DNA of 64,000 bases, taken from positions 77,005 through 141,004 of the forward strand of contig NZ_JACHHI010000002.1 of assembly GCF_014207605.1 (NCBI RefSeq), written 5' to 3'. The stretch is from Negativicoccus succinicivorans (GTDB taxonomy: Bacteria; Bacillota; Negativicutes; Veillonellales; Negativicoccaceae). Positions 1 through 64,000 of the stretch are shown here, one piece after another. The number at the start of each line of letters is the position of its first letter. Position 1 is the stretch's first letter. Made by a program: the position numbers and the translations under genes. Below the pieces are notes generated by a model, which was given only the letters and a program-made list of their open reading frames with translations, was not told the DNA's origin and did no database searches.

Positions 1-1
1 C

Positions 2-772
2 ATCGAAGACCGTTTGATTGAAGAAATGGAAATTCCGGTTTTCCACGATGATCAGCACGGCACGGCGATCGCCGCCTTGGCGGCCTTGCTGGGCGCGCTG
101 CGCTTCGTGAAAAAAGATATTTCCAAAGTTAAAATCGTCATCAACGGCGCGGGCGCGGCGGGCACCGCGATCGCCAACATGATTTTGGCGGCCGGCGCGA
201 CCGATATGACGATGCTCAACAGCAAAGGGATTTTGCATGACAACGGCAAATTGAACCGCGTGCAGAAAGACCTTGTCGATCGGATCAATCCGGAAAACCG
301 TCAGGGCACGTTCCAAGACGCGATCAAGGGCGCGGACGTTTTGCTCGGCGTTTCGAAGGCGGGCGCGTTCAAACCGGAAGACATGAAACTTTTGGCCAAA
401 GACAGCATCGTCTTTGCCATGGCGAACCCCGTTCCGGAAATCATGTACGAAGACGCTATCGCGGCCGGCGTCGCCGTTTGCGGTACGGGTCGCAGCGATA
501 TGCCTAACCAGGTCAACAACTCGAGCGTGTTCCCGGGTCTGTTCCGCGGCGCGATCGACGTGCATTCGCGGCGAATCAATATGGAAATGAAATTGGCGGC
601 GGCGTATGCGCTGGCCGATTTGGTCGACGACAAAGACTTGCGGCAGGATAATGTCGTCATCGACGTCTTCGATGAACGCGTGCCGCTTGCAGTCGCGAAA
701 GCGGTCGCGAAAAAAGCGATCGAAACGGGCGTGGCCCGCATGAAGGAACTGCCGGCGCAGTATCGCGACTAA
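2..772 (+). CDS. NAD(P)-dependent malic enzyme, C-terminal part
   Basis: This is the 3' part of a malic enzyme gene (malate to pyruvate, CO2 and NAD(P)H); the window starts inside it, so the N-terminus is missing. The visible protein begins in the FHDDQHGTA segment typical of the family. A Rossmann nucleotide-binding stretch follows (GAGAAGTAIA), then the ANPVPEI motif and the CGTGRSDMPNQVNN region. The reading frame is open from base 2. A hairpin terminator lies directly behind it, so it ends its transcription unit. In this lineage it fits conversion of C4 acids to pyruvate. The family assignment is secure; cofactor preference cannot be read. Confidence 0.93.
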   Translation: MEDRLIEEMEIPVFHDDQHGTAIAALAALLGALRFVKKDISKVKIVINGAGAAGTAIANMILAAGATDMTMLNSKGILHDNGKLNRVQKDLVDRINPENRQGTFQDAIKGADVLLGVSKAGAFKPEDMKLLAKDSIVFAMANPVPEIMYEDAIAAGVAVCGTGRSDMPNQVNNSSVFPGLFRGAIDVHSRRINMEMKLAAAYALADLVDDKDLRQDNVVIDVFDERVPLAVAKAVAKKAIETGVARMKELPAQYRD

Positions 773-783
773 GTGAATGAAAT

Positions 784-819
784 AAAAAAGCACTCTCTTT
801 TGCGGAGAGTACTTTTTTA
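784..819 (+). terminator. Intrinsic terminator after malic enzyme
   Basis: Inverted repeat with arms around GTACTCTC/GAGAGTAC, a short TTTTGC loop and a run of six T. Nearly the same stem (GCACTCTC/GAGAGTGC) is used again at 4600-4629. Confidence 0.85.
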
Positions 820-846
820 TGTAGCGATGCGCAAGTCGGGGCGTAC

Positions 847-874
847 TTGTCGGGTGTATTCAACTATGTAATAA
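847..874 (+). promoter_or_regulatory. Putative promoter of the HlyD/ABC exporter operon
   Basis: TTGTCG (847-852), 16-bp spacer and TAATAA (869-874), placed just upstream of the first exporter gene. The -10 is imperfect. Confidence 0.4.
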
Positions 875-921
875 TTAAACCAAGCAAATGAACCGAAATG
901 TGTGCGCAAGTGGAGGGCTTT

Positions 922-1896
922 ATGCAAAAGAAGGGAAAGATTATCCTTGCCGTCATCGCGCTGCTGGTATTGTGCGGACTGCTTTACTGGGTCACTCGTC
1001 CGCAGGATAAAGGTTTGACGGCGACGGGCACGGTCGAAGCGACGCGGTATGATGTCACCGCCAAAGTGCCGGGATACGTGCGCGAACTTACTTTGCAGGC
1101 GGGCGATACGCTGAACGAGGGAGATCTTGTCTGCCGTATCGATCGTGAAGATCTGCGCGCGCAAGTGCTTGCCGCCAACGCCGGTTTGGCCGCCGCGCGA
1201 GCTCGCTTAGCGGATCTGGAAAGCGGCGCGCGGCCGGCGGAGATTTCCGCGGCGCAGGCGCAAGTAGCGAGCGCGCAGGCGCAAGCGAACAAAGCGTCTG
1301 CTGATTTCGACCGCTATCGCCAGCTTTATGATCAGGACGCGATTTCCGCGCAACAACTCGACGCGGCGCGCACGCAGGCCCAAGTGGCTCAGCAGGCGCT
1401 GACTGCGGCGCAGGATCAGTTGACCATCGTGCAGGACGGCGCGCGCAGCGGGCAAGTGGAAGCGGCTCGCGCGGAAGTGGAACGCTTGCAGGCCCAGGTG
1501 GATGCGCAACAGGCGCAGGCGGACGGGATTGATGTGGAAAGTCCGGCGAGCGGCACGGTTTTGAGCAAAAATTTTGAAAATAACGAATTCGCTCCCGCCG
1601 GTGTTCCAATCGTCACCGTCGGCGATTTAGACAACTGCTATGTGCGGGTGTATGTGCCGAGCGAAGATCTCGCGCGCATTCAGGTCGGTCAGGCGGTGAA
1701 CGTATATGTGGACGCCTATCCGGGTCGCGCGATCGCGGGCACGATTCAGGAAATCAGTCAGCAGGCGGAATATACGCCGCGGCAAAGCATCACGGCGCGA
1801 GAACGGGCCAACCTGGTATTCGCCGTTAAAGTCGCCGTGCAAAATCAGGAGCGGATCGTCAAACCAGGCATGCCGGCGGACGTTGATTTCGAATGA
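922..1896 (+). CDS. HlyD-family periplasmic adaptor (membrane fusion protein) of an ABC exporter
   Basis: Adaptor that should link an inner-membrane ABC exporter to the outer membrane. One N-terminal membrane anchor (about residues 5-24) is followed by a split biotinyl-lipoyl-like domain (TAKVPGYV near the start, VESPASGTVLSKN after the hairpin). Between them lies a long Ala/Gln-rich coiled-coil hairpin (about 75-205), then a beta-barrel region (VRVYVPSEDLARI). An in-frame ATG lies at 898, but the GGAGG at 912-916 points to the ATG at 922 (324 aa). The stop overlaps the start of the next gene, so it is first in a four-gene operon resembling the E. coli YbhG-YbhFSR layout. The substrate is unknown. 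Confidence 0.88.
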   Translation: MQKKGKIILAVIALLVLCGLLYWVTRPQDKGLTATGTVEATRYDVTAKVPGYVRELTLQAGDTLNEGDLVCRIDREDLRAQVLAANAGLAAARARLADLESGARPAEISAAQAQVASAQAQANKASADFDRYRQLYDQDAISAQQLDAARTQAQVAQQALTAAQDQLTIVQDGARSGQVEAARAEVERLQAQVDAQQAQADGIDVESPASGTVLSKNFENNEFAPAGVPIVTVGDLDNCYVRVYVPSEDLARIQVGQAVNVYVDAYPGRAIAGTIQEISQQAEYTPRQSITARERANLVFAVKVAVQNQERIVKPGMPADVDFE

Positions 1897-2600
1897 TTAC
1901 CTTTCAAGATATCAGTAAGTCCTACGGAGAGGTGCAAGCTTTACACGATGTCAGCTTCACGATTCAGGACGGCGAGGTATTCGGCTTTGTCGGCGCGGAT
2001 GGCGCGGGCAAATCCACGCTCTTGCGCATTCTCTTGGGGCTGATGCGGCCGGATGCGGGGACGGTTACCATTCACGGCGAAGCGCCGGGGCGTGTGCCCG
2101 TCGGCTACGTCGCGCAACGTTTCAGCCTGTACCCGAACTTGACCGCGCGGGAAAATATGGAACTCATGGGGGCGCTCTACGGACTGGATCCGCAGCAGGC
2201 GCGTGATCGGGCGACAGAAATGCTGAATTTCGTCGGTCTCGGGAAATTTGCCGACCGTTTCGCGGGCACTTTTTCCGGCGGCATGAAACAAAAATTGGCG
2301 CTGGCCGCCGCTTGGGCGCATGAGCCGAAGTATCTCGTGCTCGATGAACCGACGACCGGCGTCGACGCGGTTTCGCGCCGTGAATTTTGGCAACTTTTAT
2401 ACCAAACGCAACGGCAGGGGGCGACCGTTGTCATCGCGACACCGTATTTGGATGAGGCGTCGTATTGTCACCGCATCGCCTTTTTTGATCACGGGCATGT
2501 GTTGGACGTCGCGACGCCGCTCGCGATGCAACGCAAAATCGGTCCCGACGCCACCTTGGAAGACGTCTTTTTCTCACTGAGCAAGGGGGAAGAAGCATGA
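1893..2600 (+). CDS. ABC transporter ATP-binding protein (exporter subunit 1)
   Basis: Nucleotide-binding subunit of 235 aa. Visible motifs are Walker A (GADGAGKST, residues 34-42), a Q-loop (YVAQRFSLYP), the ABC signature (FSGGMKQK) and Walker B with catalytic Glu (LVLDEPTTG). It overlaps its neighbours on both sides by 4 bp (ATGA), which implies translational coupling. In YbhF-like exporters two such domains are fused in one chain; here they are separate consecutive genes. Confidence 0.92.
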   Translation: MITFQDISKSYGEVQALHDVSFTIQDGEVFGFVGADGAGKSTLLRILLGLMRPDAGTVTIHGEAPGRVPVGYVAQRFSLYPNLTARENMELMGALYGLDPQQARDRATEMLNFVGLGKFADRFAGTFSGGMKQKLALAAAWAHEPKYLVLDEPTTGVDAVSRREFWQLLYQTQRQGATVVIATPYLDEASYCHRIAFFDHGHVLDVATPLAMQRKIGPDATLEDVFFSLSKGEEA

Positions 2601-3478
2601 GCGATTACGCGATTCAAACGGACGGTTTGACGCGCCGTTTCGGTGATTTTACCGCCGTCGACCACTTGCCGCTGGCGATTGCCGCGGGAAGCATTTACGG
2701 CTTGCTCGGCGCGAACGGCTGCGGTAAATCGACGACGATCCGTATGCTTTGCGGTGTGTTGCCGCCGAGCGAAGGCACGGCGAATGTGTTGGGATGCGAT
2801 CTCGTCACGCAGACGGAAGAAATCCAAGCGCGCATCGGTTATATGTCGCAGAAGTTCAGCCTGTATCCCGATTTAACCGTGACCGAAAATTTGGAATTTT
2901 ACGGACGGCTGTACGGCTTGCGTGATGCGGATGTCGCGACGCGGATCCAAGAAGCGATGGAAGAAGTCGGCGTCAAACATTATCACGTGACGAAAGTCCG
3001 TCAGCTTTCCGGAGGTTGGCGGCAACGCCTGGCGCTCGCCGCCGCTCTTTTACATCATCCCGCATTGCTTTTTTTGGACGAACCCACGAGCGGCGCCGAT
3101 CCGCGCGCGCGTCAAATTTTTTGGGATATCATTCACGATCTCGCCGCGCAGGGCACGACCGTCATTGTTACCACGCACTTCATGGAGGAAGGCGCGCAGT
3201 GTGACCGCGTCGGTTTGATGCACTCCGGCAAAATGATTGTGGAAGATACACCGGAACATTTAACCGCGCAATTGCCGGTGACGCTTTGGGAGCATCGCGG
3301 CGAAGTCGATTTGCACGCCGTATTACCGCCGGGCGTTTACGTCTACGGCGATCGCATGCGGACGATGGCGGACACGTTGCCGCCCGATTGGCGAAAAGAG
3401 GATGTCAGCCAAGTGGAACCGACTTTAGAAGACGCGTTTATTTACTACATGCAGACATCCCGGACGGAGGAACTATGA
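2597..3478 (+). CDS. ABC transporter ATP-binding protein (exporter subunit 2)
   Basis: Second nucleotide-binding subunit (293 aa), with Walker A GANGCGKST (38-46), Q-loop MSQKFSLYP, signature LSGGWRQR and Walker B LLFLDEPTSG. It has a longer C-terminal tail than the first subunit. It probably pairs with the preceding ATPase as a heterodimer under the single permease gene that follows. It overlaps the preceding gene by 4 bp. Confidence 0.92.
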   Translation: MSDYAIQTDGLTRRFGDFTAVDHLPLAIAAGSIYGLLGANGCGKSTTIRMLCGVLPPSEGTANVLGCDLVTQTEEIQARIGYMSQKFSLYPDLTVTENLEFYGRLYGLRDADVATRIQEAMEEVGVKHYHVTKVRQLSGGWRQRLALAAALLHHPALLFLDEPTSGADPRARQIFWDIIHDLAAQGTTVIVTTHFMEEGAQCDRVGLMHSGKMIVEDTPEHLTAQLPVTLWEHRGEVDLHAVLPPGVYVYGDRMRTMADTLPPDWRKEDVSQVEPTLEDAFIYYMQTSRTEEL

Positions 3479-4596
3479 TTCGATTTCGGGCGATGGTCAT
3501 TAAAGAATTTATTCAAATGTTGCGTGACCCCGCGACGATTGTGATCATGGTCGCCATGCCGATTATTCAGTTGCTTTTATTCGGTTTCGCGCTGCGTACC
3601 GATGTCAAGCACATGCCGACCGTCGTTTTCGACCAGGCGCGCGTCACGGAAAGCCGGGAATTGCTCGATACTTTTGTCGGCACAGGCTACTACGATATTA
3701 CGCACGTCGCGCACAGTTTTGACGACGTCAAACACCAAATCGATTCCGGCGCGGCGAAAGTCGGGATCATTTTCCCGCCGGATTTCGGTGAAAATCTGCG
3801 GCACGGTCGCGCGGGTTCGGTGCAGGTCATCGTCGACGCCTCCGACAGCATGACATCCGGCTCCGCCATTTCCACTGCGCAGATTGTCGCGCAAATGAAG
3901 TCGCAGGAAGTCGTTCAGTCCCGGCTCATGTCCGCGGGCGGCAAGACTTTCGTCGCGCCGTATGATTTGCGCATTCGGGCCTGGTACAATCCCGATATGG
4001 TCTCGGAATTTTACATGGTGCCGGCTATCATGGGCATGGTGCTCACCATGACGCTGGTCGCCATCACGTCGATGGCCATCGTTCGCGAACGCGAGCAGGG
4101 AACCCTGGAGCAACTTATGGTCACGCCGCTGAAACCGCATGAACTGATGTTGGGCAAAATCATTCCCTACATCGTCGTCGGTTACACGCAGATCATCATT
4201 GCCATTTTGATCAGCCGGATAATTTTCGACGTGCCGTTTGAAGGCAGCATCTTACTATTCTTCTTGTTGACAACCTTCTTCATTATCGCGTCGCTTTCGT
4301 TGGGAGTCATGATTTCCACATTTGCTGAAAATCAAATGCAGGCGATGCAACTTTCCGTTTTCGTCATCATGCCGAGCGTCCTCTTATCGGGCTTCATGTT
4401 TCCCATCGCCGCCATGCCGACGTTTTTTCAATATGTAAGTCAGGTCATTCCGATGACGCACTACCTCGTCATCGTGCGCGGGATCATGCTGAAAGGCATC
4501 GGGATCGTTGATCTTTGGCAACCGACGTTGGCGCTCGCCGTTTTCGTCGTCGTTACGCTGACCGGCGCGGTTCTGCGCTTCAGAAAAACGATGTAA
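3475..4596 (+). CDS. ABC-2 type permease (YbhS/YbhR-like)
   Basis: Membrane subunit of the exporter, 373 aa. One N-terminal membrane segment (about 20-40) precedes a large extracytoplasmic domain (about 45-175). Five further membrane segments follow, with the conserved cytoplasmic motif REREQGTLEQLMVTP. The start is the ATG at 3475, which overlaps the stop of the ATPase gene and follows GGAGG; longer readings upstream run through the previous gene and are not credible. Only one permease gene is present, so it should act as a homodimer. Confidence 0.9.
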   Translation: MIRFRAMVIKEFIQMLRDPATIVIMVAMPIIQLLLFGFALRTDVKHMPTVVFDQARVTESRELLDTFVGTGYYDITHVAHSFDDVKHQIDSGAAKVGIIFPPDFGENLRHGRAGSVQVIVDASDSMTSGSAISTAQIVAQMKSQEVVQSRLMSAGGKTFVAPYDLRIRAWYNPDMVSEFYMVPAIMGMVLTMTLVAITSMAIVREREQGTLEQLMVTPLKPHELMLGKIIPYIVVGYTQIIIAILISRIIFDVPFEGSILLFFLLTTFFIIASLSLGVMISTFAENQMQAMQLSVFVIMPSVLLSGFMFPIAAMPTFFQYVSQVIPMTHYLVIVRGIMLKGIGIVDLWQPTLALAVFVVVTLTGAVLRFRKTM

Positions 4597-4599
4597 ATA

Positions 4600-4629
4600 A
4601 AAAAGCACTCTCTGGCGGAGAGTGCTTTT
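4600..4629 (+). terminator. Intrinsic terminator of the exporter operon
   Basis: GCACTCTC/GAGAGTGC stem with a short loop and T run, immediately after the permease stop. Confidence 0.85.
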
Positions 4630-4888
4630 GTTTGTGATCAATCGTATTGCCGCGGCGAAATTCGGTGCCGATGCTCATTCGAATCACTTTCGGCAGCTTC
4701 GCCGGTTTCGTGAATCGTGTCGGCAAGATTTCGGTATAGTATAAGTCGTGTGCGGTTTCAGCGGTTTGGAGTGTTTTTGACGAATTACGCACGGATTTAT
4801 TTTCTTGCGGAAAATAAATTTAGCGCGGCGGGCGCATCCTTATTTTTCTGCGGAAAAATATAAAATCTCGCGCGCTGTTTTCGCGCAA
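4630..4888. other. Intergenic stretch with two look-alike hairpins
   Basis: No convincing gene. It holds two AU-rich hairpins of similar design: TTTATTTTC/GGAAAATAAA with a TTGC loop at about 4796-4818, and TATTTTTC/GGAAAAATA with a TGC loop at about 4841-4860. A GCGCG/CGCGC hairpin follows near 4869-4886. Their role is unknown. Confidence 0.5.
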
Positions 4889-4911
4889 TAAAAAAACGGC
4901 CTGCGCCGTTT
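4889..4911 (-). terminator. Terminator of the tRNA-Pro/tRNA-Gly unit
   Basis: Read on the minus strand: AACGGC, a 4-nt loop, GCCGTT and a run of T. It lies just downstream of the tRNA-Gly gene. Confidence 0.75.
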
Positions 4912-4930
4912 AACCGCCACCCACTGAAAA

Positions 4931-5004
<74 letters not shown>

Positions 5005-5007
5005 AAG

Positions 5008-5084
5008 TGGTCGGAGCAGCAGGATTTGAACCTGCGACCCCTTGGTCCCGAACCAAGTGCGCTACCAAACTGCGCTATGCCCCG
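5008..5084 (-). tRNA. tRNA-Pro(CGG), CCA encoded
   Basis: The minus strand gives an acceptor CGGGGCA/TGCTCCG (one G-U pair), anticodon stem CTTGG/CCAAG with loop TTCGGGA (anticodon CGG), T-loop TTCAAAT, discriminator A and an encoded CCA. It lies three bases upstream of tRNA-Gly, so the two are probably co-transcribed. Confidence 0.96.
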
Positions 5085-5160
5085 ATGAAAAATATTATAG
5101 CAAAGAAAAAATCATTTGTCACGTACTTTTTTATTTCTTTTTTCAATTGCTTGACAAAGA

Positions 5161-5189
5161 TTGGGTTTGCCCCTGAAATCCGCTATAAT
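5161..5189 (+). promoter_or_regulatory. Putative promoter of the 160-aa membrane protein gene
   Basis: Perfect -10 TATAAT (5184-5189) with TTGGGT 17 bp upstream (5161-5166). A better -35 match, TTGACA at 5151-5156, sits too far away (27 bp). Confidence 0.5.
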
Positions 5190-5230
5190 GAAAAGAAGAT
5201 ATAAAATATTGTACCCCAAAGGAGACGAGC

Positions 5231-5713
5231 ATGCAAGCGCCGAGCGATCTGATTACGACGATAAAATTAACCGCGGCGGAATATTTGCGGTGGCAGGAAG
5301 TAGCGGTAGAACGGTTCCATGATGTGCCGGAACTGGGCGCGATATTGTCCGAGATGCAGCAGAGTGAAAATTTATATAATTTCGTCGCGCAAAAGGGCAT
5401 TTATCAATACCGAACGAAGTTGGATCCCGACGTGTGGCAAGAGATTGTGCGACGCTATACGGCGGCGCGTGAGCAATTGGCGCCGTACGCGACGGCGGAC
5501 AGTTTGCCGGAGCCGCGTCGGCAGGAGTTCGCGCATGTGTTCTCGCGCATGGAGGCGCAGCATGCCGCGTTGACGGAGGCGGTTGACGACTGGTTTTACC
5601 AGGAGAGCGCGCGCACTGAACGCAAGGCGAAAAAAGGCTGCTTGGGATTGGGCGTGGCGCTTTTGGCGATCGGCGCGTCACCGGCGGCGCTGCTGTGGTG
5701 GTGGCTTGCGTAG
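5231..5713 (+). CDS. Hypothetical protein with C-terminal membrane anchor
   Basis: 160 aa, not recognised. It is mostly charged and helical (residues 1-130, possible coiled coil around WQEIVRRYTAAREQL), then a basic patch (RTERKAKKG) and one hydrophobic segment at the very end (about 136-159). This suggests a tail-anchored inner-membrane protein with its bulk in the cytoplasm. AAAGGAGA precedes the ATG at good spacing and a TATAAT promoter lies upstream, so expression is likely. It appears to stand alone. Confidence 0.75.
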   Translation: MQAPSDLITTIKLTAAEYLRWQEVAVERFHDVPELGAILSEMQQSENLYNFVAQKGIYQYRTKLDPDVWQEIVRRYTAAREQLAPYATADSLPEPRRQEFAHVFSRMEAQHAALTEAVDDWFYQESARTERKAKKGCLGLGVALLAIGASPAALLWWWLA

Positions 5714-5805
5714 CGTAAAGATGTTTGATTTTATATTGCATGCGTAAAATGTTTCTGAAATTTGTCCGACGCGCGCGCAAAATACATGCGACAGGCGGCG
5801 GGTTA

Positions 5806-5814
5806 TGCTATAAT
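5806..5814 (+). promoter_or_regulatory. Extended -10 promoter of the SCIFF unit
   Basis: TGCTATAAT, an extended -10 element (TG-N-TATAAT), 27 bp before the start codon. There is no good -35. The same TGCTATAAT string precedes lspA at 60823-60831. Confidence 0.6.
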
Positions 5815-5841
5815 AACGATAACAATTAAGGAGGGAACGAC

Positions 5842-5991
5842 ATGGCTAAACATATTCGTACACTCAATCCGGTGTCCCTGCAACAGACTGCGAAACACGG
5901 CGGTTGCGGCGAATGCCAGACCTCGTGTCAATCCGCTTGCAAGACAAGTTGCACCATCGGCAACCAGGTATGCAAACAACAACAACGGTAA
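5842..5991 (+). CDS. scfA: SCIFF ribosomal peptide precursor (six cysteines in forty-five)
   Basis: A 49-aa peptide too short for ordinary gene finders. It has a short leader (MAKHIRTLNPVSLQQTAKHG) and a core with six cysteines at residues 22, 25, 29, 33, 37 and 44 in the family's spacing (GGCGECQTSC...SACKTSC...QVC). GGAGGG precedes the ATG and an extended -10 promoter lies upstream. The next gene encodes its radical SAM/SPASM maturase. In the known family the maturase forms Cys-to-Thr thioether (sactipeptide-like) bonds; the role of the mature product is not settled. Confidence 0.95.
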   Translation: MAKHIRTLNPVSLQQTAKHGGCGECQTSCQSACKTSCTIGNQVCKQQQR

Positions 5992-5998
5992 ACAGCTG

Positions 5999-6027
5999 AG
6001 GTCCTTTGCGCAGGCGAAGGACCTTTT
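5999..6027 (+). terminator. Attenuator-like hairpin between SCIFF peptide and maturase genes
   Basis: AGGTCCTT (5999-6006) pairs perfectly with AAGGACCT (6017-6024) and is followed by TTTT. The hairpin sits in the 54-bp gap between the two genes. Partial termination here would give much more precursor mRNA than enzyme mRNA; that consequence is an inference. Confidence 0.65.
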
Positions 6028-6045
6028 GCATGTAAGGAGAACTCA

Positions 6046-7461
6046 ATGACGGAAGTTTCTGCAGTACAACCTATGATTCACAAGTTTTATTTAAATGGCG
6101 AATACATCGTGCTCGATGTCAACAGCGGCTGCGTGCATCTGCCGGATCAGTTGACGTATGAGCTTTTAGATACCTATGACGGAACGAATCCGGACGAAGC
6201 GCGGGCGGCGTTCGGCGACCGCTATCCGGCGGCGGAGATTGAGGAAGCGATCGGCGAAGTCGACGAGTTGATCGCCGACGGTCTTTTGTTCGCGGAAATG
6301 GATCCGGCGTTTACCGTCGCGCTTGAAGAACGTCCGATTGTTAAAGCGTTATGCTTGAATATCGCGCATGACTGCAACTTGCGTTGCCGCTACTGCTTCG
6401 CGGGCCAAGGCGGTTACGGTAAATGGCGCGAGCTGATGAGCTTTGATACGGCGCGTCGGGCAGTCGATTTTCTGATCGCGCATTCCGGTCCGCGTAAACA
6501 TTGCGAGATTGATTTCTTCGGCGGCGAGCCGCTGATGAATTACCATGTGGTGCAGCAGACGATCGATTATATCCGCGCGCAGGAGAAAAAACACGACAAG
6601 ATTTTCAAGCTGACGCTGACGACCAACGGCATGCTGTTGGATGAGCGCAAGGTGCAATATTTCAATGAGCAGCATGTCAGTCTCGTGTTGAGTTTGGACG
6701 GTCGTGAAGAAGTGCATGACGAGATGCGCCCGGGAGTGCGTGGCGAGGGTACGTACCGGCCGATCCGGGACCACTTGGCGTACGCGGTGCAAAATCGTAA
6801 CGGCGAAGAATACTACGTGCGCGGCACGTATACGGCGAAGAACCTTGATTTTACGACCGACGTGCTCGACATGGTGGACCAGGGCTTCAGCGAACTTTCG
6901 ATGGAACCGGTCGTCAGTGAAGACGAGGCGTTCGCGATTACGGAAGAACATCTGCCGCGCATTTTCGCGGAGTACGAAAAATTGGCGCAGGCGTACTTGG
7001 ATCGCCAGCGCGAAGGTCGTCCGTTCCAATTTTTCCATTTCAATATGGATCTTTACCGCGGTCCGTGTCTGCAAAAGCGTTTGCGCGGTTGCGGCGCGGG
7101 GCATGAGTACATGGCGGTCGTGCCGAACGGAGATATTTACCCCTGCCATCAGTTCGTCGGTCGGGACGGGTATGTGATCGGCAATGTGAAGACGGGGCTG
7201 TTCGATATGGATACGCCGCGCTCCTTCCGTGAAAATCACGTGCTAAAAAAACCGACCTGCCAAGGTTGCTGGGCGAAATTTTTCTGCTCGGGCGGTTGCC
7301 ACGCCAACAATGAAACCTTTGCGGGCGATATTCATGAACCCTACAAGGTCAGCTGCGAAATTCAGAAAAAACGCATCGAGTGCGCCATGATGATTCAGGC
7401 TAAAATGGCGGATATCAAGGCGGAGCGGGCGCAGGCGGACAACGTCTCGGCGCGCGCGTAA
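6046..7461 (+). CDS. scfB: SCIFF maturase, radical SAM/SPASM peptide-modifying enzyme
   Basis: 471 aa. Residues 1-95 form a RiPP-recognition-like domain (HKFYLNGEYIVLDVNSGCVH). The radical SAM cluster motif is CNLRCRYC (Cys110, 114, 117), followed by the FFGGEPLMN SAM-binding motif. The C-terminal SPASM domain has its auxiliary-cluster cysteines in CGAGHEYMAVVPNGDIYPCH and CQGCWAKFFCSGGC. It lies directly downstream of the six-Cys peptide and should install its thioether crosslinks. AAGGAGA precedes the ATG. Confidence 0.95.
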   Translation: MTEVSAVQPMIHKFYLNGEYIVLDVNSGCVHLPDQLTYELLDTYDGTNPDEARAAFGDRYPAAEIEEAIGEVDELIADGLLFAEMDPAFTVALEERPIVKALCLNIAHDCNLRCRYCFAGQGGYGKWRELMSFDTARRAVDFLIAHSGPRKHCEIDFFGGEPLMNYHVVQQTIDYIRAQEKKHDKIFKLTLTTNGMLLDERKVQYFNEQHVSLVLSLDGREEVHDEMRPGVRGEGTYRPIRDHLAYAVQNRNGEEYYVRGTYTAKNLDFTTDVLDMVDQGFSELSMEPVVSEDEAFAITEEHLPRIFAEYEKLAQAYLDRQREGRPFQFFHFNMDLYRGPCLQKRLRGCGAGHEYMAVVPNGDIYPCHQFVGRDGYVIGNVKTGLFDMDTPRSFRENHVLKKPTCQGCWAKFFCSGGCHANNETFAGDIHEPYKVSCEIQKKRIECAMMIQAKMADIKAERAQADNVSARA

Positions 7462-7463
7462 GA

Positions 7464-7492
7464 TTGTCGCGGGCGACATCGTTTAGTATAAT
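7464..7492 (+). promoter_or_regulatory. Sigma-A type promoter
   Basis: TTGTCG (7464-7469), exactly 17 bp, TATAAT (7487-7492), starting 2 bp after the maturase stop and driving the 150-aa secreted protein gene. Confidence 0.7.
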
Positions 7493-7524
7493 AAAGAGAG
7501 TGTAATGCTAAAGGAGTGAGAGCT

Positions 7525-7977
7525 ATGCAAAAGAAAATGAAACAGGCAATTTCCGCGGTTCTCGTCGGTACCTTATTGACATTCGGCACCGTCGCCAACA
7601 CCCAGGCGTTTGATTTGGGACGCGTTTTGGGCGGCGTGCTGAAAGTCGGCGGCATCGGCTATGTGGTAGATCGTTATTCCGATCAACTCAATAATTTTAT
7701 TAACAAATTGATGCGCGAAAACGACGTCGAAGCAAGCTACGCGACGAAAGTCGTGCCGATCATCAGTGTCGGCGATAAAGGCTACATCGGCGCGGCGCAG
7801 GTCATCGGCCCGCAAGCGGCGGTGGACGAAGTCGAAGCGGTCGCGCAGGTGGAAGGCAGCTTCAATGACAAGCTGTTTCGTATCCGTGGTCTGGTGCCGG
7901 TCGACAGCAAAAATCCTACGCGTCTGAACCGCGTCAGCGGTGTCGGCGTGTCGGCTATTATTGACGTGCGTTTCTAA
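7525..7977 (+). CDS. Secreted/periplasmic hypothetical protein
   Basis: 150 aa from the ATG at 7525; a GTG further upstream overlaps the ribosome site AAGGAG (7511-7516). Residues 1-25 form a clear signal peptide (KQAISAVLVGTLLTFGTVANTQA). The mature part is short, starts with a Gly-rich hydrophobic stretch (GRVLGGVLKVGGIGYVV) and ends on a beta-like VSAIIDVRF, which could suit an envelope-associated protein. It has its own promoter and terminator, so it is a single-gene unit at the head of a block of envelope genes. The family was not recognised. Confidence 0.8.
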   Translation: MQKKMKQAISAVLVGTLLTFGTVANTQAFDLGRVLGGVLKVGGIGYVVDRYSDQLNNFINKLMRENDVEASYATKVVPIISVGDKGYIGAAQVIGPQAAVDEVEAVAQVEGSFNDKLFRIRGLVPVDSKNPTRLNRVSGVGVSAIIDVRF

Positions 7978-7980
7978 CGG

Positions 7981-8015
7981 AAAGAGCTGTTTCGCATGGC
8001 GAAACAGCTCTTTTT
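7981..8015 (+). terminator. Strong intrinsic terminator
   Basis: 15-bp perfect stem AAAGAGCTGTTTCGC/GCGAAACAGCTCTTT with a 3-nt loop and a T run. Confidence 0.9.
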
Positions 8016-8075
8016 GAAAAACCGAACGATATATTTGCGGCGTGATTTTCACGTCAAGGGAAAAGAGGTAATGGA

Positions 8076-9560
8076 ATGAAGAAACGATTGGCGCCGTTGC
8101 TTTCGCTTTTATTGACACTCCCCTGGGCCGCTTGCGCCGCCCAGCCGACATTGGCGGATCAGGCGACGATTATTGATAATGTTTTGTACGGTGAAGCGCA
8201 GTCGGGCGCCATGCTCGATCGCGTGCAAAAAGCGAGCCGTGATGTGTACGGTACGAAGCTCGCGCAAGACGGTCTCGCCGAACAGATCGGAACGCTTTAT
8301 AACGACGTGGTGCGAAGCGACACAACGGAACCGTCGCTGGCGACTCGCGTCAACACGCTCGAATGGCAGCTGCGCAATGAAATCAGTCGCGCCGCGTTAG
8401 CCGATCGGATCGGCGCGCTGGAAACCGAAGTATACGGTGAGAAAAAAGGCGGCAGCCTTTCCGCGCGCGTGCTCGGTTTGGAAAAAAGCATTTATAAAAA
8501 TCGTCACTTTGAATTGCGTGAAGTGGAAATGCCGGCGAATACCGTTTTCCCGATCACGCTTTCCGAAGAAGTAGCGACGGAAACCAATCATGAGGGCGAT
8601 GAAATCCGTTTCACGGTCGCGCAGGATGTATTTGTCGATGATGTTCTCGTGCTGCCGCAAGGCGCGCAAGGCACGGGTGTCGTGACAAAAGTGCAACCGC
8701 CGCGCAGCTTCGGCCGTAACGGCAAGCTGGAAATCGAGTTCAATCAGGTGTTCGGCATCGATGATGAACCGATTGCCACCGTATTGGGACCGGAAGCGAA
8801 AGAAAAATTGAAATATGAAGCGGCGGCGCTGGGCGCGTCGGCGGCCGGCGCGATGGTATTGGGCCCGATCGGTTTGGTCGGCGGGTATTTCGTCAAAGGC
8901 AGCGATGTCGATATGCCGGCGGGAACGGCGCTCTACATTCAGGTGCAGGATACCGTCAAGACGCATGGCGTCGTCAGTGTGGACGGCGCGCCGCAGGCGC
9001 GTAAAAATGATCTCGTCGTGACGGCGGAAAACGTCGCGCAGCCGGGCGAAACGAATGCGGAGGTCAAAGAACGTCGGCGCGAAATGAACAGCGCGGACTC
9101 CGCGTCGACAGGTGAGGTCGCTGATGAAGATCTTGAAACCATTACTTTGCCGAACGAAGCGTCCGCGATGACGTCGGCGGAAAATGCGACGACGGCCGCC
9201 GGCGTAGCGGAAGATGCGGCGAAAGAAGCGGAAAAGGCGGCAGCGCAAGCGGAAAAGCACGCCTCGAACGCGAAAGTAGCCAAAGAAGTCGCGACGGATG
9301 AAAATTCGAGCGATGCGGCGGTAAAACAGGCGAAAGAAGTCGCGGCGACTTCCGAAAAAGAAGCGCATGAAGCGAAAGCCAAGGCCGACGCCGCTGCGGA
9401 AACCGCCAAAGTAGCGAAGGACGCGGCGAAAGACGCGGCCAAAAACGCGAAAGGGAAAATAAAAGCGGAAAAGAAACAGGATGCCGCTGAAGTTACCATT
9501 GAACCGATCAATGAGGAAGATGAAGACGATCTTCCGGTTGTGATTATTCGTCAGGAGTAG
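8076..9560 (+). CDS. Secreted repeat protein with Ala/Lys-rich helical tail
   Basis: 494 aa with an N-terminal signal sequence (about 1-22). Residues 25-140 hold about four imperfect repeats built on (L/V)YG...G.L..R...LE. Residues 150-300 form a beta-rich domain (PANTVFPITLSEEV, VLPQGAQGTGVVTKVQ, MPAGTALYIQVQD) with a short Gly/Ala hydrophobic hairpin (GASAAGAMVLGPIGLVGGYF). Residues about 355-475 are almost pure A/K/E/D, an apolipoprotein-like coiled coil, and an acidic tail follows. It is first of four closely spaced envelope genes (9-bp gap to the OstA-like gene), so it may help envelope assembly or tethering; that is inference. Confidence 0.78.
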   Translation: MKKRLAPLLSLLLTLPWAACAAQPTLADQATIIDNVLYGEAQSGAMLDRVQKASRDVYGTKLAQDGLAEQIGTLYNDVVRSDTTEPSLATRVNTLEWQLRNEISRAALADRIGALETEVYGEKKGGSLSARVLGLEKSIYKNRHFELREVEMPANTVFPITLSEEVATETNHEGDEIRFTVAQDVFVDDVLVLPQGAQGTGVVTKVQPPRSFGRNGKLEIEFNQVFGIDDEPIATVLGPEAKEKLKYEAAALGASAAGAMVLGPIGLVGGYFVKGSDVDMPAGTALYIQVQDTVKTHGVVSVDGAPQARKNDLVVTAENVAQPGETNAEVKERRREMNSADSASTGEVADEDLETITLPNEASAMTSAENATTAAGVAEDAAKEAEKAAAQAEKHASNAKVAKEVATDENSSDAAVKQAKEVAATSEKEAHEAKAKADAAAETAKVAKDAAKDAAKNAKGKIKAEKKQDAAEVTIEPINEEDEDDLPVVIIRQE

Positions 9561-9568
9561 AAGACGGT

Positions 9569-11023
9569 ATGAACAGTGCGTGGTGGTCGCGGGCGGCGCT
9601 CGCGGCTTTATTGGTGACACCGATGGCGGCGCAGGCGACGCTTCCTTCGCCGATTCACAGCGGCGCGCCGGCCGCGGAAGGGGAAACGCATGTATACCCG
9701 ATGCATCCGTCCACGGGAACGGATTGGGTCATTACGGCGGATACCATGAAGTACAACGGCACCGACGGGGAAATCGCGGCGCTCGGCAACACGGTCGCGC
9801 GTTACGATACGGCGCAATTTGTAACGCCCCGCTTGCTCGGCAATCACAAAACGGAAGTGTACCATTTGCCGGATGACGTCGCCTGGACGGACGGCGCGCG
9901 GCAGATTGACCTTGCCGTGCGTGATCTCGAGTACAATGCGATGGAGGATACGGCGGCCTTTGCGAATGCCAAGGGTTACTATTCGCGCTTGTACATCGAA
10001 GCCGGTCGCGGCGCGTTTTCGCAAGGCGCGAACACCGGCATATTGCAAGAAGCCATGGTGACGACACCGTCGGCGGTGGCCGAGACGCCGGATTACCGCA
10101 TCGAAGCGGAAACGATTACCATCATTCCGCAGGAATCGCTGCTGGCGGAAGATGTCAATTTTTATATCAAAAATAAACGGATTTTCCATCTGCCGCGCTA
10201 CCGCGTGAACATGGAGCCGGGACGCAGCAGCAGCGTGGCGTCATTTTTACCGCGGCCGTCGTATAAAGCGCATAACGGTTTCGGTTTCAAAGCGAAGATG
10301 GAGTATCCTTTGAGCCAACGTACCGAGGCGTTCTTTAACTACGCGTGGTACACCAAGATCGGTTTCAAGCCCGATATCGGCGTACGCTATTACGCGCCGT
10401 ACGGAGAATGGAAAATCCATTACAGCAAGGAAGAAAGTCGCTTAAATGACGAATCCGTCTGGATAAAAAAACGACCGGAGCTCATCTTCACGAGTCGGCC
10501 GTACCATTTCGGCGCTCGTCCGATCTACGCGCGGGCGCAGCTCGATTGGGGCGATTGGAAAGAGGGCGCAACGAGCGGCAGTCATAGCGGTTACAGCTTG
10601 CTTTTGGCGACCGATCCTTTGCGTTTGTCGGAGCGCGCGGAACTGACATTGGCGACAGGGTATTGGAAAGATTTTTACGGCTACGGGGATATGGACCGCA
10701 GCAATTTCTACTACGGCGCGCGCTTGGATTATGACGCCGGCCGCACGCAATGGTGGACGGGCGCGCAGATCAACCGACTTTCCGGTGAAACTCCGTATCG
10801 GTTTGACCGGCTGGACTTGGAACAACCGGCATTTGTAGGTTTCAAATATAAAGTCGATCGTCTTAACGCGCTCGGCGCGGAATACACATGGGATCTCGTC
10901 AACGGCGACTTAAAGCACGCGGACTACACCTGGTATCGCGACATGCATTCGCTGGCGGGAACGCTCACGTATCGCGCCAAAGATGACGAATGGCGTTTGG
11001 ACGTGTGGGCGAAGGATTTCTGA
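9569..11023 (+). CDS. OstA/LptD-like outer-membrane protein
   Basis: 484 aa with a signal peptide (about 1-22). An N-terminal OstA-like beta-jellyroll follows (about 45-210; WVITADTMKYNGTDGEIAALGN, YRIEAETITIIPQESLLAEDVNF). The second half is rich in alternating aromatic strands (EAFFNYAWYTKIGFKPDIGVRY) and closes on WRLDVWAKDF, as expected for a short outer-membrane barrel. Full LptD proteins are usually about 750 aa, so this is a compact relative. It is encoded with a secretin, so a role in LPS or outer-membrane assembly is likely but unproven. It overlaps the next start by one base (TGATG). Confidence 0.8.
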   Translation: MNSAWWSRAALAALLVTPMAAQATLPSPIHSGAPAAEGETHVYPMHPSTGTDWVITADTMKYNGTDGEIAALGNTVARYDTAQFVTPRLLGNHKTEVYHLPDDVAWTDGARQIDLAVRDLEYNAMEDTAAFANAKGYYSRLYIEAGRGAFSQGANTGILQEAMVTTPSAVAETPDYRIEAETITIIPQESLLAEDVNFYIKNKRIFHLPRYRVNMEPGRSSSVASFLPRPSYKAHNGFGFKAKMEYPLSQRTEAFFNYAWYTKIGFKPDIGVRYYAPYGEWKIHYSKEESRLNDESVWIKKRPELIFTSRPYHFGARPIYARAQLDWGDWKEGATSGSHSGYSLLLATDPLRLSERAELTLATGYWKDFYGYGDMDRSNFYYGARLDYDAGRTQWWTGAQINRLSGETPYRFDRLDLEQPAFVGFKYKVDRLNALGAEYTWDLVNGDLKHADYTWYRDMHSLAGTLTYRAKDDEWRLDVWAKDF

Positions 11024-11547
11024 TGTTCGGGAGCAAAGTCGGTGCAACGCTGAAACTAAGCGCTCGACGTATTTCAAAATGGTATTATTTGGCAGGCGCG
11101 ACGACATGTGTCGTCGCTCTTTGCATGCTGGGCGCGATGCCGGCGGCGCAGCCGCTCGCCGTGGCGCCTGCCGTTTCTTCCGGCGTAACCCTGTCCGACA
11201 GCGGCGCGAATACGCTTTCAATTTCGCATCGCGGCCATGCGCGCCAACCCTTTGGCGCCATGACGACCGCGGCGGAAATGGGATCGAGCAACACGGCGGC
11301 TTTTGACGCGGCGCAAGAGGAAATTCATTCGCAAGCGGCCGTTACCGCCACCCCCGCGATTATTTGGAACGGCACCATGACCGAAGGCGCGACGACGCTC
11401 GCGTTGCTGACGATCAACGGTGTACCGGTGACATTGGCGCCGGGAGAAAGCTATGCCGGCTACACGGTCACCGGTATGACAACGCGGGATTTAACGTTGG
11501 CGGGACCGCAGGGCGATCTGCATTTACAGCCTTTGGAGGCGCAATGA
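11023..11547 (+). CDS. GspC/PilP-like small secretion protein
   Basis: 174 aa from the ATG at 11023, which overlaps the OstA-like stop; an upstream ATG in this frame lies inside that gene. One N-terminal membrane segment (about 18-38) is followed by a low-complexity linker. A C-terminal domain of about 55 residues (AIIWNGTMTEGATTLALLTINGVPV...GYTVTGMTTRDLTLAGPQGD) has the small beta-barrel pattern of PilP/GspC homology regions. It is translationally coupled to the secretin gene, and such domains normally contact the secretin N-terminus. The family assignment is by pattern and position only. Confidence 0.6.
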   Translation: MFGSKVGATLKLSARRISKWYYLAGATTCVVALCMLGAMPAAQPLAVAPAVSSGVTLSDSGANTLSISHRGHARQPFGAMTTAAEMGSSNTAAFDAAQEEIHSQAAVTATPAIIWNGTMTEGATTLALLTINGVPVTLAPGESYAGYTVTGMTTRDLTLAGPQGDLHLQPLEAQ

Positions 11548-12773
11548 TGAGCGTAGGCAAATGGGGAACTTTGCTGCTCGGCCTGAGCTTGCTTGCCGGA
11601 CCGATTCAAGCGGCGGATGTGCAGGCGAGGGATTCTTCCGTGCGGGAAGTGTTGACCGGGCTGGCGCGGCTGACCGGAGATAACATTATCATCGCCGATG
11701 ATGTTCACGGCAACGTCACGCTGACACTGCATGATGTGACGCCGCAGGAGGCGTTGCAGCTGGTGGCCGAGGCGGCGGACGTGACGCTGGTGAAAAACGG
11801 ACGCACGTGGCTTGTACATGGCACGCAAACGAACGAAAAAGCGGCTAAACAGGCGCGCTCCTTCGCGCTGAATTATGCTGATCCCGTGAATGTGCAAAAA
11901 GAGCTCACGGCGATTGTGCCGGCGGAACAGGTGCAAATTAATCCGGAGAGCGCGAGCGTCATCGTCTACGGTACGCCGCGCGAACTGGCGGAAGTGGATC
12001 AGCTGCTGAAGAAAATCGACTACGCGTATCGGCAGGTCAATGTTTCGGTGGAAGTCGTCGCGGTCAATCGCGACCATATCAAAGAGCTCGGGATTGATTG
12101 GGACTGGTTGCCGCTGACGGGCAGCGCGCGCTATGAAACGCGTTACGAACGCGGCCGCGGCGCGCGGGAGAAGGTAAAGGAAATTGTCACGCCCGACGGG
12201 TTCGGTTCCATTCAATTCGGCAAAACCGTGGCGGGGCATCCGTATTCCTTTTTCTTCCGCGCGAAGTTAAATGCGTTGGTTGCCGACGGCAACGCGCAAA
12301 TTTTGGCGCGACCGAATATCACGACGGTCAACGGCAAGACGGCGCGAATTTTGATCGGCAATAAAATTCCCGTGCTGGTCGATCAGATCACCAATGGTGA
12401 AAAAGTGACGACGACGGAGTATCGCGACGCGGGCATACGCCTTTTATATACGCCGCGCGTCAATGCGGCCGGTGAGATCACGGCTGATGTGACGGCGGAA
12501 GTATCGACGCCGTACCTTGTTCCGGAACTGCGGGCCTACCGTATTACGACGCGCGAAGCGCAAACGACGGTGCGCTTGCAACCGGGCGAAGCGCTCACAA
12601 TCGGCGGTCTGATCGATCGCGAGGAACAAACAAGCGAACGGCGCGTACCGATTTTAAGTGAAATCCCGATCCTCGGACGATTATTCCGCACGACCGAGCA
12701 TACGAAAAATAATGCGGAAATTATGATAACGATTACGGCGGATTTGCTTCCGGAGCGGCCGCCGAAGCCATAA
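11547..12773 (+). CDS. Secretin (PilQ/GspD-family outer-membrane channel)
   Basis: About 408 aa. GGAGG at 11535-11539 fits the ATG at 11547; an ATG one codon earlier (11544) is an alternative. It has a signal peptide (about 1-22) and a secretin/TonB short N-terminal domain (DSSVREVLTGLARLTGDNIIIADDV, about 25-95). One N1-like domain (VNVQKELTAIVPAEQVQI...) precedes the secretin core (LNALVADGNAQILARPNITTVNGKTA, IGNKIPVLVDQITNGE, GEALTIGGLIDREEQ, VPILSEIPILGRLFR). It is short compared with typical PilQ/GspD. No pilin, motor ATPase or GspF-type gene is nearby. Confidence 0.92.
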   Translation: MSVGKWGTLLLGLSLLAGPIQAADVQARDSSVREVLTGLARLTGDNIIIADDVHGNVTLTLHDVTPQEALQLVAEAADVTLVKNGRTWLVHGTQTNEKAAKQARSFALNYADPVNVQKELTAIVPAEQVQINPESASVIVYGTPRELAEVDQLLKKIDYAYRQVNVSVEVVAVNRDHIKELGIDWDWLPLTGSARYETRYERGRGAREKVKEIVTPDGFGSIQFGKTVAGHPYSFFFRAKLNALVADGNAQILARPNITTVNGKTARILIGNKIPVLVDQITNGEKVTTTEYRDAGIRLLYTPRVNAAGEITADVTAEVSTPYLVPELRAYRITTREAQTTVRLQPGEALTIGGLIDREEQTSERRVPILSEIPILGRLFRTTEHTKNNAEIMITITADLLPERPPKP

Positions 12774-12801
12774 CGAAACGCCGAATCGGCGGGGAGGGCA
12801 C

Positions 12802-14718
12802 ATGGCTATGATCAAAGTCGCCGGGCTCTCGAAAGCCTTCGGCATCGAAACTATTTTTAAAAATGTCACATTCACCGTCGCGGAAGGACAGCGCGTCGGC
12901 TTGGTCGGCCGTAACGGCGCGGGCAAATCGACGCTGCTGCGTTGCGTCATGGGGACAATGGAGGCGGACTCGGGCAGTGTCAGCGTGACCGATCAGGCGA
13001 CGATCGGTTACGTGCAGCAAAGCATCGATTTCGGCGCGCAGACATTGCGCGAAGTGGTGGAAACCGCGTGGGAAGATGTGCGGCGCATCGAACATGAACT
13101 CGAGGATCTGACGCAACGCATGGGACGGACTTCCGATCCGGCGCTGCTCGAACGCTACGCGAAACTGGAAGACCGCTTTGAACGGCTCGGCGGTTACGCC
13201 TATGAAACGATGACGCGGCGGATCATGGTCGGTCTCGGTTTTACGGAAGCGGACTGGGATCGCGCGGCGAATAATTTCTCTGGCGGTCAAAAAACCAGGA
13301 TCAATTTGGCGCGCGCGCTCGTGCGGCGGCCGGATTTTTTGTTGCTGGACGAACCGACGAACCATTTGGATATCGCGATGACGGAATGGCTTGAAGATTT
13401 CTTGCGCAGTTATCGCGGCGGCATTTTGCTGGTGTCCCATGACCGCTACTTTTTGGACGCGGTGACGACGGACATTCTGGATCTCGAGCAGCATCGAGTC
13501 ACGTCGTATCGCGGCAATTACAGCGCGTTCAGTAAAAAGAAGGCGGCGCGCTTGCATGCCGACTTGCGCGCGTATGAAAAGCAGCAGGAAGAAATTGCGC
13601 AAACCGAAGCCTACATTCGCAAATATAAAGCGGGCATCAAGGCGAAGCAGGCGCGCGGTCGGCAAAGTCAACTGGATCGCCTGGAACGCCTGCAAAAGCC
13701 GGTGACTGAAACGACGCTCGCCTTTTCATTTCGTCCGGCGACCGGCACGGCGGAACGCGTCTTGGATGTGCAGGAGCTGGCAGCGGCGTATGGGGACCGC
13801 ACTATTTTTAAAGATATTTCCTTTTTGTTGCGTCGCGGCGACACCGTCGGCATCATCGGTCCGAACGGCATCGGCAAGTCGACGCTTTTGTCCGTGATTA
13901 CCGGCGAAAAAACACCGGCACACGGCACGGTCACATTCGGCAATCGCGTCGCGCTCGGCTACTATTCGCAGGAACACACCAATTTACATCCGAGCCGCAC
14001 GGTGCTCGAAGAGGTCATGCAGGAATACGGTTGCGGCGAAGATGACGCGCGTCATATTTTGGGCGGTTTTCTCTTCCGAGGCGATGACGTGTATCGTCTC
14101 GTCGGTCAGCTTTCCGGCGGGGAGCAGGCTCGGCTGGCGTTGCTGCTGTTGCTTTTGGAAGAACCGAATGTGCTCATTTTGGACGAACCGACGAACCATT
14201 TGGATATCCCGACGCGCGAAATGATTGAAGACGCGTTGCTCGAGTTCGGCGGCACGTACCTGGTCGTGTCCCATGACCGCTACCTTTTGGATCGGCTGGT
14301 GCAGCGCACGCTTTCCTTTGAAGACGGCACTTTCCGTGAATATTTGGGCAATTATTCCTATTGGAAAGAAAAGCGTAAGGAACTGCTGGAGACGGGTCGC
14401 ATTCCGATACCGGAGACAGCAGAGCCGCGCAAAAAAGAAAATACGGCGACAGCGCCGTCGGCGGATGTTCCACCCGCGCCGCCTTCGCCGCGCGCGACGG
14501 ATTCTTTCCGCGCGGCACCGCAGGCGGCGAAAAAAATCGCGGCGCTCGAGCAGGAAATCGCCCGCACGGAAGCGACGATCACGATGATTGAGACGCAGAT
14601 CGCGCAAACGGTCGATGCGGACGCGTTGACGGAACTGGCCGAATCGCTTTCGACCGCGCAGGAAAAATTGGCGACGCAGTACGAAAAATGGGAACACTGG
14701 GCGCAAATGCTTGATTAA
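12802..14718 (+). CDS. ABC-F family ATPase (Uup/YdiF-like)
   Basis: 638 aa with two ABC domains in one chain and no membrane segments. Walker A motifs are GRNGAGKST and GPNGIGKST; signatures are FSGGQKTR and LSGGEQAR; both Walker B regions end in DEPTNHLDI, the ABC-F hallmark. The interdomain linker is basic and helical (about residues 240-310). A C-terminal extension of about 100 aa (Pro-rich linker, then KKIAALEQEIARTEATI coiled coil) matches the Uup/YdiF type. Such proteins act on the ribosome. Start codons at 12802 and 12808 are both possible after GGAGGG. Confidence 0.92.
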   Translation: MAMIKVAGLSKAFGIETIFKNVTFTVAEGQRVGLVGRNGAGKSTLLRCVMGTMEADSGSVSVTDQATIGYVQQSIDFGAQTLREVVETAWEDVRRIEHELEDLTQRMGRTSDPALLERYAKLEDRFERLGGYAYETMTRRIMVGLGFTEADWDRAANNFSGGQKTRINLARALVRRPDFLLLDEPTNHLDIAMTEWLEDFLRSYRGGILLVSHDRYFLDAVTTDILDLEQHRVTSYRGNYSAFSKKKAARLHADLRAYEKQQEEIAQTEAYIRKYKAGIKAKQARGRQSQLDRLERLQKPVTETTLAFSFRPATGTAERVLDVQELAAAYGDRTIFKDISFLLRRGDTVGIIGPNGIGKSTLLSVITGEKTPAHGTVTFGNRVALGYYSQEHTNLHPSRTVLEEVMQEYGCGEDDARHILGGFLFRGDDVYRLVGQLSGGEQARLALLLLLLEEPNVLILDEPTNHLDIPTREMIEDALLEFGGTYLVVSHDRYLLDRLVQRTLSFEDGTFREYLGNYSYWKEKRKELLETGRIPIPETAEPRKKENTATAPSADVPPAPPSPRATDSFRAAPQAAKKIAALEQEIARTEATITMIETQIAQTVDADALTELAESLSTAQEKLATQYEKWEHWAQMLD

Positions 14719-14748
14719 AATATTTTTTTGGAAAAGTTTAAAAAAGTG

Positions 14749-14777
14749 TTGACAGATGTAAAAATCGCTGGTAAAAT
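14749..14777 (+). promoter_or_regulatory. Promoter of the tandem T-box operon
   Basis: TTGACA (14749-14754), 17-bp spacer, TAAAAT (14772-14777). The predicted start is about 14784, just before the first T-box. No other strong promoter is visible between the four T-boxes, so one transcript should run through all of them. Confidence 0.85.
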
Positions 14778-14794
14778 CAGTCCAACACCAAAAA

Positions 14795-15009
14795 GCAATG
14801 ACCGGGACCAAATTTTTCGGCAAGGAACTTTTCAGAGAGCAGACGTTCGGTGCGAGTCTGCAAGTCAGTCGGGAAAGATTACATCACTCGTGAGCTTTCG
14901 TCATGAATGAAGTAGTGACGAACGTCGCCGGCGTTAACGGAATGAGAGATAAACCAGGGTGGTACCGCGTAACTACGCCCCTGCAGAGATATTTTCTGCG
15001 GGGGTTTTT
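14795..15009 (+). promoter_or_regulatory. T-box riboswitch, copy 1 (Tyr specifier predicted)
   Basis: Contains the stem I distal motifs (AGAGAG at about 14834, GGTGCGAG), the specifier region GAT-TAC-ATC (TAC at 14880-14882) and the 14-nt T-box AGGGTGGTACCGCG (14956-14969). A CCCCTGCAG/CTGCGGGGG terminator with a T run ends at 15009. Its stem II (TTCGTCA/TGACGAA) is the same as in copy 2. Confidence 0.92.
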
Positions 15010-15028
15010 AAGTACCGCCAATCAAAAG

Positions 15029-15243
15029 GCAATGACCGGGACTAAATTTTTCGGCAAAGAACTTTTCAGAGAGCAGACGTTCGGTGCGAGTCTGCAAGTC
15101 AGTCGGAAAAGAATACATCACCCGTGAGCTTTCGTCATGAATGAAGTAGTGACGAACGTCGCCGGCGTTAACGGACCGAGTAATAAACCAGGGTGGTACC
15201 GCGTAACTACGCCCCTGCAGGGATATTTCCTGCGGGGGTTTTT
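15029..15243 (+). promoter_or_regulatory. T-box riboswitch, copy 2 (Tyr specifier predicted)
   Basis: 234 bp downstream of copy 1. The specifier region is GAA-TAC-ATC (TAC at 15114-15116), the T-box sequence is at 15190-15203, and a terminator with GCAGGGATATTTCCTGC at its top ends at 15243. The GAT-to-GAA change next to the codon leaves TAC intact and gives the canonical GAA-NNN-A context. Confidence 0.92.
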
Positions 15244-15262
15244 AAGTACCGCCAATCAAAAG

Positions 15263-15475
15263 GCAATGACCGGGATCAAATTTTTCGACAAAGAACTTTT
15301 CAGAGAGCAGACGTTCGGTGCGAGTTTGCAAGTCGGTCGGAAAAGATTACATCACCCGCGAGTCGCAACGTGAACCGAGTAGCGATTGCCGTCGCCGGCG
15401 TTAACGGACCGAGTAATAAACCAGGGTGGTACCGCGTAACTACGCCCCTGCAGGATATTTTCTGCGGGGGTTTTT
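15263..15475 (+). promoter_or_regulatory. T-box riboswitch, copy 3 (Tyr specifier predicted)
   Basis: TAC specifier at 15348-15350, T-box at 15423-15436, terminator ending at 15475. Its stem II segment (TCGC...GCGA with new flanks) differs from copies 1-2 and matches copy 4. Confidence 0.92.
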
Positions 15476-15494
15476 AAGTACCGCCAATCAAAAG

Positions 15495-15710
15495 GCAATG
15501 ACCGGGATCAAATTTTTCGACAAAGAACTTTTCAGAGAGCAGACGTTCGGTGCGAGTTTGCAAGTCAGTCGGAAAAGATTACATCACCCGCGAGTCGCAA
15601 CGTGAACCGAGTAGCGATTGCCGTCGCCGGCGTTAACGGACCGAGAGATAAACCAGGGTGGTACCGCGCTGCCGCGCCCCTGCAGGATATTTTCCTGCGG
15701 GGGATTTTTT
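15495..15710 (+). promoter_or_regulatory. T-box riboswitch, copy 4 (Tyr specifier predicted)
   Basis: TAC specifier at 15580-15582, T-box at 15655-15668. The terminator (GCCCCTGCAGGA/TCCTGCGGGGG plus T run) ends at 15710. It is nearly identical to copy 3 up to the T-box, but the stretch after it (CTGCCGCG instead of TAACTACG) has diverged. The structural gene starts 50 bp downstream. Confidence 0.92.
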
Positions 15711-15760
15711 ATCCTCGAAGTAACGCCAAAACGGTTTTTAATAGAGAAAGGATGATATTC

Positions 15761-17098
15761 ATGAAACGCTCCCAGGAATTAATTCAAGAAGAAAGTCATT
15801 ATTTTGCGCCGGCCGGTCGGATTCCGTATTATCCGCTGGTCATTGATCATGCGCACGGTTCGACGCTGACCGATGTCGACGGTAACGAATACCTCGACTT
15901 GTTGACGAGCGCCAGTGCCTTGAATGTGGGGCACACACCGGAGCCGATCGTGAATGCCATTATCGCCCAGGTCAAGAAAATGATTCATTATACTCCGGCC
16001 TACATGTACCATGAGCCTTTGGTGCATCTCGCGAAAAAAATGTGCGAGATCACGCCGGGAGATTTTGAAAAACGCGTTATCTTCGGCTTGACCGGTTCGG
16101 ACGCCAACGATGCTCTGATCAAGTTCGCCCGCGGGTACACGGGTCGTCCGTACATTATCTCCTTTGTGAACGCGTACCACGGATCGACCTACGGTTCGAT
16201 TTCCATGTCGGCGATCAGTCAAAACATGCGCCGCAAAATCGGTCCGTTGTTGCCGGGCTTCTACCATATTCCATTTCCGGACAGCTATCGCGGCATGTAC
16301 GGCAGCGCGGAACCGAATACGGTAGAAGAATACCTTGCACCGTTGAAAGAAATGTTGGCGACCTACGTGCCGCCGGAAGAAGTGGCGGCGGTGGTTATCG
16401 AAACGTTGCAAGGCGACGGCGGCTTGTTGCAGCCGGTCGACGGTTACTTTGAGGCTTTGCAGCAGTTGTGCAAAGAGCACGGCATTCTCTTTTGCGTTGA
16501 CGACACGCAGCAGGGACTCGGACGCACCGGCACATGGTGCTCGTTGGAACACTGGCATTTGGATCCCGACCTTGTCGTTTACGGTAAATCGCTCGCGGCG
16601 GGACTGCCGCTCTCGGCCTTGGTCGGACGCAAAGAGATTATGGAAAGTCTGGATCGTCCCGCGCATATATTTACGACCGGAGCCAATCCGGTATGCTGCG
16701 CGGCGGCGCTTGCGACTTTGCAATACATGGAAGACAATGATTTGCTTGCGGAAAGCACGCGCAAGGGCAAGATCGCGCACGATCGTATGGAACATTGGCG
16801 GGAACGTTTCGACTGCGTCGGTGACGTTCGCGGTTTAGGCCTTTCGCTCGGCGTTGACATCGTCGCCGATAAAAAAGCGAAAACGAAAGATCCTCACGCC
16901 GCGCTCGTTATTTGCAACCGCGCCTACGAAAAAGGCGTCGTGATGATCGCTTTCGCCGGCAGCGTTTTGCGTTTCCAACCGCCGCTGACGATCACGGATG
17001 AGGAACTCAATAAAGCATTGGATGTTATCGAAGAAACCTTAACGGAATGGCAGGATGGCCGGCTCGCCGATTATGAAGTCGACGGGCAAGGCTGGTAA
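15761..17098 (+). CDS. Class III PLP-dependent aminotransferase, T-box controlled
   Basis: 445 aa with the fold-type I, class III pattern. It has the substrate-side SASALNVGH, cofactor-loop GLTGSDAND, AYHGSTYGS, the VDDTQQGLGRTG motif (usually D-E-x-Q) and the Schiff-base lysine in VYGKSLAAGLPLSA (about Lys276). Relatives act on omega-amino groups (GABA, ornithine), on dialkylglycine or on other amines; the substrate cannot be read. An in-frame ATG at 15752 touches the ribosome site AGAAAGG, so 15761 is preferred. Four Tyr-type T-boxes lie upstream and a YkvI-like transporter follows after 11 bp. A link to tyrosine or a tyrosine-derived amine is an inference. Confidence 0.88.
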   Translation: MKRSQELIQEESHYFAPAGRIPYYPLVIDHAHGSTLTDVDGNEYLDLLTSASALNVGHTPEPIVNAIIAQVKKMIHYTPAYMYHEPLVHLAKKMCEITPGDFEKRVIFGLTGSDANDALIKFARGYTGRPYIISFVNAYHGSTYGSISMSAISQNMRRKIGPLLPGFYHIPFPDSYRGMYGSAEPNTVEEYLAPLKEMLATYVPPEEVAAVVIETLQGDGGLLQPVDGYFEALQQLCKEHGILFCVDDTQQGLGRTGTWCSLEHWHLDPDLVVYGKSLAAGLPLSALVGRKEIMESLDRPAHIFTTGANPVCCAAALATLQYMEDNDLLAESTRKGKIAHDRMEHWRERFDCVGDVRGLGLSLGVDIVADKKAKTKDPHAALVICNRAYEKGVVMIAFAGSVLRFQPPLTITDEELNKALDVIEETLTEWQDGRLADYEVDGQGW

Positions 17099-17109
17099 GG
17101 AGGGACATT

Positions 17110-18210
17110 ATGGAACAAGTCAACTGGCGTAACGTAGTCAAGCTGAGCGGGGCGTACATCGCCTACCTCATCGGCTCGGGCTTTGCCACGGGGCAGGAAG
17201 TATTACAGTTTTTCGTTTCGTACGGCATGAAAGGTTTGTACGGCGCGTTGATCAGTGCCGTTTTGTTCTGCTCCATCGGCGTGATCGTCATGCGCAAGGG
17301 ACATGAATTGCAGCTCGCACGGCCGTCGCTGATTTTCCGTCATTACTGCGGCAATTATTTGGGCCGCGCGATCGAGTATTTCACATTGCTCTTCATCTTT
17401 TCGATCGTCGTTATCATGATCGCGGGTTCGGGGGCCATCGCGGAAGAATATTTCGGCGTGCCGTCCGCGGTCGGCTGGCTCGGCATGGGCGTTGTCGCGA
17501 TGATCACGGTGCTTGCCGGTTTGCGTCGCCTGGTCGATATCATCGGCGCGATCGGACCGTTTATCGTCGTCTTTACCGTCGCCGTCGGCATGTACACATT
17601 TTTCCATGATTTCAATTGGACGACTGCGCCGGTCGCGACGACGACAGCCGCGCTCGCTGCCCGGCCGGTCGCGCACTGGTGGCAGGCGGGAACATTATTC
17701 TTTTGCTACAACATGCTCGCCGGCATGGTCTTTTTCACCGAACTCGGCGCCCAGGCCTCGAGTCGTAAGGAAGCGGGTATCGCCGGTTTTTGCGGCGGCT
17801 TCTTCCTGATGCTGACAGTCGTCGGCATGCTGTGCGGCATGCTCGCCAACTTTGACGCCGTGATCGGTTTGCAAGTGCCGAATCTGTACCTCGGCGCGAA
17901 GATCAGTCCGTTGGTCGCGCTCGTTTTCTCCGTCATCATCATGTTCGGGATCTACTCGACCACCGCGCCGATGTATTGGCTGATCAAAAATGAATGCTTG
18001 AAAGTCGTTCCGCAGCGTTGGGAAATTGCACTGACCGTTGCGCTCGGCGTGGTATTTATGCTCGGCGGTTCGTTCCCGTTCGGTAAACTGGTATCGCTCA
18101 TTTATCCGTTTGTCGGCTACGTGGGCATCGCGCTGGTTCTTGTCGTCTTTGCCCGCACGCTCTTTAAAAACTCGTCCAATGACGCGCAAGGTGATGTAGA
18201 GACGAATTAA
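17110..18210 (+). CDS. YkvI-family membrane transporter
   Basis: 366 aa with about ten hydrophobic segments. The N-terminal motif SGAYIAYLIGSGFATGQE is characteristic of YkvI-like proteins, distant relatives of the APC/LeuT-fold amino-acid transporters. GGAGG precedes the ATG and the gap to the aminotransferase stop is 11 bp, so the two form one operon under the T-box array. Uptake or efflux of tyrosine or a related amine is the natural guess from the specifier codons, but no transport data support it here. A terminator follows. Confidence 0.85.
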   Translation: MEQVNWRNVVKLSGAYIAYLIGSGFATGQEVLQFFVSYGMKGLYGALISAVLFCSIGVIVMRKGHELQLARPSLIFRHYCGNYLGRAIEYFTLLFIFSIVVIMIAGSGAIAEEYFGVPSAVGWLGMGVVAMITVLAGLRRLVDIIGAIGPFIVVFTVAVGMYTFFHDFNWTTAPVATTTAALAARPVAHWWQAGTLFFCYNMLAGMVFFTELGAQASSRKEAGIAGFCGGFFLMLTVVGMLCGMLANFDAVIGLQVPNLYLGAKISPLVALVFSVIIMFGIYSTTAPMYWLIKNECLKVVPQRWEIALTVALGVVFMLGGSFPFGKLVSLIYPFVGYVGIALVLVVFARTLFKNSSNDAQGDVETN

Positions 18211-18224
18211 GAAATTACGACACT

Positions 18225-18254
18225 AAAAAAGCTCTCCCGAGGGAGAGCTTTTTT
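18225..18254. terminator. Bidirectional terminator
   Basis: AAAAAAGCTCTCCC, a 2-nt loop and GGGAGAGCTTTTTT. It has A and T runs on both sides, so it serves the YkvI-like gene (+) and bioB (-), which converge here. Confidence 0.9.
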
Positions 18255-18277
18255 AGTTGTTTGGAGAATTAGTAAGA

Positions 18278-19300
18278 TTAGGCTTCTTCCGCGACGGGAC
18301 GAAGCACGGGGTGGGTAAAACCGAGACCGAGATCGCGTACCATCACGCGATCCGCTTTGGGATCCCGACCGCCCGTAGTGAGGTAGCCGCCGACCATAAT
18401 GCCGTTCAAACCGGCATTTAGCGCGTACGCCTGCAGATCGCGCAAGTTGACTTCGCGACCGCCGGCGGTGCGGATCAAAGCCCGCGGCAAGATGAAACGG
18501 AAGACCGCAAACGCGCGTAGAATTTCCAGCGGCGAAAGCGATTTGTTGTTTTCAAAAGGAGTGCCTTTAATCGGATTCAGAATATTGAGCGGTATGGAAT
18601 CGACGCCGAGTTCTTTCAGCGTAAACGCCATTTCAACGCGTTGCTCGTTCGTTTCTCCCAAGCCGAGAATCCCGCCCGAGCAGACGCGAATGCCGACGTC
18701 CTGCGCTGCCTTTAAGGTCGTCAATTTATCTTCAAAAGTATGCGTTTGGCAAATGTCCGGGAAATGGCTCGGAGCGGTTTCGATATTGGAATGGTAACGG
18801 GTGACCCCGATATCTTTGAGTTGTTGTAATTGGTCTTTGGTGACGAGTCCGAGCGAGCAGCAGATTTCAATGCCCACTTCGGCACGGATGCGTTTGAGCG
18901 CGCGCACGATGTTTTCAAATTCGCGCGGATTGCCCTGGTTGCGTCCGCTGGTGACGATAGAAAAACGCACCGCGCCGGCCGCTTTGGCTTTCTTCGCGGC
19001 ATTGACTAAGACGTCTTCATCGAGGAGGGGATATTCTTCCACGCCGGTATTATAGTGAGAAGACTGTGCGCAAAACGCGCAATTTTCCGGGCAACGGCCG
19101 CTGCGCCCGTTGATGATCGCGCAAAAATCAACACGATGACCATTGTACTTCTGACGAATTTTATCCGCCATCGCCATTAAAAGCATCGTATTTTCATCAC
19201 TGGTGTTGATTAGGGAAATGCCTTCTTCTTTTGTAATTTCACCGCCGTCAAGAACACGGTCGGCCAGCGCAATAATTTGCGCGCAATTTGCGTCCATCAT
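18278..19300 (-). CDS. bioB: Biotin synthase
   Basis: 340 aa radical SAM enzyme that inserts sulfur into dethiobiotin. The 4Fe-4S motif CPENCAFC supplies Cys70, 74 and 77 and is followed by AQSSHY. Also visible are the FSIVTSGR segment, YHSNIETA and the [2Fe-2S] ligand region (ICCSLG, CSGGILGLGET). The start is the first of two adjacent ATGs after GGGGTGG. No other biotin genes are in the window. It has a promoter overlapped by a BirA-like operator and faces away from the MocR gene. Confidence 0.96.
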   Translation of the reverse strand: MMDANCAQIIALADRVLDGGEITKEEGISLINTSDENTMLLMAMADKIRQKYNGHRVDFCAIINGRSGRCPENCAFCAQSSHYNTGVEEYPLLDEDVLVNAAKKAKAAGAVRFSIVTSGRNQGNPREFENIVRALKRIRAEVGIEICCSLGLVTKDQLQQLKDIGVTRYHSNIETAPSHFPDICQTHTFEDKLTTLKAAQDVGIRVCSGGILGLGETNEQRVEMAFTLKELGVDSIPLNILNPIKGTPFENNKSLSPLEILRAFAVFRFILPRALIRTAGGREVNLRDLQAYALNAGLNGIMVGGYLTTGGRDPKADRVMVRDLGLGFTHPVLRPVAEEA

Positions 19301-19337
19301 TCCACCCCGTTCATGCTACAACCATTTCCTTGTTTCT

Positions 19338-19373
19338 TATGTTTACTTCTATATTTTAACTACATTAACAATA
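19338..19373 (-). promoter_or_regulatory. Putative BirA operator on bioB
   Basis: The minus strand reads ATTGTTAAT, a 16-nt spacer and AGTAAACATA, resembling the TTGTTAAC...GTTAACAA operator of Firmicute BirA. It covers the spacer and -10 of the bioB promoter, so repression when biotin is sufficient is likely. The half-sites are imperfect. Confidence 0.55.
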
Positions 19374-19381
19374 TAAGTCAA
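19353..19381 (-). promoter_or_regulatory. bioB promoter
   Basis: On the minus strand: TTGACT (19381-19376), 17 bp, TAAAAT (19358-19353). Confidence 0.75.
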
Positions 19382-19478
19382 CAGAAAATTTTTTATCAGT
19401 TTACAAAAAAGATCTGCGCCGATAATTTGCGTTCTTTCTCTGTCATGTTTTACAATAAAGTTATTAATGGAGGAACAC

Positions 19479-20855
19479 ATGACAGCTACCAAAGAAGTGC
19501 CGTTATATTTGCGGCTGTATCGCGCGATGCGCGAAAAAATAGAAACCGGTGTTTGGCCGGCCGGCATGCGGTTGCGTTCGGTACGTGCGCAGGCGGCGGA
19601 GCTTGGCGTCAGTAAATTTACCGTTGAACGCGTGTACAGTCGGCTCGCGAGCGAGGGCTATATCGTGGCGAAAAATCGCGCGCGTTTTACCGTGATGCCG
19701 CAACTGACGATCCGACAGCATCCTGCGCGGACGCAGCCTCGCGCCAAAACCGAAGTCACGTATCGCTATGATCTGGCGCAAAGCGGCATGGATCGCGACG
19801 GCTTTTTATTCGCCGCGTGGCGGCGTTCGCTTGCGCGGGTGTTTCGTGATGAAAAACGGTTGCTGCGTTACGGCGATATTCAAGGGGAGCGGGAACTGCG
19901 CGAAGCGTTGGCGCAGTACGGAGCCCAAGCTCGGGATACGCGGGCGTATGCCGACGACATCATCATCGGTTCGAATACGCAGCAATTACTGCGGATTTTA
20001 GCCAGCCTTTTGCAAACGGATTACGGGGAAGTTTTGTTTGCGGAAACGGAATTTCCGTTGGGCGTGGATACGATGAGCGATGCGGGATTTACCGTACGCA
20101 TGTTGTACGGCGGACACGCGGAACTTTTGCAGCCGCCGTTGCAAAATGCCCGCAAGCGCATTCTTTACGTGTTACCGTCGCTGGCGTATCGCGCGGCGGA
20201 TGTGATGCCCGCGCAGATCCGCGCGGAACTGTTGTCGTGGAGCGAGCGCACGGACGGACTGATCATCGAAGACGATTTTGACAGCGAACTTTCTTACTAC
20301 GGCGCACCGGTCGCCTCGTTGCAGGGGATGGGTGACGGCACGCGCGTCGTCTATATCGGGGCGCTTTCCAAAGTGCTGCCGCCGTCGTTGCGTTTGGCGT
20401 ACATGATTTTACCGCCGGACTTGCTGCAACGTTTTCTGGCGCGCCGCGAGTTATATCGTCAGACGGCGTCGGTGGCGGAGCAACTGGCGCTGGCGGACTT
20501 CATTGAGCGCGGGCACTTCACGCGGCAAATTCGCCGTTTACGCAAACTGTACGCGGAAAAAGGAGAGCTGCTGACGAACGCATTGCAGCGGATGTTCGGT
20601 GACGCGATTCGGATCGACGCGCCGACCGCGGGCATTTATTTGCCCGTGTACGTCAAAACCGCCGCGTCTCGCGCCGTCTTGGTGCGCGCGGCCGCTCGAC
20701 GCGGATTGCATTTGCGACGAGTGAAACCGCAGCATAATGAACCGGACAACGAACGCATGCTACTGCTTTCTTTTGGCGAAATTGAGAGCGATGATATACC
20801 GGAGGTCAGCAAAATATTATACGCGGCGTATCAAGATACTTTGAAGGAGGCCTGA
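19479..20855 (+). CDS. MocR/PdxR-type transcriptional regulator (GntR wHTH fused to aminotransferase fold)
   Basis: 458 aa. Residues about 8-78 form a GntR-type winged helix (LYLRLYRAMREKIETGVWPAG, LGVSKFTVERVYSRLASEGYI). The rest is a class I/II aminotransferase-like domain with IIEDDFDSE and the PLP lysine in YIGALSKVLPPSLRL. Such regulators sense PLP and an amino compound, usually controlling a divergent or adjacent gene. The start is the ATG at 19479 behind GGAGG; an upstream ATG overlaps that site. The nearest divergent gene is bioB, and downstream lie the YhaO/YhaN-like genes (1-bp gap). The target is unknown. Confidence 0.9.
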   Translation: MTATKEVPLYLRLYRAMREKIETGVWPAGMRLRSVRAQAAELGVSKFTVERVYSRLASEGYIVAKNRARFTVMPQLTIRQHPARTQPRAKTEVTYRYDLAQSGMDRDGFLFAAWRRSLARVFRDEKRLLRYGDIQGERELREALAQYGAQARDTRAYADDIIIGSNTQQLLRILASLLQTDYGEVLFAETEFPLGVDTMSDAGFTVRMLYGGHAELLQPPLQNARKRILYVLPSLAYRAADVMPAQIRAELLSWSERTDGLIIEDDFDSELSYYGAPVASLQGMGDGTRVVYIGALSKVLPPSLRLAYMILPPDLLQRFLARRELYRQTASVAEQLALADFIERGHFTRQIRRLRKLYAEKGELLTNALQRMFGDAIRIDAPTAGIYLPVYVKTAASRAVLVRAAARRGLHLRRVKPQHNEPDNERMLLLSFGEIESDDIPEVSKILYAAYQDTLKEA

Positions 20856-20856
20856 G

Positions 20857-22137
20857 ATGGCGAAACGATTTCGATTTATTCACTGTGCGGATTTGCATTT
20901 AGGAACGCCGTTGGCTATCCGGGAAGCGCCGTCACGGTACTGGGAAAAAACATTGCGGGAAGCGACTTTTCAAGCGTTCCGCAACATTGTCGATACGGCG
21001 ATCGAAAAGCGTGTCGCCGCGATTGTGATCGCCGGTGACGTATATAATTCGGCGGACCACAGTTTACCGGCGCAGCTGGAATTTTCGCGCGAGCTGTTTC
21101 GCGCGGCCAATGCGGGCATCAGCACGTTTATCGCGCACGGCAACCACGATCCGGTGAGCGCGTGGCAGGCGCAGGTGCCGTTGCCGCCGACCGCGCATGT
21201 GTTCAGCGCGGACAAAGTGGAAGGATTACCGCTCGTGGTGGAAAATGAAACCGCCGCGATGATTTACGGTCGAAGCTACGCGACAATGCATACGGATGGT
21301 CGCTGGGCGCCGGATTATGTGCGCGGCGAAAGCGATCCGTACGCGATCGCCGTCATGCACACGCAGGGACCGAAAGCGGCGTCGGAGGGTCCGTATGCGC
21401 CGCTCAGCTGGGACGAGATTCGTCAAAGCGGGATTGATTATTGGGCGCTCGGCCATGTGCATACGCGCGAGGTATTATCGGAAGATCCGTATGTCGTCTA
21501 TCCGGGCAACGCGCAAAGTCTGACGGCGGCGGAAACCGGCCCCCGCGGCTGCTACCTTGTCGAAGTGGGCAGTCACGGCACGACGATGCTTGAATTTATC
21601 GCAACCGATGCCATTCGTTCGGAAACATGGGAGTTTTCCGTGACGGATCTGACGGACGTGGAGATGTTCATCCAAGCGGTGTTGGCAAAACGGCAGGAGC
21701 GTCGTCAGGAAGTGGGCAAACCTTTGCTCGTGACCTTGGTCGTGAACGGGCGCGGCGCGCTGCATCAGGTATTCTCCGATCCGGCGGCGCGACAGTCCAT
21801 TTTGGCGCGCTTAAATGAAGAAGAAGAAATGAAACATATCTTTGTGTATTGCCGCGCTCTTTTAGATCAGACGACGGCGGCGGTCGATTGGCAGGCGCGG
21901 CGGGAGATTCCGGATGCGACGGGCGATTATCTGCGCGCGGTGGATCGACTGCGCGCCATGTCGCCGGAGGAGCGGCATTACGCGTTGCGGCAGGCCGTCG
22001 CGGCGCGACCGGAATGGGAACGCTACGCGCGTTACTTCGGCGAACTCAGCGACGAACGCTTGGAAACGGCGCTCCGTCGCGCGGAAATAACGGGTGCACA
22101 ACGAATATTGGGGGACAACGGCGATGAAGCTGACTGA
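20857..22137 (+). CDS. SbcD/YhaO-like DNA repair metallophosphoesterase
   Basis: 426 aa. The calcineurin-type phosphoesterase motifs are all visible in order: CADLHLG (D-x-H), AGDVYN (GD), AHGNHD (GNHD), AVMHTQG (H) and ALGHVHTREV (GHxH). The C-terminal part (about 280-426) is the capping/ATPase-binding region. It pairs with the following AAA ATPase, whose start it overlaps by 14 bp, as in Mre11-Rad50-like and YhaO-YhaN systems. Double-strand-break or DNA-end processing is the expected role. Confidence 0.9.
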   Translation: MAKRFRFIHCADLHLGTPLAIREAPSRYWEKTLREATFQAFRNIVDTAIEKRVAAIVIAGDVYNSADHSLPAQLEFSRELFRAANAGISTFIAHGNHDPVSAWQAQVPLPPTAHVFSADKVEGLPLVVENETAAMIYGRSYATMHTDGRWAPDYVRGESDPYAIAVMHTQGPKAASEGPYAPLSWDEIRQSGIDYWALGHVHTREVLSEDPYVVYPGNAQSLTAAETGPRGCYLVEVGSHGTTMLEFIATDAIRSETWEFSVTDLTDVEMFIQAVLAKRQERRQEVGKPLLVTLVVNGRGALHQVFSDPAARQSILARLNEEEEMKHIFVYCRALLDQTTAAVDWQARREIPDATGDYLRAVDRLRAMSPEERHYALRQAVAARPEWERYARYFGELSDERLETALRRAEITGAQRILGDNGDEAD

Positions 22138-25105
22138 TTTACAATTGCAACGATACGGCATTTATCAAAATGTTTCCTGGCAGCCGCCGGCCGCCGGACT
22201 GACCGTTATCTGCGGTGAAAATGAAAGCGGCAAAACGACGCTGCTGCAATTTGTGCGCGACATGCTGTTCGGTTATCGCCGCGGCAAACGGCGCGGCCGC
22301 AAAGGCAATTTGGCGGTCGAGCTTGCGAACGGTCGCGTGTATCGCATTCATCGCGATGAAGGGGAAACGAAAGTCACGGATGATCGTTTGGAAACCGTCA
22401 TCGGCGAACCGGCGGATTTGTGGTGGAACGGTTTGGATCGCAATACGTATGAGCAGGTTTTCGCGATCGGACTGGAAGATCTGCAGGGAGCGGCGATTCT
22501 CGCTCAAGATGATGTCCGCGCCGGTTTTTTGAGCATGCAAGGCGGCGAGCAGCTGGCGCGCACGCAGCGGGAAGTGGCGAACGCGCGGGAAGAGTTGCTG
22601 GTGGCGTCACCGCAGGGCAAACGCGTCATCAATCAATTGTTGAACGATTGGCAAAAGGCGCAAAATGATGTCGCGACGCTGGCCGGGGAAGAGGAAGAAT
22701 TCGCCGCCATTCGTCGTGAACAAAACGAAGTCGATTCGCAAATCAAAGCGGCGGAAGAAGCCATTGCCGCACTCGATGTGCGCGATCGCACGATGGATAA
22801 ACAGATCGGCGCGTGGGAATACTATCGGGAAGGCATCGAAACGAAACGGCGCCTGGATTTGTGCAGCACGATCGAGCATTTTCCCGCCGACGGCAAAGAG
22901 CGCTGGAATAAATTGGTGCAGCGCATGGCGGATGTCAACGAGCAGCGCGAAGCGGTACAACAAAAACTCGCGGCGATTGCGCCGACCGCGCGGCAGGATG
23001 TAGTGACGCTCGAACCGGAGCGCGATGAAATCGCCGCGCTCTATCGGGAAAGCGAACGTTGGCGCGAACTGCGAAATGAAGAGATCGCGAAAAACGAGGC
23101 GCTGGCCGCTTGGCAGCAGGAATTTGCGGCGCGCACGGAAGCTATGGCCGCGTGGCCGGGGACGGAAGCTGCGAAACTTGGCACCGTTGACTGGACGAAA
23201 GGGCGGGAGCTTGCGGCGCAGTTGCTGCGGCGTGATAACGAACTCCATTACTGGGAAAATGATGAGCCGGTGATCGAAAGCGCGCAGGAAATCAAAACGG
23301 ACGACGTACCGCGCCTGACCGATGAAGGCGAATTCCAAAAGTGGGAGCAGGAAGGGCAGGAAATGTTACTGCTCGCGCGTGAAAAGAAGCACTTAACCGA
23401 TGAGATCGAGTGGTTGGAAACGCTTCCGGTCAAACGGTATTCCGCGTTTTTCTGGCTGGGCTTTTTACTCGTGCTGGGAGCGCTCGCGGCGTTTTATCTT
23501 TACTTCACCGGCGGTCTCGGCATGGAGGCATTGTACATTGTCGGCGGCGCGTTGGCGCTTTCCCTGCTGTGCTTTTATTGGAACTATCGCAAGAGTCATC
23601 AAAATGAATATCGTCTGGCTAAACTGAACGCGCGACTGGCGGAACTGCAGGCGCGGCAGACGGAATTGGCGCAAGGTCTGGAGCTTGCCGTTCCGGAAAC
23701 GGAAAGCGAACTCGAAAATTTTCGGCAGGAACTGGAAACGGCGCGCCGCGATTTTTATCGCTACCAAACGCAACTGCAGGCGATCTCCTGGCAGGCGGAA
23801 AGCGAACGCCGGCAGCGCTTAGAACATGAAAAATGGGCCGCGCGCGGCGCGAAATTGCGCGCCGATCGAGAAGTTTCCGAGGAAGCGTGGACGAAGTGGC
23901 TGGCGGCTGAACATTTGCCGCCGACGGAGGCGACGCAACTCGATTTGCGTCAGGCGCAATGGCAGGAACTTTTCACGGCCAAAGGCGAAGGCGAAATTTT
24001 GCGCGTGCAGTTGGAGCGGATTGACCGGCAATTGACCTCCTACACCGAGCGAACGGCATCGCTTTTGCAACGCATCGGCGAAACCGCGCCGGCGGCACCG
24101 GAAACGATCATCGAATTGGCGGATCGCTATCAGGAGCAGATGCTGCAATGGCAAAGTTTGCAGGAAAAAAATCGGCGCCATGAAGAATTATCTAAAGAAA
24201 AAGCGTTGCTCGATGAGCGTTGGACATTGTGCGAGAACGAAATGAACGCGTTGCTCGCGCTGGTGAACGCCAAAGACGCCGCGGAGTTCGTCGACAAAGT
24301 GAGCGCGTATGAAGAATGCGACCAGCTGCGCAAAGATTACGAACGCGTACGGCAAAATCTGCGACTGTACGCGGGTAGCGAAGCAGAATTTAACCGCCTC
24401 TGGCTACAGCTGGAAACCGGCGCGTATGAAACGTGGCTGGATCGGCGCGATCAGTACGAACGCTCGCTCAGTCAGCGCAAAACCGAGCTCACGCAACTGC
24501 GCCAACGGGAAGGCGCGTTGCAAAGCGAATTGGCGCGTTTGATCAAAGACGATCGCCTCACCAAAGCGCTGGAACGTCGCGCCCAAGTGGAAACGCAACT
24601 GCAGGCGGCCGTGGACGATTACCTCGCGCTCGTCGTGAGCGAATACTTGCTTGATGAAGCGCGTCGCGCCTATGAAGCGGACGGCAAACCGAATGTGATT
24701 GCGCGCGCCGGACAGTACCTCTCGCAGATGACGAGCGGCCGCTACACGCTCGCGCTGACCGCTGAGGGCGTCGTACAGACCATCGACAGCACGCACAGCA
24801 CGAAAGAAGCTGCGATCTGGTCCAGCGGTACCGGCGATCAGGTGTATCTTGCGTTGCGCCTGGCGCTGGCACTCGCGTTCGGCGAAAAAACGGAACCGAT
24901 GCCGATTATTTTAGATGATATTTTCGTGCGCTTTGATGAAACGCGGCAGCGGGAAACATTACGTTTTCTGCTGGCATTCGCGCGGACACGACAGGTATTG
25001 CTGTTCACCTGCCACCAACGCACCGCGGAATTGGCCAAAGAAGTGGATGCGGATAATCACGGCCATTACTATCGTTTGCGTTCCGGCACGATCAGCGCGG
25101 AATAA
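22124..25105 (+). CDS. Rad50/SbcC-like AAA ATPase (YhaN type)
   Basis: 993 aa from the ATG at 22124; the longer reading starts at a GTG in the upstream gene. Walker A is CGENESGKTT near the N-terminus. Two long coiled-coil arms follow. The signature region is SSGTGDQVYLALRLALA and Walker B is PIILDDIFVRFDE at the C-terminal end. Instead of a zinc hook, the middle holds a hydrophobic hairpin (about residues 440-490, two candidate membrane segments), which suggests membrane association. It partners with the overlapping metallophosphoesterase gene. Confidence 0.88.
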   Translation: MKLTDLQLQRYGIYQNVSWQPPAAGLTVICGENESGKTTLLQFVRDMLFGYRRGKRRGRKGNLAVELANGRVYRIHRDEGETKVTDDRLETVIGEPADLWWNGLDRNTYEQVFAIGLEDLQGAAILAQDDVRAGFLSMQGGEQLARTQREVANAREELLVASPQGKRVINQLLNDWQKAQNDVATLAGEEEEFAAIRREQNEVDSQIKAAEEAIAALDVRDRTMDKQIGAWEYYREGIETKRRLDLCSTIEHFPADGKERWNKLVQRMADVNEQREAVQQKLAAIAPTARQDVVTLEPERDEIAALYRESERWRELRNEEIAKNEALAAWQQEFAARTEAMAAWPGTEAAKLGTVDWTKGRELAAQLLRRDNELHYWENDEPVIESAQEIKTDDVPRLTDEGEFQKWEQEGQEMLLLAREKKHLTDEIEWLETLPVKRYSAFFWLGFLLVLGALAAFYLYFTGGLGMEALYIVGGALALSLLCFYWNYRKSHQNEYRLAKLNARLAELQARQTELAQGLELAVPETESELENFRQELETARRDFYRYQTQLQAISWQAESERRQRLEHEKWAARGAKLRADREVSEEAWTKWLAAEHLPPTEATQLDLRQAQWQELFTAKGEGEILRVQLERIDRQLTSYTERTASLLQRIGETAPAAPETIIELADRYQEQMLQWQSLQEKNRRHEELSKEKALLDERWTLCENEMNALLALVNAKDAAEFVDKVSAYEECDQLRKDYERVRQNLRLYAGSEAEFNRLWLQLETGAYETWLDRRDQYERSLSQRKTELTQLRQREGALQSELARLIKDDRLTKALERRAQVETQLQAAVDDYLALVVSEYLLDEARRAYEADGKPNVIARAGQYLSQMTSGRYTLALTAEGVVQTIDSTHSTKEAAIWSSGTGDQVYLALRLALALAFGEKTEPMPIILDDIFVRFDETRQRETLRFLLAFARTRQVLLFTCHQRTAELAKEVDADNHGHYYRLRSGTISAE

Positions 25106-25110
25106 AATAA

Positions 25111-25140
25111 AAAGCGAAGACATTGTCTTCGCTTTTTTTT
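25111..25140. terminator. Bidirectional terminator
   Basis: AAGCGAAGACA/TCTTCGCTT hairpin with A and T runs on its two sides. It separates the convergent YhaN-like gene (+) and the glycosyltransferase gene (-). Confidence 0.85.
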
Positions 25141-25184
25141 GTATTTTTTGTGATCATCCGACGTAAAAAAATGCGCGCGACTCT

Positions 25185-25964
25185 TTATTCTTCACTCGTC
25201 GCATCGGCGAGATGCAAATCCGCCGCGTACAACAGTTTCGCTTCCGCGGGGCTCAACATGCCCTGTTCGGTCATCGCGTCAAGCACTTGGCGCTGGCGGG
25301 CCTTCGCGTTTTCAAAATGGGCCAGCGGATTATAGGCGCTCGGCGCTTGCGGCAAACCGGCCAAAACGGTGCATTGCGCCGGCGTAAGATCGCGAGCGTC
25401 GCAATGGAAATAGGTCAGCGCGGCCGCCTGCAAACCGTACGCGCCGGCGCCGTAGTAAATGGTATTTAAATACAACTCCAAAATTTCTTCCTTACTGTAC
25501 ACGCGTTCCAGACGGCTTGCGAGCAACATCTCCTGCGTCTTGCGCATCCACGTGCGATCATGAGAGAGAAACAAATTTTTCACGGTTTGTTGTGAAATCG
25601 TACTGCCGCCCTGCAGCGTCTCACCCGCCTGATAATTAGCGACGAGCGCTCGCGCGACGCCGATTAAATCAATGGCGCCGTGAGTGTAAAAACGTTTGTC
25701 TTCCGTCGCGATGATCGCCTGTTTCAGCGTCGTCGGAATTTCCTCGGCGGGCACGAAAGTCGATCGGTCGATCATGCTCTCGACGGCGGCGTGCGGATCA
25801 TACAGTTGCTGCCCGAACGAGATCGGATCCGCATCCCGCATCGCGTCGGCGGTCGACGTCACGCCCTCTTTGAGCGTGCCGAATGGCGCCGCGGGATCGT
25901 CAGGCGGAGCCGACCACCACCACCAACCGCCCAGCATAAGTGCAATCACTAATATAAAGCGCAT
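25185..25964 (-). CDS. Monofunctional peptidoglycan glycosyltransferase (GT51)
   Basis: 259 aa with an N-terminal membrane anchor (about 3-18, ending in a run of Trp) and a GT51 domain. Motifs are IIATEDKRFYTHG with the catalytic Glu, GGSTISQQTVKNL, RKTQEMLLASRLE and EILELYLNTIYYGAGAYG. No transpeptidase domain follows, so it only polymerises glycan strands from lipid II. AAGGAGA at about 25969-25975 supports the ATG at 25964, not the longer reading. Confidence 0.92.
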   Translation of the reverse strand: MRFILVIALMLGGWWWWSAPPDDPAAPFGTLKEGVTSTADAMRDADPISFGQQLYDPHAAVESMIDRSTFVPAEEIPTTLKQAIIATEDKRFYTHGAIDLIGVARALVANYQAGETLQGGSTISQQTVKNLFLSHDRTWMRKTQEMLLASRLERVYSKEEILELYLNTIYYGAGAYGLQAAALTYFHCDARDLTPAQCTVLAGLPQAPSAYNPLAHFENAKARQRQVLDAMTEQGMLSPAEAKLLYAADLHLADATSEE

Positions 25965-26032
25965 AAAATCTCCTTTTCTATTATCGTTATTATACAATAA
26001 ATAAAAATACGCATGCAGACAAATATAAAAAG

Positions 26033-26050
26033 GTTGAAATATTATTCATG
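26033..26050 (+). promoter_or_regulatory. Putative ARG box (ArgR operator)
   Basis: TGAAA-TATT-ATTCA (26035-26048) matches the ArgR consensus TGAAT-WWWW-ATTCA with one mismatch. It covers the -35 and part of the spacer of the argGH promoter, so arginine-dependent repression is expected. Confidence 0.6.
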
Positions 26051-26062
26051 GTGACGTATAAT
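26034..26062 (+). promoter_or_regulatory. argGH promoter
   Basis: TTGAAA (26034-26039), 17 bp, TATAAT (26057-26062). Confidence 0.8.
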
Positions 26063-26111
26063 TATAACAATATTTCAAATGCTCTTACCGCAAACCAAAG
26101 GAGGAAGTTCT

Positions 26112-27350
26112 ATGTCAGACGTAAAAAAAGTAGTGCTTGCCTATTCGGGCGGGTTGGATACATCGGTGATCATTCCCTGGTTGAAAGAAAATTACCAATG
26201 CGAAGTCATCGCGGTCTGCGCCAATCTCGGCCAGCCGGAAAATTTTGACGCCATTGAAAAAAAGGCGCTGAAAAGCGGTGCGTCGAAAGCGTTTGTTTTG
26301 GATCTGCGTCAGGAATTTTTGGAAGAGTACGTATGGAAGGTGCTGCAAGCGGGCGCGGTGTACGAAGGCAAATACCTGCTCGGCACTTCCTTCGCGCGGC
26401 CGATCATCGCCAAAGCGCTGGTCGATATCGCCAAACAGGAAGGCGCCGACGCGGTGGCGCACGGCGCGACGGGCAAAGGCAATGACCAGGTGCGGTTCGA
26501 ACTGACGGTGAAAGCGCTCGCGCCGAATCTCACCATTATCGCGCCGTGGCGTTTGTGGGATATCAAGTCGCGGGAAGACGCGATCGCTTACGCGGAACAA
26601 CATCAGGTGCCGATCAACATGTACGCGAGCGACGATCCGGCGAAACCGAAACAGCCGTACCCGTACAGCATGGACTGGAACATTTGGCATTTATCGCATG
26701 AAGGCGCCGATTTGGAAAATCCGGCGAACGCGCCGCATGATGATATGTACATGGTGACTTGCGATCCGACCAAAGCGCCGGACGAAGTGACGGAAATCAC
26801 GCTGGGCTTTGTGGAAGGCGTGCCGAAAACGCTGAACGGCAAAGAACTTTCGGCGGTCGAAATGATCACCGAGTTAAATAAAATCGGCGCGGCCAACGGT
26901 ATCGGCATCGCGGATATCGTCGAAAATCGTCTCGTCGGTATGAAGTCGCGCGGCGTATATGAAAATCCGGGCGGCGCGATTTTGTTCTACGCGCATCGCG
27001 AGTTGGAATACCTCTGCCTCGATCGCGCGACCTACCATTTCAAAGAACAGGCGGACGTGCGCTATGCGGAACTCGTGTACGACGGCATGTGGTATTCACC
27101 GCTGCGCGAAGCCTTGCAGGCATTCGTGACGGAAACGCAGAAAACCGTGACGGGCGAAGTCGGCTTGAAATTGTACAAGGGCAATATCATGAGCAACGGC
27201 GCGAAATCGCCGTACTCCCTCTACAATGAAGAATTCGTCACGTTCGGCGCGGACGAAGTGTACAATCAGGCGGATGCGGAAGGTTTCATCAACCTGTTCG
27301 GCTTGCCGCTCAAAATCCGCGCGCTGATGCAGCAGAAGGAGCAAAAATGA
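26112..27350 (+). CDS. argG: Argininosuccinate synthase
   Basis: 412 aa; joins citrulline and aspartate at the expense of ATP. The N-terminal PP-loop ATP-binding motif is AYSGGLDTS, and the substrate-binding [13 protein letters not shown] and [11 protein letters not shown] segments are visible. The start is the ATG at 26112 after AAAGGAGG; the longer reading begins upstream of that site. It overlaps argH by 4 bp. Together they convert citrulline to arginine; other arg genes are not in the window. Confidence 0.97.
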
Positions 27351-28771
27351 AACTGTGGGGCGGCCGCTTTCAGGAAGAAACGGCACTGGAGGTAGAAGCG
27401 TTTACCGCTTCGATTCCATTTGATAAAAAATTGTACCGCGAAGATATCGCAGGCTCGATCGCGCATGCGCAAATGCTTGCCGCGAACGGGATCATCAGTG
27501 AAGACGACGCGGCGCAAATCAAAGACGGCCTGTTGAAAATTTTAACATCGATTGAAAACGGCGAATTCACTTTTTCGATCGGTCTGGAAGATATTCACAT
27601 GAATATCGAAAGCGCGCTGACGGAGGCGATCGGCGATGCGGGCAAACGCTTGCACACCGCACGCAGCCGTAACGATCAGGTCGCGCTCGATATGCATTTA
27701 TACATGCGGCGCGCGATTGTGGAAACGGGTGAGGCGCTGCTGGCGCTCCTGAAGACGCTCAAAGAGGTCGCGACAGATTACCAAGATGTCATCTTGCCGG
27801 GGTACACGCATTTGCAAAGGGCGCAACCCATTTTACTCGCGCAACATCTCATGGCGTACTTCCATATGCTGGCGCGCGATTTCCGTCGGCTCGAAGGTTG
27901 CTGGCAGAGCGCGGATATCATGCCGCTCGGTGCGGGCGCGCTCGCCGGCACGACGTATCCGACACAGCCGGAAATGGTCCGCGACGCGCTCGGTTTCAAA
28001 GCGCTCTACGCCAACAGCATGGACGCGGTCAGCGATCGCGACTATTTGCTTGAATATCTCGCCATGGCCTCAATCGCCATGATGCATTTGTCGCGCCTTT
28101 CGGAGGAAATCATCTTGTGGGCGTCGTCCGAGTATCGTTTCATTGAACTTTCCGACGCGTTTACCACCGGCTCGTCCATCATGCCGCAAAAGAAAAATCC
28201 GGACGTGAGTGAGCTCGTGCGTGGTAAAACCGGCCGTGTTTACGGTCATTTCATTGCGCTGGCGACGGTCATGAAAGGCTTGCCGCTCGCGTACAATAAA
28301 GATTTGCAGGAAGATAAGGAAGGCGTGTTTGACACGGTCGCGACCCTCGGTTTCGCGCTGCGGGTTTACGCCGATATGCTGCGTTCCATGAAAGTCAATC
28401 GGGAACGGATGCGAGCCGTGCTGGACGACGATTTTTCCAACGCGACCGACATGGCGGATTACCTTGCCAAACGCGGCGTGCCGTTCCGTGAAGCGCACGC
28501 GATCGTGGGCAAGGCGGTGCATTATTGCATTGAAAACAATAAAGTATTAACCGATCTGACGCTTTCGGAATTCAAAACATGGAGTCCGGCGTTCGATGAG
28601 GATATTTTGGACGCGATTTCGATCGAAGCGTGCATCGCCGCGCGCGATACGCACGGCGGTACAGCGCCGGCGCGCGTGGCGCGGCAACTCGAAGGCGCCG
28701 CCAAGTTGCTCGCCGTGTACGAAAAGATCCAGGCGGAACGCGCCGAGAAAGCGACATTGCCGCTCGCGTAA
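27347..28771 (+). CDS. argH: Argininosuccinate lyase
   Basis: 474 aa fumarase/aspartase-superfamily enzyme releasing fumarate to give arginine. Visible motifs are KLWGGRF at the N-terminus, [24 protein letters not shown] and the superfamily signature [12 protein letters not shown]. It starts within the argG stop (ATGA), so the pair is translationally coupled. A terminator follows directly. Confidence 0.97.
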
Positions 28772-28773
28772 AT

Positions 28774-28803
28774 AAAAAAGACTGTCCGCGGACAGTCTTT
28801 TTT
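28774..28803. terminator. Bidirectional terminator
   Basis: AAAAAAGACTGTCC, a 2-nt loop and GGACAGTCTTTTTT. It serves argH (+) and the convergent ComK-like gene (-), whose stop codon it touches. Confidence 0.9.
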
Positions 28804-29377
28804 AGTGCGGAAAATGCGGCGGCTCCGCTTTTTCCTGCGGGCGACACAAAATCTGCAACGCTTCGGCCAGACGCAAGGCGACGGGGTAGAGCGGATGGGC
28901 GGCCGGTTGCGGTAAAAACGCCAGCGCTTCTTCCAAGTGGCGCCGCACCGTCGCGGGCTGCCAATACACCGTCAAGTGCGCGCCGCCGTGCAGCAGTACG
29001 GACGCTTCATGGGCGCAAGCGCCGTTTTCCACTTGCTTCACGCAAAGCACATTGATGTAACCGATCGTCGCATCGCGCGGACATTTCGGGCGGCGCACTT
29101 TCAGCGGCACGAGCACCGTCGGCGGCAGCACGAGCGGACGGTACAACGCGCGTTTTTGAAATACGCCGCGCAATAATCGCGGACTGGTGGCCTGCCGTTT
29201 GGTCATGCGGCGTAGCCACGTCGGCAGCGTGACGGCGAGATCTTCCTCGGCGCCGTCAGGATAATATACGCGCACGCAGTCACCGGCGTCGGTATAGACG
29301 GGACACGCCGCGGCGATGGCCTCCGGCCGTTCCGAAAGCGGCACATTCATAGAATCAAAAATGGACAAATCAATCAC
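28802..29377 (-). CDS. ComK-like protein, LexA-boxed
   Basis: 191 aa from GTG 29377, which follows GGAAAGGA; a TTG at 29392 is an alternative. The middle resembles the competence regulator ComK: a PP-x-VL-x-P entry, RRPKC, then a GYINVLCVKQV strand, a gap, and LLHGGAHLTVYWQPATVRRHLEEA, which parallels the ComK segment ending in a Ser/Gln-rich helix. The match is by eye only. No known competence genes are adjacent. A near-perfect DinR/LexA box covers the predicted transcription start, so expression should rise on DNA damage. It could instead be an unrelated SOS gene. Confidence 0.55.
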   Translation of the reverse strand: MIDLSIFDSMNVPLSERPEAIAAACPVYTDAGDCVRVYYPDGAEEDLAVTLPTWLRRMTKRQATSPRLLRGVFQKRALYRPLVLPPTVLVPLKVRRPKCPRDATIGYINVLCVKQVENGACAHEASVLLHGGAHLTVYWQPATVRRHLEEALAFLPQPAAHPLYPVALRLAEALQILCRPQEKAEPPHFPH

Positions 29378-29398
29378 GAAATCCTTTCCCAAACAAAC

Positions 29399-29412
29399 CG
29401 AACATATGTTCT
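29399..29412 (-). promoter_or_regulatory. LexA (DinR-type) SOS box
   Basis: CGAACATATGTTCT on the plus strand matches the Gram-positive consensus CGAACATATGTTCG at 13 of 14 positions, with a 12-bp perfect palindrome in the core. It begins at the predicted +1 of the minus-strand promoter. Confidence 0.8.
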
Positions 29413-29418
29413 ATTCGT

Positions 29419-29447
29419 ATGGTAGCAAGTTATGCGTAACGCGTCAA
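29419..29447 (-). promoter_or_regulatory. Promoter of the ComK-like gene
   Basis: Minus strand: TTGACG (29447-29442), 17 bp, TACCAT (29424-29419). The transcription start would fall at about 29412, inside the LexA box. Confidence 0.6.
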
Positions 29448-29496
29448 TGCGCAAAAATATTTATGGGATTTTTTCGGCGAAAGAATCGGTTTCCGT

Positions 29497-29525
29497 TTGA
29501 CACGGTCCGCGCTTTTGCGGATAAT
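29497..29525 (+). promoter_or_regulatory. Promoter of the epimerase gene
   Basis: TTGACA (29497-29502), 17 bp, GATAAT (29520-29525). Confidence 0.75.
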
Positions 29526-29548
29526 AAAAGCAACGCGAAGGAGGAAAT

Positions 29549-30490
29549 ATGTCTACTATTTTATTGACCGGCGGTGCGGGCTTCATCGGGTCGCATATCG
29601 CCGAAACATATACGCGAAAAGGTTGGCGGGTGGCGATTGTCGATGATTTTTCATCCGGCACGATGGAAAACCTCGCGGCCATCAAAGACGCGCCGAATGT
29701 CACGATTTATCATGCGGATATTCGCGATCGTGAAAACTTGCGCGAGATATTCGCCGAAGTGCGTCCCGACGTGGTGAACCATCACGCGGCGCAAAAGTCC
29801 GTGGCCGATTCCGTCACGGATCCTCTTCATGATCTCGATATCAACGGCCGCGGCTGGCTGAACGTGTTGCTGGCGGCGGGGGAATACGGCGTGAAAAATA
29901 TCATTTACGTCTCATCCGGCGGCGCGCTTTCCAAAATCATCGAAGGCGATGAAAAATCGCAGGAAATCGACCCGCCGCAGTTGATTTCTCCGTACGCCAT
30001 TCACAAGTACGCGGGCGAGCAGTATTTGGCGAATTATCAGGAAAAATACGGCTACGAATACACGATTTTACGTTACGCGAATGTGTACGGACCGCGGCAG
30101 ATTCCCGACGGTGAATGCGGCGTGATTCCGATCTTCGTGAATAATGTGCACGCCGATCGTCCTTCCGTGCTCTTTACGTATCCCGATATGCCGCGCGGTT
30201 GCTCGCGCGATTACGTGCATGTCGCTGACGTGGTGCGGGCGAACGTCATGGCGCAGGAAAAGCCGGCGAATGAGCCGGTCAACATCGGTTCGGGAGAAGA
30301 AATTTATATTCTCGATATCTATGAAAAAATTTGCGACGTTTTCGGCTCCGACGCGCCGATCGCGATCGAAGGACCGCGCGAAGGCGATATTCGCCGTTCC
30401 GTTTTGGCGGCCGATCGCGCCCGCGCGCTTTGGGGTTGGCGGCCGCAAGTGACGTGGCAGGAAGGCTTACAGTCACTGAAAAATGAATAA
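29549..30490 (+). CDS. NAD-dependent sugar-nucleotide epimerase/dehydratase (GalE-like)
   Basis: 313 aa extended SDR enzyme. Visible are the N-terminal TGGAGFIGSH (GxxGxxG), the acidic residue for NAD binding in VDDFSSG, HHAAQKSV, VSSGGA and the catalytic pair in SPYAIHKYAGE (Y-x3-K). The sequence is of the GalE/WbpP type acting on UDP-sugars. It stands alone between its own promoter and terminator, so the exact reaction (C4 epimerisation or similar, probably for surface polysaccharide) cannot be fixed. Confidence 0.9.
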   Translation: MSTILLTGGAGFIGSHIAETYTRKGWRVAIVDDFSSGTMENLAAIKDAPNVTIYHADIRDRENLREIFAEVRPDVVNHHAAQKSVADSVTDPLHDLDINGRGWLNVLLAAGEYGVKNIIYVSSGGALSKIIEGDEKSQEIDPPQLISPYAIHKYAGEQYLANYQEKYGYEYTILRYANVYGPRQIPDGECGVIPIFVNNVHADRPSVLFTYPDMPRGCSRDYVHVADVVRANVMAQEKPANEPVNIGSGEEIYILDIYEKICDVFGSDAPIAIEGPREGDIRRSVLAADRARALWGWRPQVTWQEGLQSLKNE

Positions 30491-30516
30491 AAAAACGGCC
30501 GCAAGGCCGTTTTTTT
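30489..30516. terminator. Bidirectional terminator
   Basis: AAAAAAACGGCC, GCAA loop, GGCCGTTTTTTT. It is shared by the epimerase gene (+) and the convergent sigma factor gene (-). Confidence 0.9.
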
Positions 30517-31096
30517 ATGGCTTGTCCGGCGCGTACGCGGCGAGTTTTCGACGCAACGCGTCAAGCGCCCGACGTTTGAGCGCGCTGATCGCTTGCGGTG
30601 TGCAATGAAGTTCCCGCGCGAGTTCGCCGCGCGTTTGTTGTCGAAAGAATACACCGTAAATCACGCGGCGCTGACGTTGCGGCAAGGTGAGGAGCGCGGC
30701 GTGCAACGCGCGATAGAGTTCTTTTCTGTCGTACGTCACGTCCGGTTGTTCGCGCGGCGGTGCGGAAAGCGGCAAAGTGTCCGTGTCACCGCCGTTTGCC
30801 CGTTGATCCGTGCGGGCGTGTTTCGCGCAGGCATTCCAGGCGGCGTAACGCAGCTGCGTTTTCAAATATCCCGCCACCGGCACGCCGCGACTTTTATCGT
30901 AGCGGCCGACGGCTTCCCAAAAAGCGAAGCGAATGACGGCGAGCAATTCATCGCGATCGCGCGTGAAAAAGGTTCGCGCCGTCGCGTGGATAAGCGGCAG
31001 GTAGCGGCGGTACAATACGGTCGCGGCGATCGCATCGCCGTCTTGCGCCGCGGTCATCAGGTCGATGTCGTTCGCGGTCAGATATGAAGTTTCCAT
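30515..31096 (-). CDS. Sigma-70 family alternative sigma factor
   Basis: 193 aa with region 2 (about 14-90; AATVLYRRYLPLIHATARTF, FAFWEAVGRYDKSRG) and region 4 (about 130-185; LPQRQRRVIYGVFF then a helix-turn-helix in RGELARELHCTPQAISALKRR). Regions 1 and 3 are lacking, as in small alternative sigma factors (SigH/ComX/ECF-like size). No anti-sigma gene is adjacent, so control must come from elsewhere. Ribosome-site quality is poor (GGAAATGAGA), suggesting low translation. The regulon is unknown. Confidence 0.85.
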   Translation of the reverse strand: METSYLTANDIDLMTAAQDGDAIAATVLYRRYLPLIHATARTFFTRDRDELLAVIRFAFWEAVGRYDKSRGVPVAGYLKTQLRYAAWNACAKHARTDQRANGGDTDTLPLSAPPREQPDVTYDRKELYRALHAALLTLPQRQRRVIYGVFFRQQTRGELARELHCTPQAISALKRRALDALRRKLAAYAPDKP

Positions 31097-31286
31097 GTTG
31101 TCTCATTTCCGAGGCCTCTTGTTTTTTGCGCATGTCTACTGTAACGCGCGGGCATGCCGCGGCGCAAAAACCGAGCCGGCGCGGGCAATGAGCACTGCCG
31201 CGTAAGCAAAACATACTCCGAAGCGAGTTGTCGCGACTCGTCAAAAAAACACTTCAGACACTGTGCACCGCCTGATTTTTCGGCAA

Positions 31287-31320
31287 CAAAAAAAGACGCT
31301 CGAGCGAGCGTCTTTTTTTG
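31287..31320. terminator. Terminator of the TRAP operon
   Basis: AAAAAAAGACGCTCG/CGAGCGTCTTTTTTT, a perfect hairpin with A and T runs, just past the TRAP permease stop on the minus strand. Confidence 0.85.
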
Positions 31321-31326
31321 TTTATT

Positions 31327-33276
31327 TTAGGCATTTACCTGTTTGCGACCGCGTTGCCATTGCAGGAAGAACAGAGCGGCGAGGAGAACGATGCCGATGA
31401 TGTCGGTCGTTGCCCCCGTATCGATCATGCACAGACCGCCGATTATGAAGAGAATGCGTTCCCATGCTTTCTCTTTGACGACGAAGTGACCGATCATCGC
31501 GGAGCTGATCGCGACCATGCCGATGATGGAAGTGAGCAGCACCATGAGAATTTTAGGAATCGTCGTATCAATCATCAACATCGCGGGTGAGTTGACGAAA
31601 ATATACGGAATCAGGAACGCGGCGATCGCGAGCTTCGAAGCCTGCACGCCGGTGCGCAACGCGTTACCGCCCGCAATCGCCGAACCCGCGTACGCGGCCA
31701 GCGCGACCGGAGGCGTCACGTCGGCGACAATGCCGAAGTAAAAGACGAACATATGCGCCGCGAGTACCGGTACGCCGAGTTGTACCAGCGCCGGCGCGGC
31801 AATCGTCGAAGTAATGACGTAGTTCGCCGTCGTCGGGACACCCATGCCCAAGACGAGTGAAGTCAGCATCGTGAAGAAAAGCACGGCGAGGAAAACGCCG
31901 CCCGAGAGATCGATCAAGGCGGAGGCCATCTTCAAACCGATACCGGTTTTGGTGACCACGCCGATGATAATACCTGCCGCCGCGCACGCCGCGAGCACGG
32001 AAAGCATGTTGCGCGCGCCGTCGATCAGACCCTGCACAACTTCAATGAATGAGAGCCGCGTGTTTTTGCGGAGCATCGCCGCCGCGACCGTCAGGAAAAT
32101 ACCGATCAACGCGGCGCGCATCGGCGTATAGCCGCTGACCAAAAGACCGATGATAACGACCAGCGGTAATGCCAAGTGACCACGCTCACGGAAGATCACG
32201 CCGAATTTCGGCAGACTTTCCCGCGGCAAGCCTTGCAGATTTTCCCGCCGCGCTTCGAAATGAACGCCGAGCCAAATACCGAGGAAGTATAAAATCGCCG
32301 GGATTGTCGCCGCTTTGACGACTTCCATGTACGGTACGCCGACAAATTCCGCCATCAGGAACGCCGCCGCGCCCATGATCGGCGGCATCAACTGCCCGCC
32401 GGTGGAAGCGGCTGCCTCGACCGCGCCGGCGAAGTCGCGGTGGTAGCCGAGTTTTTTCATCATCGGGATCGTAAATGAACCGGTTCCGGCGACGTTGGCG
32501 ACGGACGAGCCCGATACCGTGCCCATCAAGCCGCTCGACAGCACGGCGACTTTCGCCGGACCGCCGCGCGCCCAGCCGGCGACGGCATTCGCCAAATCAA
32601 TAAAGAAGTGACCGAGCCCCGTCGACTCCAAATAGGCGCCGAACAAAATAAAGAGAAAAATAAAAGTACTCGAAACGCCCAACGGAATCCCGAAAATACC
32701 TTCGGTCGTAAAATACAAATGGCCGACGAGTTGGTCCCAGTTCACGCCGCGATGTCCTAAAATGCCGGGGATATACGGACCGGCAAAGGCGTAGGCGATG
32801 AAAAACAGCACCACCGACACCATCGGGATGCCGACCACGCGCCGCGCCGCTTCAATGACGAGCAGCACGCCGATTGAGCCGACCGCCATGTCCAGCGTAT
32901 TGAAATTGCCCGCTCGCAATACTAAATCATGATACTGCGTGATGATGTACAAAGGACCGCTTGCCGCGAGCAGCGCTAAAAACGCGTCCAGCGGATGAAT
33001 GCTGGTGCGATTCAGCCAGGTCTTGCGCGTCGGATATAAGAGAAACACCAGCACCAATCCGAAACCTAAATGCACCGCGCGTTGTAATTGCGCGTCAAGT
33101 ACACCGAAAATACCTGTATATAATTGAAACAGAGAAAAACAGATCGCGATGAAAGAAATGAGTTTTGCGATGTGACCGCGATATTGCGCCACGCGATTTT
33201 CTTTTTCCAGCGCCATGACCGCCTCTTGCGACACGGCGTCATCTTGTTTTGAACGAACCTTACGTTCTTCTGCCAT
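31327..33276 (-). CDS. TRAP-TAXI transporter fused permease (4TM-12TM)
   Basis: 649 aa membrane protein with about 16 segments in which the small (DctQ-like) and large (DctM-like) TRAP permeases are fused, typical of TAXI systems. Visible are SGSSVANVAGTGSFTIPMMKKLGY and GGQLMPPIMGAAAFLMAE, conserved in this family, and a second repeat around GMGVPTTANYVITS. AGGAGG at good spacing supports the ATG at 33276; a GTG nine bases upstream overlaps that site. It overlaps the DUF1850 gene by 17 bp. It moves the ligand caught by the TAXI binding protein with a Na+ or H+ gradient. Confidence 0.93.
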   Translation of the reverse strand: MAEERKVRSKQDDAVSQEAVMALEKENRVAQYRGHIAKLISFIAICFSLFQLYTGIFGVLDAQLQRAVHLGFGLVLVFLLYPTRKTWLNRTSIHPLDAFLALLAASGPLYIITQYHDLVLRAGNFNTLDMAVGSIGVLLVIEAARRVVGIPMVSVVLFFIAYAFAGPYIPGILGHRGVNWDQLVGHLYFTTEGIFGIPLGVSSTFIFLFILFGAYLESTGLGHFFIDLANAVAGWARGGPAKVAVLSSGLMGTVSGSSVANVAGTGSFTIPMMKKLGYHRDFAGAVEAAASTGGQLMPPIMGAAAFLMAEFVGVPYMEVVKAATIPAILYFLGIWLGVHFEARRENLQGLPRESLPKFGVIFRERGHLALPLVVIIGLLVSGYTPMRAALIGIFLTVAAAMLRKNTRLSFIEVVQGLIDGARNMLSVLAACAAAGIIIGVVTKTGIGLKMASALIDLSGGVFLAVLFFTMLTSLVLGMGVPTTANYVITSTIAAPALVQLGVPVLAAHMFVFYFGIVADVTPPVALAAYAGSAIAGGNALRTGVQASKLAIAAFLIPYIFVNSPAMLMIDTTIPKILMVLLTSIIGMVAISSAMIGHFVVKEKAWERILFIIGGLCMIDTGATTDIIGIVLLAALFFLQWQRGRKQVNA

Positions 33277-33802
33277 TTCTCTCACCTCCTAACCAATGGT
33301 TGAAATGCTCATAGTAGCTGCGCCAGCGCGGGGTGACGGACAATGTCACCAATGTGCCCGGCGCATGTCGTTGATACAGCGCGTACGTCGTTTGCAACGT
33401 AACGGTAAGTTCCGTCCCCAAACCCGTCCGTAACGTCAGCGGGCGGGGCAGAACCCGGTTAATATCATCCAAATAAAAATACTCGCCGTCGCTTCGAAAA
33501 TTACCTTCACTCGGCAAAAAAGGCAAACCCACGTCGTAGGATTTGTACTTGGTTGCCCGCAAAATAAAACCGTCCGCGGTATCATTTACCGTCAAATATT
33601 CCCAGACGTGGGTCTGCTGGACCGAATGCCGATAATGAATAACGACGGAGCGTCCGCTGTACGCATGACCCAAGTCATGCCATTCGTCGCCCGCCGTCAG
33701 AAAAATCGCCGGCCGCATCGACCACCAAGCGATCGTCACCACCAAAGCAAAGCTCAACAATGCCAATAGGTAGAACGGTCGCTTGATGAGTAAGCGTTGC
33801 AA
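33260..33802 (-). CDS. DUF1850 protein of the TRAP-TAXI operon
   Basis: 180 aa with one N-terminal membrane segment (about 10-28) and an extracytoplasmic beta-rich domain (WEYLTVNDTADGFILRATKYKSYDVGLPF). DUF1850 proteins sit almost always beside TAXI-type TRAP genes, as here between the binding protein and the fused permease. The start is TTG at 33802 behind AAGGAGA, directly adjoining the binding-protein stop. The role is unknown, perhaps assembly or docking. Confidence 0.85.
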   Translation of the reverse strand: MQRLLIKRPFYLLALLSFALVVTIAWWSMRPAIFLTAGDEWHDLGHAYSGRSVVIHYRHSVQQTHVWEYLTVNDTADGFILRATKYKSYDVGLPFLPSEGNFRSDGEYFYLDDINRVLPRPLTLRTGLGTELTVTLQTTYALYQRHAPGTLVTLSVTPRWRSYYEHFNHWLGGERNGRRT

Positions 33803-34765
33803 TTATTTCTCCTTAAAGAATTTTTCCGCCCCGGCGTTCATCGGAATCGACATGCCGTCCTGCGCGGCGTCTTTGGTAATCATCTTGCCGACCGCGTGGG
33901 CCGCGGCCATCTTGTCGAGATTCGTGTAAATGGCTTTGGTAACGTTGTAGCCCATTTCATCGGAGAGTTTACTTGTTGTCGCGATCATCGCGCGTACCGA
34001 GACGGCCAGCGTATCGCCGGCTACGCCATTATACGTACCTGCCGGAATGGAAATCTTAGTATAGTACGGATATTTTTGCAAGAGCTGGTCGGCCACCGCC
34101 GCATCAAGTGAAATAAGGGAAATCTGATTCGATACCGCCAAATCCTGGATGGCGGCTGTCGGGAAACCGGCCGTGACGAATGCGACATCGACATTACCGT
34201 CTTTGAGCGCGCCGGCCGCTTCACCGAACGAGAGGTATTGCACTTGGATATCGCTGTATTCAATGCCTGCGGCGTTCAAAATTTGCCGCGCGTTCGCTTC
34301 CGTGCCGGAACCTGCCGCGCCGACCGCTACGCGTTTGCCGCGCAAATCATTTATCGATTTGATGCCGGATTTTTCCAACGCTACGATCTGTACCGTTTCC
34401 GGATACAGCGTCGCTATGCCGCGCAGGTTGTCAACTTTTTTGCCGTCAAACATTTCCAGGCCGTTCGCCGCATAGTAGGCGATATCGTTTTGGATCAGCG
34501 CCAAATCCAGCGAGCCGTCTTTGAGCATATTGACGTTGGCGACAGAGGCCCCGGTGCTTTGCGCGGACGCATTGACATTGGCGATATTTTTATTGAATAA
34601 CTCCGCCATCGCACCGCCCAGCGGGTAGTAAGTACCTGCCGTGCCGCCCGTGCCGATATTCAAATATTGCTGTTTGGCACCGCCCGAACCGCCGCAACCG
34701 GCTAACGCGACTACCGCGGAAAGACCGGCGGCCATCATCAATGTCGTCATTTTGGAAAACTTCAT
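33803..34765 (-). CDS. TRAP-TAXI solute-binding lipoprotein
   Basis: 320 aa with a lipoprotein signal (VVALAGC lipobox at about residues 15-21), then the TAXI-family fold: LNIGTGGTAGTYYPLGGAMAEL, an ASVANVNML segment and GKRVAVGAAGSGTEANAR. The ligand is often glutamate-like or another carboxylate in this family but cannot be read. AGAGAGG supports the ATG at 34765; longer upstream readings run through the leader RNA and are not used. It is first in the three-gene operon. Confidence 0.93.
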   Translation of the reverse strand: MKFSKMTTLMMAAGLSAVVALAGCGGSGGAKQQYLNIGTGGTAGTYYPLGGAMAELFNKNIANVNASAQSTGASVANVNMLKDGSLDLALIQNDIAYYAANGLEMFDGKKVDNLRGIATLYPETVQIVALEKSGIKSINDLRGKRVAVGAAGSGTEANARQILNAAGIEYSDIQVQYLSFGEAAGALKDGNVDVAFVTAGFPTAAIQDLAVSNQISLISLDAAVADQLLQKYPYYTKISIPAGTYNGVAGDTLAVSVRAMIATTSKLSDEMGYNVTKAIYTNLDKMAAAHAVGKMITKDAAQDGMSIPMNAGAEKFFKEK

Positions 34766-34802
34766 TTTGATCATCCTCTCTTGGTTTGTGGGGTTTCGGC
34801 AA

Positions 34803-34824
34803 TAAAAAAAGGAGCTTACGCTCC
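34803..34824 (-). terminator. Leader terminator before the TRAP operon
   Basis: On the minus strand GGAGC, GTAA loop, GCTCC and seven T, about 40 bp before the binding-protein start codon. Termination inside a 5' leader implies attenuation. Confidence 0.7.
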
Positions 34825-34921
34825 GAGCTGCGTTCAACGGCTCACTGAGCACGCCGACGCCATTGCCGACTCGATACCCCAAGGTACGAAATGTTAAGTT
34901 TTCGTTGCCAACTTTTTAATT
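34803..34921 (-). promoter_or_regulatory. Structured 5' leader of the TRAP operon, candidate riboswitch of unknown class
   Basis: About 120 nt from the predicted +1 to the leader terminator. It includes complementary pieces such as GCTCA/TGAGC nested in CGGC/GCCG, and ACC/GGGT near ACCTTGGGGTAT. It does not match any riboswitch core known to me. The layout (promoter, compact structured RNA, terminator, gene) is that of a transcription-attenuating riboswitch. Confidence 0.5.
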
Positions 34922-34927
34922 GCCATC

Positions 34928-34956
34928 ATTGTATCATTATCAAACGCAGGTTGCAA
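34928..34956 (-). promoter_or_regulatory. TRAP operon promoter
   Basis: Minus strand: TTGCAA (34956-34951), 17 bp, TACAAT (34933-34928). Confidence 0.7.
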
Positions 34957-35064
34957 CCGTAATGCGCATGAATTATGTATACAGTAAAATTTATCGTCGT
35001 AAAAGCGTGCAGGAACCATTATAACAATAAATAAAAATACCATTGACCAAATACTTGTCATCTA

Positions 35065-35094
35065 TTGACAAAAGAAGCTGCTATCGTCTATACT
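35065..35094 (+). promoter_or_regulatory. tRNA-Thr promoter
   Basis: TTGACA (35065-35070), 18 bp, TATACT (35089-35094), 13 bp before the tRNA. Confidence 0.75.
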
Positions 35095-35106
35095 AATCAA
35101 GTCGAT

Positions 35107-35182
35107 GCCGGCATAGCTCAGTTGGTAGAGCGGCGCATTCGTAATGCGTAGGTCGTAGGTTCAAGTCCTATTGCCGGCTCCA
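35107..35182 (+). tRNA. tRNA-Thr(CGT), CCA encoded
   Basis: Full cloverleaf: acceptor GCCGGCA/TGCCGGC, D-arm GCTC..GAGC, anticodon stem GCGCA/TGCGT with loop TTCGTAA (anticodon CGT), T-loop TTCAAGT, discriminator T, encoded CCA. It is the parent-like unit of the degenerate array that follows. Confidence 0.96.
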
Positions 35183-35193
35183 TATAAAAAGAG

Positions 35194-35224
35194 CACTCCC
35201 CGAGATTTTACGGGGAGTTTTTAT
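35194..35224 (+). terminator. tRNA-Thr terminator (T0)
   Basis: CTCCCCG/CGGGGAG stem with a T run. Variants of the same hairpin end every unit of the downstream array. Confidence 0.85.
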
Positions 35225-35227
35225 TTT

Positions 35228-35279
35228 AGAGCGGCGCGACGCAATGCACACGTAGGATCAAGTCCTATTGCCGGCTCCA
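35228..35279 (+). repeat. tRNA-Thr 3'-part remnant R1
   Basis: 52 nt aligning with the tRNA from the 3' side of the D-arm (AGAGCGGCGC) to the CCA. The anticodon arm is replaced by GACGCAATGCACACG and is four nucleotides shorter. T-loop GGATCAAGTCC is mutated; TGCCGGCTCCA is intact. Confidence 0.85.
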
Positions 35280-35290
35280 TAGCAAACCAA

Positions 35291-35318
35291 ACTCTCCGAG
35301 ACTTTTTGGAGGGTTTTT
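35291..35318 (+). terminator. Array terminator T1
   Basis: CTCTCCGAG-type arm, loop, TTGGAGGG arm, T run. It is the weakest stem of the series. Confidence 0.6.
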
Positions 35319-35328
35319 ATTTCACTTT

Positions 35329-35380
35329 AGAGCGGCGCGACGCAATGCACACGTCGGTTCAAGTCCTATTGCCGGCTCCA
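35329..35380 (+). repeat. tRNA-Thr 3'-part remnant R2
   Basis: Same 52-nt layout, 101 bp after R1. The T-arm GGTTCAAGTCC is restored to the tRNA sequence, and TGCCGGCTCCA is intact. Confidence 0.85.
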
Positions 35381-35391
35381 CACAAAACATA

Positions 35392-35414
35392 ACTCTCCGT
35401 TTGGGGAGTTTTTT
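35392..35414 (+). terminator. Array terminator T2
   Basis: ACTCTCC/GGGGAGT hairpin with a run of six T. Confidence 0.7.
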
Positions 35415-35425
35415 ATTTCAAAACT

Positions 35426-35477
35426 AGAGCGACACAACGCAATGCACACGCAGGATCAAGTCGTATTGCCGGCTCCA
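35426..35477 (+). repeat. tRNA-Thr 3'-part remnant R3
   Basis: 97 bp after R2. It begins AGAGCGACACAACGC, the most diverged 5' part, and has GGATCAAGTCG in the T-arm region. TGCCGGCTCCA is intact. Confidence 0.85.
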
Positions 35478-35488
35478 TAGTAAAATGA

Positions 35489-35515
35489 ACTCTCCGCTTT
35501 AAGTGGGGAGTTTTT
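35489..35515 (+). terminator. Array terminator T3
   Basis: ACTCTCCGC/GTGGGGAGT hairpin with a T run. Confidence 0.7.
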
Positions 35516-35525
35516 ATTTTACTTT

Positions 35526-35577
35526 AGAACGGCGCCACGCAATGGACACGTAGGATCAAGTCGTATTGCCAGCTCCA
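35526..35577 (+). repeat. tRNA-Thr 3'-part remnant R4
   Basis: 100 bp after R3, starting AGAACGGCGCCACGC as in R5. The acceptor strand carries a change (TGCCAGCTCCA). Confidence 0.85.
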
Positions 35578-35588
35578 GATGAAATATA

Positions 35589-35616
35589 GCTCCCCGTTTT
35601 TTTGCGGGGAGTTTTT
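35589..35616 (+). terminator. Array terminator T4
   Basis: CTCCCCG/CGGGGAG hairpin with a T-rich loop and a T run. Confidence 0.8.
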
Positions 35617-35626
35617 ATTTTACTTT

Positions 35627-35678
35627 AGAACGGCGCCACGCAATGCACACGCAGGTTCAAGTCCTATTGCCGGCTCCA
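35627..35678 (+). repeat. tRNA-Thr 3'-part remnant R5
   Basis: 101 bp after R4. T-arm GGTTCAAGTCC and TGCCGGCTCCA are both intact, while the anticodon region carries the array-specific CGCAATGCACACG. Confidence 0.85.
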
Positions 35679-35689
35679 CACAAAAAATG

Positions 35690-35717
35690 ACTCCCCGTTT
35701 TTTGCGGGGAGTTTTTT
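35690..35717 (+). terminator. Array terminator T5
   Basis: ACTCCCCG/CGGGGAGT hairpin with six T, the last of the array. Confidence 0.8.
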
Positions 35718-35802
35718 ATTTTAGTACAGATGAAAATACAGATACAAAAATTTTCAGATAATATTCGATGATATTGAATAGTTTTTTTAAAAAATAATAT
35801 AG

Positions 35803-35831
35803 TTTACACTGATGAAGAAATATATTACAAT
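35803..35831 (+). promoter_or_regulatory. Promoter of the TonB-receptor gene
   Basis: TTTACA (35803-35808), 17 bp, TACAAT (35826-35831). The region downstream (GATATCAAATAG) is AT-rich, but no clear Fur box is visible. Confidence 0.65.
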
Positions 35832-35877
35832 GAGAACTGATATCAAATAGTTTTAAATTAATTAACGGAGGGAAATA

Positions 35878-37950
35878 ATGAATAAATTAGCACGCCGACA
35901 GGCTGCGCTTTTGGCAATGTGTTGTTTGGGATGCATGACTGCGGTGGCGGCAGATGCACCGGTATATGACATCGGTGATATCGTTGTCACGGCTACACGC
36001 ACGCAAAATACGACGAAAGAAGTACCGGCGGCGACGCAGGTGATTGATGGCGAGAATATCCGCCAAAGCGGCGCGACGAATATTCGCGAAGCGCTTTCGT
36101 ATTTTACCAATATCATGCAAACACGGATCGCTCATGGCGGCCATGATGTAATGATTCGCGGCATGGATACGAACAAATCGTTGATTTTAGTTGACGGTCG
36201 TAAACCTGCGAACGAGTCTTCGAGCGCCAGCTTGGGCACCGCGCGCGCCATGGAGCGAATCAATTTGCAACAGGTGGAACGAATTGAAATCCTCCGCGGA
36301 CCGTCGAGCGCGTTGTACGGATCGGACGCGATGGGCGGCGTGATCAATATCATTACGAAAAAATCGACTTCGCCAAGCGGCTCGATCAGCGGCGAATACG
36401 CATCCACGGGCCATACGCAGTGGGTTCATTACGATACCGGGCGGCAAGGGAAACTGGCCGCTACTGTAGGAGCGCGTCTCCGTCATACCGATCGGGACAC
36501 GATCGAAGGCGAACAATGGTCGGAATATTTCGGTAATGATCAGACGTACAATCTCGCTCTCGACTACTATTTTGCCGATGCGAATAAGCTGACGTTTACG
36601 GCGGATTATTACCATGAGAAATTATCCAGTGACGCGCAGAATCCCGAGTTGAGGCCTTTGCGGGTTATGACGGAAAGAGGTCCTTTAACCGGCATGGCGC
36701 AGATCGAGGGAGGAAGAGACAGCAAATCTGAACAGCAAACGTATGGTTTGCGTTGGCAACGTACTACGGCGGTTAATGATTGGGAAGTCAGCGCGTACAT
36801 GAGCCGTTTTGACTGGGAAGACGCAACCGACCCCAAAGTTATTAAAACGGTACCTGGGTCGAAGCCTCTGGAAAAACGAGCGTATGACGCTGTGGTACGC
36901 AAACAAAATGCATACGACTTCAACGACAATACGAATCGCGAGTGGACGTTGGAGGGCAAAAACTCCACGCAGCTTACCGACAATCAGCGACTTACCTACG
37001 GCGTAACGTATACCGACGCTAAAGTCAGAGGCACGAATTTGGGTATCGCCGGTGAAAAGCAACACAATGTTTCGCAAAACGGTATGGATAAAGTGGCGTC
37101 GGAACGTTCGTTGGCCACGTACGCGATGTATGTGCAGGATGAAATTCGCGCTGACAAATGGTTTATCGTGCCGGCGTTGCGTTACGATCACAATGAATAT
37201 TTCGGCGGTCATGTTTCGCCGAAGCTCGGCGTGACATATAACGCGCGTGACAATTTCCGCATCAAAGCGAACTACGGCAAAGGTTTCCGCGCGCCGTCGC
37301 TCATGCAGCTCTTCTATGATATGGATCGCAGAATGGGACCGAAGTGGGTGCATCTCCTGGGTAACCCGGATCTCAAGCCGGAAACATCGACCGGCTGGGA
37401 CTTGGGCGTCGAAGGTGAATGGGATCGCGGCTACGGCTCGCTGACCTACTTCGACAACAAGGTGGATGACCTGATTGATAGCTCGAAAGTGGGCAAGGAT
37501 AACAACGGACATGAGCTCTACCGATATAACAATGTGAAAAAAGCCCGTATTAAAGGCGTGGAAAATACGCTCGGCTATCGTTTCAGTGATACCCTTTCCG
37601 CGCAAGTGGTTTCCACCTGGCTGGATGCGAAAGATACGACGGCAAATAAGGATTTACCGCGTCGTTCCGAACTTTCACAAGCTTGGCAGCTGCGCTACGA
37701 TGACCATCAGGATACAGGTTGGTCCGCGGCGTTGTCGTTGCAATATGAACACAACTACTTAGTGGAGCCGGCCCCGAAACAGGCGGCGACAGAAAAGAAA
37801 AGTTATCAACTTTGGAATCTGACCGTTACCCGTCAATTCAATCCGGATCTGCGTTTGTGGGGCAAAGTCGAAAACATTGGCGACAAGTACGATAAAAATC
37901 TTGGCTTGTATGGTCGCGAGTGGGCACTCGGTTTGGAATACAAGTTTTAA
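35878..37950 (+). CDS. TonB-dependent outer-membrane receptor (haem/iron type)
   Basis: 690 aa with a signal peptide (about 1-25). A TonB-box-like DIVVTATRT comes just before the plug domain (about 40-155; VPAATQVIDGENIRQSGA, MIRGMDTNKSLILVDG, VERIEILRGPSSALYGSDAMGGVINIITK). A 22-strand-type barrel follows, ending LGLEYKF with a terminal Phe. The plug is of the colicin I/haem receptor class. The genes behind it (binding protein, HutW-like enzyme, flavodoxin) suggest haem is the ligand. Confidence 0.93.
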   Translation: MNKLARRQAALLAMCCLGCMTAVAADAPVYDIGDIVVTATRTQNTTKEVPAATQVIDGENIRQSGATNIREALSYFTNIMQTRIAHGGHDVMIRGMDTNKSLILVDGRKPANESSSASLGTARAMERINLQQVERIEILRGPSSALYGSDAMGGVINIITKKSTSPSGSISGEYASTGHTQWVHYDTGRQGKLAATVGARLRHTDRDTIEGEQWSEYFGNDQTYNLALDYYFADANKLTFTADYYHEKLSSDAQNPELRPLRVMTERGPLTGMAQIEGGRDSKSEQQTYGLRWQRTTAVNDWEVSAYMSRFDWEDATDPKVIKTVPGSKPLEKRAYDAVVRKQNAYDFNDNTNREWTLEGKNSTQLTDNQRLTYGVTYTDAKVRGTNLGIAGEKQHNVSQNGMDKVASERSLATYAMYVQDEIRADKWFIVPALRYDHNEYFGGHVSPKLGVTYNARDNFRIKANYGKGFRAPSLMQLFYDMDRRMGPKWVHLLGNPDLKPETSTGWDLGVEGEWDRGYGSLTYFDNKVDDLIDSSKVGKDNNGHELYRYNNVKKARIKGVENTLGYRFSDTLSAQVVSTWLDAKDTTANKDLPRRSELSQAWQLRYDDHQDTGWSAALSLQYEHNYLVEPAPKQAATEKKSYQLWNLTVTRQFNPDLRLWGKVENIGDKYDKNLGLYGREWALGLEYKF

Positions 37951-37956
37951 CTGTGC

Positions 37957-37990
37957 AAGAAAAGGAGGAGAATCTTCTCCTCTTTTCTTT
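37957..37990 (+). terminator. Strong hairpin after the receptor gene
   Basis: 14-bp perfect stem AGAAAAGGAGGAGA/TTCTCCTCTTTTCT with a 3-nt loop. The T run is short, so it may act as a partial terminator or mRNA stabiliser between receptor and downstream genes. Confidence 0.65.
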
Positions 37991-38056
37991 ACATAGGGCG
38001 GGACACGCTGCAAGGGAATTTTTAATATTCATACTTACCATGGAAAGGATGATTGC

Positions 38057-39022
38057 GTGCATAGACATTGGTGGCAAGGCTGGCTGCTGTTTGTTCTCGC
38101 GGCGGCGTTGCTCGTCGGTTGCGGGCAGGATACGGCAACGAAAAAAACGCAAGAGCATGTGTTTTTCCAAGGAACGGACGTGCGCGGACAAACGGTTACG
38201 TTGACTAAAAAGCCGGAGCGGATTGTATTGTTGTCGCCGTCAATGCTGGGAATTATGGAGGCGGTAGGCGGCGATTACGTCGCCTGGGCGGAAACCGGTA
38301 ATGATCGCGTTACGGAGAGGGCGAAAGATAAACCGAAAGTCGGCCATTTGGCGCATCCGAATGCGGAGGCAATTGTCGCGGCGAATCCGGATCTGGTGAT
38401 CGGATACGGCAAACTGCACGGTAAATTGGCGCAGGTGCTGGAGGCGAATCATATTCCGGTATATTTGCTGAATTTGACAAATTATGATGATGTGTGCGAG
38501 GCGATTCGTTTGTGCGGAGCGGTGAGCGGGAATAATGAACGAGCCGCCGCAGTGCAACAGGAACTGGCGCGGAGAATGCAGCAGGAAATCGCCAAGGCGC
38601 CGCGCGAACCCGTGCGGGTAGCGATTTTATTCGGTACATCGCAGGCGGTGACGCTGGACTATGAAACGAGTATCGCTTCCGACGTCGCGCGTCGGCTCGG
38701 CTTCACGGATGTGTTTGCCGGTCGCGGTCAAACGGAATCCGCGCGTTTGGCGCCGTTCAGTTTGGAGGCTTTGGCGGCGGCGGATCCCGACGTGATTTTA
38801 TTGCGGTCGATGGCCCGACGCGGAGAATCGGACGGCATTTTTGACAAGGCGCTTTTGGATCAACCCGCGTGGGCGACGTTGCGGGCGGTGCGAAACGGTC
38901 GCGTCTACCGGCTGCCGCAGGAACTTTTCACAAGCAATCCCGGTATTGAGTATCCGCAAGCAGTTCGGTACATGGCGGATATCGTCGGCGGTCATGCGAA
39001 TTCCGGTGAGGAGCGCCAATGA
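38057..39022 (+). CDS. Haem/iron-complex ABC-type substrate-binding lipoprotein (BtuF/FecB-like)
   Basis: 321 aa starting at GTG 38057 behind GGAAAGGA. It has a lipoprotein signal (LLVGC at about 18-22) and the cluster A-II binding fold: KKPERIVLLSPSMLGIMEAVGG, VGHLAHPNAEAIVAANPDLVIGYG and DPDVILL. No permease or ATPase gene is present beside it. It overlaps the radical SAM gene by 4 bp, so substrate capture and haem breakdown are expressed together. Confidence 0.88.
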   Translation: MHRHWWQGWLLFVLAAALLVGCGQDTATKKTQEHVFFQGTDVRGQTVTLTKKPERIVLLSPSMLGIMEAVGGDYVAWAETGNDRVTERAKDKPKVGHLAHPNAEAIVAANPDLVIGYGKLHGKLAQVLEANHIPVYLLNLTNYDDVCEAIRLCGAVSGNNERAAAVQQELARRMQQEIAKAPREPVRVAILFGTSQAVTLDYETSIASDVARRLGFTDVFAGRGQTESARLAPFSLEALAAADPDVILLRSMARRGESDGIFDKALLDQPAWATLRAVRNGRVYRLPQELFTSNPGIEYPQAVRYMADIVGGHANSGEERQ

Positions 39023-40449
39023 TGACGGTTACGCGAGAGCAATGGAGGGTCCGTTGGGAATCCTTGCGAAACGAACCGCTTTTTGTCGCGGCGGGAGCGC
39101 AGTGGCGACGTGCGCCCTGGGATATCGCATGGCGGGACATACCCGCATTGGCACAGCAGGTGCGGTTGGACCCGGATGCGTTGCAGGCGAGATTGAAAGA
39201 TTATTTGGATCGGCCTGCGTCCGCACGACCGATCGCGTTGTACCTGCATATTCCCTTTTGCACACTACAATGCACGTATTGCGCGTTTTCCAAGCAGCAT
39301 TATCAGGAGCGACAGGTGGAAGAATATGTGGCGCTGCTCTTGCAGGAAATCGCTTACATCGGACAAACGGAATTCGCGCGCACGGCGAACGTGGCGGCGA
39401 TTTTCTTTGGTGGCGGCACACCCGGCGTATTGCAGTCGGAACAGATCCAAGCGATCATGGGAGCGTTGCACAAGGCGTTTACCATAGCTCCGACGGCGGA
39501 AATCACTTTTGAATCAAGTTTAGATGATTTGAATATGGAAAAATATCACGCTGCGGTCACGAGCGGGATTAATCGCTTCAGTTTCGGTGTGCAGGCGTTT
39601 ACGACCGACGTGCGCCAACGTATCGGCCGTCGCGATACGCGGGAAAGCGCCAAGCGCCGCCTGAGCGAATACGTCGCGGCGGGGCGAGCGGATATTGTCA
39701 TTGATTTGATTTACGGGCTTCCGGGACAGACAGTCGCGAGCATTCGTGAAGATGTGCGCGATGCGATGGAGTGCGGGATTGCCGGCTTGGATCTGTACAA
39801 ATTGCAAATTTTGCCGAAATCGATTTTAGGGCAGCAATATAAAAGAAATAACTGGACGCAGGATCAAGATAAATTGCAGGAGTTGTTCCGCGCCGCCACG
39901 GAAGAGTTGGAAGCGGTCGCCGAGCCGATTTCCTGTTCACATTGGCGTACTCGCAAAAGTGAGCGCAGCCTGTACAATACATTGGTCTTTGCCGGCCACG
40001 ACATGGTGGCTTTTGGCATGGCATGCGGCGGTCGCTTGGGACGCGTCCGCTTTATGAAACCGATTGTGCCGCCCATGTATCGCGCGGCGGTTGCGCAAGG
40101 ATATCGGCCGATGGCAGGGAGTCTCGTTGGTACGGAAGACGCGGCGTTGCGGCGCCTGACATCGGCGGCGGATCGCGGTGTGATCATACCGCAACGTTTG
40201 GACGAAGAAACCGATTTACCCATGTCACTTTTTCTCACGCCGATTTTGCAATCTTGGGAAACTAACGGACTGGTCACGAGGCGCGGCGATGCCTACGTCT
40301 ACACGGCGGCCGGCCGATATGCGTACAAAGCGATGTCGCGCTTTTTGAAATGGGCGTTTCATTACTTGGCGTACGACGCGGCAGCTTTTGCATCGGACGA
40401 CAAAGACGCGAAAAATAATTTGGCTGCGGATAATCCGATGTCGTTTTAA
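39019..40449 (+). CDS. hutW: Anaerobic haem-degrading radical SAM enzyme (HutW/ChuW/HmuW family)
   Basis: 476 aa. The radical SAM cluster motif is LHIPFCTLQCTYCAF (CxxxCxxC), followed by FFGGGTPGVL and the HemN-like FGVQAF and GLPGQT segments. It differs from true HemN by its N-terminal extension and its C-terminal half (YLAYDAAAFASDDKD). Family members open the haem ring without oxygen, giving a linear tetrapyrrole and free iron. The neighbouring TonB receptor, binding protein and flavodoxin support this reading over coproporphyrinogen oxidase. Confidence 0.85.
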   Translation: MMTVTREQWRVRWESLRNEPLFVAAGAQWRRAPWDIAWRDIPALAQQVRLDPDALQARLKDYLDRPASARPIALYLHIPFCTLQCTYCAFSKQHYQERQVEEYVALLLQEIAYIGQTEFARTANVAAIFFGGGTPGVLQSEQIQAIMGALHKAFTIAPTAEITFESSLDDLNMEKYHAAVTSGINRFSFGVQAFTTDVRQRIGRRDTRESAKRRLSEYVAAGRADIVIDLIYGLPGQTVASIREDVRDAMECGIAGLDLYKLQILPKSILGQQYKRNNWTQDQDKLQELFRAATEELEAVAEPISCSHWRTRKSERSLYNTLVFAGHDMVAFGMACGGRLGRVRFMKPIVPPMYRAAVAQGYRPMAGSLVGTEDAALRRLTSAADRGVIIPQRLDEETDLPMSLFLTPILQSWETNGLVTRRGDAYVYTAAGRYAYKAMSRFLKWAFHYLAYDAAAFASDDKDAKNNLAADNPMSF

Positions 40450-40535
40450 GCATTGAGGAAACAGCCGCAAGCTCTGCGTCAGGCGATCATTGCGCCGGAT
40501 AACCGACTCGCGGCAGAAAGAGGAGGAGAAAGAGC

Positions 40536-41048
40536 ATGTCGAAATATCTGATTGTATATTCAAGCCGTACAGGCAACACTCGCCGCATGGCCGAAGCGTT
40601 TTATGAAGCGGCGCCGAAGGGCAGTCGTCTCGCGGAAATACGCGAAGGCGTCGATCCGGCGGAATTTGACGCGGTGTTCGTCGGCTTTTGGGTGGATAAA
40701 GGAATGCCCAATGCGCAGGCGCGGGATTATTTAGCATCGTTGCAAAATACGGAGGTCGTATTATTTGCCACGCTCGGCGCCGACCCGACATCCGAGCATG
40801 CGCAAACGTCGCTGCAAAAAGCGGCGGATCTGTTGGCGGATAACTGTCGCGTCTCGGGCGCGCTGGCGTTTCGCGGCGCGATCGATCCGAAACTGATTGA
40901 AGCGATGCGAAAACACGCCAAGCCGAATTCCTACCATACGCCGGAACAAATGCGCCGTTCCGTGGAAGAAAGCGCCGGTCATCCGAATGAAGCCGATTTC
41001 GCAAAAGCGCGCACGTACATGGAGAAATTTGCGGCGGCGCGCGGTTGA
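40536..41048 (+). CDS. Flavodoxin-family protein of the haem operon (HmuF-like)
   Basis: 170 aa with the FMN phosphate loop YSSRTGNTRRMAEAF at the N-terminus, a second loop (VGFWVDKGMPN) and a third (ATLGADPTSEHA). GGAGGAG precedes the ATG. Its place behind the radical SAM gene matches anaerobic haem operons, in which a flavodoxin-like protein supplies electrons or acts on the tetrapyrrole itself. Related flavodoxins also occur beside bilirubin reductases. A terminator follows. Confidence 0.85.
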   Translation: MSKYLIVYSSRTGNTRRMAEAFYEAAPKGSRLAEIREGVDPAEFDAVFVGFWVDKGMPNAQARDYLASLQNTEVVLFATLGADPTSEHAQTSLQKAADLLADNCRVSGALAFRGAIDPKLIEAMRKHAKPNSYHTPEQMRRSVEESAGHPNEADFAKARTYMEKFAAARG

Positions 41049-41067
41049 GCAGAGAAATATGAATCAT

Positions 41068-41103
41068 AAAAAGCCGCTCTCATTACGATGAGAGCGGCTT
41101 TTG
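41068..41103 (+). terminator. Terminator of the haem operon
   Basis: AAAAAGCCGCTCTCAT/ATGAGAGCGGCTTTT, a long perfect stem with a T run. Confidence 0.9.
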
Positions 41104-41200
41104 TATTTGTGTATATGTATTTGTGTATATACATATGTATAAAATAATATATTGATGTACAATAAAGAAAACTTTTTCTGACCACATATGAGGTGAAAAT

Positions 41201-41599
41201 ATGAAACAAAAACCGCATGATCCGGTGCAAAGTCCGGCCTACTACACAGACGGTCGTTATGAAACGGTCGAAGCCATTGAAGCGTGGGGACTGGATCACC
41301 ATGCCGGTGACGCGCTGGCGTATATCAGCCGTGCCGGCAAAAAATCACCCGACACGTATCGTCTTGACCTGCAAAAAGCGCTTTGGTACATTGACCGTAT
41401 TCTTGCCGAGCCTCGCTTGCGCAATATTGACCCGCAGGATTTTACCGAAGATAAACGGTTGACACCGATTTTGGCGACGGCAGTGGTTCACTTGCAGGCG
41501 GCGAGCGCGGCCGATCAGGCGGGTGAACGAGCGTGTGCCCGAGCGGAGTGGGAACTTGTGCGCCAGGCGTTGCAGTGTGCGCTGGCGGAGAAAGAATAG
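41201..41599 (+). CDS. DUF3310 protein, phage-type
   Basis: 132 aa. The N-terminal half matches the DUF3310 pattern (SPAYYTDGRYETVEAIEAW, HAGDALAYISRAGKK, LDLQKALWYIDRIL), a small domain common in phage genomes and in some bacterial chromosomes. GAGGTG precedes the ATG. It is a single gene between the haem operon and metQ with no other phage genes beside it, so it is either a domesticated phage gene or a relic. The function is unknown. Confidence 0.8.
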   Translation: MKQKPHDPVQSPAYYTDGRYETVEAIEAWGLDHHAGDALAYISRAGKKSPDTYRLDLQKALWYIDRILAEPRLRNIDPQDFTEDKRLTPILATAVVHLQAASAADQAGERACARAEWELVRQALQCALAEKE

Positions 41600-41714
41600 T
41601 CGTTACGCTTATGGCGTTTGCATGTGTCGAGAGATCGCATAAAAACATATGCGTATTGTTGAAACTTCCGGGATGCCGCGCGAATTTTGGCTCGTTGGGA
41701 AATATTCGGACAAT

Positions 41715-41742
41715 AAAAAAGACCTGCCGCGGCAGGTCTTTT
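41715..41742. terminator. Terminator of metQ
   Basis: AAAAAAGACCTGCC, 2-nt loop, GGCAGGTCTTTT. It lies just past the metQ stop on the minus strand and can also work for the plus-strand DUF3310 gene. Confidence 0.85.
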
Positions 41743-41749
41743 GGTGTGC

Positions 41750-42577
41750 TTAGAAAGCGGGGATGATGGCACCTTTAAATTTATCCGAGATAAATTTTTT
41801 GGTCGATTCGCTTTGCAGCGCTTTCATCAGTTTTTCGATTTCCGGACGTTTCTGATCGCCGTCACGAATGACAACGATGTTGGCGTACGGGGAATCTTTA
41901 GATTCGAGATAGAGCGCGTCGGAGGTCGGGTTCATGCCCGCGTCAATCGCGTAGTTCGTATTGATAACGGCAATGTCGACATCATTGATCGCGCGCGGCA
42001 ATTGCGCGGCTTCCAGTTCCGAAAATACCAAACCTTTCGGATTGGCGATGATGTCTGCTACTGTCGCCGTGATGCCCGCGTTTTTCTGCAGGTCGATCAA
42101 GCCGGCCGCTTTCAGCAGAAGCAACGCGCGTCCGCCGTTAGTCGGGTCGTTCGGAATCGCTACTTTCGCGCCGTCCGGCAAACCACTCAAATCTTTCAAC
42201 TTGCTCGAGTACACGCCCATCGGTTCAAGATGAACCGCACCTGCGGAAACTAATTTCAAATTGTGTTCCGAGTTGAAATTGTCCAAGTACGGCTGGTGCT
42301 GGTAGAAGTTCGCGTCGAGTTCTTTATCGTTCAGCGCGAGATTCGGCTGTACGTAATCGGTGAATTCAACGACTTCAAGTTTGATTCCCTCTTTCGCAAG
42401 CACGTCTTTGACATTGTTCAGAATTTCCGCATGCGGTACCGGGGTGGCGCCCACCTTAATCGTGACGGACGGTGCGGGAGCCGCCGCTTTTTCCGACTGT
42501 TTATCGCTGCCGCAACCGGCGATTACAAGCGCACATGCCATGACACCGACACCGGCTAAACTGTACCATTTTTTCAT
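41750..42577 (-). CDS. metQ: MetQ/NlpA-family methionine-binding lipoprotein
   Basis: 275 aa with a lipoprotein signal (LVIAGC at about 17-22) and the NlpA fold: TIKVGATPVPHAEILN, EFTDYVQPNLALNDKELDANFYQHQPYL and KVAIPNDPTNGGRALLLL. It delivers methionine to a MetN-MetI ABC importer. Neither metN nor metI is in the neighbourhood. AAGGAGG lies at ideal spacing before the ATG. No SAM riboswitch or T-box is visible in its short leader. Confidence 0.92.
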   Translation of the reverse strand: MKKWYSLAGVGVMACALVIAGCGSDKQSEKAAAPAPSVTIKVGATPVPHAEILNNVKDVLAKEGIKLEVVEFTDYVQPNLALNDKELDANFYQHQPYLDNFNSEHNLKLVSAGAVHLEPMGVYSSKLKDLSGLPDGAKVAIPNDPTNGGRALLLLKAAGLIDLQKNAGITATVADIIANPKGLVFSELEAAQLPRAINDVDIAVINTNYAIDAGMNPTSDALYLESKDSPYANIVVIRDGDQKRPEIEKLMKALQSESTKKFISDKFKGAIIPAF

Positions 42578-42611
42578 GTTATGACCTCCTTGAAATTTTT
42601 AAATTGTCATT

Positions 42612-42640
42612 AATATAGCAGATTGTCACAGCTTCGTCAA
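42612..42640 (-). promoter_or_regulatory. metQ promoter
   Basis: Minus strand: TTGACG (42640-42635), 17 bp, TATATT (42617-42612). The rest of the 42.64-42.85 kb gap is AT-rich and shows no gene. Confidence 0.7.
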
Positions 42641-42853
42641 ACAAATAGAATAATCAGGTAAAATGATTAGACAGGCAATTTTATATAAAAATAATAAAAT
42701 GCACCGCAATAACATCAAATTCAGGCTGCACAGCGTGGTTCGTGAAGTGTAAATATAAAAATATCATGAACGCAAGATGAGCAAAAAGGCGACGCGCCTT
42801 GCCGTTACTGCCGGCGGAATATCTGAACGACTGTTCTGTGGTACAGTGCGAAA

Positions 42854-42881
42854 TTGACGGCGTTTGCGAAATCGTTATAAT
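42854..42881 (+). promoter_or_regulatory. znuA promoter
   Basis: TTGACG (42854-42859), 16 bp, TATAAT (42876-42881). No obvious Zur palindrome is seen. Confidence 0.65.
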
Positions 42882-42906
42882 CGGGAAATAGAAAGGATGT
42901 GGAAAT

Positions 42907-43896
42907 GTGAAGAAATTAGTTTGGGTATTGAGTTTGTGCGCGGCTGTGCTGGCGCTTGTCGGTTGCGGTCAGACCCCGCAGGAAAATCAGGGAAAACTGC
43001 AGGTGGTAACGACCGTGTATCCCGTGTACGACGTGGTGAAAAAAGTGGCGGGGGATCGGGCCGATGTCACGCTTTTGGTACCGCCGGGAGCGGAGCCGCA
43101 CGATTGGGAACCGACCGCGAGCGATTTGAAGAAAATCGGTCAGGCGAAAGTCTTTTTCTACAACGGCGCGGGTTTGGAACCGACCGATCAGATTTTGAAG
43201 AAGGAAATTACGCGTGACGCGACGGTCGTGGAGCTGAGTCAGGGCTTGGACCTGTTGAAACTGCAGGACGATGACGATCACGACCACGATCATGATCATG
43301 ACGCCGACCATCATGACGAAGATCATCATGACGAAGATCATCATGCGGAAGGCCATCATCACCACCATCACGGCGGCGTGGATCCGCACGTGTGGTTGGA
43401 TCCGCAAAACGTCATGAAAGAAGCGGCTGTCGTTGCCGACGCGTTGGCAAAAGCCGATCCGGCGCATGCTGACGCATATCGTGCCAATGCGAAAAAATAC
43501 CAAGACGAATTGGCGGCGCTCGACAAGGATATGGATGCGGCGCTCTCGTCGCTCGCGAATAAAAATCTCGTCGTTTCGCACGAGGCGTTCGGCTACTTGG
43601 CCGCGCGCTACGGTTTAACGCAAATCGGCATCATGGGTGTCGACGCGGATGCGGAACCGACGCCGGATCGCATGGCGCAACTGGTCGAATTCATCCGTGA
43701 ACATGACGTGCGCACGATTTACAGCGAAGAACTCGTCAATCCGCGTTTGGCGGACGCGATCGCCGCGGAAACCGGCGCCGTCGTACGCGTGTTGAATCCG
43801 ATTGAGGGTTTGACTGCCGCGCAGGAAAAAGCGGGCTACGATTACATTAAGTTGCAGCGTGAAAATCTGACCACTTTGACCGCGGGCCAACAATAA
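42907..43896 (+). CDS. znuA: Zinc ABC transporter binding lipoprotein (ZnuA/AdcA-like)
   Basis: 329 aa from GTG 42907 after AAAGGA. It has a lipoprotein signal (ALVGC), the cluster A-I fold with VTTVYPVYDVVKKVAGDRADV and the metal ligands in PPGAEPHDWEPT, GGVDPHVWLDP, VSHEAFGYLA and the late Asp/Glu region (YSEELVNPRLA). The acidic/His-rich insertion at about residues 120-157 (DHDHDHD..., ending in six His) is typical of zinc-specific members. No permease or ATPase genes are adjacent. A terminator follows. Confidence 0.92.
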   Translation: MKKLVWVLSLCAAVLALVGCGQTPQENQGKLQVVTTVYPVYDVVKKVAGDRADVTLLVPPGAEPHDWEPTASDLKKIGQAKVFFYNGAGLEPTDQILKKEITRDATVVELSQGLDLLKLQDDDDHDHDHDHDADHHDEDHHDEDHHAEGHHHHHHGGVDPHVWLDPQNVMKEAAVVADALAKADPAHADAYRANAKKYQDELAALDKDMDAALSSLANKNLVVSHEAFGYLAARYGLTQIGIMGVDADAEPTPDRMAQLVEFIREHDVRTIYSEELVNPRLADAIAAETGAVVRVLNPIEGLTAAQEKAGYDYIKLQRENLTTLTAGQQ

Positions 43897-43910
43897 AGAG
43901 CTTCCCTTCA

Positions 43911-43936
43911 GCCGTCACCTCGGTGACGGCTTTTTT
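43911..43936 (+). terminator. znuA terminator
   Basis: GCCGTCACC, short loop, GGTGACGGC and six T. Confidence 0.9.
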
Positions 43937-44055
43937 CTTGCCGCTAAAGAATGGACGCACCATGTGCATGCAAAAAATGGAATTAACTTGCCAGGCTTTG
44001 AAAATTGCGGTACAATCACTTACGAAAGTTGAATATGGAGTATTACGTCTTTTGA

Positions 44056-44084
44056 TTGACATTTTCTGTAATCAATGATAAAAT
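44056..44084 (+). promoter_or_regulatory. rpoBC promoter
   Basis: Consensus TTGACA (44056-44061), 17 bp, TAAAAT (44079-44084). The predicted leader is about 170 nt. Confidence 0.85.
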
Positions 44085-44151
44085 TACTAATTGCAGTAGT
44101 GTCATTATGATCGTGGAGACTGATAGAGGAGAGACGCAGTACAAAAAATGC

Positions 44152-44186
44152 AAAAGCAAGGTTCAAAAAGGAACCTTGCTTTTATT
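44152..44186 (+). terminator. Attenuator hairpin in the rpoB leader
   Basis: AAAGCAAGGTTC/GAACCTTGCTTT, a 12-bp perfect stem with a six-base loop and a short T-rich tract, between the promoter and the rpoB start codon. Confidence 0.65.
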
Positions 44187-44260
44187 GTCATTTTTCGAAA
44201 ACGACACGTGAATAGCCGAGACGACACGATAACGCCAATATCAGAAAGGGTGACAAGTGC

Positions 44261-47200
44261 ATGTTCAAACCGGTAAATATGGGCACGCGGAAACGGTACA
44301 CCTATGCCAAGATCAATGAGGTCTTGCAAATGCCGCACTTGCTCGATTTACAGCGAAATTCCTACCTGTGGTTTCAGGAAGAAGGACTGCGGGAAATTTT
44401 TGAAGATATTTCTCCGATTGAAAGCAATGAACGGGGCAATAATCAAGACGGTAAATTAAAGCTTTATTTTGATGATTACAAATTCGGTGAGCCGAAATAC
44501 GATATCGCTGAATGCAAGGAACGTGACGCGACATTCGCCGCGCCGTTGCGCGTGAAAGTTCGTCTGGAAAATGCCGAAACGGGCGAGCTCGCCGAAACGG
44601 AAGTATTTATGGGCGACTTCCCGGTAATGACCGATACCGGTACCTTTGTCATCAATGGCGCGGAACGCGTTATCGTCAGCCAGTTGGTGCGTTCGCCGGG
44701 CGTATATTACAGCGGCACGATTGATCAAATGGGTAAATCGCTGTTCAGCTCCACGGTGATTCCGAACCGCGGCGCCTGGATTGAACTCGAAAGCGATGCC
44801 AACGATATCGTGCACGTCCGCATCGACCGCAACCGCAAGTTGCCGGCAACGGTTCTCGTACGCGCGCTGGGCTTCGAAACGAACGATGAAATCATGGATC
44901 TTTTCGGTGACGATCCGCGCATCGCGGAAACATTGAAAAAAGATCCGACGCGTTCGCAGGAAGAAGCATTAATTGAAATATATAAGAAATTGCGTCCGGG
45001 TGAACCGCCGTCCATCGACAGCGCTACTTCGATGTTCAACAACCTGTTCTTCGATCCGCGCCGTTACGATTTGGCGCATATCGGACGTTATAAATTAGGT
45101 AAAAAATTAGGCTGGCAGGGACGTCTGTTCGGCCAGACATTGGCGCGCCCGTTGGTTCATCCGTACACGGGTAAAGTAGTTCTGCCCGAAGGCACCGTGA
45201 TCGGTAACAAGGAACTGGAACAGATCGCGGCATCCGAAATGTTCGCCGATGCCGGATCCGACTGGGCGCGGCAGCTCGAAGGCAAGAAGCTGGCGGAAGC
45301 TCTCGTGGACACCAATACCGGTGAAGTGCTCTTGGAAGAAGGCACGAAAGTCGGCAAGAAAGAGCTGAAAGCCATTAAAGACAGCGGCATGTTCAAACGC
45401 ATGCCCGCTAACGATATTGAGGCCATTATTGAAGGCGTACTGCCGGCGCGCCGTGTAGAAAAAACGTTCGCGCAGAAACGCATTCCGGGGCTGCAGGAAA
45501 TCTATGTCCTGAAGGGCGAAGGCGACGGCCGACACGAAGTTAAAATCGTCTGCAATAACGCGAACCTCCCGGACACGTTGCGTACCGTCGAACCGGCGGA
45601 TATGATCGCCAATATTTCCTATTTATTGAATTTAATGGAAGATATCGGTCGTGTGGACGATATCGACCACTTAGGCAACCGCCGCTTGCGTTGCGTCGGC
45701 GAACTGTTACAGAACCAGTTCCGCATCGGTTTGACCCGTATGGAACGTGTTGTTAAAGAACGCATGGCGACGCAGGATATCGATAATTTGACGCCGCAGA
45801 TGCTGATCAATATTCGTCCGGTCACAGCGGCACTGAAAGAATTTTTCGGTTCGAGCCAATTGTCGCAGTTCATGGACCAGACGAATCCGCTGGCGGAACT
45901 GACGCATAAACGTCGTCTTTCCGCATTGGGACCGGGCGGTCTTTCGCGTGAACGCGCGGGCTTTGAAGTTCGCGACGTGCACCATTCGCACTATGGCCGT
46001 ATGTGCCCGATCGAAACGCCGGAAGGTCCGAACATCGGTTTGATTTCGTCCTTGGCGAACTTTGCGAAAGTCAACAAATACGGTTTGATTGAAACGCCGT
46101 ATCGCGTGGTTAAACACGACGGCGATGATGTCACCGTCACGAGCGAAGTGCGTTACGTCACCGCCGATGCCGAGGAAAACCTCGTCGTGGCGCAGGCGAA
46201 CGAACCGCTCGATGAAAATAACCGCTTTGAACACGCGCATGTCGCGAGCCGTCTGCAATCCGAGGTTATTGAAGTCGCGCCGCAACGCGTGGATTTGATG
46301 GACGTTTCGCCGAAACAGGTGGTTTCGGTCGGTACAGCCTTGATCCCGTTTCTTGAAAACGACGACGCGAACCGTGCTTTGATGGGCGCGAACATGCAAC
46401 GTCAGGCGGTACCGCTGTTGCGTACGCAGGCACCGCTCGTCGGCACGGGCATGGAATACACCGCCGCCCGCGACTCCGGCGTATGCGTACTCGCCAAACA
46501 CGCGGGTACGGTAGAACGCGTCACCGGGAAAGAAATCATCGTCAAAACCGATGACGGCAAATTGGATCGTTACGATCTGATCAAATTCATGCGCTCCAAC
46601 CAGAGCACCTGCATCAACCAGATTCCGCTCGTCTATAAGGGCGATCGCGTGGAAGCGGGCGACGCGCTGGCGGACGGTATGGCGACCGACGGCGGCGAAC
46701 TCGCGCTCGGTTACAACGTGCTCGTTGCGTTTATGCCGTGGGAAGGCTACAACTACGAAGACGCGATTCTTCTCTCGGAAGAATTGTGCAAGGAAGATAT
46801 TTACACGTCGATCCACATTGAAGAATACGAATGTGATGCGCGCGACACGAAGCTCGGCGCGGAAGAAATTACCCGTCAGCTCCCGAATGTCAGCGAAGAT
46901 TCGTTGAAATATTTGGATGAAGAAGGCATCATCTCGATCGGCGCGGAAGTTCGTCCGGGCGATGTTCTGGTCGGTAAAGTCACGCCGAAAGGCGAAACCG
47001 AACAGACGCCGGAAGAACGTTTGCTGCGCGCCATTTTCGGTGACAAAGAACGAGAAGTTCGCGACACCAGCTTGCGCGTGCCGCACGGCGAATCCGGCAA
47101 GATCGTCGATGTTCGCGTATTCACCCGTGAAAACGGTGACGAACTGCAACCGGGCGTTAATAAACTCGTTCGCGTCTACATCGCGCAGAAACGTAAGATT

Positions 47201-48235
47201 CACGAAGGCGATAAGATGGCGGGCCGCCATGGTAACAAGGGCGTTGTCTCCCGCGTCATGCGCCAGGAAGATATGCCGTTCATGCCGGACGGAACGCCGG
47301 TTCAAATCGTACTGAATCCGCTCGGCGTACCGAGCCGTATGAACATCGGTCAGGTTTTGGAAACCCATTTGGGTCGCGCGGTTCAGGCGTTGGGTATGGA
47401 AATTCGCAACAACGATCCGGATCTGCCGCGTCGCTTGAAAGAATACGGTTACGATGTCGATAAATACGGCATGCCCGAACCGGATGTCGCCGGTATTCAT
47501 ATCGCGACGCCGGTCTTTGACGGCGCGTCCGAAGTCGACGTATTTAACACGCTAAAACTCGCCAACTTGCCGGAAGACGGCAAGACGGAACTGTTCGACG
47601 GCCGTACCGGTGAAAAGATGGACAACCGCGTCACCGTCGGTTACAAATACATGTTGAAGTTGCACCACTTGGTCGACGATAAGATTCACGCTCGTTCGAC
47701 CGGTCCGTACTCGCTCGTCACCCAACAGCCGTTGGGCGGTAAAGCGCAGTTCGGCGGCCAGCGTTTCGGTGAAATGGAAGTGTGGGCACTGGAAGCGTAC
47801 GGCGCGGCGTACACCTTGCAGGAAATCCTGACGGTGAAATCCGACGATGTAATCGGCCGTGTGAAAGCGTACGAAAAAATCGTCAAAGGGGAAAATATCC
47901 CCGAACCGGGTGTTCCGGAATCGTTCAAAGTACTCTTGAAAGAGCTCCAGTCGATCGGCTTGGACGTTCGTATTTTGAATGAAAACGGCGAAGAAGTCGT
48001 CATCCGTGAACTCGAAGAAGAGGACTTGCCGCAGGCGGAAGAAAATGAACTGCGCGAAGTCATGGAATCCGATGCCAGCGGGCAAAGCCGAACTTCCGCG
48101 GAGGCGGAAGATGCGGATAACGCACCGGAAGAAAATGAAATGAGCGTGGAAGACACGGCGCAGCAGGCTGATACCGCAAATATCGCCGCCGCGGAACCGT
48201 TCTTCACCGATACTGATAGTAACGACGCTGAATAG
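44261..48235 (+). CDS. rpoB: RNA polymerase beta subunit
   Basis: 1324 aa. The rifampicin-pocket stretch ([19 protein letters not shown], then [15 protein letters not shown]) is wild-type in form. [10 protein letters not shown] and the C-terminal [27 protein letters not shown] are conserved. About residues 285-375 form an insertion with two related TG-EVLxEEGT-xxGxKEL modules. The C-terminus has an acidic, low-complexity tail of about 55 residues. It is transcribed from its own promoter behind an unrelated zinc-binding protein gene; rplK-A-J-L is not adjacent. The rpoC start lies 17 bp beyond the stop. Confidence 0.98.
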
Positions 48236-48252
48236 TGAAGGGAGCGGTAGAT

Positions 48253-52344
<4,092 letters not shown>

Positions 52345-52357
52345 AGTAAAGTGAAAC

Positions 52358-52388
52358 AAAAAGAGACGACATTGTCGTCTCTTTTTTT
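52358..52388 (+). terminator. rpoBC terminator
   Basis: AAAAAGAGACGAC, ATT loop, GTCGTCTCTTTTTTT. Confidence 0.9.
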
Positions 52389-52496
52389 ACGGCTCAAATT
52401 CGTAATCATTGGAAAAATCGTATAGGGAATCAACAATGGTCGACGGTTGGCAGGAGCGCGGAATGTGAATGGCATCATGCTTGCGACGTGAGAATC

Positions 52497-52524
52497 TTGA
52501 AAACGCATTAACAAACGGTATAAT
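52497..52524 (+). promoter_or_regulatory. Promoter of the small-gene unit
   Basis: TTGAAA (52497-52502), 16 bp, TATAAT (52519-52524), about 95 bp before the first small gene. Confidence 0.6.
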
Positions 52525-52619
52525 TTAATGTATAAAGAGCGCGCGAGTGGCCGGATCAAAACGGGCGGCGCAGACGCATACGACTTGGCAATGAAATATA
52601 GAGATGAGGAGGTGCCGGA

Positions 52620-52850
52620 GTGATAAGCTATGAAGAGTACAGAGCAATAGTTGTGCGCAATTTCAAGGAATCAAGAAGATCTTTGAGCGATGAAGAGGTA
52701 GAAGCTTACTTCGAGCGCGAGGGGAACGAGATCACGAGAGCACGCTATGAAGATGACGTTGAGAGCCTGAAAGAGGGGGAAATAACAGAGCGCATACTGG
52801 AAAAGGGTTGCCCCGAATCAGTGGCGTATTGTTTATCCCTGATGTATTAA
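52620..52850 (+). CDS. Small acidic hypothetical protein
   Basis: 76 aa from GTG 52620 behind GAGGAGG. It is charged and helical (YEEYRAIVVRNFKESRRSLSDEEVEAYF), with a C-terminal CPESVAYCLSLMY. The style is like small phage-encoded proteins and no family is recognised. It has a promoter upstream and a terminator-like hairpin right behind, so it looks like a real gene. Confidence 0.65.
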   Translation: MISYEEYRAIVVRNFKESRRSLSDEEVEAYFEREGNEITRARYEDDVESLKEGEITERILEKGCPESVAYCLSLMY

Positions 52851-52851
52851 A

Positions 52852-52886
52852 GACCGCTAAAGCGAAACGCTGAGGCGGTTTTTTAT
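52852..52886 (+). terminator. Terminator between the two small genes
   Basis: ACCGC...GGCGGT outer stem with an inner AGCG/CGCT hairpin and six T. Confidence 0.7.
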
Positions 52887-52904
52887 TGCGCGAAAGGAGA
52901 CTCC

Positions 52905-53042
52905 ATGCAAAGAATCGTAAAGACGGTAACCGTCGAGCGCGGGAAACTGTACGCAACGGTCGGTGAAATGCCTACCGCGCTGACTACGTTTGACCATGAC
53001 GTGAAGACGGAGCCCGACCGGCAACGGATTGAATCCGTATAG
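52905..53042 (+). CDS. Candidate 45-aa protein
   Basis: ATG at 52905 with a strong ribosome site GAAAGGAGA five bases upstream; reads MQRIVKTVTVERGKLYATV and ends TAG at 53042. It is basic/acidic mixed and beta-like at the start. No family is recognised. The only support is the ribosome site and the tidy position between a terminator and the SDR gene. Confidence 0.4.
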   Translation: MQRIVKTVTVERGKLYATVGEMPTALTTFDHDVKTEPDRQRIESV

Positions 53043-53094
53043 ATAAGAGAAATATGGTAGTATAAATACAGAACACAGTATTCGGAGGTGCGAG

Positions 53095-53862
53095 ATGAAA
53101 AATTATTTTGACTTAAGCGGTAAAATTGCGCTCGTTACGGGCGGTTCATCCGGCCTTGGCATTCAGCTGGCCAAGGCTCTGGCTCGCCAAGGGGCGACGG
53201 TGGTGGTCGCCGCGCGGCGGGAAGAAAAACTGCAGGAGACGGTGCGGGCGCTGAAAGAACTCGGCGCGGAAGCGTCCTATGTGGTGATGGACGTCATGTC
53301 GCCGAAAAGCATCGAGCAGGCGGTGGCAGAGGTTGTCGCGCAATATCAGCGCATCGATATTTTGGTGAATAACGCGGGCGTCGGAGCGAGTGTGCCGGCG
53401 GCGGAGCAGTCGACGGAGGATTGGCGCAAAGTGCTCGGCACGAATCTGGACGGCGTATACTATGTGGCGCGCGCGGTGGGCAAACAGATGTTGAAGCAGG
53501 AATACGGCAAAATCATCAACCTCGGCTCAATCCATTCGGAAGTAGCGATGAAACCCGCTTATCTTTCCGCGTACAGCGCGGCCAAAGGCGGCGTGAAAAT
53601 GCTGACCAAAGCGTTGGCGGTGGAATGGGCGAAACACGGCATCACGGTCAATGCGATCGGACCGGGTTATTTTGACACGCATATGACGGAAAAAGCATTT
53701 CAAACGCAAACGTTTCAAGATATTCTCGCGACGTATTCGCCGATGGGACGCGGCGGTCGACCGGGTGAACTGGACGGCGCGGTGATTTATTTCGCCTCCG
53801 ATGCTTCGAGCTTCACTACCGGTCAGCTGCTTTGCATTGACGGCGGTTGGACGGCGATCTAA
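53095..53862 (+). CDS. SDR-family oxidoreductase (gluconate 5-dehydrogenase-like)
   Basis: 255 aa classical short-chain dehydrogenase. Visible are TGGSSGLG (cofactor loop), AARREEK with Arg after strand 2 (favours NADP), NNAGVG, catalytic Ser in LGSIHSE, YSAAK (Tyr-x3-Lys) and GPGYFDTHMTE. GGAGGTG precedes the ATG. The order of motifs resembles gluconate 5-dehydrogenases and 3-oxoacyl reductases; the substrate is undecided. It is a single gene with its own terminator. Confidence 0.9.
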   Translation: MKNYFDLSGKIALVTGGSSGLGIQLAKALARQGATVVVAARREEKLQETVRALKELGAEASYVVMDVMSPKSIEQAVAEVVAQYQRIDILVNNAGVGASVPAAEQSTEDWRKVLGTNLDGVYYVARAVGKQMLKQEYGKIINLGSIHSEVAMKPAYLSAYSAAKGGVKMLTKALAVEWAKHGITVNAIGPGYFDTHMTEKAFQTQTFQDILATYSPMGRGGRPGELDGAVIYFASDASSFTTGQLLCIDGGWTAI

Positions 53863-53864
53863 AT

Positions 53865-53893
53865 AAAAAAGAGACCTTGCGGTCTCTTTTTTT
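53865..53893. terminator. Bidirectional terminator
   Basis: AAAAAAGAGACC, TTGC loop, GGTCTCTTTTTTT. Shared by the SDR gene (+) and the convergent Ppx/GppA gene (-). Confidence 0.9.
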
Positions 53894-53904
53894 ATTGCTT
53901 TGAT

Positions 53905-55500
53905 TTACGCCAGCGTATCGTATGTTTCCGGCGCTTTGTCGGCGTTATCCCATTCCACGCTGAGGGTAAAGGGATACTCCTCATTGCATTCTTTAATATG
54001 GGGCTCGATATTCGCGTTTATCAGCGGAATATCGGTGGCGGAACGGGCGGTAAGATGCAGCACCGCATGCGTTTCGTCCGGCTGTGAGACGGCAAGCGAT
54101 GTGACGCTTTCATCGTAGGTCGCGTCAAACGCTTTGACGATCGCGAGCAAGGTGGAAAGCTGCTTGACGACAGTCAGATCCTCCGCGGTCAAGAGTTTCG
54201 CGAACTGGGCGAAGCGGCGTAATTTATTGGAAATGCCGTCCTGAAACGCAGCGATGAGCGCGCAGGTCGCCTGCTCGCGATGCGTGAGGCCGTACAACGG
54301 CGAGTTCGCAATGATGTAAGCGCTGTGTTGCGCGTGGCTGTAGTAGTTGATCATCATGCCGACATCGTGCAAACGGCAAGTCGTTTCCAGCCATTCCCGA
54401 TAGCGGGCGGGAAAACCGTGCAAGGGCTGCAGACCGTCATACAGTTTCAACGCCATCTTCGTGATGTATTGCATTGGCTCTTCATTCCCGAGCGGCAGCG
54501 TATTGCGGAAATTTTCCACGCTTTGCCGCAGCAGGCTTTCGGGGAAGTGCTGTCCCTGGCGGCGCGTCATGGCGTAGTAATTATAGAACAATCCTTCGCG
54601 CAAGCCGTTGCCGCTGATAATGAGTTGTTCCGAGCCCGTAAACTGCAGCAAGGTTTGAATCAAAAATGCGCCGGCGGTGATGATGTCCGCGCGATCGCGA
54701 CCGAGTCCCGAGATCTGCGCTCGTTCTTTGAAGTTGCGGCTTGCGAGCATTTCTGTCATGTCGTAAATGGCGTCCGGCGCCATCGTGTAGTGATGAAGTT
54801 TGGGAATGGGATACGAGACCAGACGTTGATGGATTTTCGCCAAATTACGCACCGTGCCGCCAATGCCGATCAGAGGCAGCTTCGTATTTTCGATACCGGG
54901 CAGGCTGCGCAATATTTTCTTAATATAGCTGCCCATCGCTTTGAGTGCTTTGGAACTGACTTCGTCCTGCGTGCCGAATTTTTCCGTCAGCGTGAGCGAA
55001 CCGAGCGGCAGGCTCATCGTTTCCTTTAACAGTCGGTTGCGCACTAATGATACTTCGGTGCTGGCGCCGCCCAGGTCAAAGAGCACGAAGTCTTCGTACG
55101 GCAATGTGTTGATGACGCCTAAATAGCCGAGCCGCGCTTCTTCGCGACCGTTGATGATCGTGAGCGGAATATCGGTTTTGGATTCGATTTCATCGCGAAA
55201 TAAAATGCCGTTGTCCGCGCTGCGCATGGCCGCGGTGGCGACGGCCAACATCTTCTCGACGCCGAGCAGCTCGGCGGTATGCGAAAAATTTTGCATCGCG
55301 GCAAGCGTTCTTGCCATAGCCTCTTCGGTGAGACGGCCCGTTGCCTGCATTCCTTCACTCAAGCGGACCAGCTGCTTATCCTGATAGACAAGTCGGTACG
55401 CGTCGTTCGGTTCGATCGACATCACGACCATGCGGGCGGAGTTCGAACCCAGGTCGATTAAGCCGACCTGCTCGGTATGATAGTCTTCATCCCATAACAA
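53905..55500 (-). CDS. ppx: Ppx/GppA-family exopolyphosphatase with HD-like C-terminal domain
   Basis: 531 aa from TTG 55500 after AAAGGA. The N-terminal ASKHA ATPase fold has LIDLGSNSARMVV, NGREEARLGYLG (catalytic Glu region), LFDLGGASTEVSLV and LIGIGGTVRNLA, so the catalytic motifs are intact. The C-terminal half contains CRLHDVGMMINYYSHAQHSAYII, an HD-type metal site as in long Ppx proteins. It should hydrolyse polyphosphate or pppGpp. It is divergent from a second Ppx-like gene and near ppk1, making a polyphosphate locus. Confidence 0.9.
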   Translation of the reverse strand: MLWDEDYHTEQVGLIDLGSNSARMVVMSIEPNDAYRLVYQDKQLVRLSEGMQATGRLTEEAMARTLAAMQNFSHTAELLGVEKMLAVATAAMRSADNGILFRDEIESKTDIPLTIINGREEARLGYLGVINTLPYEDFVLFDLGGASTEVSLVRNRLLKETMSLPLGSLTLTEKFGTQDEVSSKALKAMGSYIKKILRSLPGIENTKLPLIGIGGTVRNLAKIHQRLVSYPIPKLHHYTMAPDAIYDMTEMLASRNFKERAQISGLGRDRADIITAGAFLIQTLLQFTGSEQLIISGNGLREGLFYNYYAMTRRQGQHFPESLLRQSVENFRNTLPLGNEEPMQYITKMALKLYDGLQPLHGFPARYREWLETTCRLHDVGMMINYYSHAQHSAYIIANSPLYGLTHREQATCALIAAFQDGISNKLRRFAQFAKLLTAEDLTVVKQLSTLLAIVKAFDATYDESVTSLAVSQPDETHAVLHLTARSATDIPLINANIEPHIKECNEEYPFTLSVEWDNADKAPETYDTLA

Positions 55501-55638
55501 AATGCTCAGTCCTTTCCTGTTCTCTTGATTTTATTGTAACGAATTTTAACGACGCATGCAAAAAAAACAAGGCCGTTTTACTATGTAAAAACTTTGTTAA
55601 GGCAAGGCGTCGTGCCCGCTTTCCCCCACAAAATAAGC

Positions 55639-55644
55639 TATAAT
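55639..55644 (+). promoter_or_regulatory. -10 element of the second Ppx-like/ppk1 operon
   Basis: TATAAT with no clear -35, 32 bp before the start codon. Confidence 0.4.
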
Positions 55645-55675
55645 GAAAGTATCATAGAAAAGAGAGGAACAGGGC

Positions 55676-57229
55676 ATGATCGGCAAACAAAAACGAATGT
55701 ACGGCGTCATTCATATCGGCTCGGTAGGGCTGTCACTTTTGATCGTCGATTACGGCGGTCCGGACGATGTCACGATCGTACAGGAAGCGAGACGCGCGGC
55801 GGGTTTCGGCGAAGAAGTTTTCACGCAAGGAGAGCTGTCCTTTACGTCGATCCGGCAAATGGTGAGGATCATCAACGGCTTTCGCCGGATTATGGCGGAT
55901 TATGAAGTCGAAGAAGTCATGGTATATGCGACGGCGGTTTTGCGGGAAGCGAAAAACAGCCGCATGATTTTGGATTTGATTCGCGTGCATACGGGGCTTT
56001 CTGTGGAAATTCTCGATATGCCGCAGGAGATTTTTTATAAGCATTACGCATTGCACTATGAATTAACGCATAATGCCGATGTCGCCGCGGGGACGACACT
56101 GTATGTCGATATTACCTCCAGCGCGGTGGGACTCACGATTTGGCAAAAAGATACCTTGAAATATCAGCAAAACCTTCATATCGGCACGTTGCGCGTGCTG
56201 GAATCGTTCCGCCGCGCCCAGCGTGACAGCTATGATTTTCCAAAAGTTCTGGACGAATTTCTCGGGCGCATTCTGGAACCGATTTGGCCGATGTTGGAGC
56301 AATACGAGATTGATAATGTCGTTCTGTCCGGTCGGGAATCGCGATTGGTCGCTCGGATGATGGGTTTCACTACGCAGCAAGCGATGCGCATCGTTTCACC
56401 GGAGCGCTTTTTCCGCGTGTTTCAGAGTTCGCAGTCGCAAACGTCGACGAGTCTCGAACACGCGTACGGTTTCACCGCCGATGAAACGGAAAAATTATTG
56501 CCGACGCTGCACCTTTACGCGCAGATTTTTACGCATGTGCAGCCGCAACGTCTGCTGATGATGTCGACGACCTTTCTCTACGGCGCGATGCTTTACTACG
56601 GCGCGCGCACGACCGACGAACCGGCTCTTGCTTTTTTGCGCGAGCAGCATCTCGAGCTTGCCAAGACGATGGCGGCGCGCTACGGCGGCAACATCATGCA
56701 TGGGGAAACGGTCGCGGAGTATGTCGTCATTTTGATGAAAGCGCTGCGCTCGGTACACGGTTTGGGCGAACGGGACACGTATCTTTTGCGGATGGCGGTA
56801 TTTCTGCATCAGATCGGGCGTTTCGTCAACTTACGCCAAAACGGCGTGCACACGTACCACATCATCATGGGAACCGATTTATTCGGACTGACCGATCTGG
56901 AGAAAGAGATGGTCGCGGTCGTTGCGTACTACAATTACAAAGGCCGTCCGAGTGATGAAGATAAACCGTTCCGGCAATTGCCCGAATGGGTCAAGATGGT
57001 GATTTTGAAACTCGTCGCCGTATTGCGATTGGCCAAGGCCATGGACAAAGGCGAACAGCATAAGCTTTACAACGTCGAAGCCTTTTTGCGTCGCGGCAGT
57101 TTGGTGATTTATTACGACGCGAAAGCCAATACGAACACCCTTTTGGAAGAATGGACATTTGCCGAAGAAACCAAATTATTTACGGATGTTTTCGGGCTGG
57201 ATGCGAAATTGGAAAGGAGACCCCAATGA
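55676..57229 (+). CDS. Degenerate Ppx/GppA-family protein with HD-like domain
   Basis: 517 aa aligned in layout with the preceding exopolyphosphatase, but the active-site motifs are altered. The first phosphate loop reads VIHIGSVGLSLLIVDYG instead of D-L-G-S-N-S. The second reads YVDITSSAVGLTIW instead of DLGGASTE. The C-terminal region (MAVFLHQIGRFVNLRQNGVHTYHIIM) is HD-like. It probably lacks phosphatase activity and may bind or regulate polyphosphate enzymes. Its stop overlaps the ppk1 start (ATGA), so the two are coupled. Confidence 0.8.
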   Translation: MIGKQKRMYGVIHIGSVGLSLLIVDYGGPDDVTIVQEARRAAGFGEEVFTQGELSFTSIRQMVRIINGFRRIMADYEVEEVMVYATAVLREAKNSRMILDLIRVHTGLSVEILDMPQEIFYKHYALHYELTHNADVAAGTTLYVDITSSAVGLTIWQKDTLKYQQNLHIGTLRVLESFRRAQRDSYDFPKVLDEFLGRILEPIWPMLEQYEIDNVVLSGRESRLVARMMGFTTQQAMRIVSPERFFRVFQSSQSQTSTSLEHAYGFTADETEKLLPTLHLYAQIFTHVQPQRLLMMSTTFLYGAMLYYGARTTDEPALAFLREQHLELAKTMAARYGGNIMHGETVAEYVVILMKALRSVHGLGERDTYLLRMAVFLHQIGRFVNLRQNGVHTYHIIMGTDLFGLTDLEKEMVAVVAYYNYKGRPSDEDKPFRQLPEWVKMVILKLVAVLRLAKAMDKGEQHKLYNVEAFLRRGSLVIYYDAKANTNTLLEEWTFAEETKLFTDVFGLDAKLERRPQ

Positions 57230-59376
57230 TTGACTCTGCACGAACACAAGAGATGCCCGAGTTGGACCACCGTTACTTTTTGAATCGGGAATTGAGCTGG
57301 TTGAGTTTCAACGAACGCGTTTTGGAAGAAGCGGTAGATCCGAACAATCCGCTGCTCGAAAAATTGAAATTTATCGCGATTACGGGTTCCAATTTGGATG
57401 AGTTTTTCATGATCCGCGTGGCGGGGCTCATGCACCAGCGGGCCGGCGGCATCGAGCGGCGCGACAACGCCAATATGACGCCCGCGGAACAGCTGACGGC
57501 GATTTCGCACAAGTGCAAGCAGCATGTGGCGCGGCAGTATCGGTACTTGCATGATGTGTTGGCGGGTCTCTATGAAGAGGGATTGCGTTTGTACACGCCG
57601 GAGGAGCTGACTCCCGACCAGGTGTATTGGCTCGATGAATATTTTGACCGCACGATTTATCCGGTGGTCACGCCGCTGGCCGTCGACGCGAGTCACCCGT
57701 TTCCGTTTTTGATGAGCCGCACGTTGAATTTGGCGGTTCTGCTGCATCCGAACGGCCATCCGAACGATGTCCGTACCGCGATTTTGCCGGTGCCGAGCGT
57801 CTTGCCTCGACTGATTGAAATCCCGGGCGAATACCAAACGGCGAGCGGACGGGAATTCGTCTGGCTGGAGGACGTACTGCGCAAACGCGCGGGCGCGTTT
57901 TTCCAGGGACATACCATTATGGATACCCGCGTCTTTCGCATCACGCGCGATGCCGACCTCGATATCGACGAAGAAGGCGCCGAAGACCTGCTCGATGAAG
58001 TGGAAAAATCGTTAAAACGCCGCCGTCGCGGCGCCGCCGTGCGAATGGAATTTGAAGCGGGTAAAGCAACGCCGTTGCGCGAATTTTTGCGCGATGAATT
58101 GTCGCTCACGGAAGAAGATATCTATGATATCGACGGTAAACTCGATGTCACGCAGTTCTTTTCGCTGGCGGGAATCGCCGGGTTTGATCACCTGCGCTAC
58201 GTGCCGGTGCGTCCGCGCCGTTCGTATTCGGTGCTCACCACCAAAGGCGAAGATCTGTTTGCCAAAATTCGCAATCATGATCTTTTCATTCATGTGCCGT
58301 ACGAGTCTTTCGCGACCGTGGAACAGTTTATCAGCGACGCGGCGAAAGATCCGCACGTGCTCGCGATTAAGCAGACGCTGTATCGCGTCAGTTCGGATTC
58401 CAAAATCGTGCATGCGCTCGCGACGGCCGCCGAAAACGGCAAGCAGGTGACAGTGCTGATGGAAGTCAAAGCGCGCTTTGATGAAGAAAATAATATTTTG
58501 ATGGGGCGGCGTCTGGAACAGGCCGGCGCGCATGTTATTTACGGTTTGAAGGGCGTGAAAACGCACTCGAAATGCACGCTCGTCATTCGTCGCGAACCGG
58601 ACGGGATTCGTCGTTACGTGCATGTCGGCACGGGCAACTATAACGGCAAAACCGCGAAACTGTATACCGACTGCGGTATTTTTACAGCGAGCGATCTCTT
58701 CGGTATCGACGCCAGTAATTTTTTCAACCTCTTGTCTGGGTATTCCGATCCGCCGCAATGGCACAAATTCATCGTGGCGCCGATGGATTTACGCCGCCGC
58801 TCCCTCGAGCTCATCGAACGCGAGATTAACTTTGCCAAAAAAGGGGAACCGGCGCGGATGATCGTGAAGATGAATTCGCTTTTGGATCGCGAAATCATTT
58901 TGAAATTGTACGAAGCTTCCCAGGCCGGGGTGCAGATCGATTGCATCGTACGCGGGATTTGCGTATTGAAACCGGGCATTAAAGGCGTCAGTGAAAACAT
59001 TCGCGTACGAAGCTTGATCGGACGCTTCCTGGAACACAGTCGCGTCTTTTGGTTTGCCAACGGCGGCCGTCCGGAAGTATACATCAGCTCCGCCGACTGG
59101 ATGCCGCGCAACCTGAATGACCGTGTGGAATTGATGGTGCCGATCGAATCGGAAACGCATCGGCAGCGCCTGCGTGAACTGTTGCAAATGCAGTTGGACG
59201 ATAACCAGAAAGCGCATGTGATGCAGCCGGACGGCAGCTACGTCAAAACGATCGCCGCGGAGAATCCGCTGGCGGCGCAACAGAAATTCCAGCAAATCGC
59301 CGAAGAGCGGGATGTTCCGGAAAATCTCACGTTACGGCAGCGCCTGGAGCCTTTTTACGCAGACGAACTCCAATAA
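57226..59376 (+). CDS. ppk1: Polyphosphate kinase 1
   Basis: 716 aa; makes polyphosphate from ATP reversibly. The N-terminal RYFLNRELSWLSFNERVLEEA, GSNLDEFFMIRVAGL, two PLD-like C-terminal domains and the autophosphorylated His in GVKTHSKCTLVIRRE (about His447) are visible. ATPs are held by Arg residues around VHVGTGNYNGKTA. The ATG at 57226 behind GGAAAGGAGA overlaps the previous stop. With two Ppx-like genes beside it, this is a polyphosphate synthesis/turnover locus. Confidence 0.96.
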   Translation: MIDSARTQEMPELDHRYFLNRELSWLSFNERVLEEAVDPNNPLLEKLKFIAITGSNLDEFFMIRVAGLMHQRAGGIERRDNANMTPAEQLTAISHKCKQHVARQYRYLHDVLAGLYEEGLRLYTPEELTPDQVYWLDEYFDRTIYPVVTPLAVDASHPFPFLMSRTLNLAVLLHPNGHPNDVRTAILPVPSVLPRLIEIPGEYQTASGREFVWLEDVLRKRAGAFFQGHTIMDTRVFRITRDADLDIDEEGAEDLLDEVEKSLKRRRRGAAVRMEFEAGKATPLREFLRDELSLTEEDIYDIDGKLDVTQFFSLAGIAGFDHLRYVPVRPRRSYSVLTTKGEDLFAKIRNHDLFIHVPYESFATVEQFISDAAKDPHVLAIKQTLYRVSSDSKIVHALATAAENGKQVTVLMEVKARFDEENNILMGRRLEQAGAHVIYGLKGVKTHSKCTLVIRREPDGIRRYVHVGTGNYNGKTAKLYTDCGIFTASDLFGIDASNFFNLLSGYSDPPQWHKFIVAPMDLRRRSLELIEREINFAKKGEPARMIVKMNSLLDREIILKLYEASQAGVQIDCIVRGICVLKPGIKGVSENIRVRSLIGRFLEHSRVFWFANGGRPEVYISSADWMPRNLNDRVELMVPIESETHRQRLRELLQMQLDDNQKAHVMQPDGSYVKTIAAENPLAAQQKFQQIAEERDVPENLTLRQRLEPFYADELQ

Positions 59377-59527
59377 ACACAAAAACCGCGAAAACGGCAT
59401 GCCGAAGTATGTCGAAATGTGGTAAAGTGGTGAAAAAGACTGTAAAAAATGTCTTTACAAATGATGTATTCCCAAAAAAATCGAGAAAAATTCATCAGAA
59501 ATGTTGTTGTAATTAAATTCTAATAAT

Positions 59528-59626
59528 AGCCCGTGCATTTTCCCTATTGACAATCCATATTAATGTCCTCTTTGAGAGGACATTCCGGGAGTCCTTGCTA
59601 TGGGGGAATCACGGGCTCTGTTTTTG
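59528..59626 (+). ncRNA. Structured non-coding element, unknown class
   Basis: AGCCCGTG (59528-59535) pairs with CACGGGCT (59610-59617). The stem continues with ATTTTCCC/GGGGGAAT after one bulged C. An internal hairpin ATGTCCTCT/AGAGGACAT (59563-59571/59575-59583) sits above an 18/18-nt internal loop. A T-rich tract follows. It lies upstream of, and separate from, the next gene's promoter. It could be a small RNA, a complex terminator of the ppk1 unit or a binding site. The rest of this roughly 390-bp gap is AT-rich with no gene. Confidence 0.5.
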
Positions 59627-59713
59627 TCTGTTCCCATAAACGGAAATGACTGTTTTAAAATTAGAAAAAAGGTCGATCAAGCCCTAATTTCTCATATTGT
59701 AAACCTCTAGCTT

Positions 59714-59742
59714 TTGACAGAAGTGTCCACGCGTGGTAGAAT
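59714..59742 (+). promoter_or_regulatory. Promoter of the G5/3D protein gene
   Basis: TTGACA (59714-59719), 17 bp, TAGAAT (59737-59742), leaving a leader of only about 15 nt. Confidence 0.75.
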
Positions 59743-59763
59743 TCCCGTGTTGGAGGTTACTGT

Positions 59764-60741
59764 ATGAGGACAAATTGGAAGAAATGGGGGACCCATCCGG
59801 TCCTTTTGCTCTGCGTCTTCGTCATTATGGTAGTGTCGCTGGTCGGCTTTTCAATGCAGCCGCGGACGCTTACCGTTATCGTTGACGGCAGACAGCAGAC
59901 AATTCGCACAGCAGCGCAATCCACAGCAGGCATTATGCGTGATGCACACATCGTGTTAAATGAATATGACAAAGTGGATCTGAATACGGAGAAACTCGCT
60001 GACGGTTCCGTATTAACTGTGCGTCGTGCCGTTCCGATCACCATTCGGGAAGGCGCGGAGATGAAAGCAACGATGTCGGCAGGCAAGACCGCTGCGCAGG
60101 CGATCACCGAAGCGGGTTATGACCCGGGGGAATATGTGACGCTGATCCCGGCGGATACTCCGGTCAAGGCCGGCATGGAAATTCCGGTCGGTAAGTACAC
60201 GACTTCGGAAATGACAGTGGAAGAGGCAGTTCCTTTCAAAGTCGTTCGCGAACCGAATGACCGCATGTTCGCCGGCGCGGAAAATGTGACGCAGGCGGGT
60301 GTGAACGGGAAACAGAAAACCAAGTACCGTGTGCTTACGGTAGCCGGTCGTGAAGTCGGCCGCATACCCTTGGAATCGCAACCGTTGCAGCCGGCAGTGG
60401 ACCAGGTAGTGCAAGTCGGCACACGTGATATCGTCAATACCAGTCGCGGTGATATCCGATTCACGAAAGTGATCAATATGGAAGCGACAGCGTATCATCC
60501 GATGGACGGCGACGGCCGCGGGATTACCGCGAGCGGCATGAAAGCCGGTTACGGCGTGGTGGCGGTCGATCCGGATGTGATTCCGATGGGCACGCGCGTG
60601 TTTGTACCGGGTTACGGCGAAGCGATCGCTGCGGATACCGGCGGCGCGATTGTCGGCAATCGGATTGATTTATGCATGGAATCGTACGACGAATGTTACC
60701 AATACGGACGTCGTAACGTAGAAGTTTACGTACTGGATTAA
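59764..60741 (+). CDS. YabE-like DUF348/G5/3D-domain cell-wall protein
   Basis: 325 aa. One N-terminal membrane anchor (about 13-31) is followed by two DUF348 (ubiquitin-like) repeats (about 35-150), a G5 domain (about 150-230; PFKVVREPNDRM) and a C-terminal 3D domain (INMEATAYHPMDGDG, GVVAVDPDVIPMGTRVFVPG, AADTGGAIVGNRIDLCM). The three conserved Asp of the 3D domain are present, so it is a likely peptidoglycan lytic transglycosylase of the MltA/YabE type. GGAGG precedes the ATG. Confidence 0.92.
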   Translation: MRTNWKKWGTHPVLLLCVFVIMVVSLVGFSMQPRTLTVIVDGRQQTIRTAAQSTAGIMRDAHIVLNEYDKVDLNTEKLADGSVLTVRRAVPITIREGAEMKATMSAGKTAAQAITEAGYDPGEYVTLIPADTPVKAGMEIPVGKYTTSEMTVEEAVPFKVVREPNDRMFAGAENVTQAGVNGKQKTKYRVLTVAGREVGRIPLESQPLQPAVDQVVQVGTRDIVNTSRGDIRFTKVINMEATAYHPMDGDGRGITASGMKAGYGVVAVDPDVIPMGTRVFVPGYGEAIAADTGGAIVGNRIDLCMESYDECYQYGRRNVEVYVLD

Positions 60742-60767
60742 AAAACGCCCCACGGGGCGTTTTTTTG
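60740..60767 (+). terminator. Intrinsic terminator
   Basis: AAAAACGCCC, CAC loop, GGGGCGTTTTTTT. Confidence 0.9.
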
Positions 60768-60822
60768 TACGGGAAATAAAATGGCGATCGGTGGGCGAGA
60801 CGAGTAGCGTGATGCGCGGGTA

Positions 60823-60831
60823 TGCTATAAT
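60823..60831 (+). promoter_or_regulatory. Extended -10 promoter of lspA-rluD-pyrR
   Basis: TGCTATAAT, identical to the SCIFF promoter element; no clear -35. Confidence 0.55.
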
Positions 60832-60867
60832 AAGCTATTGAAATGTAAATGAAGGAGTTATGCTTGA

Positions 60868-61302
60868 ATGACTTTTTGGGTAGCGTTGGTCGTGATTGTG
60901 CTCGACCAGTTGACGAAATATTATGTGCGCGCGACGATGGAGATCGGGGAAAGTATTCCCGTCATTCCGAATATGTGGCATTGGACGTATATAGAAAACC
61001 ACGGTGCGGCCTTCGGCATTTTGGCGCATCAGCAATGGTTTTTTCTGTTGGTGGTGGCGATTTTATTCGCGCTTTTCTTTTGGTATCGGGAACGCATTCC
61101 GCGGGAACCGAAATATTTTTCCATCGCGGTCGGCATGCTGCTGGGGGGCGCGCTCGGCAATGCTTGGGATCGGTTCTATCAGGGCAGCGTGACGGACTTT
61201 TTCGACTTGCGCGTGTGGCCGATTTTCAATGTGGCGGATATCGCGATTTGCGTCGCGGTGGTTTGCTTTTGCCTGTTCTTTTGGCGGCGAGGTAACGCGT
61301 GA
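60868..61302 (+). CDS. lspA: Lipoprotein signal peptidase (signal peptidase II)
   Basis: 144 aa with four membrane segments. Conserved LDQLTKYYVR, ENHGAAFGIL, GALGNAWDRF (catalytic Asp101) and PIFNVADIAI (catalytic Asp124) are visible. It cleaves prolipoproteins, of which this window encodes several (TAXI, haem, Met and Zn binding proteins). GAAGGAG stands upstream. The stop overlaps the rluD start. Confidence 0.96.
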   Translation: MTFWVALVVIVLDQLTKYYVRATMEIGESIPVIPNMWHWTYIENHGAAFGILAHQQWFFLLVVAILFALFFWYRERIPREPKYFSIAVGMLLGGALGNAWDRFYQGSVTDFFDLRVWPIFNVADIAICVAVVCFCLFFWRRGNA

Positions 61303-62210
61303 TGTATGAATGGGTAACAGATGCGGCGGCGGAAAAAACGCGTCTGGATGTATGGTTGGCGATGGTGCTCGATGTATCACGATCCGCGGCGCAAAAATTG
61401 TGCAAGGCGGGCGCGGTAACGGTGGAAGGCGCGCCGGCCAAAGCGAATACCGTTTTGCGCGCGGGCATGTTCGTGACGGCGGAGTATACGCCGAAATTGG
61501 AAGCGTTGCCGGAGCCGCAAGATATTCCGCTGGATGTGCGTTACGAAGATGAGGATGTCGTGGTGATCAATAAGGCGCGCGGCATGGTGGTGCATCCGTC
61601 GCCGGGACACGCGGACGGGACGCTGGTCAACGCGCTGCTCTTTTACACCAAAGGGCATCTGGCGGAAATGAGTGATCCGATCCGACCGGGCATTGTGCAT
61701 CGTTTGGATCGGGATACGTCCGGACTGTTGGTGGCGGCGAAAACGCCGCGGGGGCGCGACAGCCTGCAGGCGCAAATCCGCGCGCACTCGGCGGGACGAA
61801 TTTACTACGCGCTGGTGCACGGTAATCCGTCGAACGAGCGCGGCATCATCAAGCTGTCGCTCGGACGGGACGCGCGTGACCGGTTGCGTCAGGCGGTGCT
61901 GCCTGACGGACGTGACGCGACGACGCATTTTACGGTGGTTGAACGCATGCCGCATTACGCGTTGCTGCGTTTGGCGCTTGAAACGGGACGAACGCATCAA
62001 ATTCGCGTGCATTTATCTTATATCGGGTATCCGATTGTGCAGGATCCGCTCTACGGACGCAAGCGCGATCGGTTCCCGATTGAAGGACAGGCGTTGCACG
62101 CCGCCGAACTTTCATTTGACCGACCGGCGGACGGCGAACGGATCACCGTGACCGCGCCGTGGCCGGAAGATTTTGCCGCGTGCCTGACGAAGGCCCGGGA
62201 GGAAGCGTAA
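61302..62210 (+). CDS. rluD: RluD-family 23S rRNA pseudouridine synthase
   Basis: 302 aa: N-terminal S4 domain (RLDVWLAMVLDVSRSAAQKLCKAGAV), then the catalytic domain with IVHRLDRDTSGLLVAAKT (catalytic Asp in RLDRDTSG), GRIYYALVHG and ETGRTHQIRVHLSYIGYPI. It follows lspA with overlapping stop and start (TGATG); a GTG one codon earlier is possible. The lspA-rluD-pyrR order is common in Firmicutes. Confidence 0.94.
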   Translation: MYEWVTDAAAEKTRLDVWLAMVLDVSRSAAQKLCKAGAVTVEGAPAKANTVLRAGMFVTAEYTPKLEALPEPQDIPLDVRYEDEDVVVINKARGMVVHPSPGHADGTLVNALLFYTKGHLAEMSDPIRPGIVHRLDRDTSGLLVAAKTPRGRDSLQAQIRAHSAGRIYYALVHGNPSNERGIIKLSLGRDARDRLRQAVLPDGRDATTHFTVVERMPHYALLRLALETGRTHQIRVHLSYIGYPIVQDPLYGRKRDRFPIEGQALHAAELSFDRPADGERITVTAPWPEDFAACLTKAREEA

Positions 62211-62743
62211 TGTGGAAAAATAAAACCTTACTGCTTGATGCCGAAGCGATCCGACGTGTCGTGCGGCGCATCGGACATGAATGTTTGGAACGTAACCGCG
62301 GTTTGGAAGACGCCGTGTTTATCGGCATCGAAACGCGCGGGGAGCCGCTGGCCGAACGCCTGGCGCGTCAGGTGGACGCGATCGAAGGGGTGAAGGTCGA
62401 GGTTTACGCGTTGGACGTGACGGCCTTTCGCGATGATGAAAAAGCCGCTCCGGCGCAAAGCAATTTGCCGGCGATTGATGTGGACGGCAAACTCGTGTTG
62501 CTGGTGGACGACGTGCTCTACACGGGGCGGACGGTGCGCAGCGCGCTGAACGCCATCATGGCCATGGGGCGGCCGCGCGCCATTCAGCTGGCGGTATTGG
62601 TGGATCGCGGGCATCGGGAACTCCCGATTCGCGCGGATTACGTCGGCAAAAACGTGCCGACCGCCGAGCGGGAAGATGTGGCGGTCGAATTGTTGGAAAT
62701 CGACGGCAACGATCGCGTTTGGCTGCGCGAAAAAGCGGAATAA
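62210..62743 (+). CDS. pyrR: PyrR, pyrimidine regulator/uracil phosphoribosyltransferase
   Basis: 177 aa from ATG 62210, overlapping the rluD stop by one base; the longer reading starts inside rluD. The PRPP-binding loop VLLVDDVLYTGRTVRSA is intact and the N-terminal FIGIETRGEPLA is conserved. PyrR binds pyr mRNA and also makes UMP from uracil. No pyr biosynthesis genes follow in this window, and a terminator ends the unit. Confidence 0.95.
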   Translation: MWKNKTLLLDAEAIRRVVRRIGHECLERNRGLEDAVFIGIETRGEPLAERLARQVDAIEGVKVEVYALDVTAFRDDEKAAPAQSNLPAIDVDGKLVLLVDDVLYTGRTVRSALNAIMAMGRPRAIQLAVLVDRGHRELPIRADYVGKNVPTAEREDVAVELLEIDGNDRVWLREKAE

Positions 62744-62771
62744 AAAAAGAACCGGCAACGGTTCTTTTTTT
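62742..62771. terminator. Bidirectional terminator
   Basis: AAAAAAAGAACCG, short loop, CGGTTCTTTTTTT. Shared by pyrR (+) and the permease gene (-). Confidence 0.9.
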
Positions 62772-62789
62772 GTGGCGTAAATGGCTGAC

Positions 62790-63908
62790 TTAACGATAGC
62801 CGAGCAGCAGCGCGAGCAGTAATCCCAGCAAGAGGAAGTACGCGTTGTTGCGGATGAAATTCGGCCAAAATGCGGGCGGATACGTTTCTTTTTCGCGCTT
62901 GTAAAGTCGAAAAACGATGAGGCTCGCGAGACTGGCGACGGGGCTGCCCCAAGCGCCCAGGTTCACACCGAGTAAAAGAAAACGCGGCGGCGCGCCGAAC
63001 GGTTCGAGTAAAATCGCGGTCGGCACATCGCTGATGCATTGGCTCAAGAGAAACGCGGTGGTAAATGGCCACCGCGCCACCAACGGCACGATGTAGGCGG
63101 CGAGCCAATCCATGCGGACGGCGTTGCCGGCGACGATGAAGAAAGCGCACAGCGTGAGTAGCAGACCGTAATCCACGTGACGATGCGTATGCGGATAGAC
63201 GAGGTACGTCAAAATAAAGAGCACGCCCGCCGTAGGATACAGCGGCAAGACGTTGCCGATCGCGAGCAGGGCGACGATCAATGCGCCGAGATAGAGCGCG
63301 ATGTTGCGCTTGGATTGCGCCGATAACGGTTTGAATTCCTGAATGGTAATCGGTGTATGCGGCAAGTGCGTGCTGACGCGTCGGTACATGAGCAATGCGG
63401 CGAGCAACGCGAACGGACCCGTCGTTTTGACAATCTCCAGCGCGGTCAGCTGGGTCGCGGAAAATAAAAACATATTTTGCGGATTGCCGATCGGCGTCAA
63501 CATGCTGCCGCAGTTGGCGGCGAGACCGACGAGCACCGCGACGAACGCGCCGTATTGCATCAGCCCAGCGCCGCGTAAGGTGCGCATCGCGAGCGGTAAA
63601 GTGATGAAGATCGCGACATCATTCGTGACGAAAGTGGCCATGGCGAAAGCGAAAAACAGCAGCGCGAGCACCACGTGATGGGCTTTGTCGCCAACCTGCA
63701 ACAAACGACGGGCGAGCCAGCGGAAAAAATGGTTGCGGCGCAAACCGGCGATGACCATCATCAGGAGCCACATGGATACCAGCGTGCGGCCGTTAAAGTA
63801 CGACAGATACATCGCATCGGGCGTCACGATGAGCATCGACAAAAAAGCGACGACGGACGCGATGATGAGCATTTTATCGTGAATGAAAGTCGTCCATAGT
63901 TCCTTCAT
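62790..63908 (-). CDS. ArsB/NhaD-superfamily (SLC13-like) anion permease
   Basis: 372 aa with about 10-11 membrane segments. The two re-entrant hairpin motifs of the ion-transporter superfamily are visible: FVTNDVAIFITLPL with NCGSMLTPIGNPQN, and SQCISDVPTAILLEP with LGVNLGAWGSPVASLAS. Substrates in the superfamily include dicarboxylates, arsenite and Na+/H+; none can be chosen. Its ATG overlaps the stop of the upstream gene that continues beyond the window. Confidence 0.85.
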   Translation of the reverse strand: MKELWTTFIHDKMLIIASVVAFLSMLIVTPDAMYLSYFNGRTLVSMWLLMMVIAGLRRNHFFRWLARRLLQVGDKAHHVVLALLFFAFAMATFVTNDVAIFITLPLAMRTLRGAGLMQYGAFVAVLVGLAANCGSMLTPIGNPQNMFLFSATQLTALEIVKTTGPFALLAALLMYRRVSTHLPHTPITIQEFKPLSAQSKRNIALYLGALIVALLAIGNVLPLYPTAGVLFILTYLVYPHTHRHVDYGLLLTLCAFFIVAGNAVRMDWLAAYIVPLVARWPFTTAFLLSQCISDVPTAILLEPFGAPPRFLLLGVNLGAWGSPVASLASLIVFRLYKREKETYPPAFWPNFIRNNAYFLLLGLLLALLLGYR

Positions 63909-64000
63909 TGCAGTTCCTTAGTCGGTGTCACGGGGCGGCGATAAAAACGCGCGCCGCCCGCGCGGTATTCCGGGTTGGCGCAGCAAAGCGCCGCCAAGTC
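63905..64000 (-). CDS. Unidentified protein, C-terminal fragment
   Basis: Open on the minus strand from the window edge to TGA at 63905, which overlaps the permease start (ATGA). The visible tail reads LAALCCANPEYRAGGARFYR and a Pro/Thr-rich end. The overlap shows it is the upstream gene of the permease operon. Too little is visible to name it. Confidence 0.6.
   Translation of the reverse strand, partial: DLAALCCANPEYRAGGARFYRRPVTPTKELQ

Follow-up and report, generated by a model that had tools for sequence, protein, structure and literature searches.

EutV, NasR and AmiR share a recognition element upstream of the leader terminator, namely a hairpin with A as the first and G as the fourth base of its hexaloop, hereafter A1/G4 (PMC3369931). 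In vivo, EutV requires both of its hexaloops (PMC3369931), and the minimal unit bound by an ANTAR dimer was described as a single hexaloop (PMC8934654). Here, we analysed a leader with one such hexaloop in front of a TAXI transporter operon of Negativicoccus succinicivorans; positions refer to the window, the whole 64,000-nt stretch of DNA that was analysed. On balance, we favour the view that this leader is an ANTAR-responsive attenuator which is off by default and opened by an antiterminator protein. As a second hexaloop was sought and not found, we class it as a variant working like the ANTAR family and do not count it among the canonical targets.

Operon layout and conservation of the leader

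The initial annotation described a promoter followed by a structured leader, an intrinsic terminator and the binding-protein gene, and all of these elements were recovered (Table 1); they lie on the minus strand, which it had left unstated. Judging from the promoter, transcription would start near 34921, giving a leader of ~118 nt when counted through the end of the terminator. Although the terminator hairpin comprises only 5 bp, its stem and the U7 tract are invariant in 4 of 4 Negativicoccaceae species. No promoter-like match was found on the minus strand between the terminator and the TAXI gene, and thus the operon should depend on read-through. A leader peptide was considered and rejected: its candidate, a short ATG frame, is situated ahead of the inferred transcription start, shares positions with the -10 box and is missing in one of the related genera (g2, see below).

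Elsewhere in the window, a tandem pair of T-box leaders occupies 14789-15219 (plus strand). A tRNA gene is located at 35107-35179, and a ~100-bp unit, consisting of the 3' part of this tRNA followed by a terminator-like hairpin, occurs in about five more copies at 35154-35721; among these tRNA-derived copies, the first alone scores as a tRNA.

Table 1. Features of the TAXI operon, its leader and the associated putative operator sites.
Feature	Position	Strand	Basis or remark
TRAP permease, DctM-type	31327..33285	-	DUF3394 match below Pfam cut-off
DUF1850 protein of the TAXI operon	33260..33802	-	profile match
TAXI solute-binding protein (NMT1_3)	33803..34765, ATG 34765	-	Pfam E=5e-89
Intrinsic terminator GGAGC-GUAA-GCUCC (GGAGCGUAAGCUCC) + U7	34804..34824	-	sequence
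Antiterminator region: helix GUGCUC/GAGCGU, the latter in the terminator 5' arm	34818..34852	-	predicted folds
Competing long helix (termination state): GCGUCGGCG with downstream CGUUG-A-ACGC	34830..34860	-	predicted folds
Hexaloop hairpin GUCGGC[AAUGGC]GUCGGC, loop A1 + G4	34853..34870	-	ANTAR-like putative recognition element
P1 hairpin CGUACC-UUGG-GGUAUCG	34872..34888	-	without A1/G4 hexaloop
Sigma-70 type promoter TTGCAA-N17-TACAAT, extended -10 TG	34928..34956	-	sequence
TGTATACA palindrome upstream of the promoter	34976..34983	-	probable transcription-factor operator
Further TGTATACA sites (L204/L206)	G000:C3:254606-254773		
Further TGTATACA site (L202)	G000:C3:176569		

After TAXI orthologues had been gathered, four leaders were compared, originating from Negativicoccus (g1, two species) and from the genera g2 and g3, with Negativicoccus massiliensis as the nearest named genome. 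The covariance model R1 detected one copy per genome in these four Negativicoccaceae genomes (three genera), at 70-112 bits and always before the TAXI gene; the best unrelated matches scored 24 bits, and at E<=0.005 none occurred in 376 other Negativicutes. Likewise, no second leader copy was present in the N. succinicivorans genome and none on plasmids, while the 79 matches of the 18-nt core pattern in viral contigs were taken as chance. The structure is thus conserved in orthologous leaders, as the initial annotation had anticipated, and the search of Rfam 15 for which it had called returned no relevant match at the gathering cut-off and chance matches only at E<=10.

The folding energy of the whole leader surpassed 200 of 200 dinucleotide shuffles (z -3.1). 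Devoid of its terminator half, however, the leader had an ordinary folding energy (z -1.1), so that energy alone would not prove structure and the proof lies in conservation; the free-energy z-score was accordingly dropped as structural evidence, P1 together with P2 in the two Negativicoccus species giving z of about -0.4. Across the three genera, P1, the AGUCGRCAAYGGMGUCGGC block and the terminator are kept and most other leader sequence is scrambled, GUCGRC-AAYGGM-GUCGGC being the sole well-conserved block. An RNAalifold consensus, unprompted, consisted of P1, the hexaloop hairpin and the terminator. The P1 stem reads UAUGCC/GGCAUA and CAUACC/GGUAUG in the other genera; its candidacy as a second hexaloop was rejected because its loop has 4-5 nt. 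The hexaloop hairpin possesses six closing pairs including G.U wobbles, one of which is swapped for A-U in g2, and shows almost no covariation within Negativicoccaceae. A scan for A1/G4 hexaloops returned exactly one in each of the four leaders, and the second one that a canonical target, with its two hairpins joined by a short linker, would have was looked for in them without success.

Hexaloop hairpins in relatives and the ANTAR regulator

An A1/G4 hexaloop located 20-60 nt before a T6 run was present in 15 of 17 Veillonellales TAXI leaders against ~0.09 expected, a count for which the loop pattern RA.G.. was partly picked after the sequences had been seen, A1/G4 itself being taken from the literature. 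Among 25 TAXI leaders of Acidaminococcaceae and other Negativicutes, none carried the combination of hexaloop and T6 run. The TAXI leaders of Dialisteraceae cannot be aligned in sequence with that of Negativicoccus; they extend from a promoter of the form TTTACA-N17-TATNAT, which mostly lies where the upstream gene ends, through to a terminator. In some of these genomes no space is left for a promoter after the terminator, which in L014 is located ~12 nt before the ribosome-binding site. Their hexaloops are of the GC-AAAGAA-GC type with the stems AAGC/GCUU, UUGC/GCAA and GCGC/GUGC, and this stem shows covariation (paired cells, 97% vs 20-36% when slid; score 0.653 vs 0.229 shuffled). When 16 leaders were pooled, 89% of cells were paired, with a covariation of 0.590 vs 0.221 shuffled. 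A TAXI leader of a Megasphaera-like genome (L006) carries GGC[AAGGGG]GCC overlapping the terminator arm.

Further targets were sought by pattern search and with a Dialisteraceae leader model, and some of the resulting matches are chance (coding sequence, bidirectional terminators). The candidates, each a short leader with one A1/G4 hexaloop and a terminator, include one before a DASS/Na_sulph_symp transporter of Dialister succinatiphilus (L260, G012:C2:587507), two before a Dpp/Opp-type permease and before a protein whose first 147 residues match no Pfam family (L261 and L265, both G014), and one before a Liv/Urt-type permease (L278, G029:C52:55263). In L261, L265 and L278, the hexaloop is situated inside the terminator 5' arm, like classic ANTAR P2 elements. 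Recurrence of the A1/G4 hexaloop in leaders that share no other sequence points to a docking site for a protein, namely an ANTAR protein.

One might instead take GTCGRC-N6-GTCGGC for an operator in the DNA, a direct repeat that follows the promoter, the hairpin being incidental. Many operators are direct repeats of this kind, with a period of 12 bp; nevertheless, we hold this reading to be highly improbable, since the G.U to A-U change of g2 preserves pairing in the RNA, and the Dialisteraceae hexaloops stay paired while their sequence changes, which identifies the hairpin and not the repeat as the shared element.

An ANTAR protein above the Pfam cut-off was encoded in 61 of 61 Veillonellales genomes searched, mostly exactly one. 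Co-occurrence was nonetheless abandoned as a discriminating test, because most Acidaminococcaceae-type genomes tested carry an ANTAR protein too and near-universality in the class removes its power to discriminate. N. succinicivorans encodes one receiver-ANTAR response regulator, whose gene is overlapped by that of a HisKA_2/HWE kinase. This regulator is homologous over its full length to EutV (6wsh, E=6e-36), and at the seven EutV positions named as RNA contacts, K143, K147, R168, M172, N173, R175 and R177 (PMC8934654), it carries K, R, R, M, Q, G and K, respectively. BglG-type antiterminators (CAT_RBD) were absent from all 10 genomes searched, including that of N. succinicivorans, and 4 of 14 control genomes were positive.

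Alternative folds and the proposed relay

In the N. succinicivorans leader, the hexaloop hairpin stops 29 nt short of the terminator. As the hexaloop of Negativicoccaceae lies clear of the terminator base, any effect on the terminator would have to be relayed by a competing helix. Predicted folds contain such a helix (Table 1), and this long helix and the hexaloop hairpin are mutually exclusive. By energy, the full-length leader prefers P1, the long helix and the terminator. When the hexaloop was forced before the 3' arm of the terminator had been made, upstream pairing of the 5' arm reached 0.93-1.0 in all species but g2, where it was 0.45, and the antiterminator dominated in three of the four species. 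With the 3' arm made, g3 stayed antiterminated and N. massiliensis was mixed, whereas the N. succinicivorans-like leader and g2 reverted to the terminator, so that kinetic order would matter. Calculated in this way, terminator and antiterminator exclude each other strongly in g3 and N. massiliensis and more weakly in N. succinicivorans and g2. The predicted antiterminator of g3 is a 10-bp helix, GUUCCUUGCG/CGUAAGGAGC, and that of N. massiliensis is a long helix, while g2 has a weak one.

Based on these folds, we propose that without activated protein the second GUCGGC would pair downstream into the long helix and leave the GGAGC arm free, whereupon the terminator would form and transcription would stop before the TAXI gene. 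An activated ANTAR response regulator, presumably binding the hexaloop hairpin, would hold it in place; the downstream strand could then pair with the terminator 5' arm, and the operon would be transcribed by read-through. Probably, the signal reflects the status of nitrogen, glutamate or dicarboxylates.

In the read-through RNA, the segment that directly follows the U-tract, AUUGCCGAAACCCC, pairs back to the leader (34804-34895, minus strand); in g2, different segments, GGGAAAU/AUUUCCC, make an equivalent pairing.

Probable upstream operator, substrate and comparison with known systems

The palindrome TGTATACA occurs 26 times upstream of TAXI genes in Negativicutes, spanning several families, against 1.0 expected, and in the N. 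succinicivorans genome it also stands before a LivK-like binding protein and, at two sites, before an SDF dicarboxylate symporter. This distribution suggests a second control at the DNA level and an uptake regulon marked by TGTATACA sites; the palindrome is perhaps the operator of a GntR-type regulator. Regulation could then reside entirely in this operator, with a passive terminator that just lowers expression or is read through via general elongation factors. DNA-level control may suffice given that TGTATACA, with 26 loci, has an older origin and a broader distribution than the leader, and a hairpin of only 5 bp would suit such a passive role. We regard this as unlikely, however, because it explains neither why the hexaloop block is so strictly conserved nor why A1/G4 recurs in other families.

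Dialister, Succiniclasticum, Phascolarctobacterium and Negativicoccus are succinate-using genera, and many TAXI orthologues originate from them. The closest solved structures to the TAXI protein are themselves TAXI proteins, including a glutamate/glutamine-binding protein of Thermus and 8s4j, which we take to be V. cholerae GluP. In the Negativicoccus protein, the motifs GTYYP and IQND correspond by alignment to the regions that hold the Tyr and the Gln of the published glutamate site (PMC12344293). As far as sequence can tell, the substrate is possibly glutamate or dicarboxylates.

The initial annotation had interpreted the leader as a ligand-binding riboswitch, possibly sensing the transported solute, and this interpretation has lost ground, as the conserved core turned out to be a 6-bp hairpin with the hexaloop AAYGGM and the same A1/G4 loop appears in Dialisteraceae and Megasphaera-like leaders. 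In its most explicit form, P1 and the GUCGRCAAYGGMGUCGGC core would bind glutamate or another dicarboxylate and switch between antiterminator and terminator. The layout, a sequence-conserved core with variable flanks and the mutually exclusive folds would all fit, as would the solute-uptake genes downstream and a binding protein that keeps the Tyr and Gln which align to the region where V. cholerae GluP binds glutamate. Yet for an aptamer a plain 18-nt hairpin is small, loops of this type occur in otherwise unrelated leaders, some of them very short, and before unrelated transporters, and the leader is confined to one family and lacks Rfam similarity. Metabolite sensing by this core thus appears rather unlikely to us, and quite improbable is a new ligand-sensing class restricted to Negativicoccaceae and dedicated to the acid that is taken up, be it glutamate or another dicarboxylate, in which the A1/G4 hexaloop would be a coincidence or part of the aptamer.

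If our preferred reading of an ANTAR-responsive attenuator is true, single-hexaloop ANTAR attenuators would represent a working regulatory format in Veillonellales, which would answer whether single hexaloops function, a question left open by PMC8934654. It would also link an apparently near-universal EutVW-like two-component system of these gut and oral bacteria to how they take up dicarboxylates, amino acids and peptides, and would imply that ANTAR regulons are undercounted by dual-hairpin search models.

Among known systems, the transcription-terminating riboswitches of Rfam 15 resemble the locus in their succession of promoter, structured leader, terminator and transporter gene, and differ in that the leader matches none of them even at E<=10 and has a single small hairpin as its core. 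Like the attenuators of NasR/nasF and AmiR/amiE, the leader places an A1/G4 hexaloop hairpin upstream of its terminator (PMC3369931), but those have another hexaloop, formed at the base of the terminator, which was not found in the Negativicoccaceae leader. From the EutV/EutW-controlled eut leaders of Enterococcus faecalis it is set apart by having one hexaloop instead of two, by an intermediate helix through which the hexaloop would reach the terminator, and by a TAXI transporter as target in place of eut genes. Shared with these eut leaders, in turn, are the A1/G4 hexaloop on a stem of at least 3 bp with a terminator downstream (PMC3369931), and an ANTAR-domain response regulator encoded beside a histidine kinase, which in Negativicoccus is of the HisKA_2 type.
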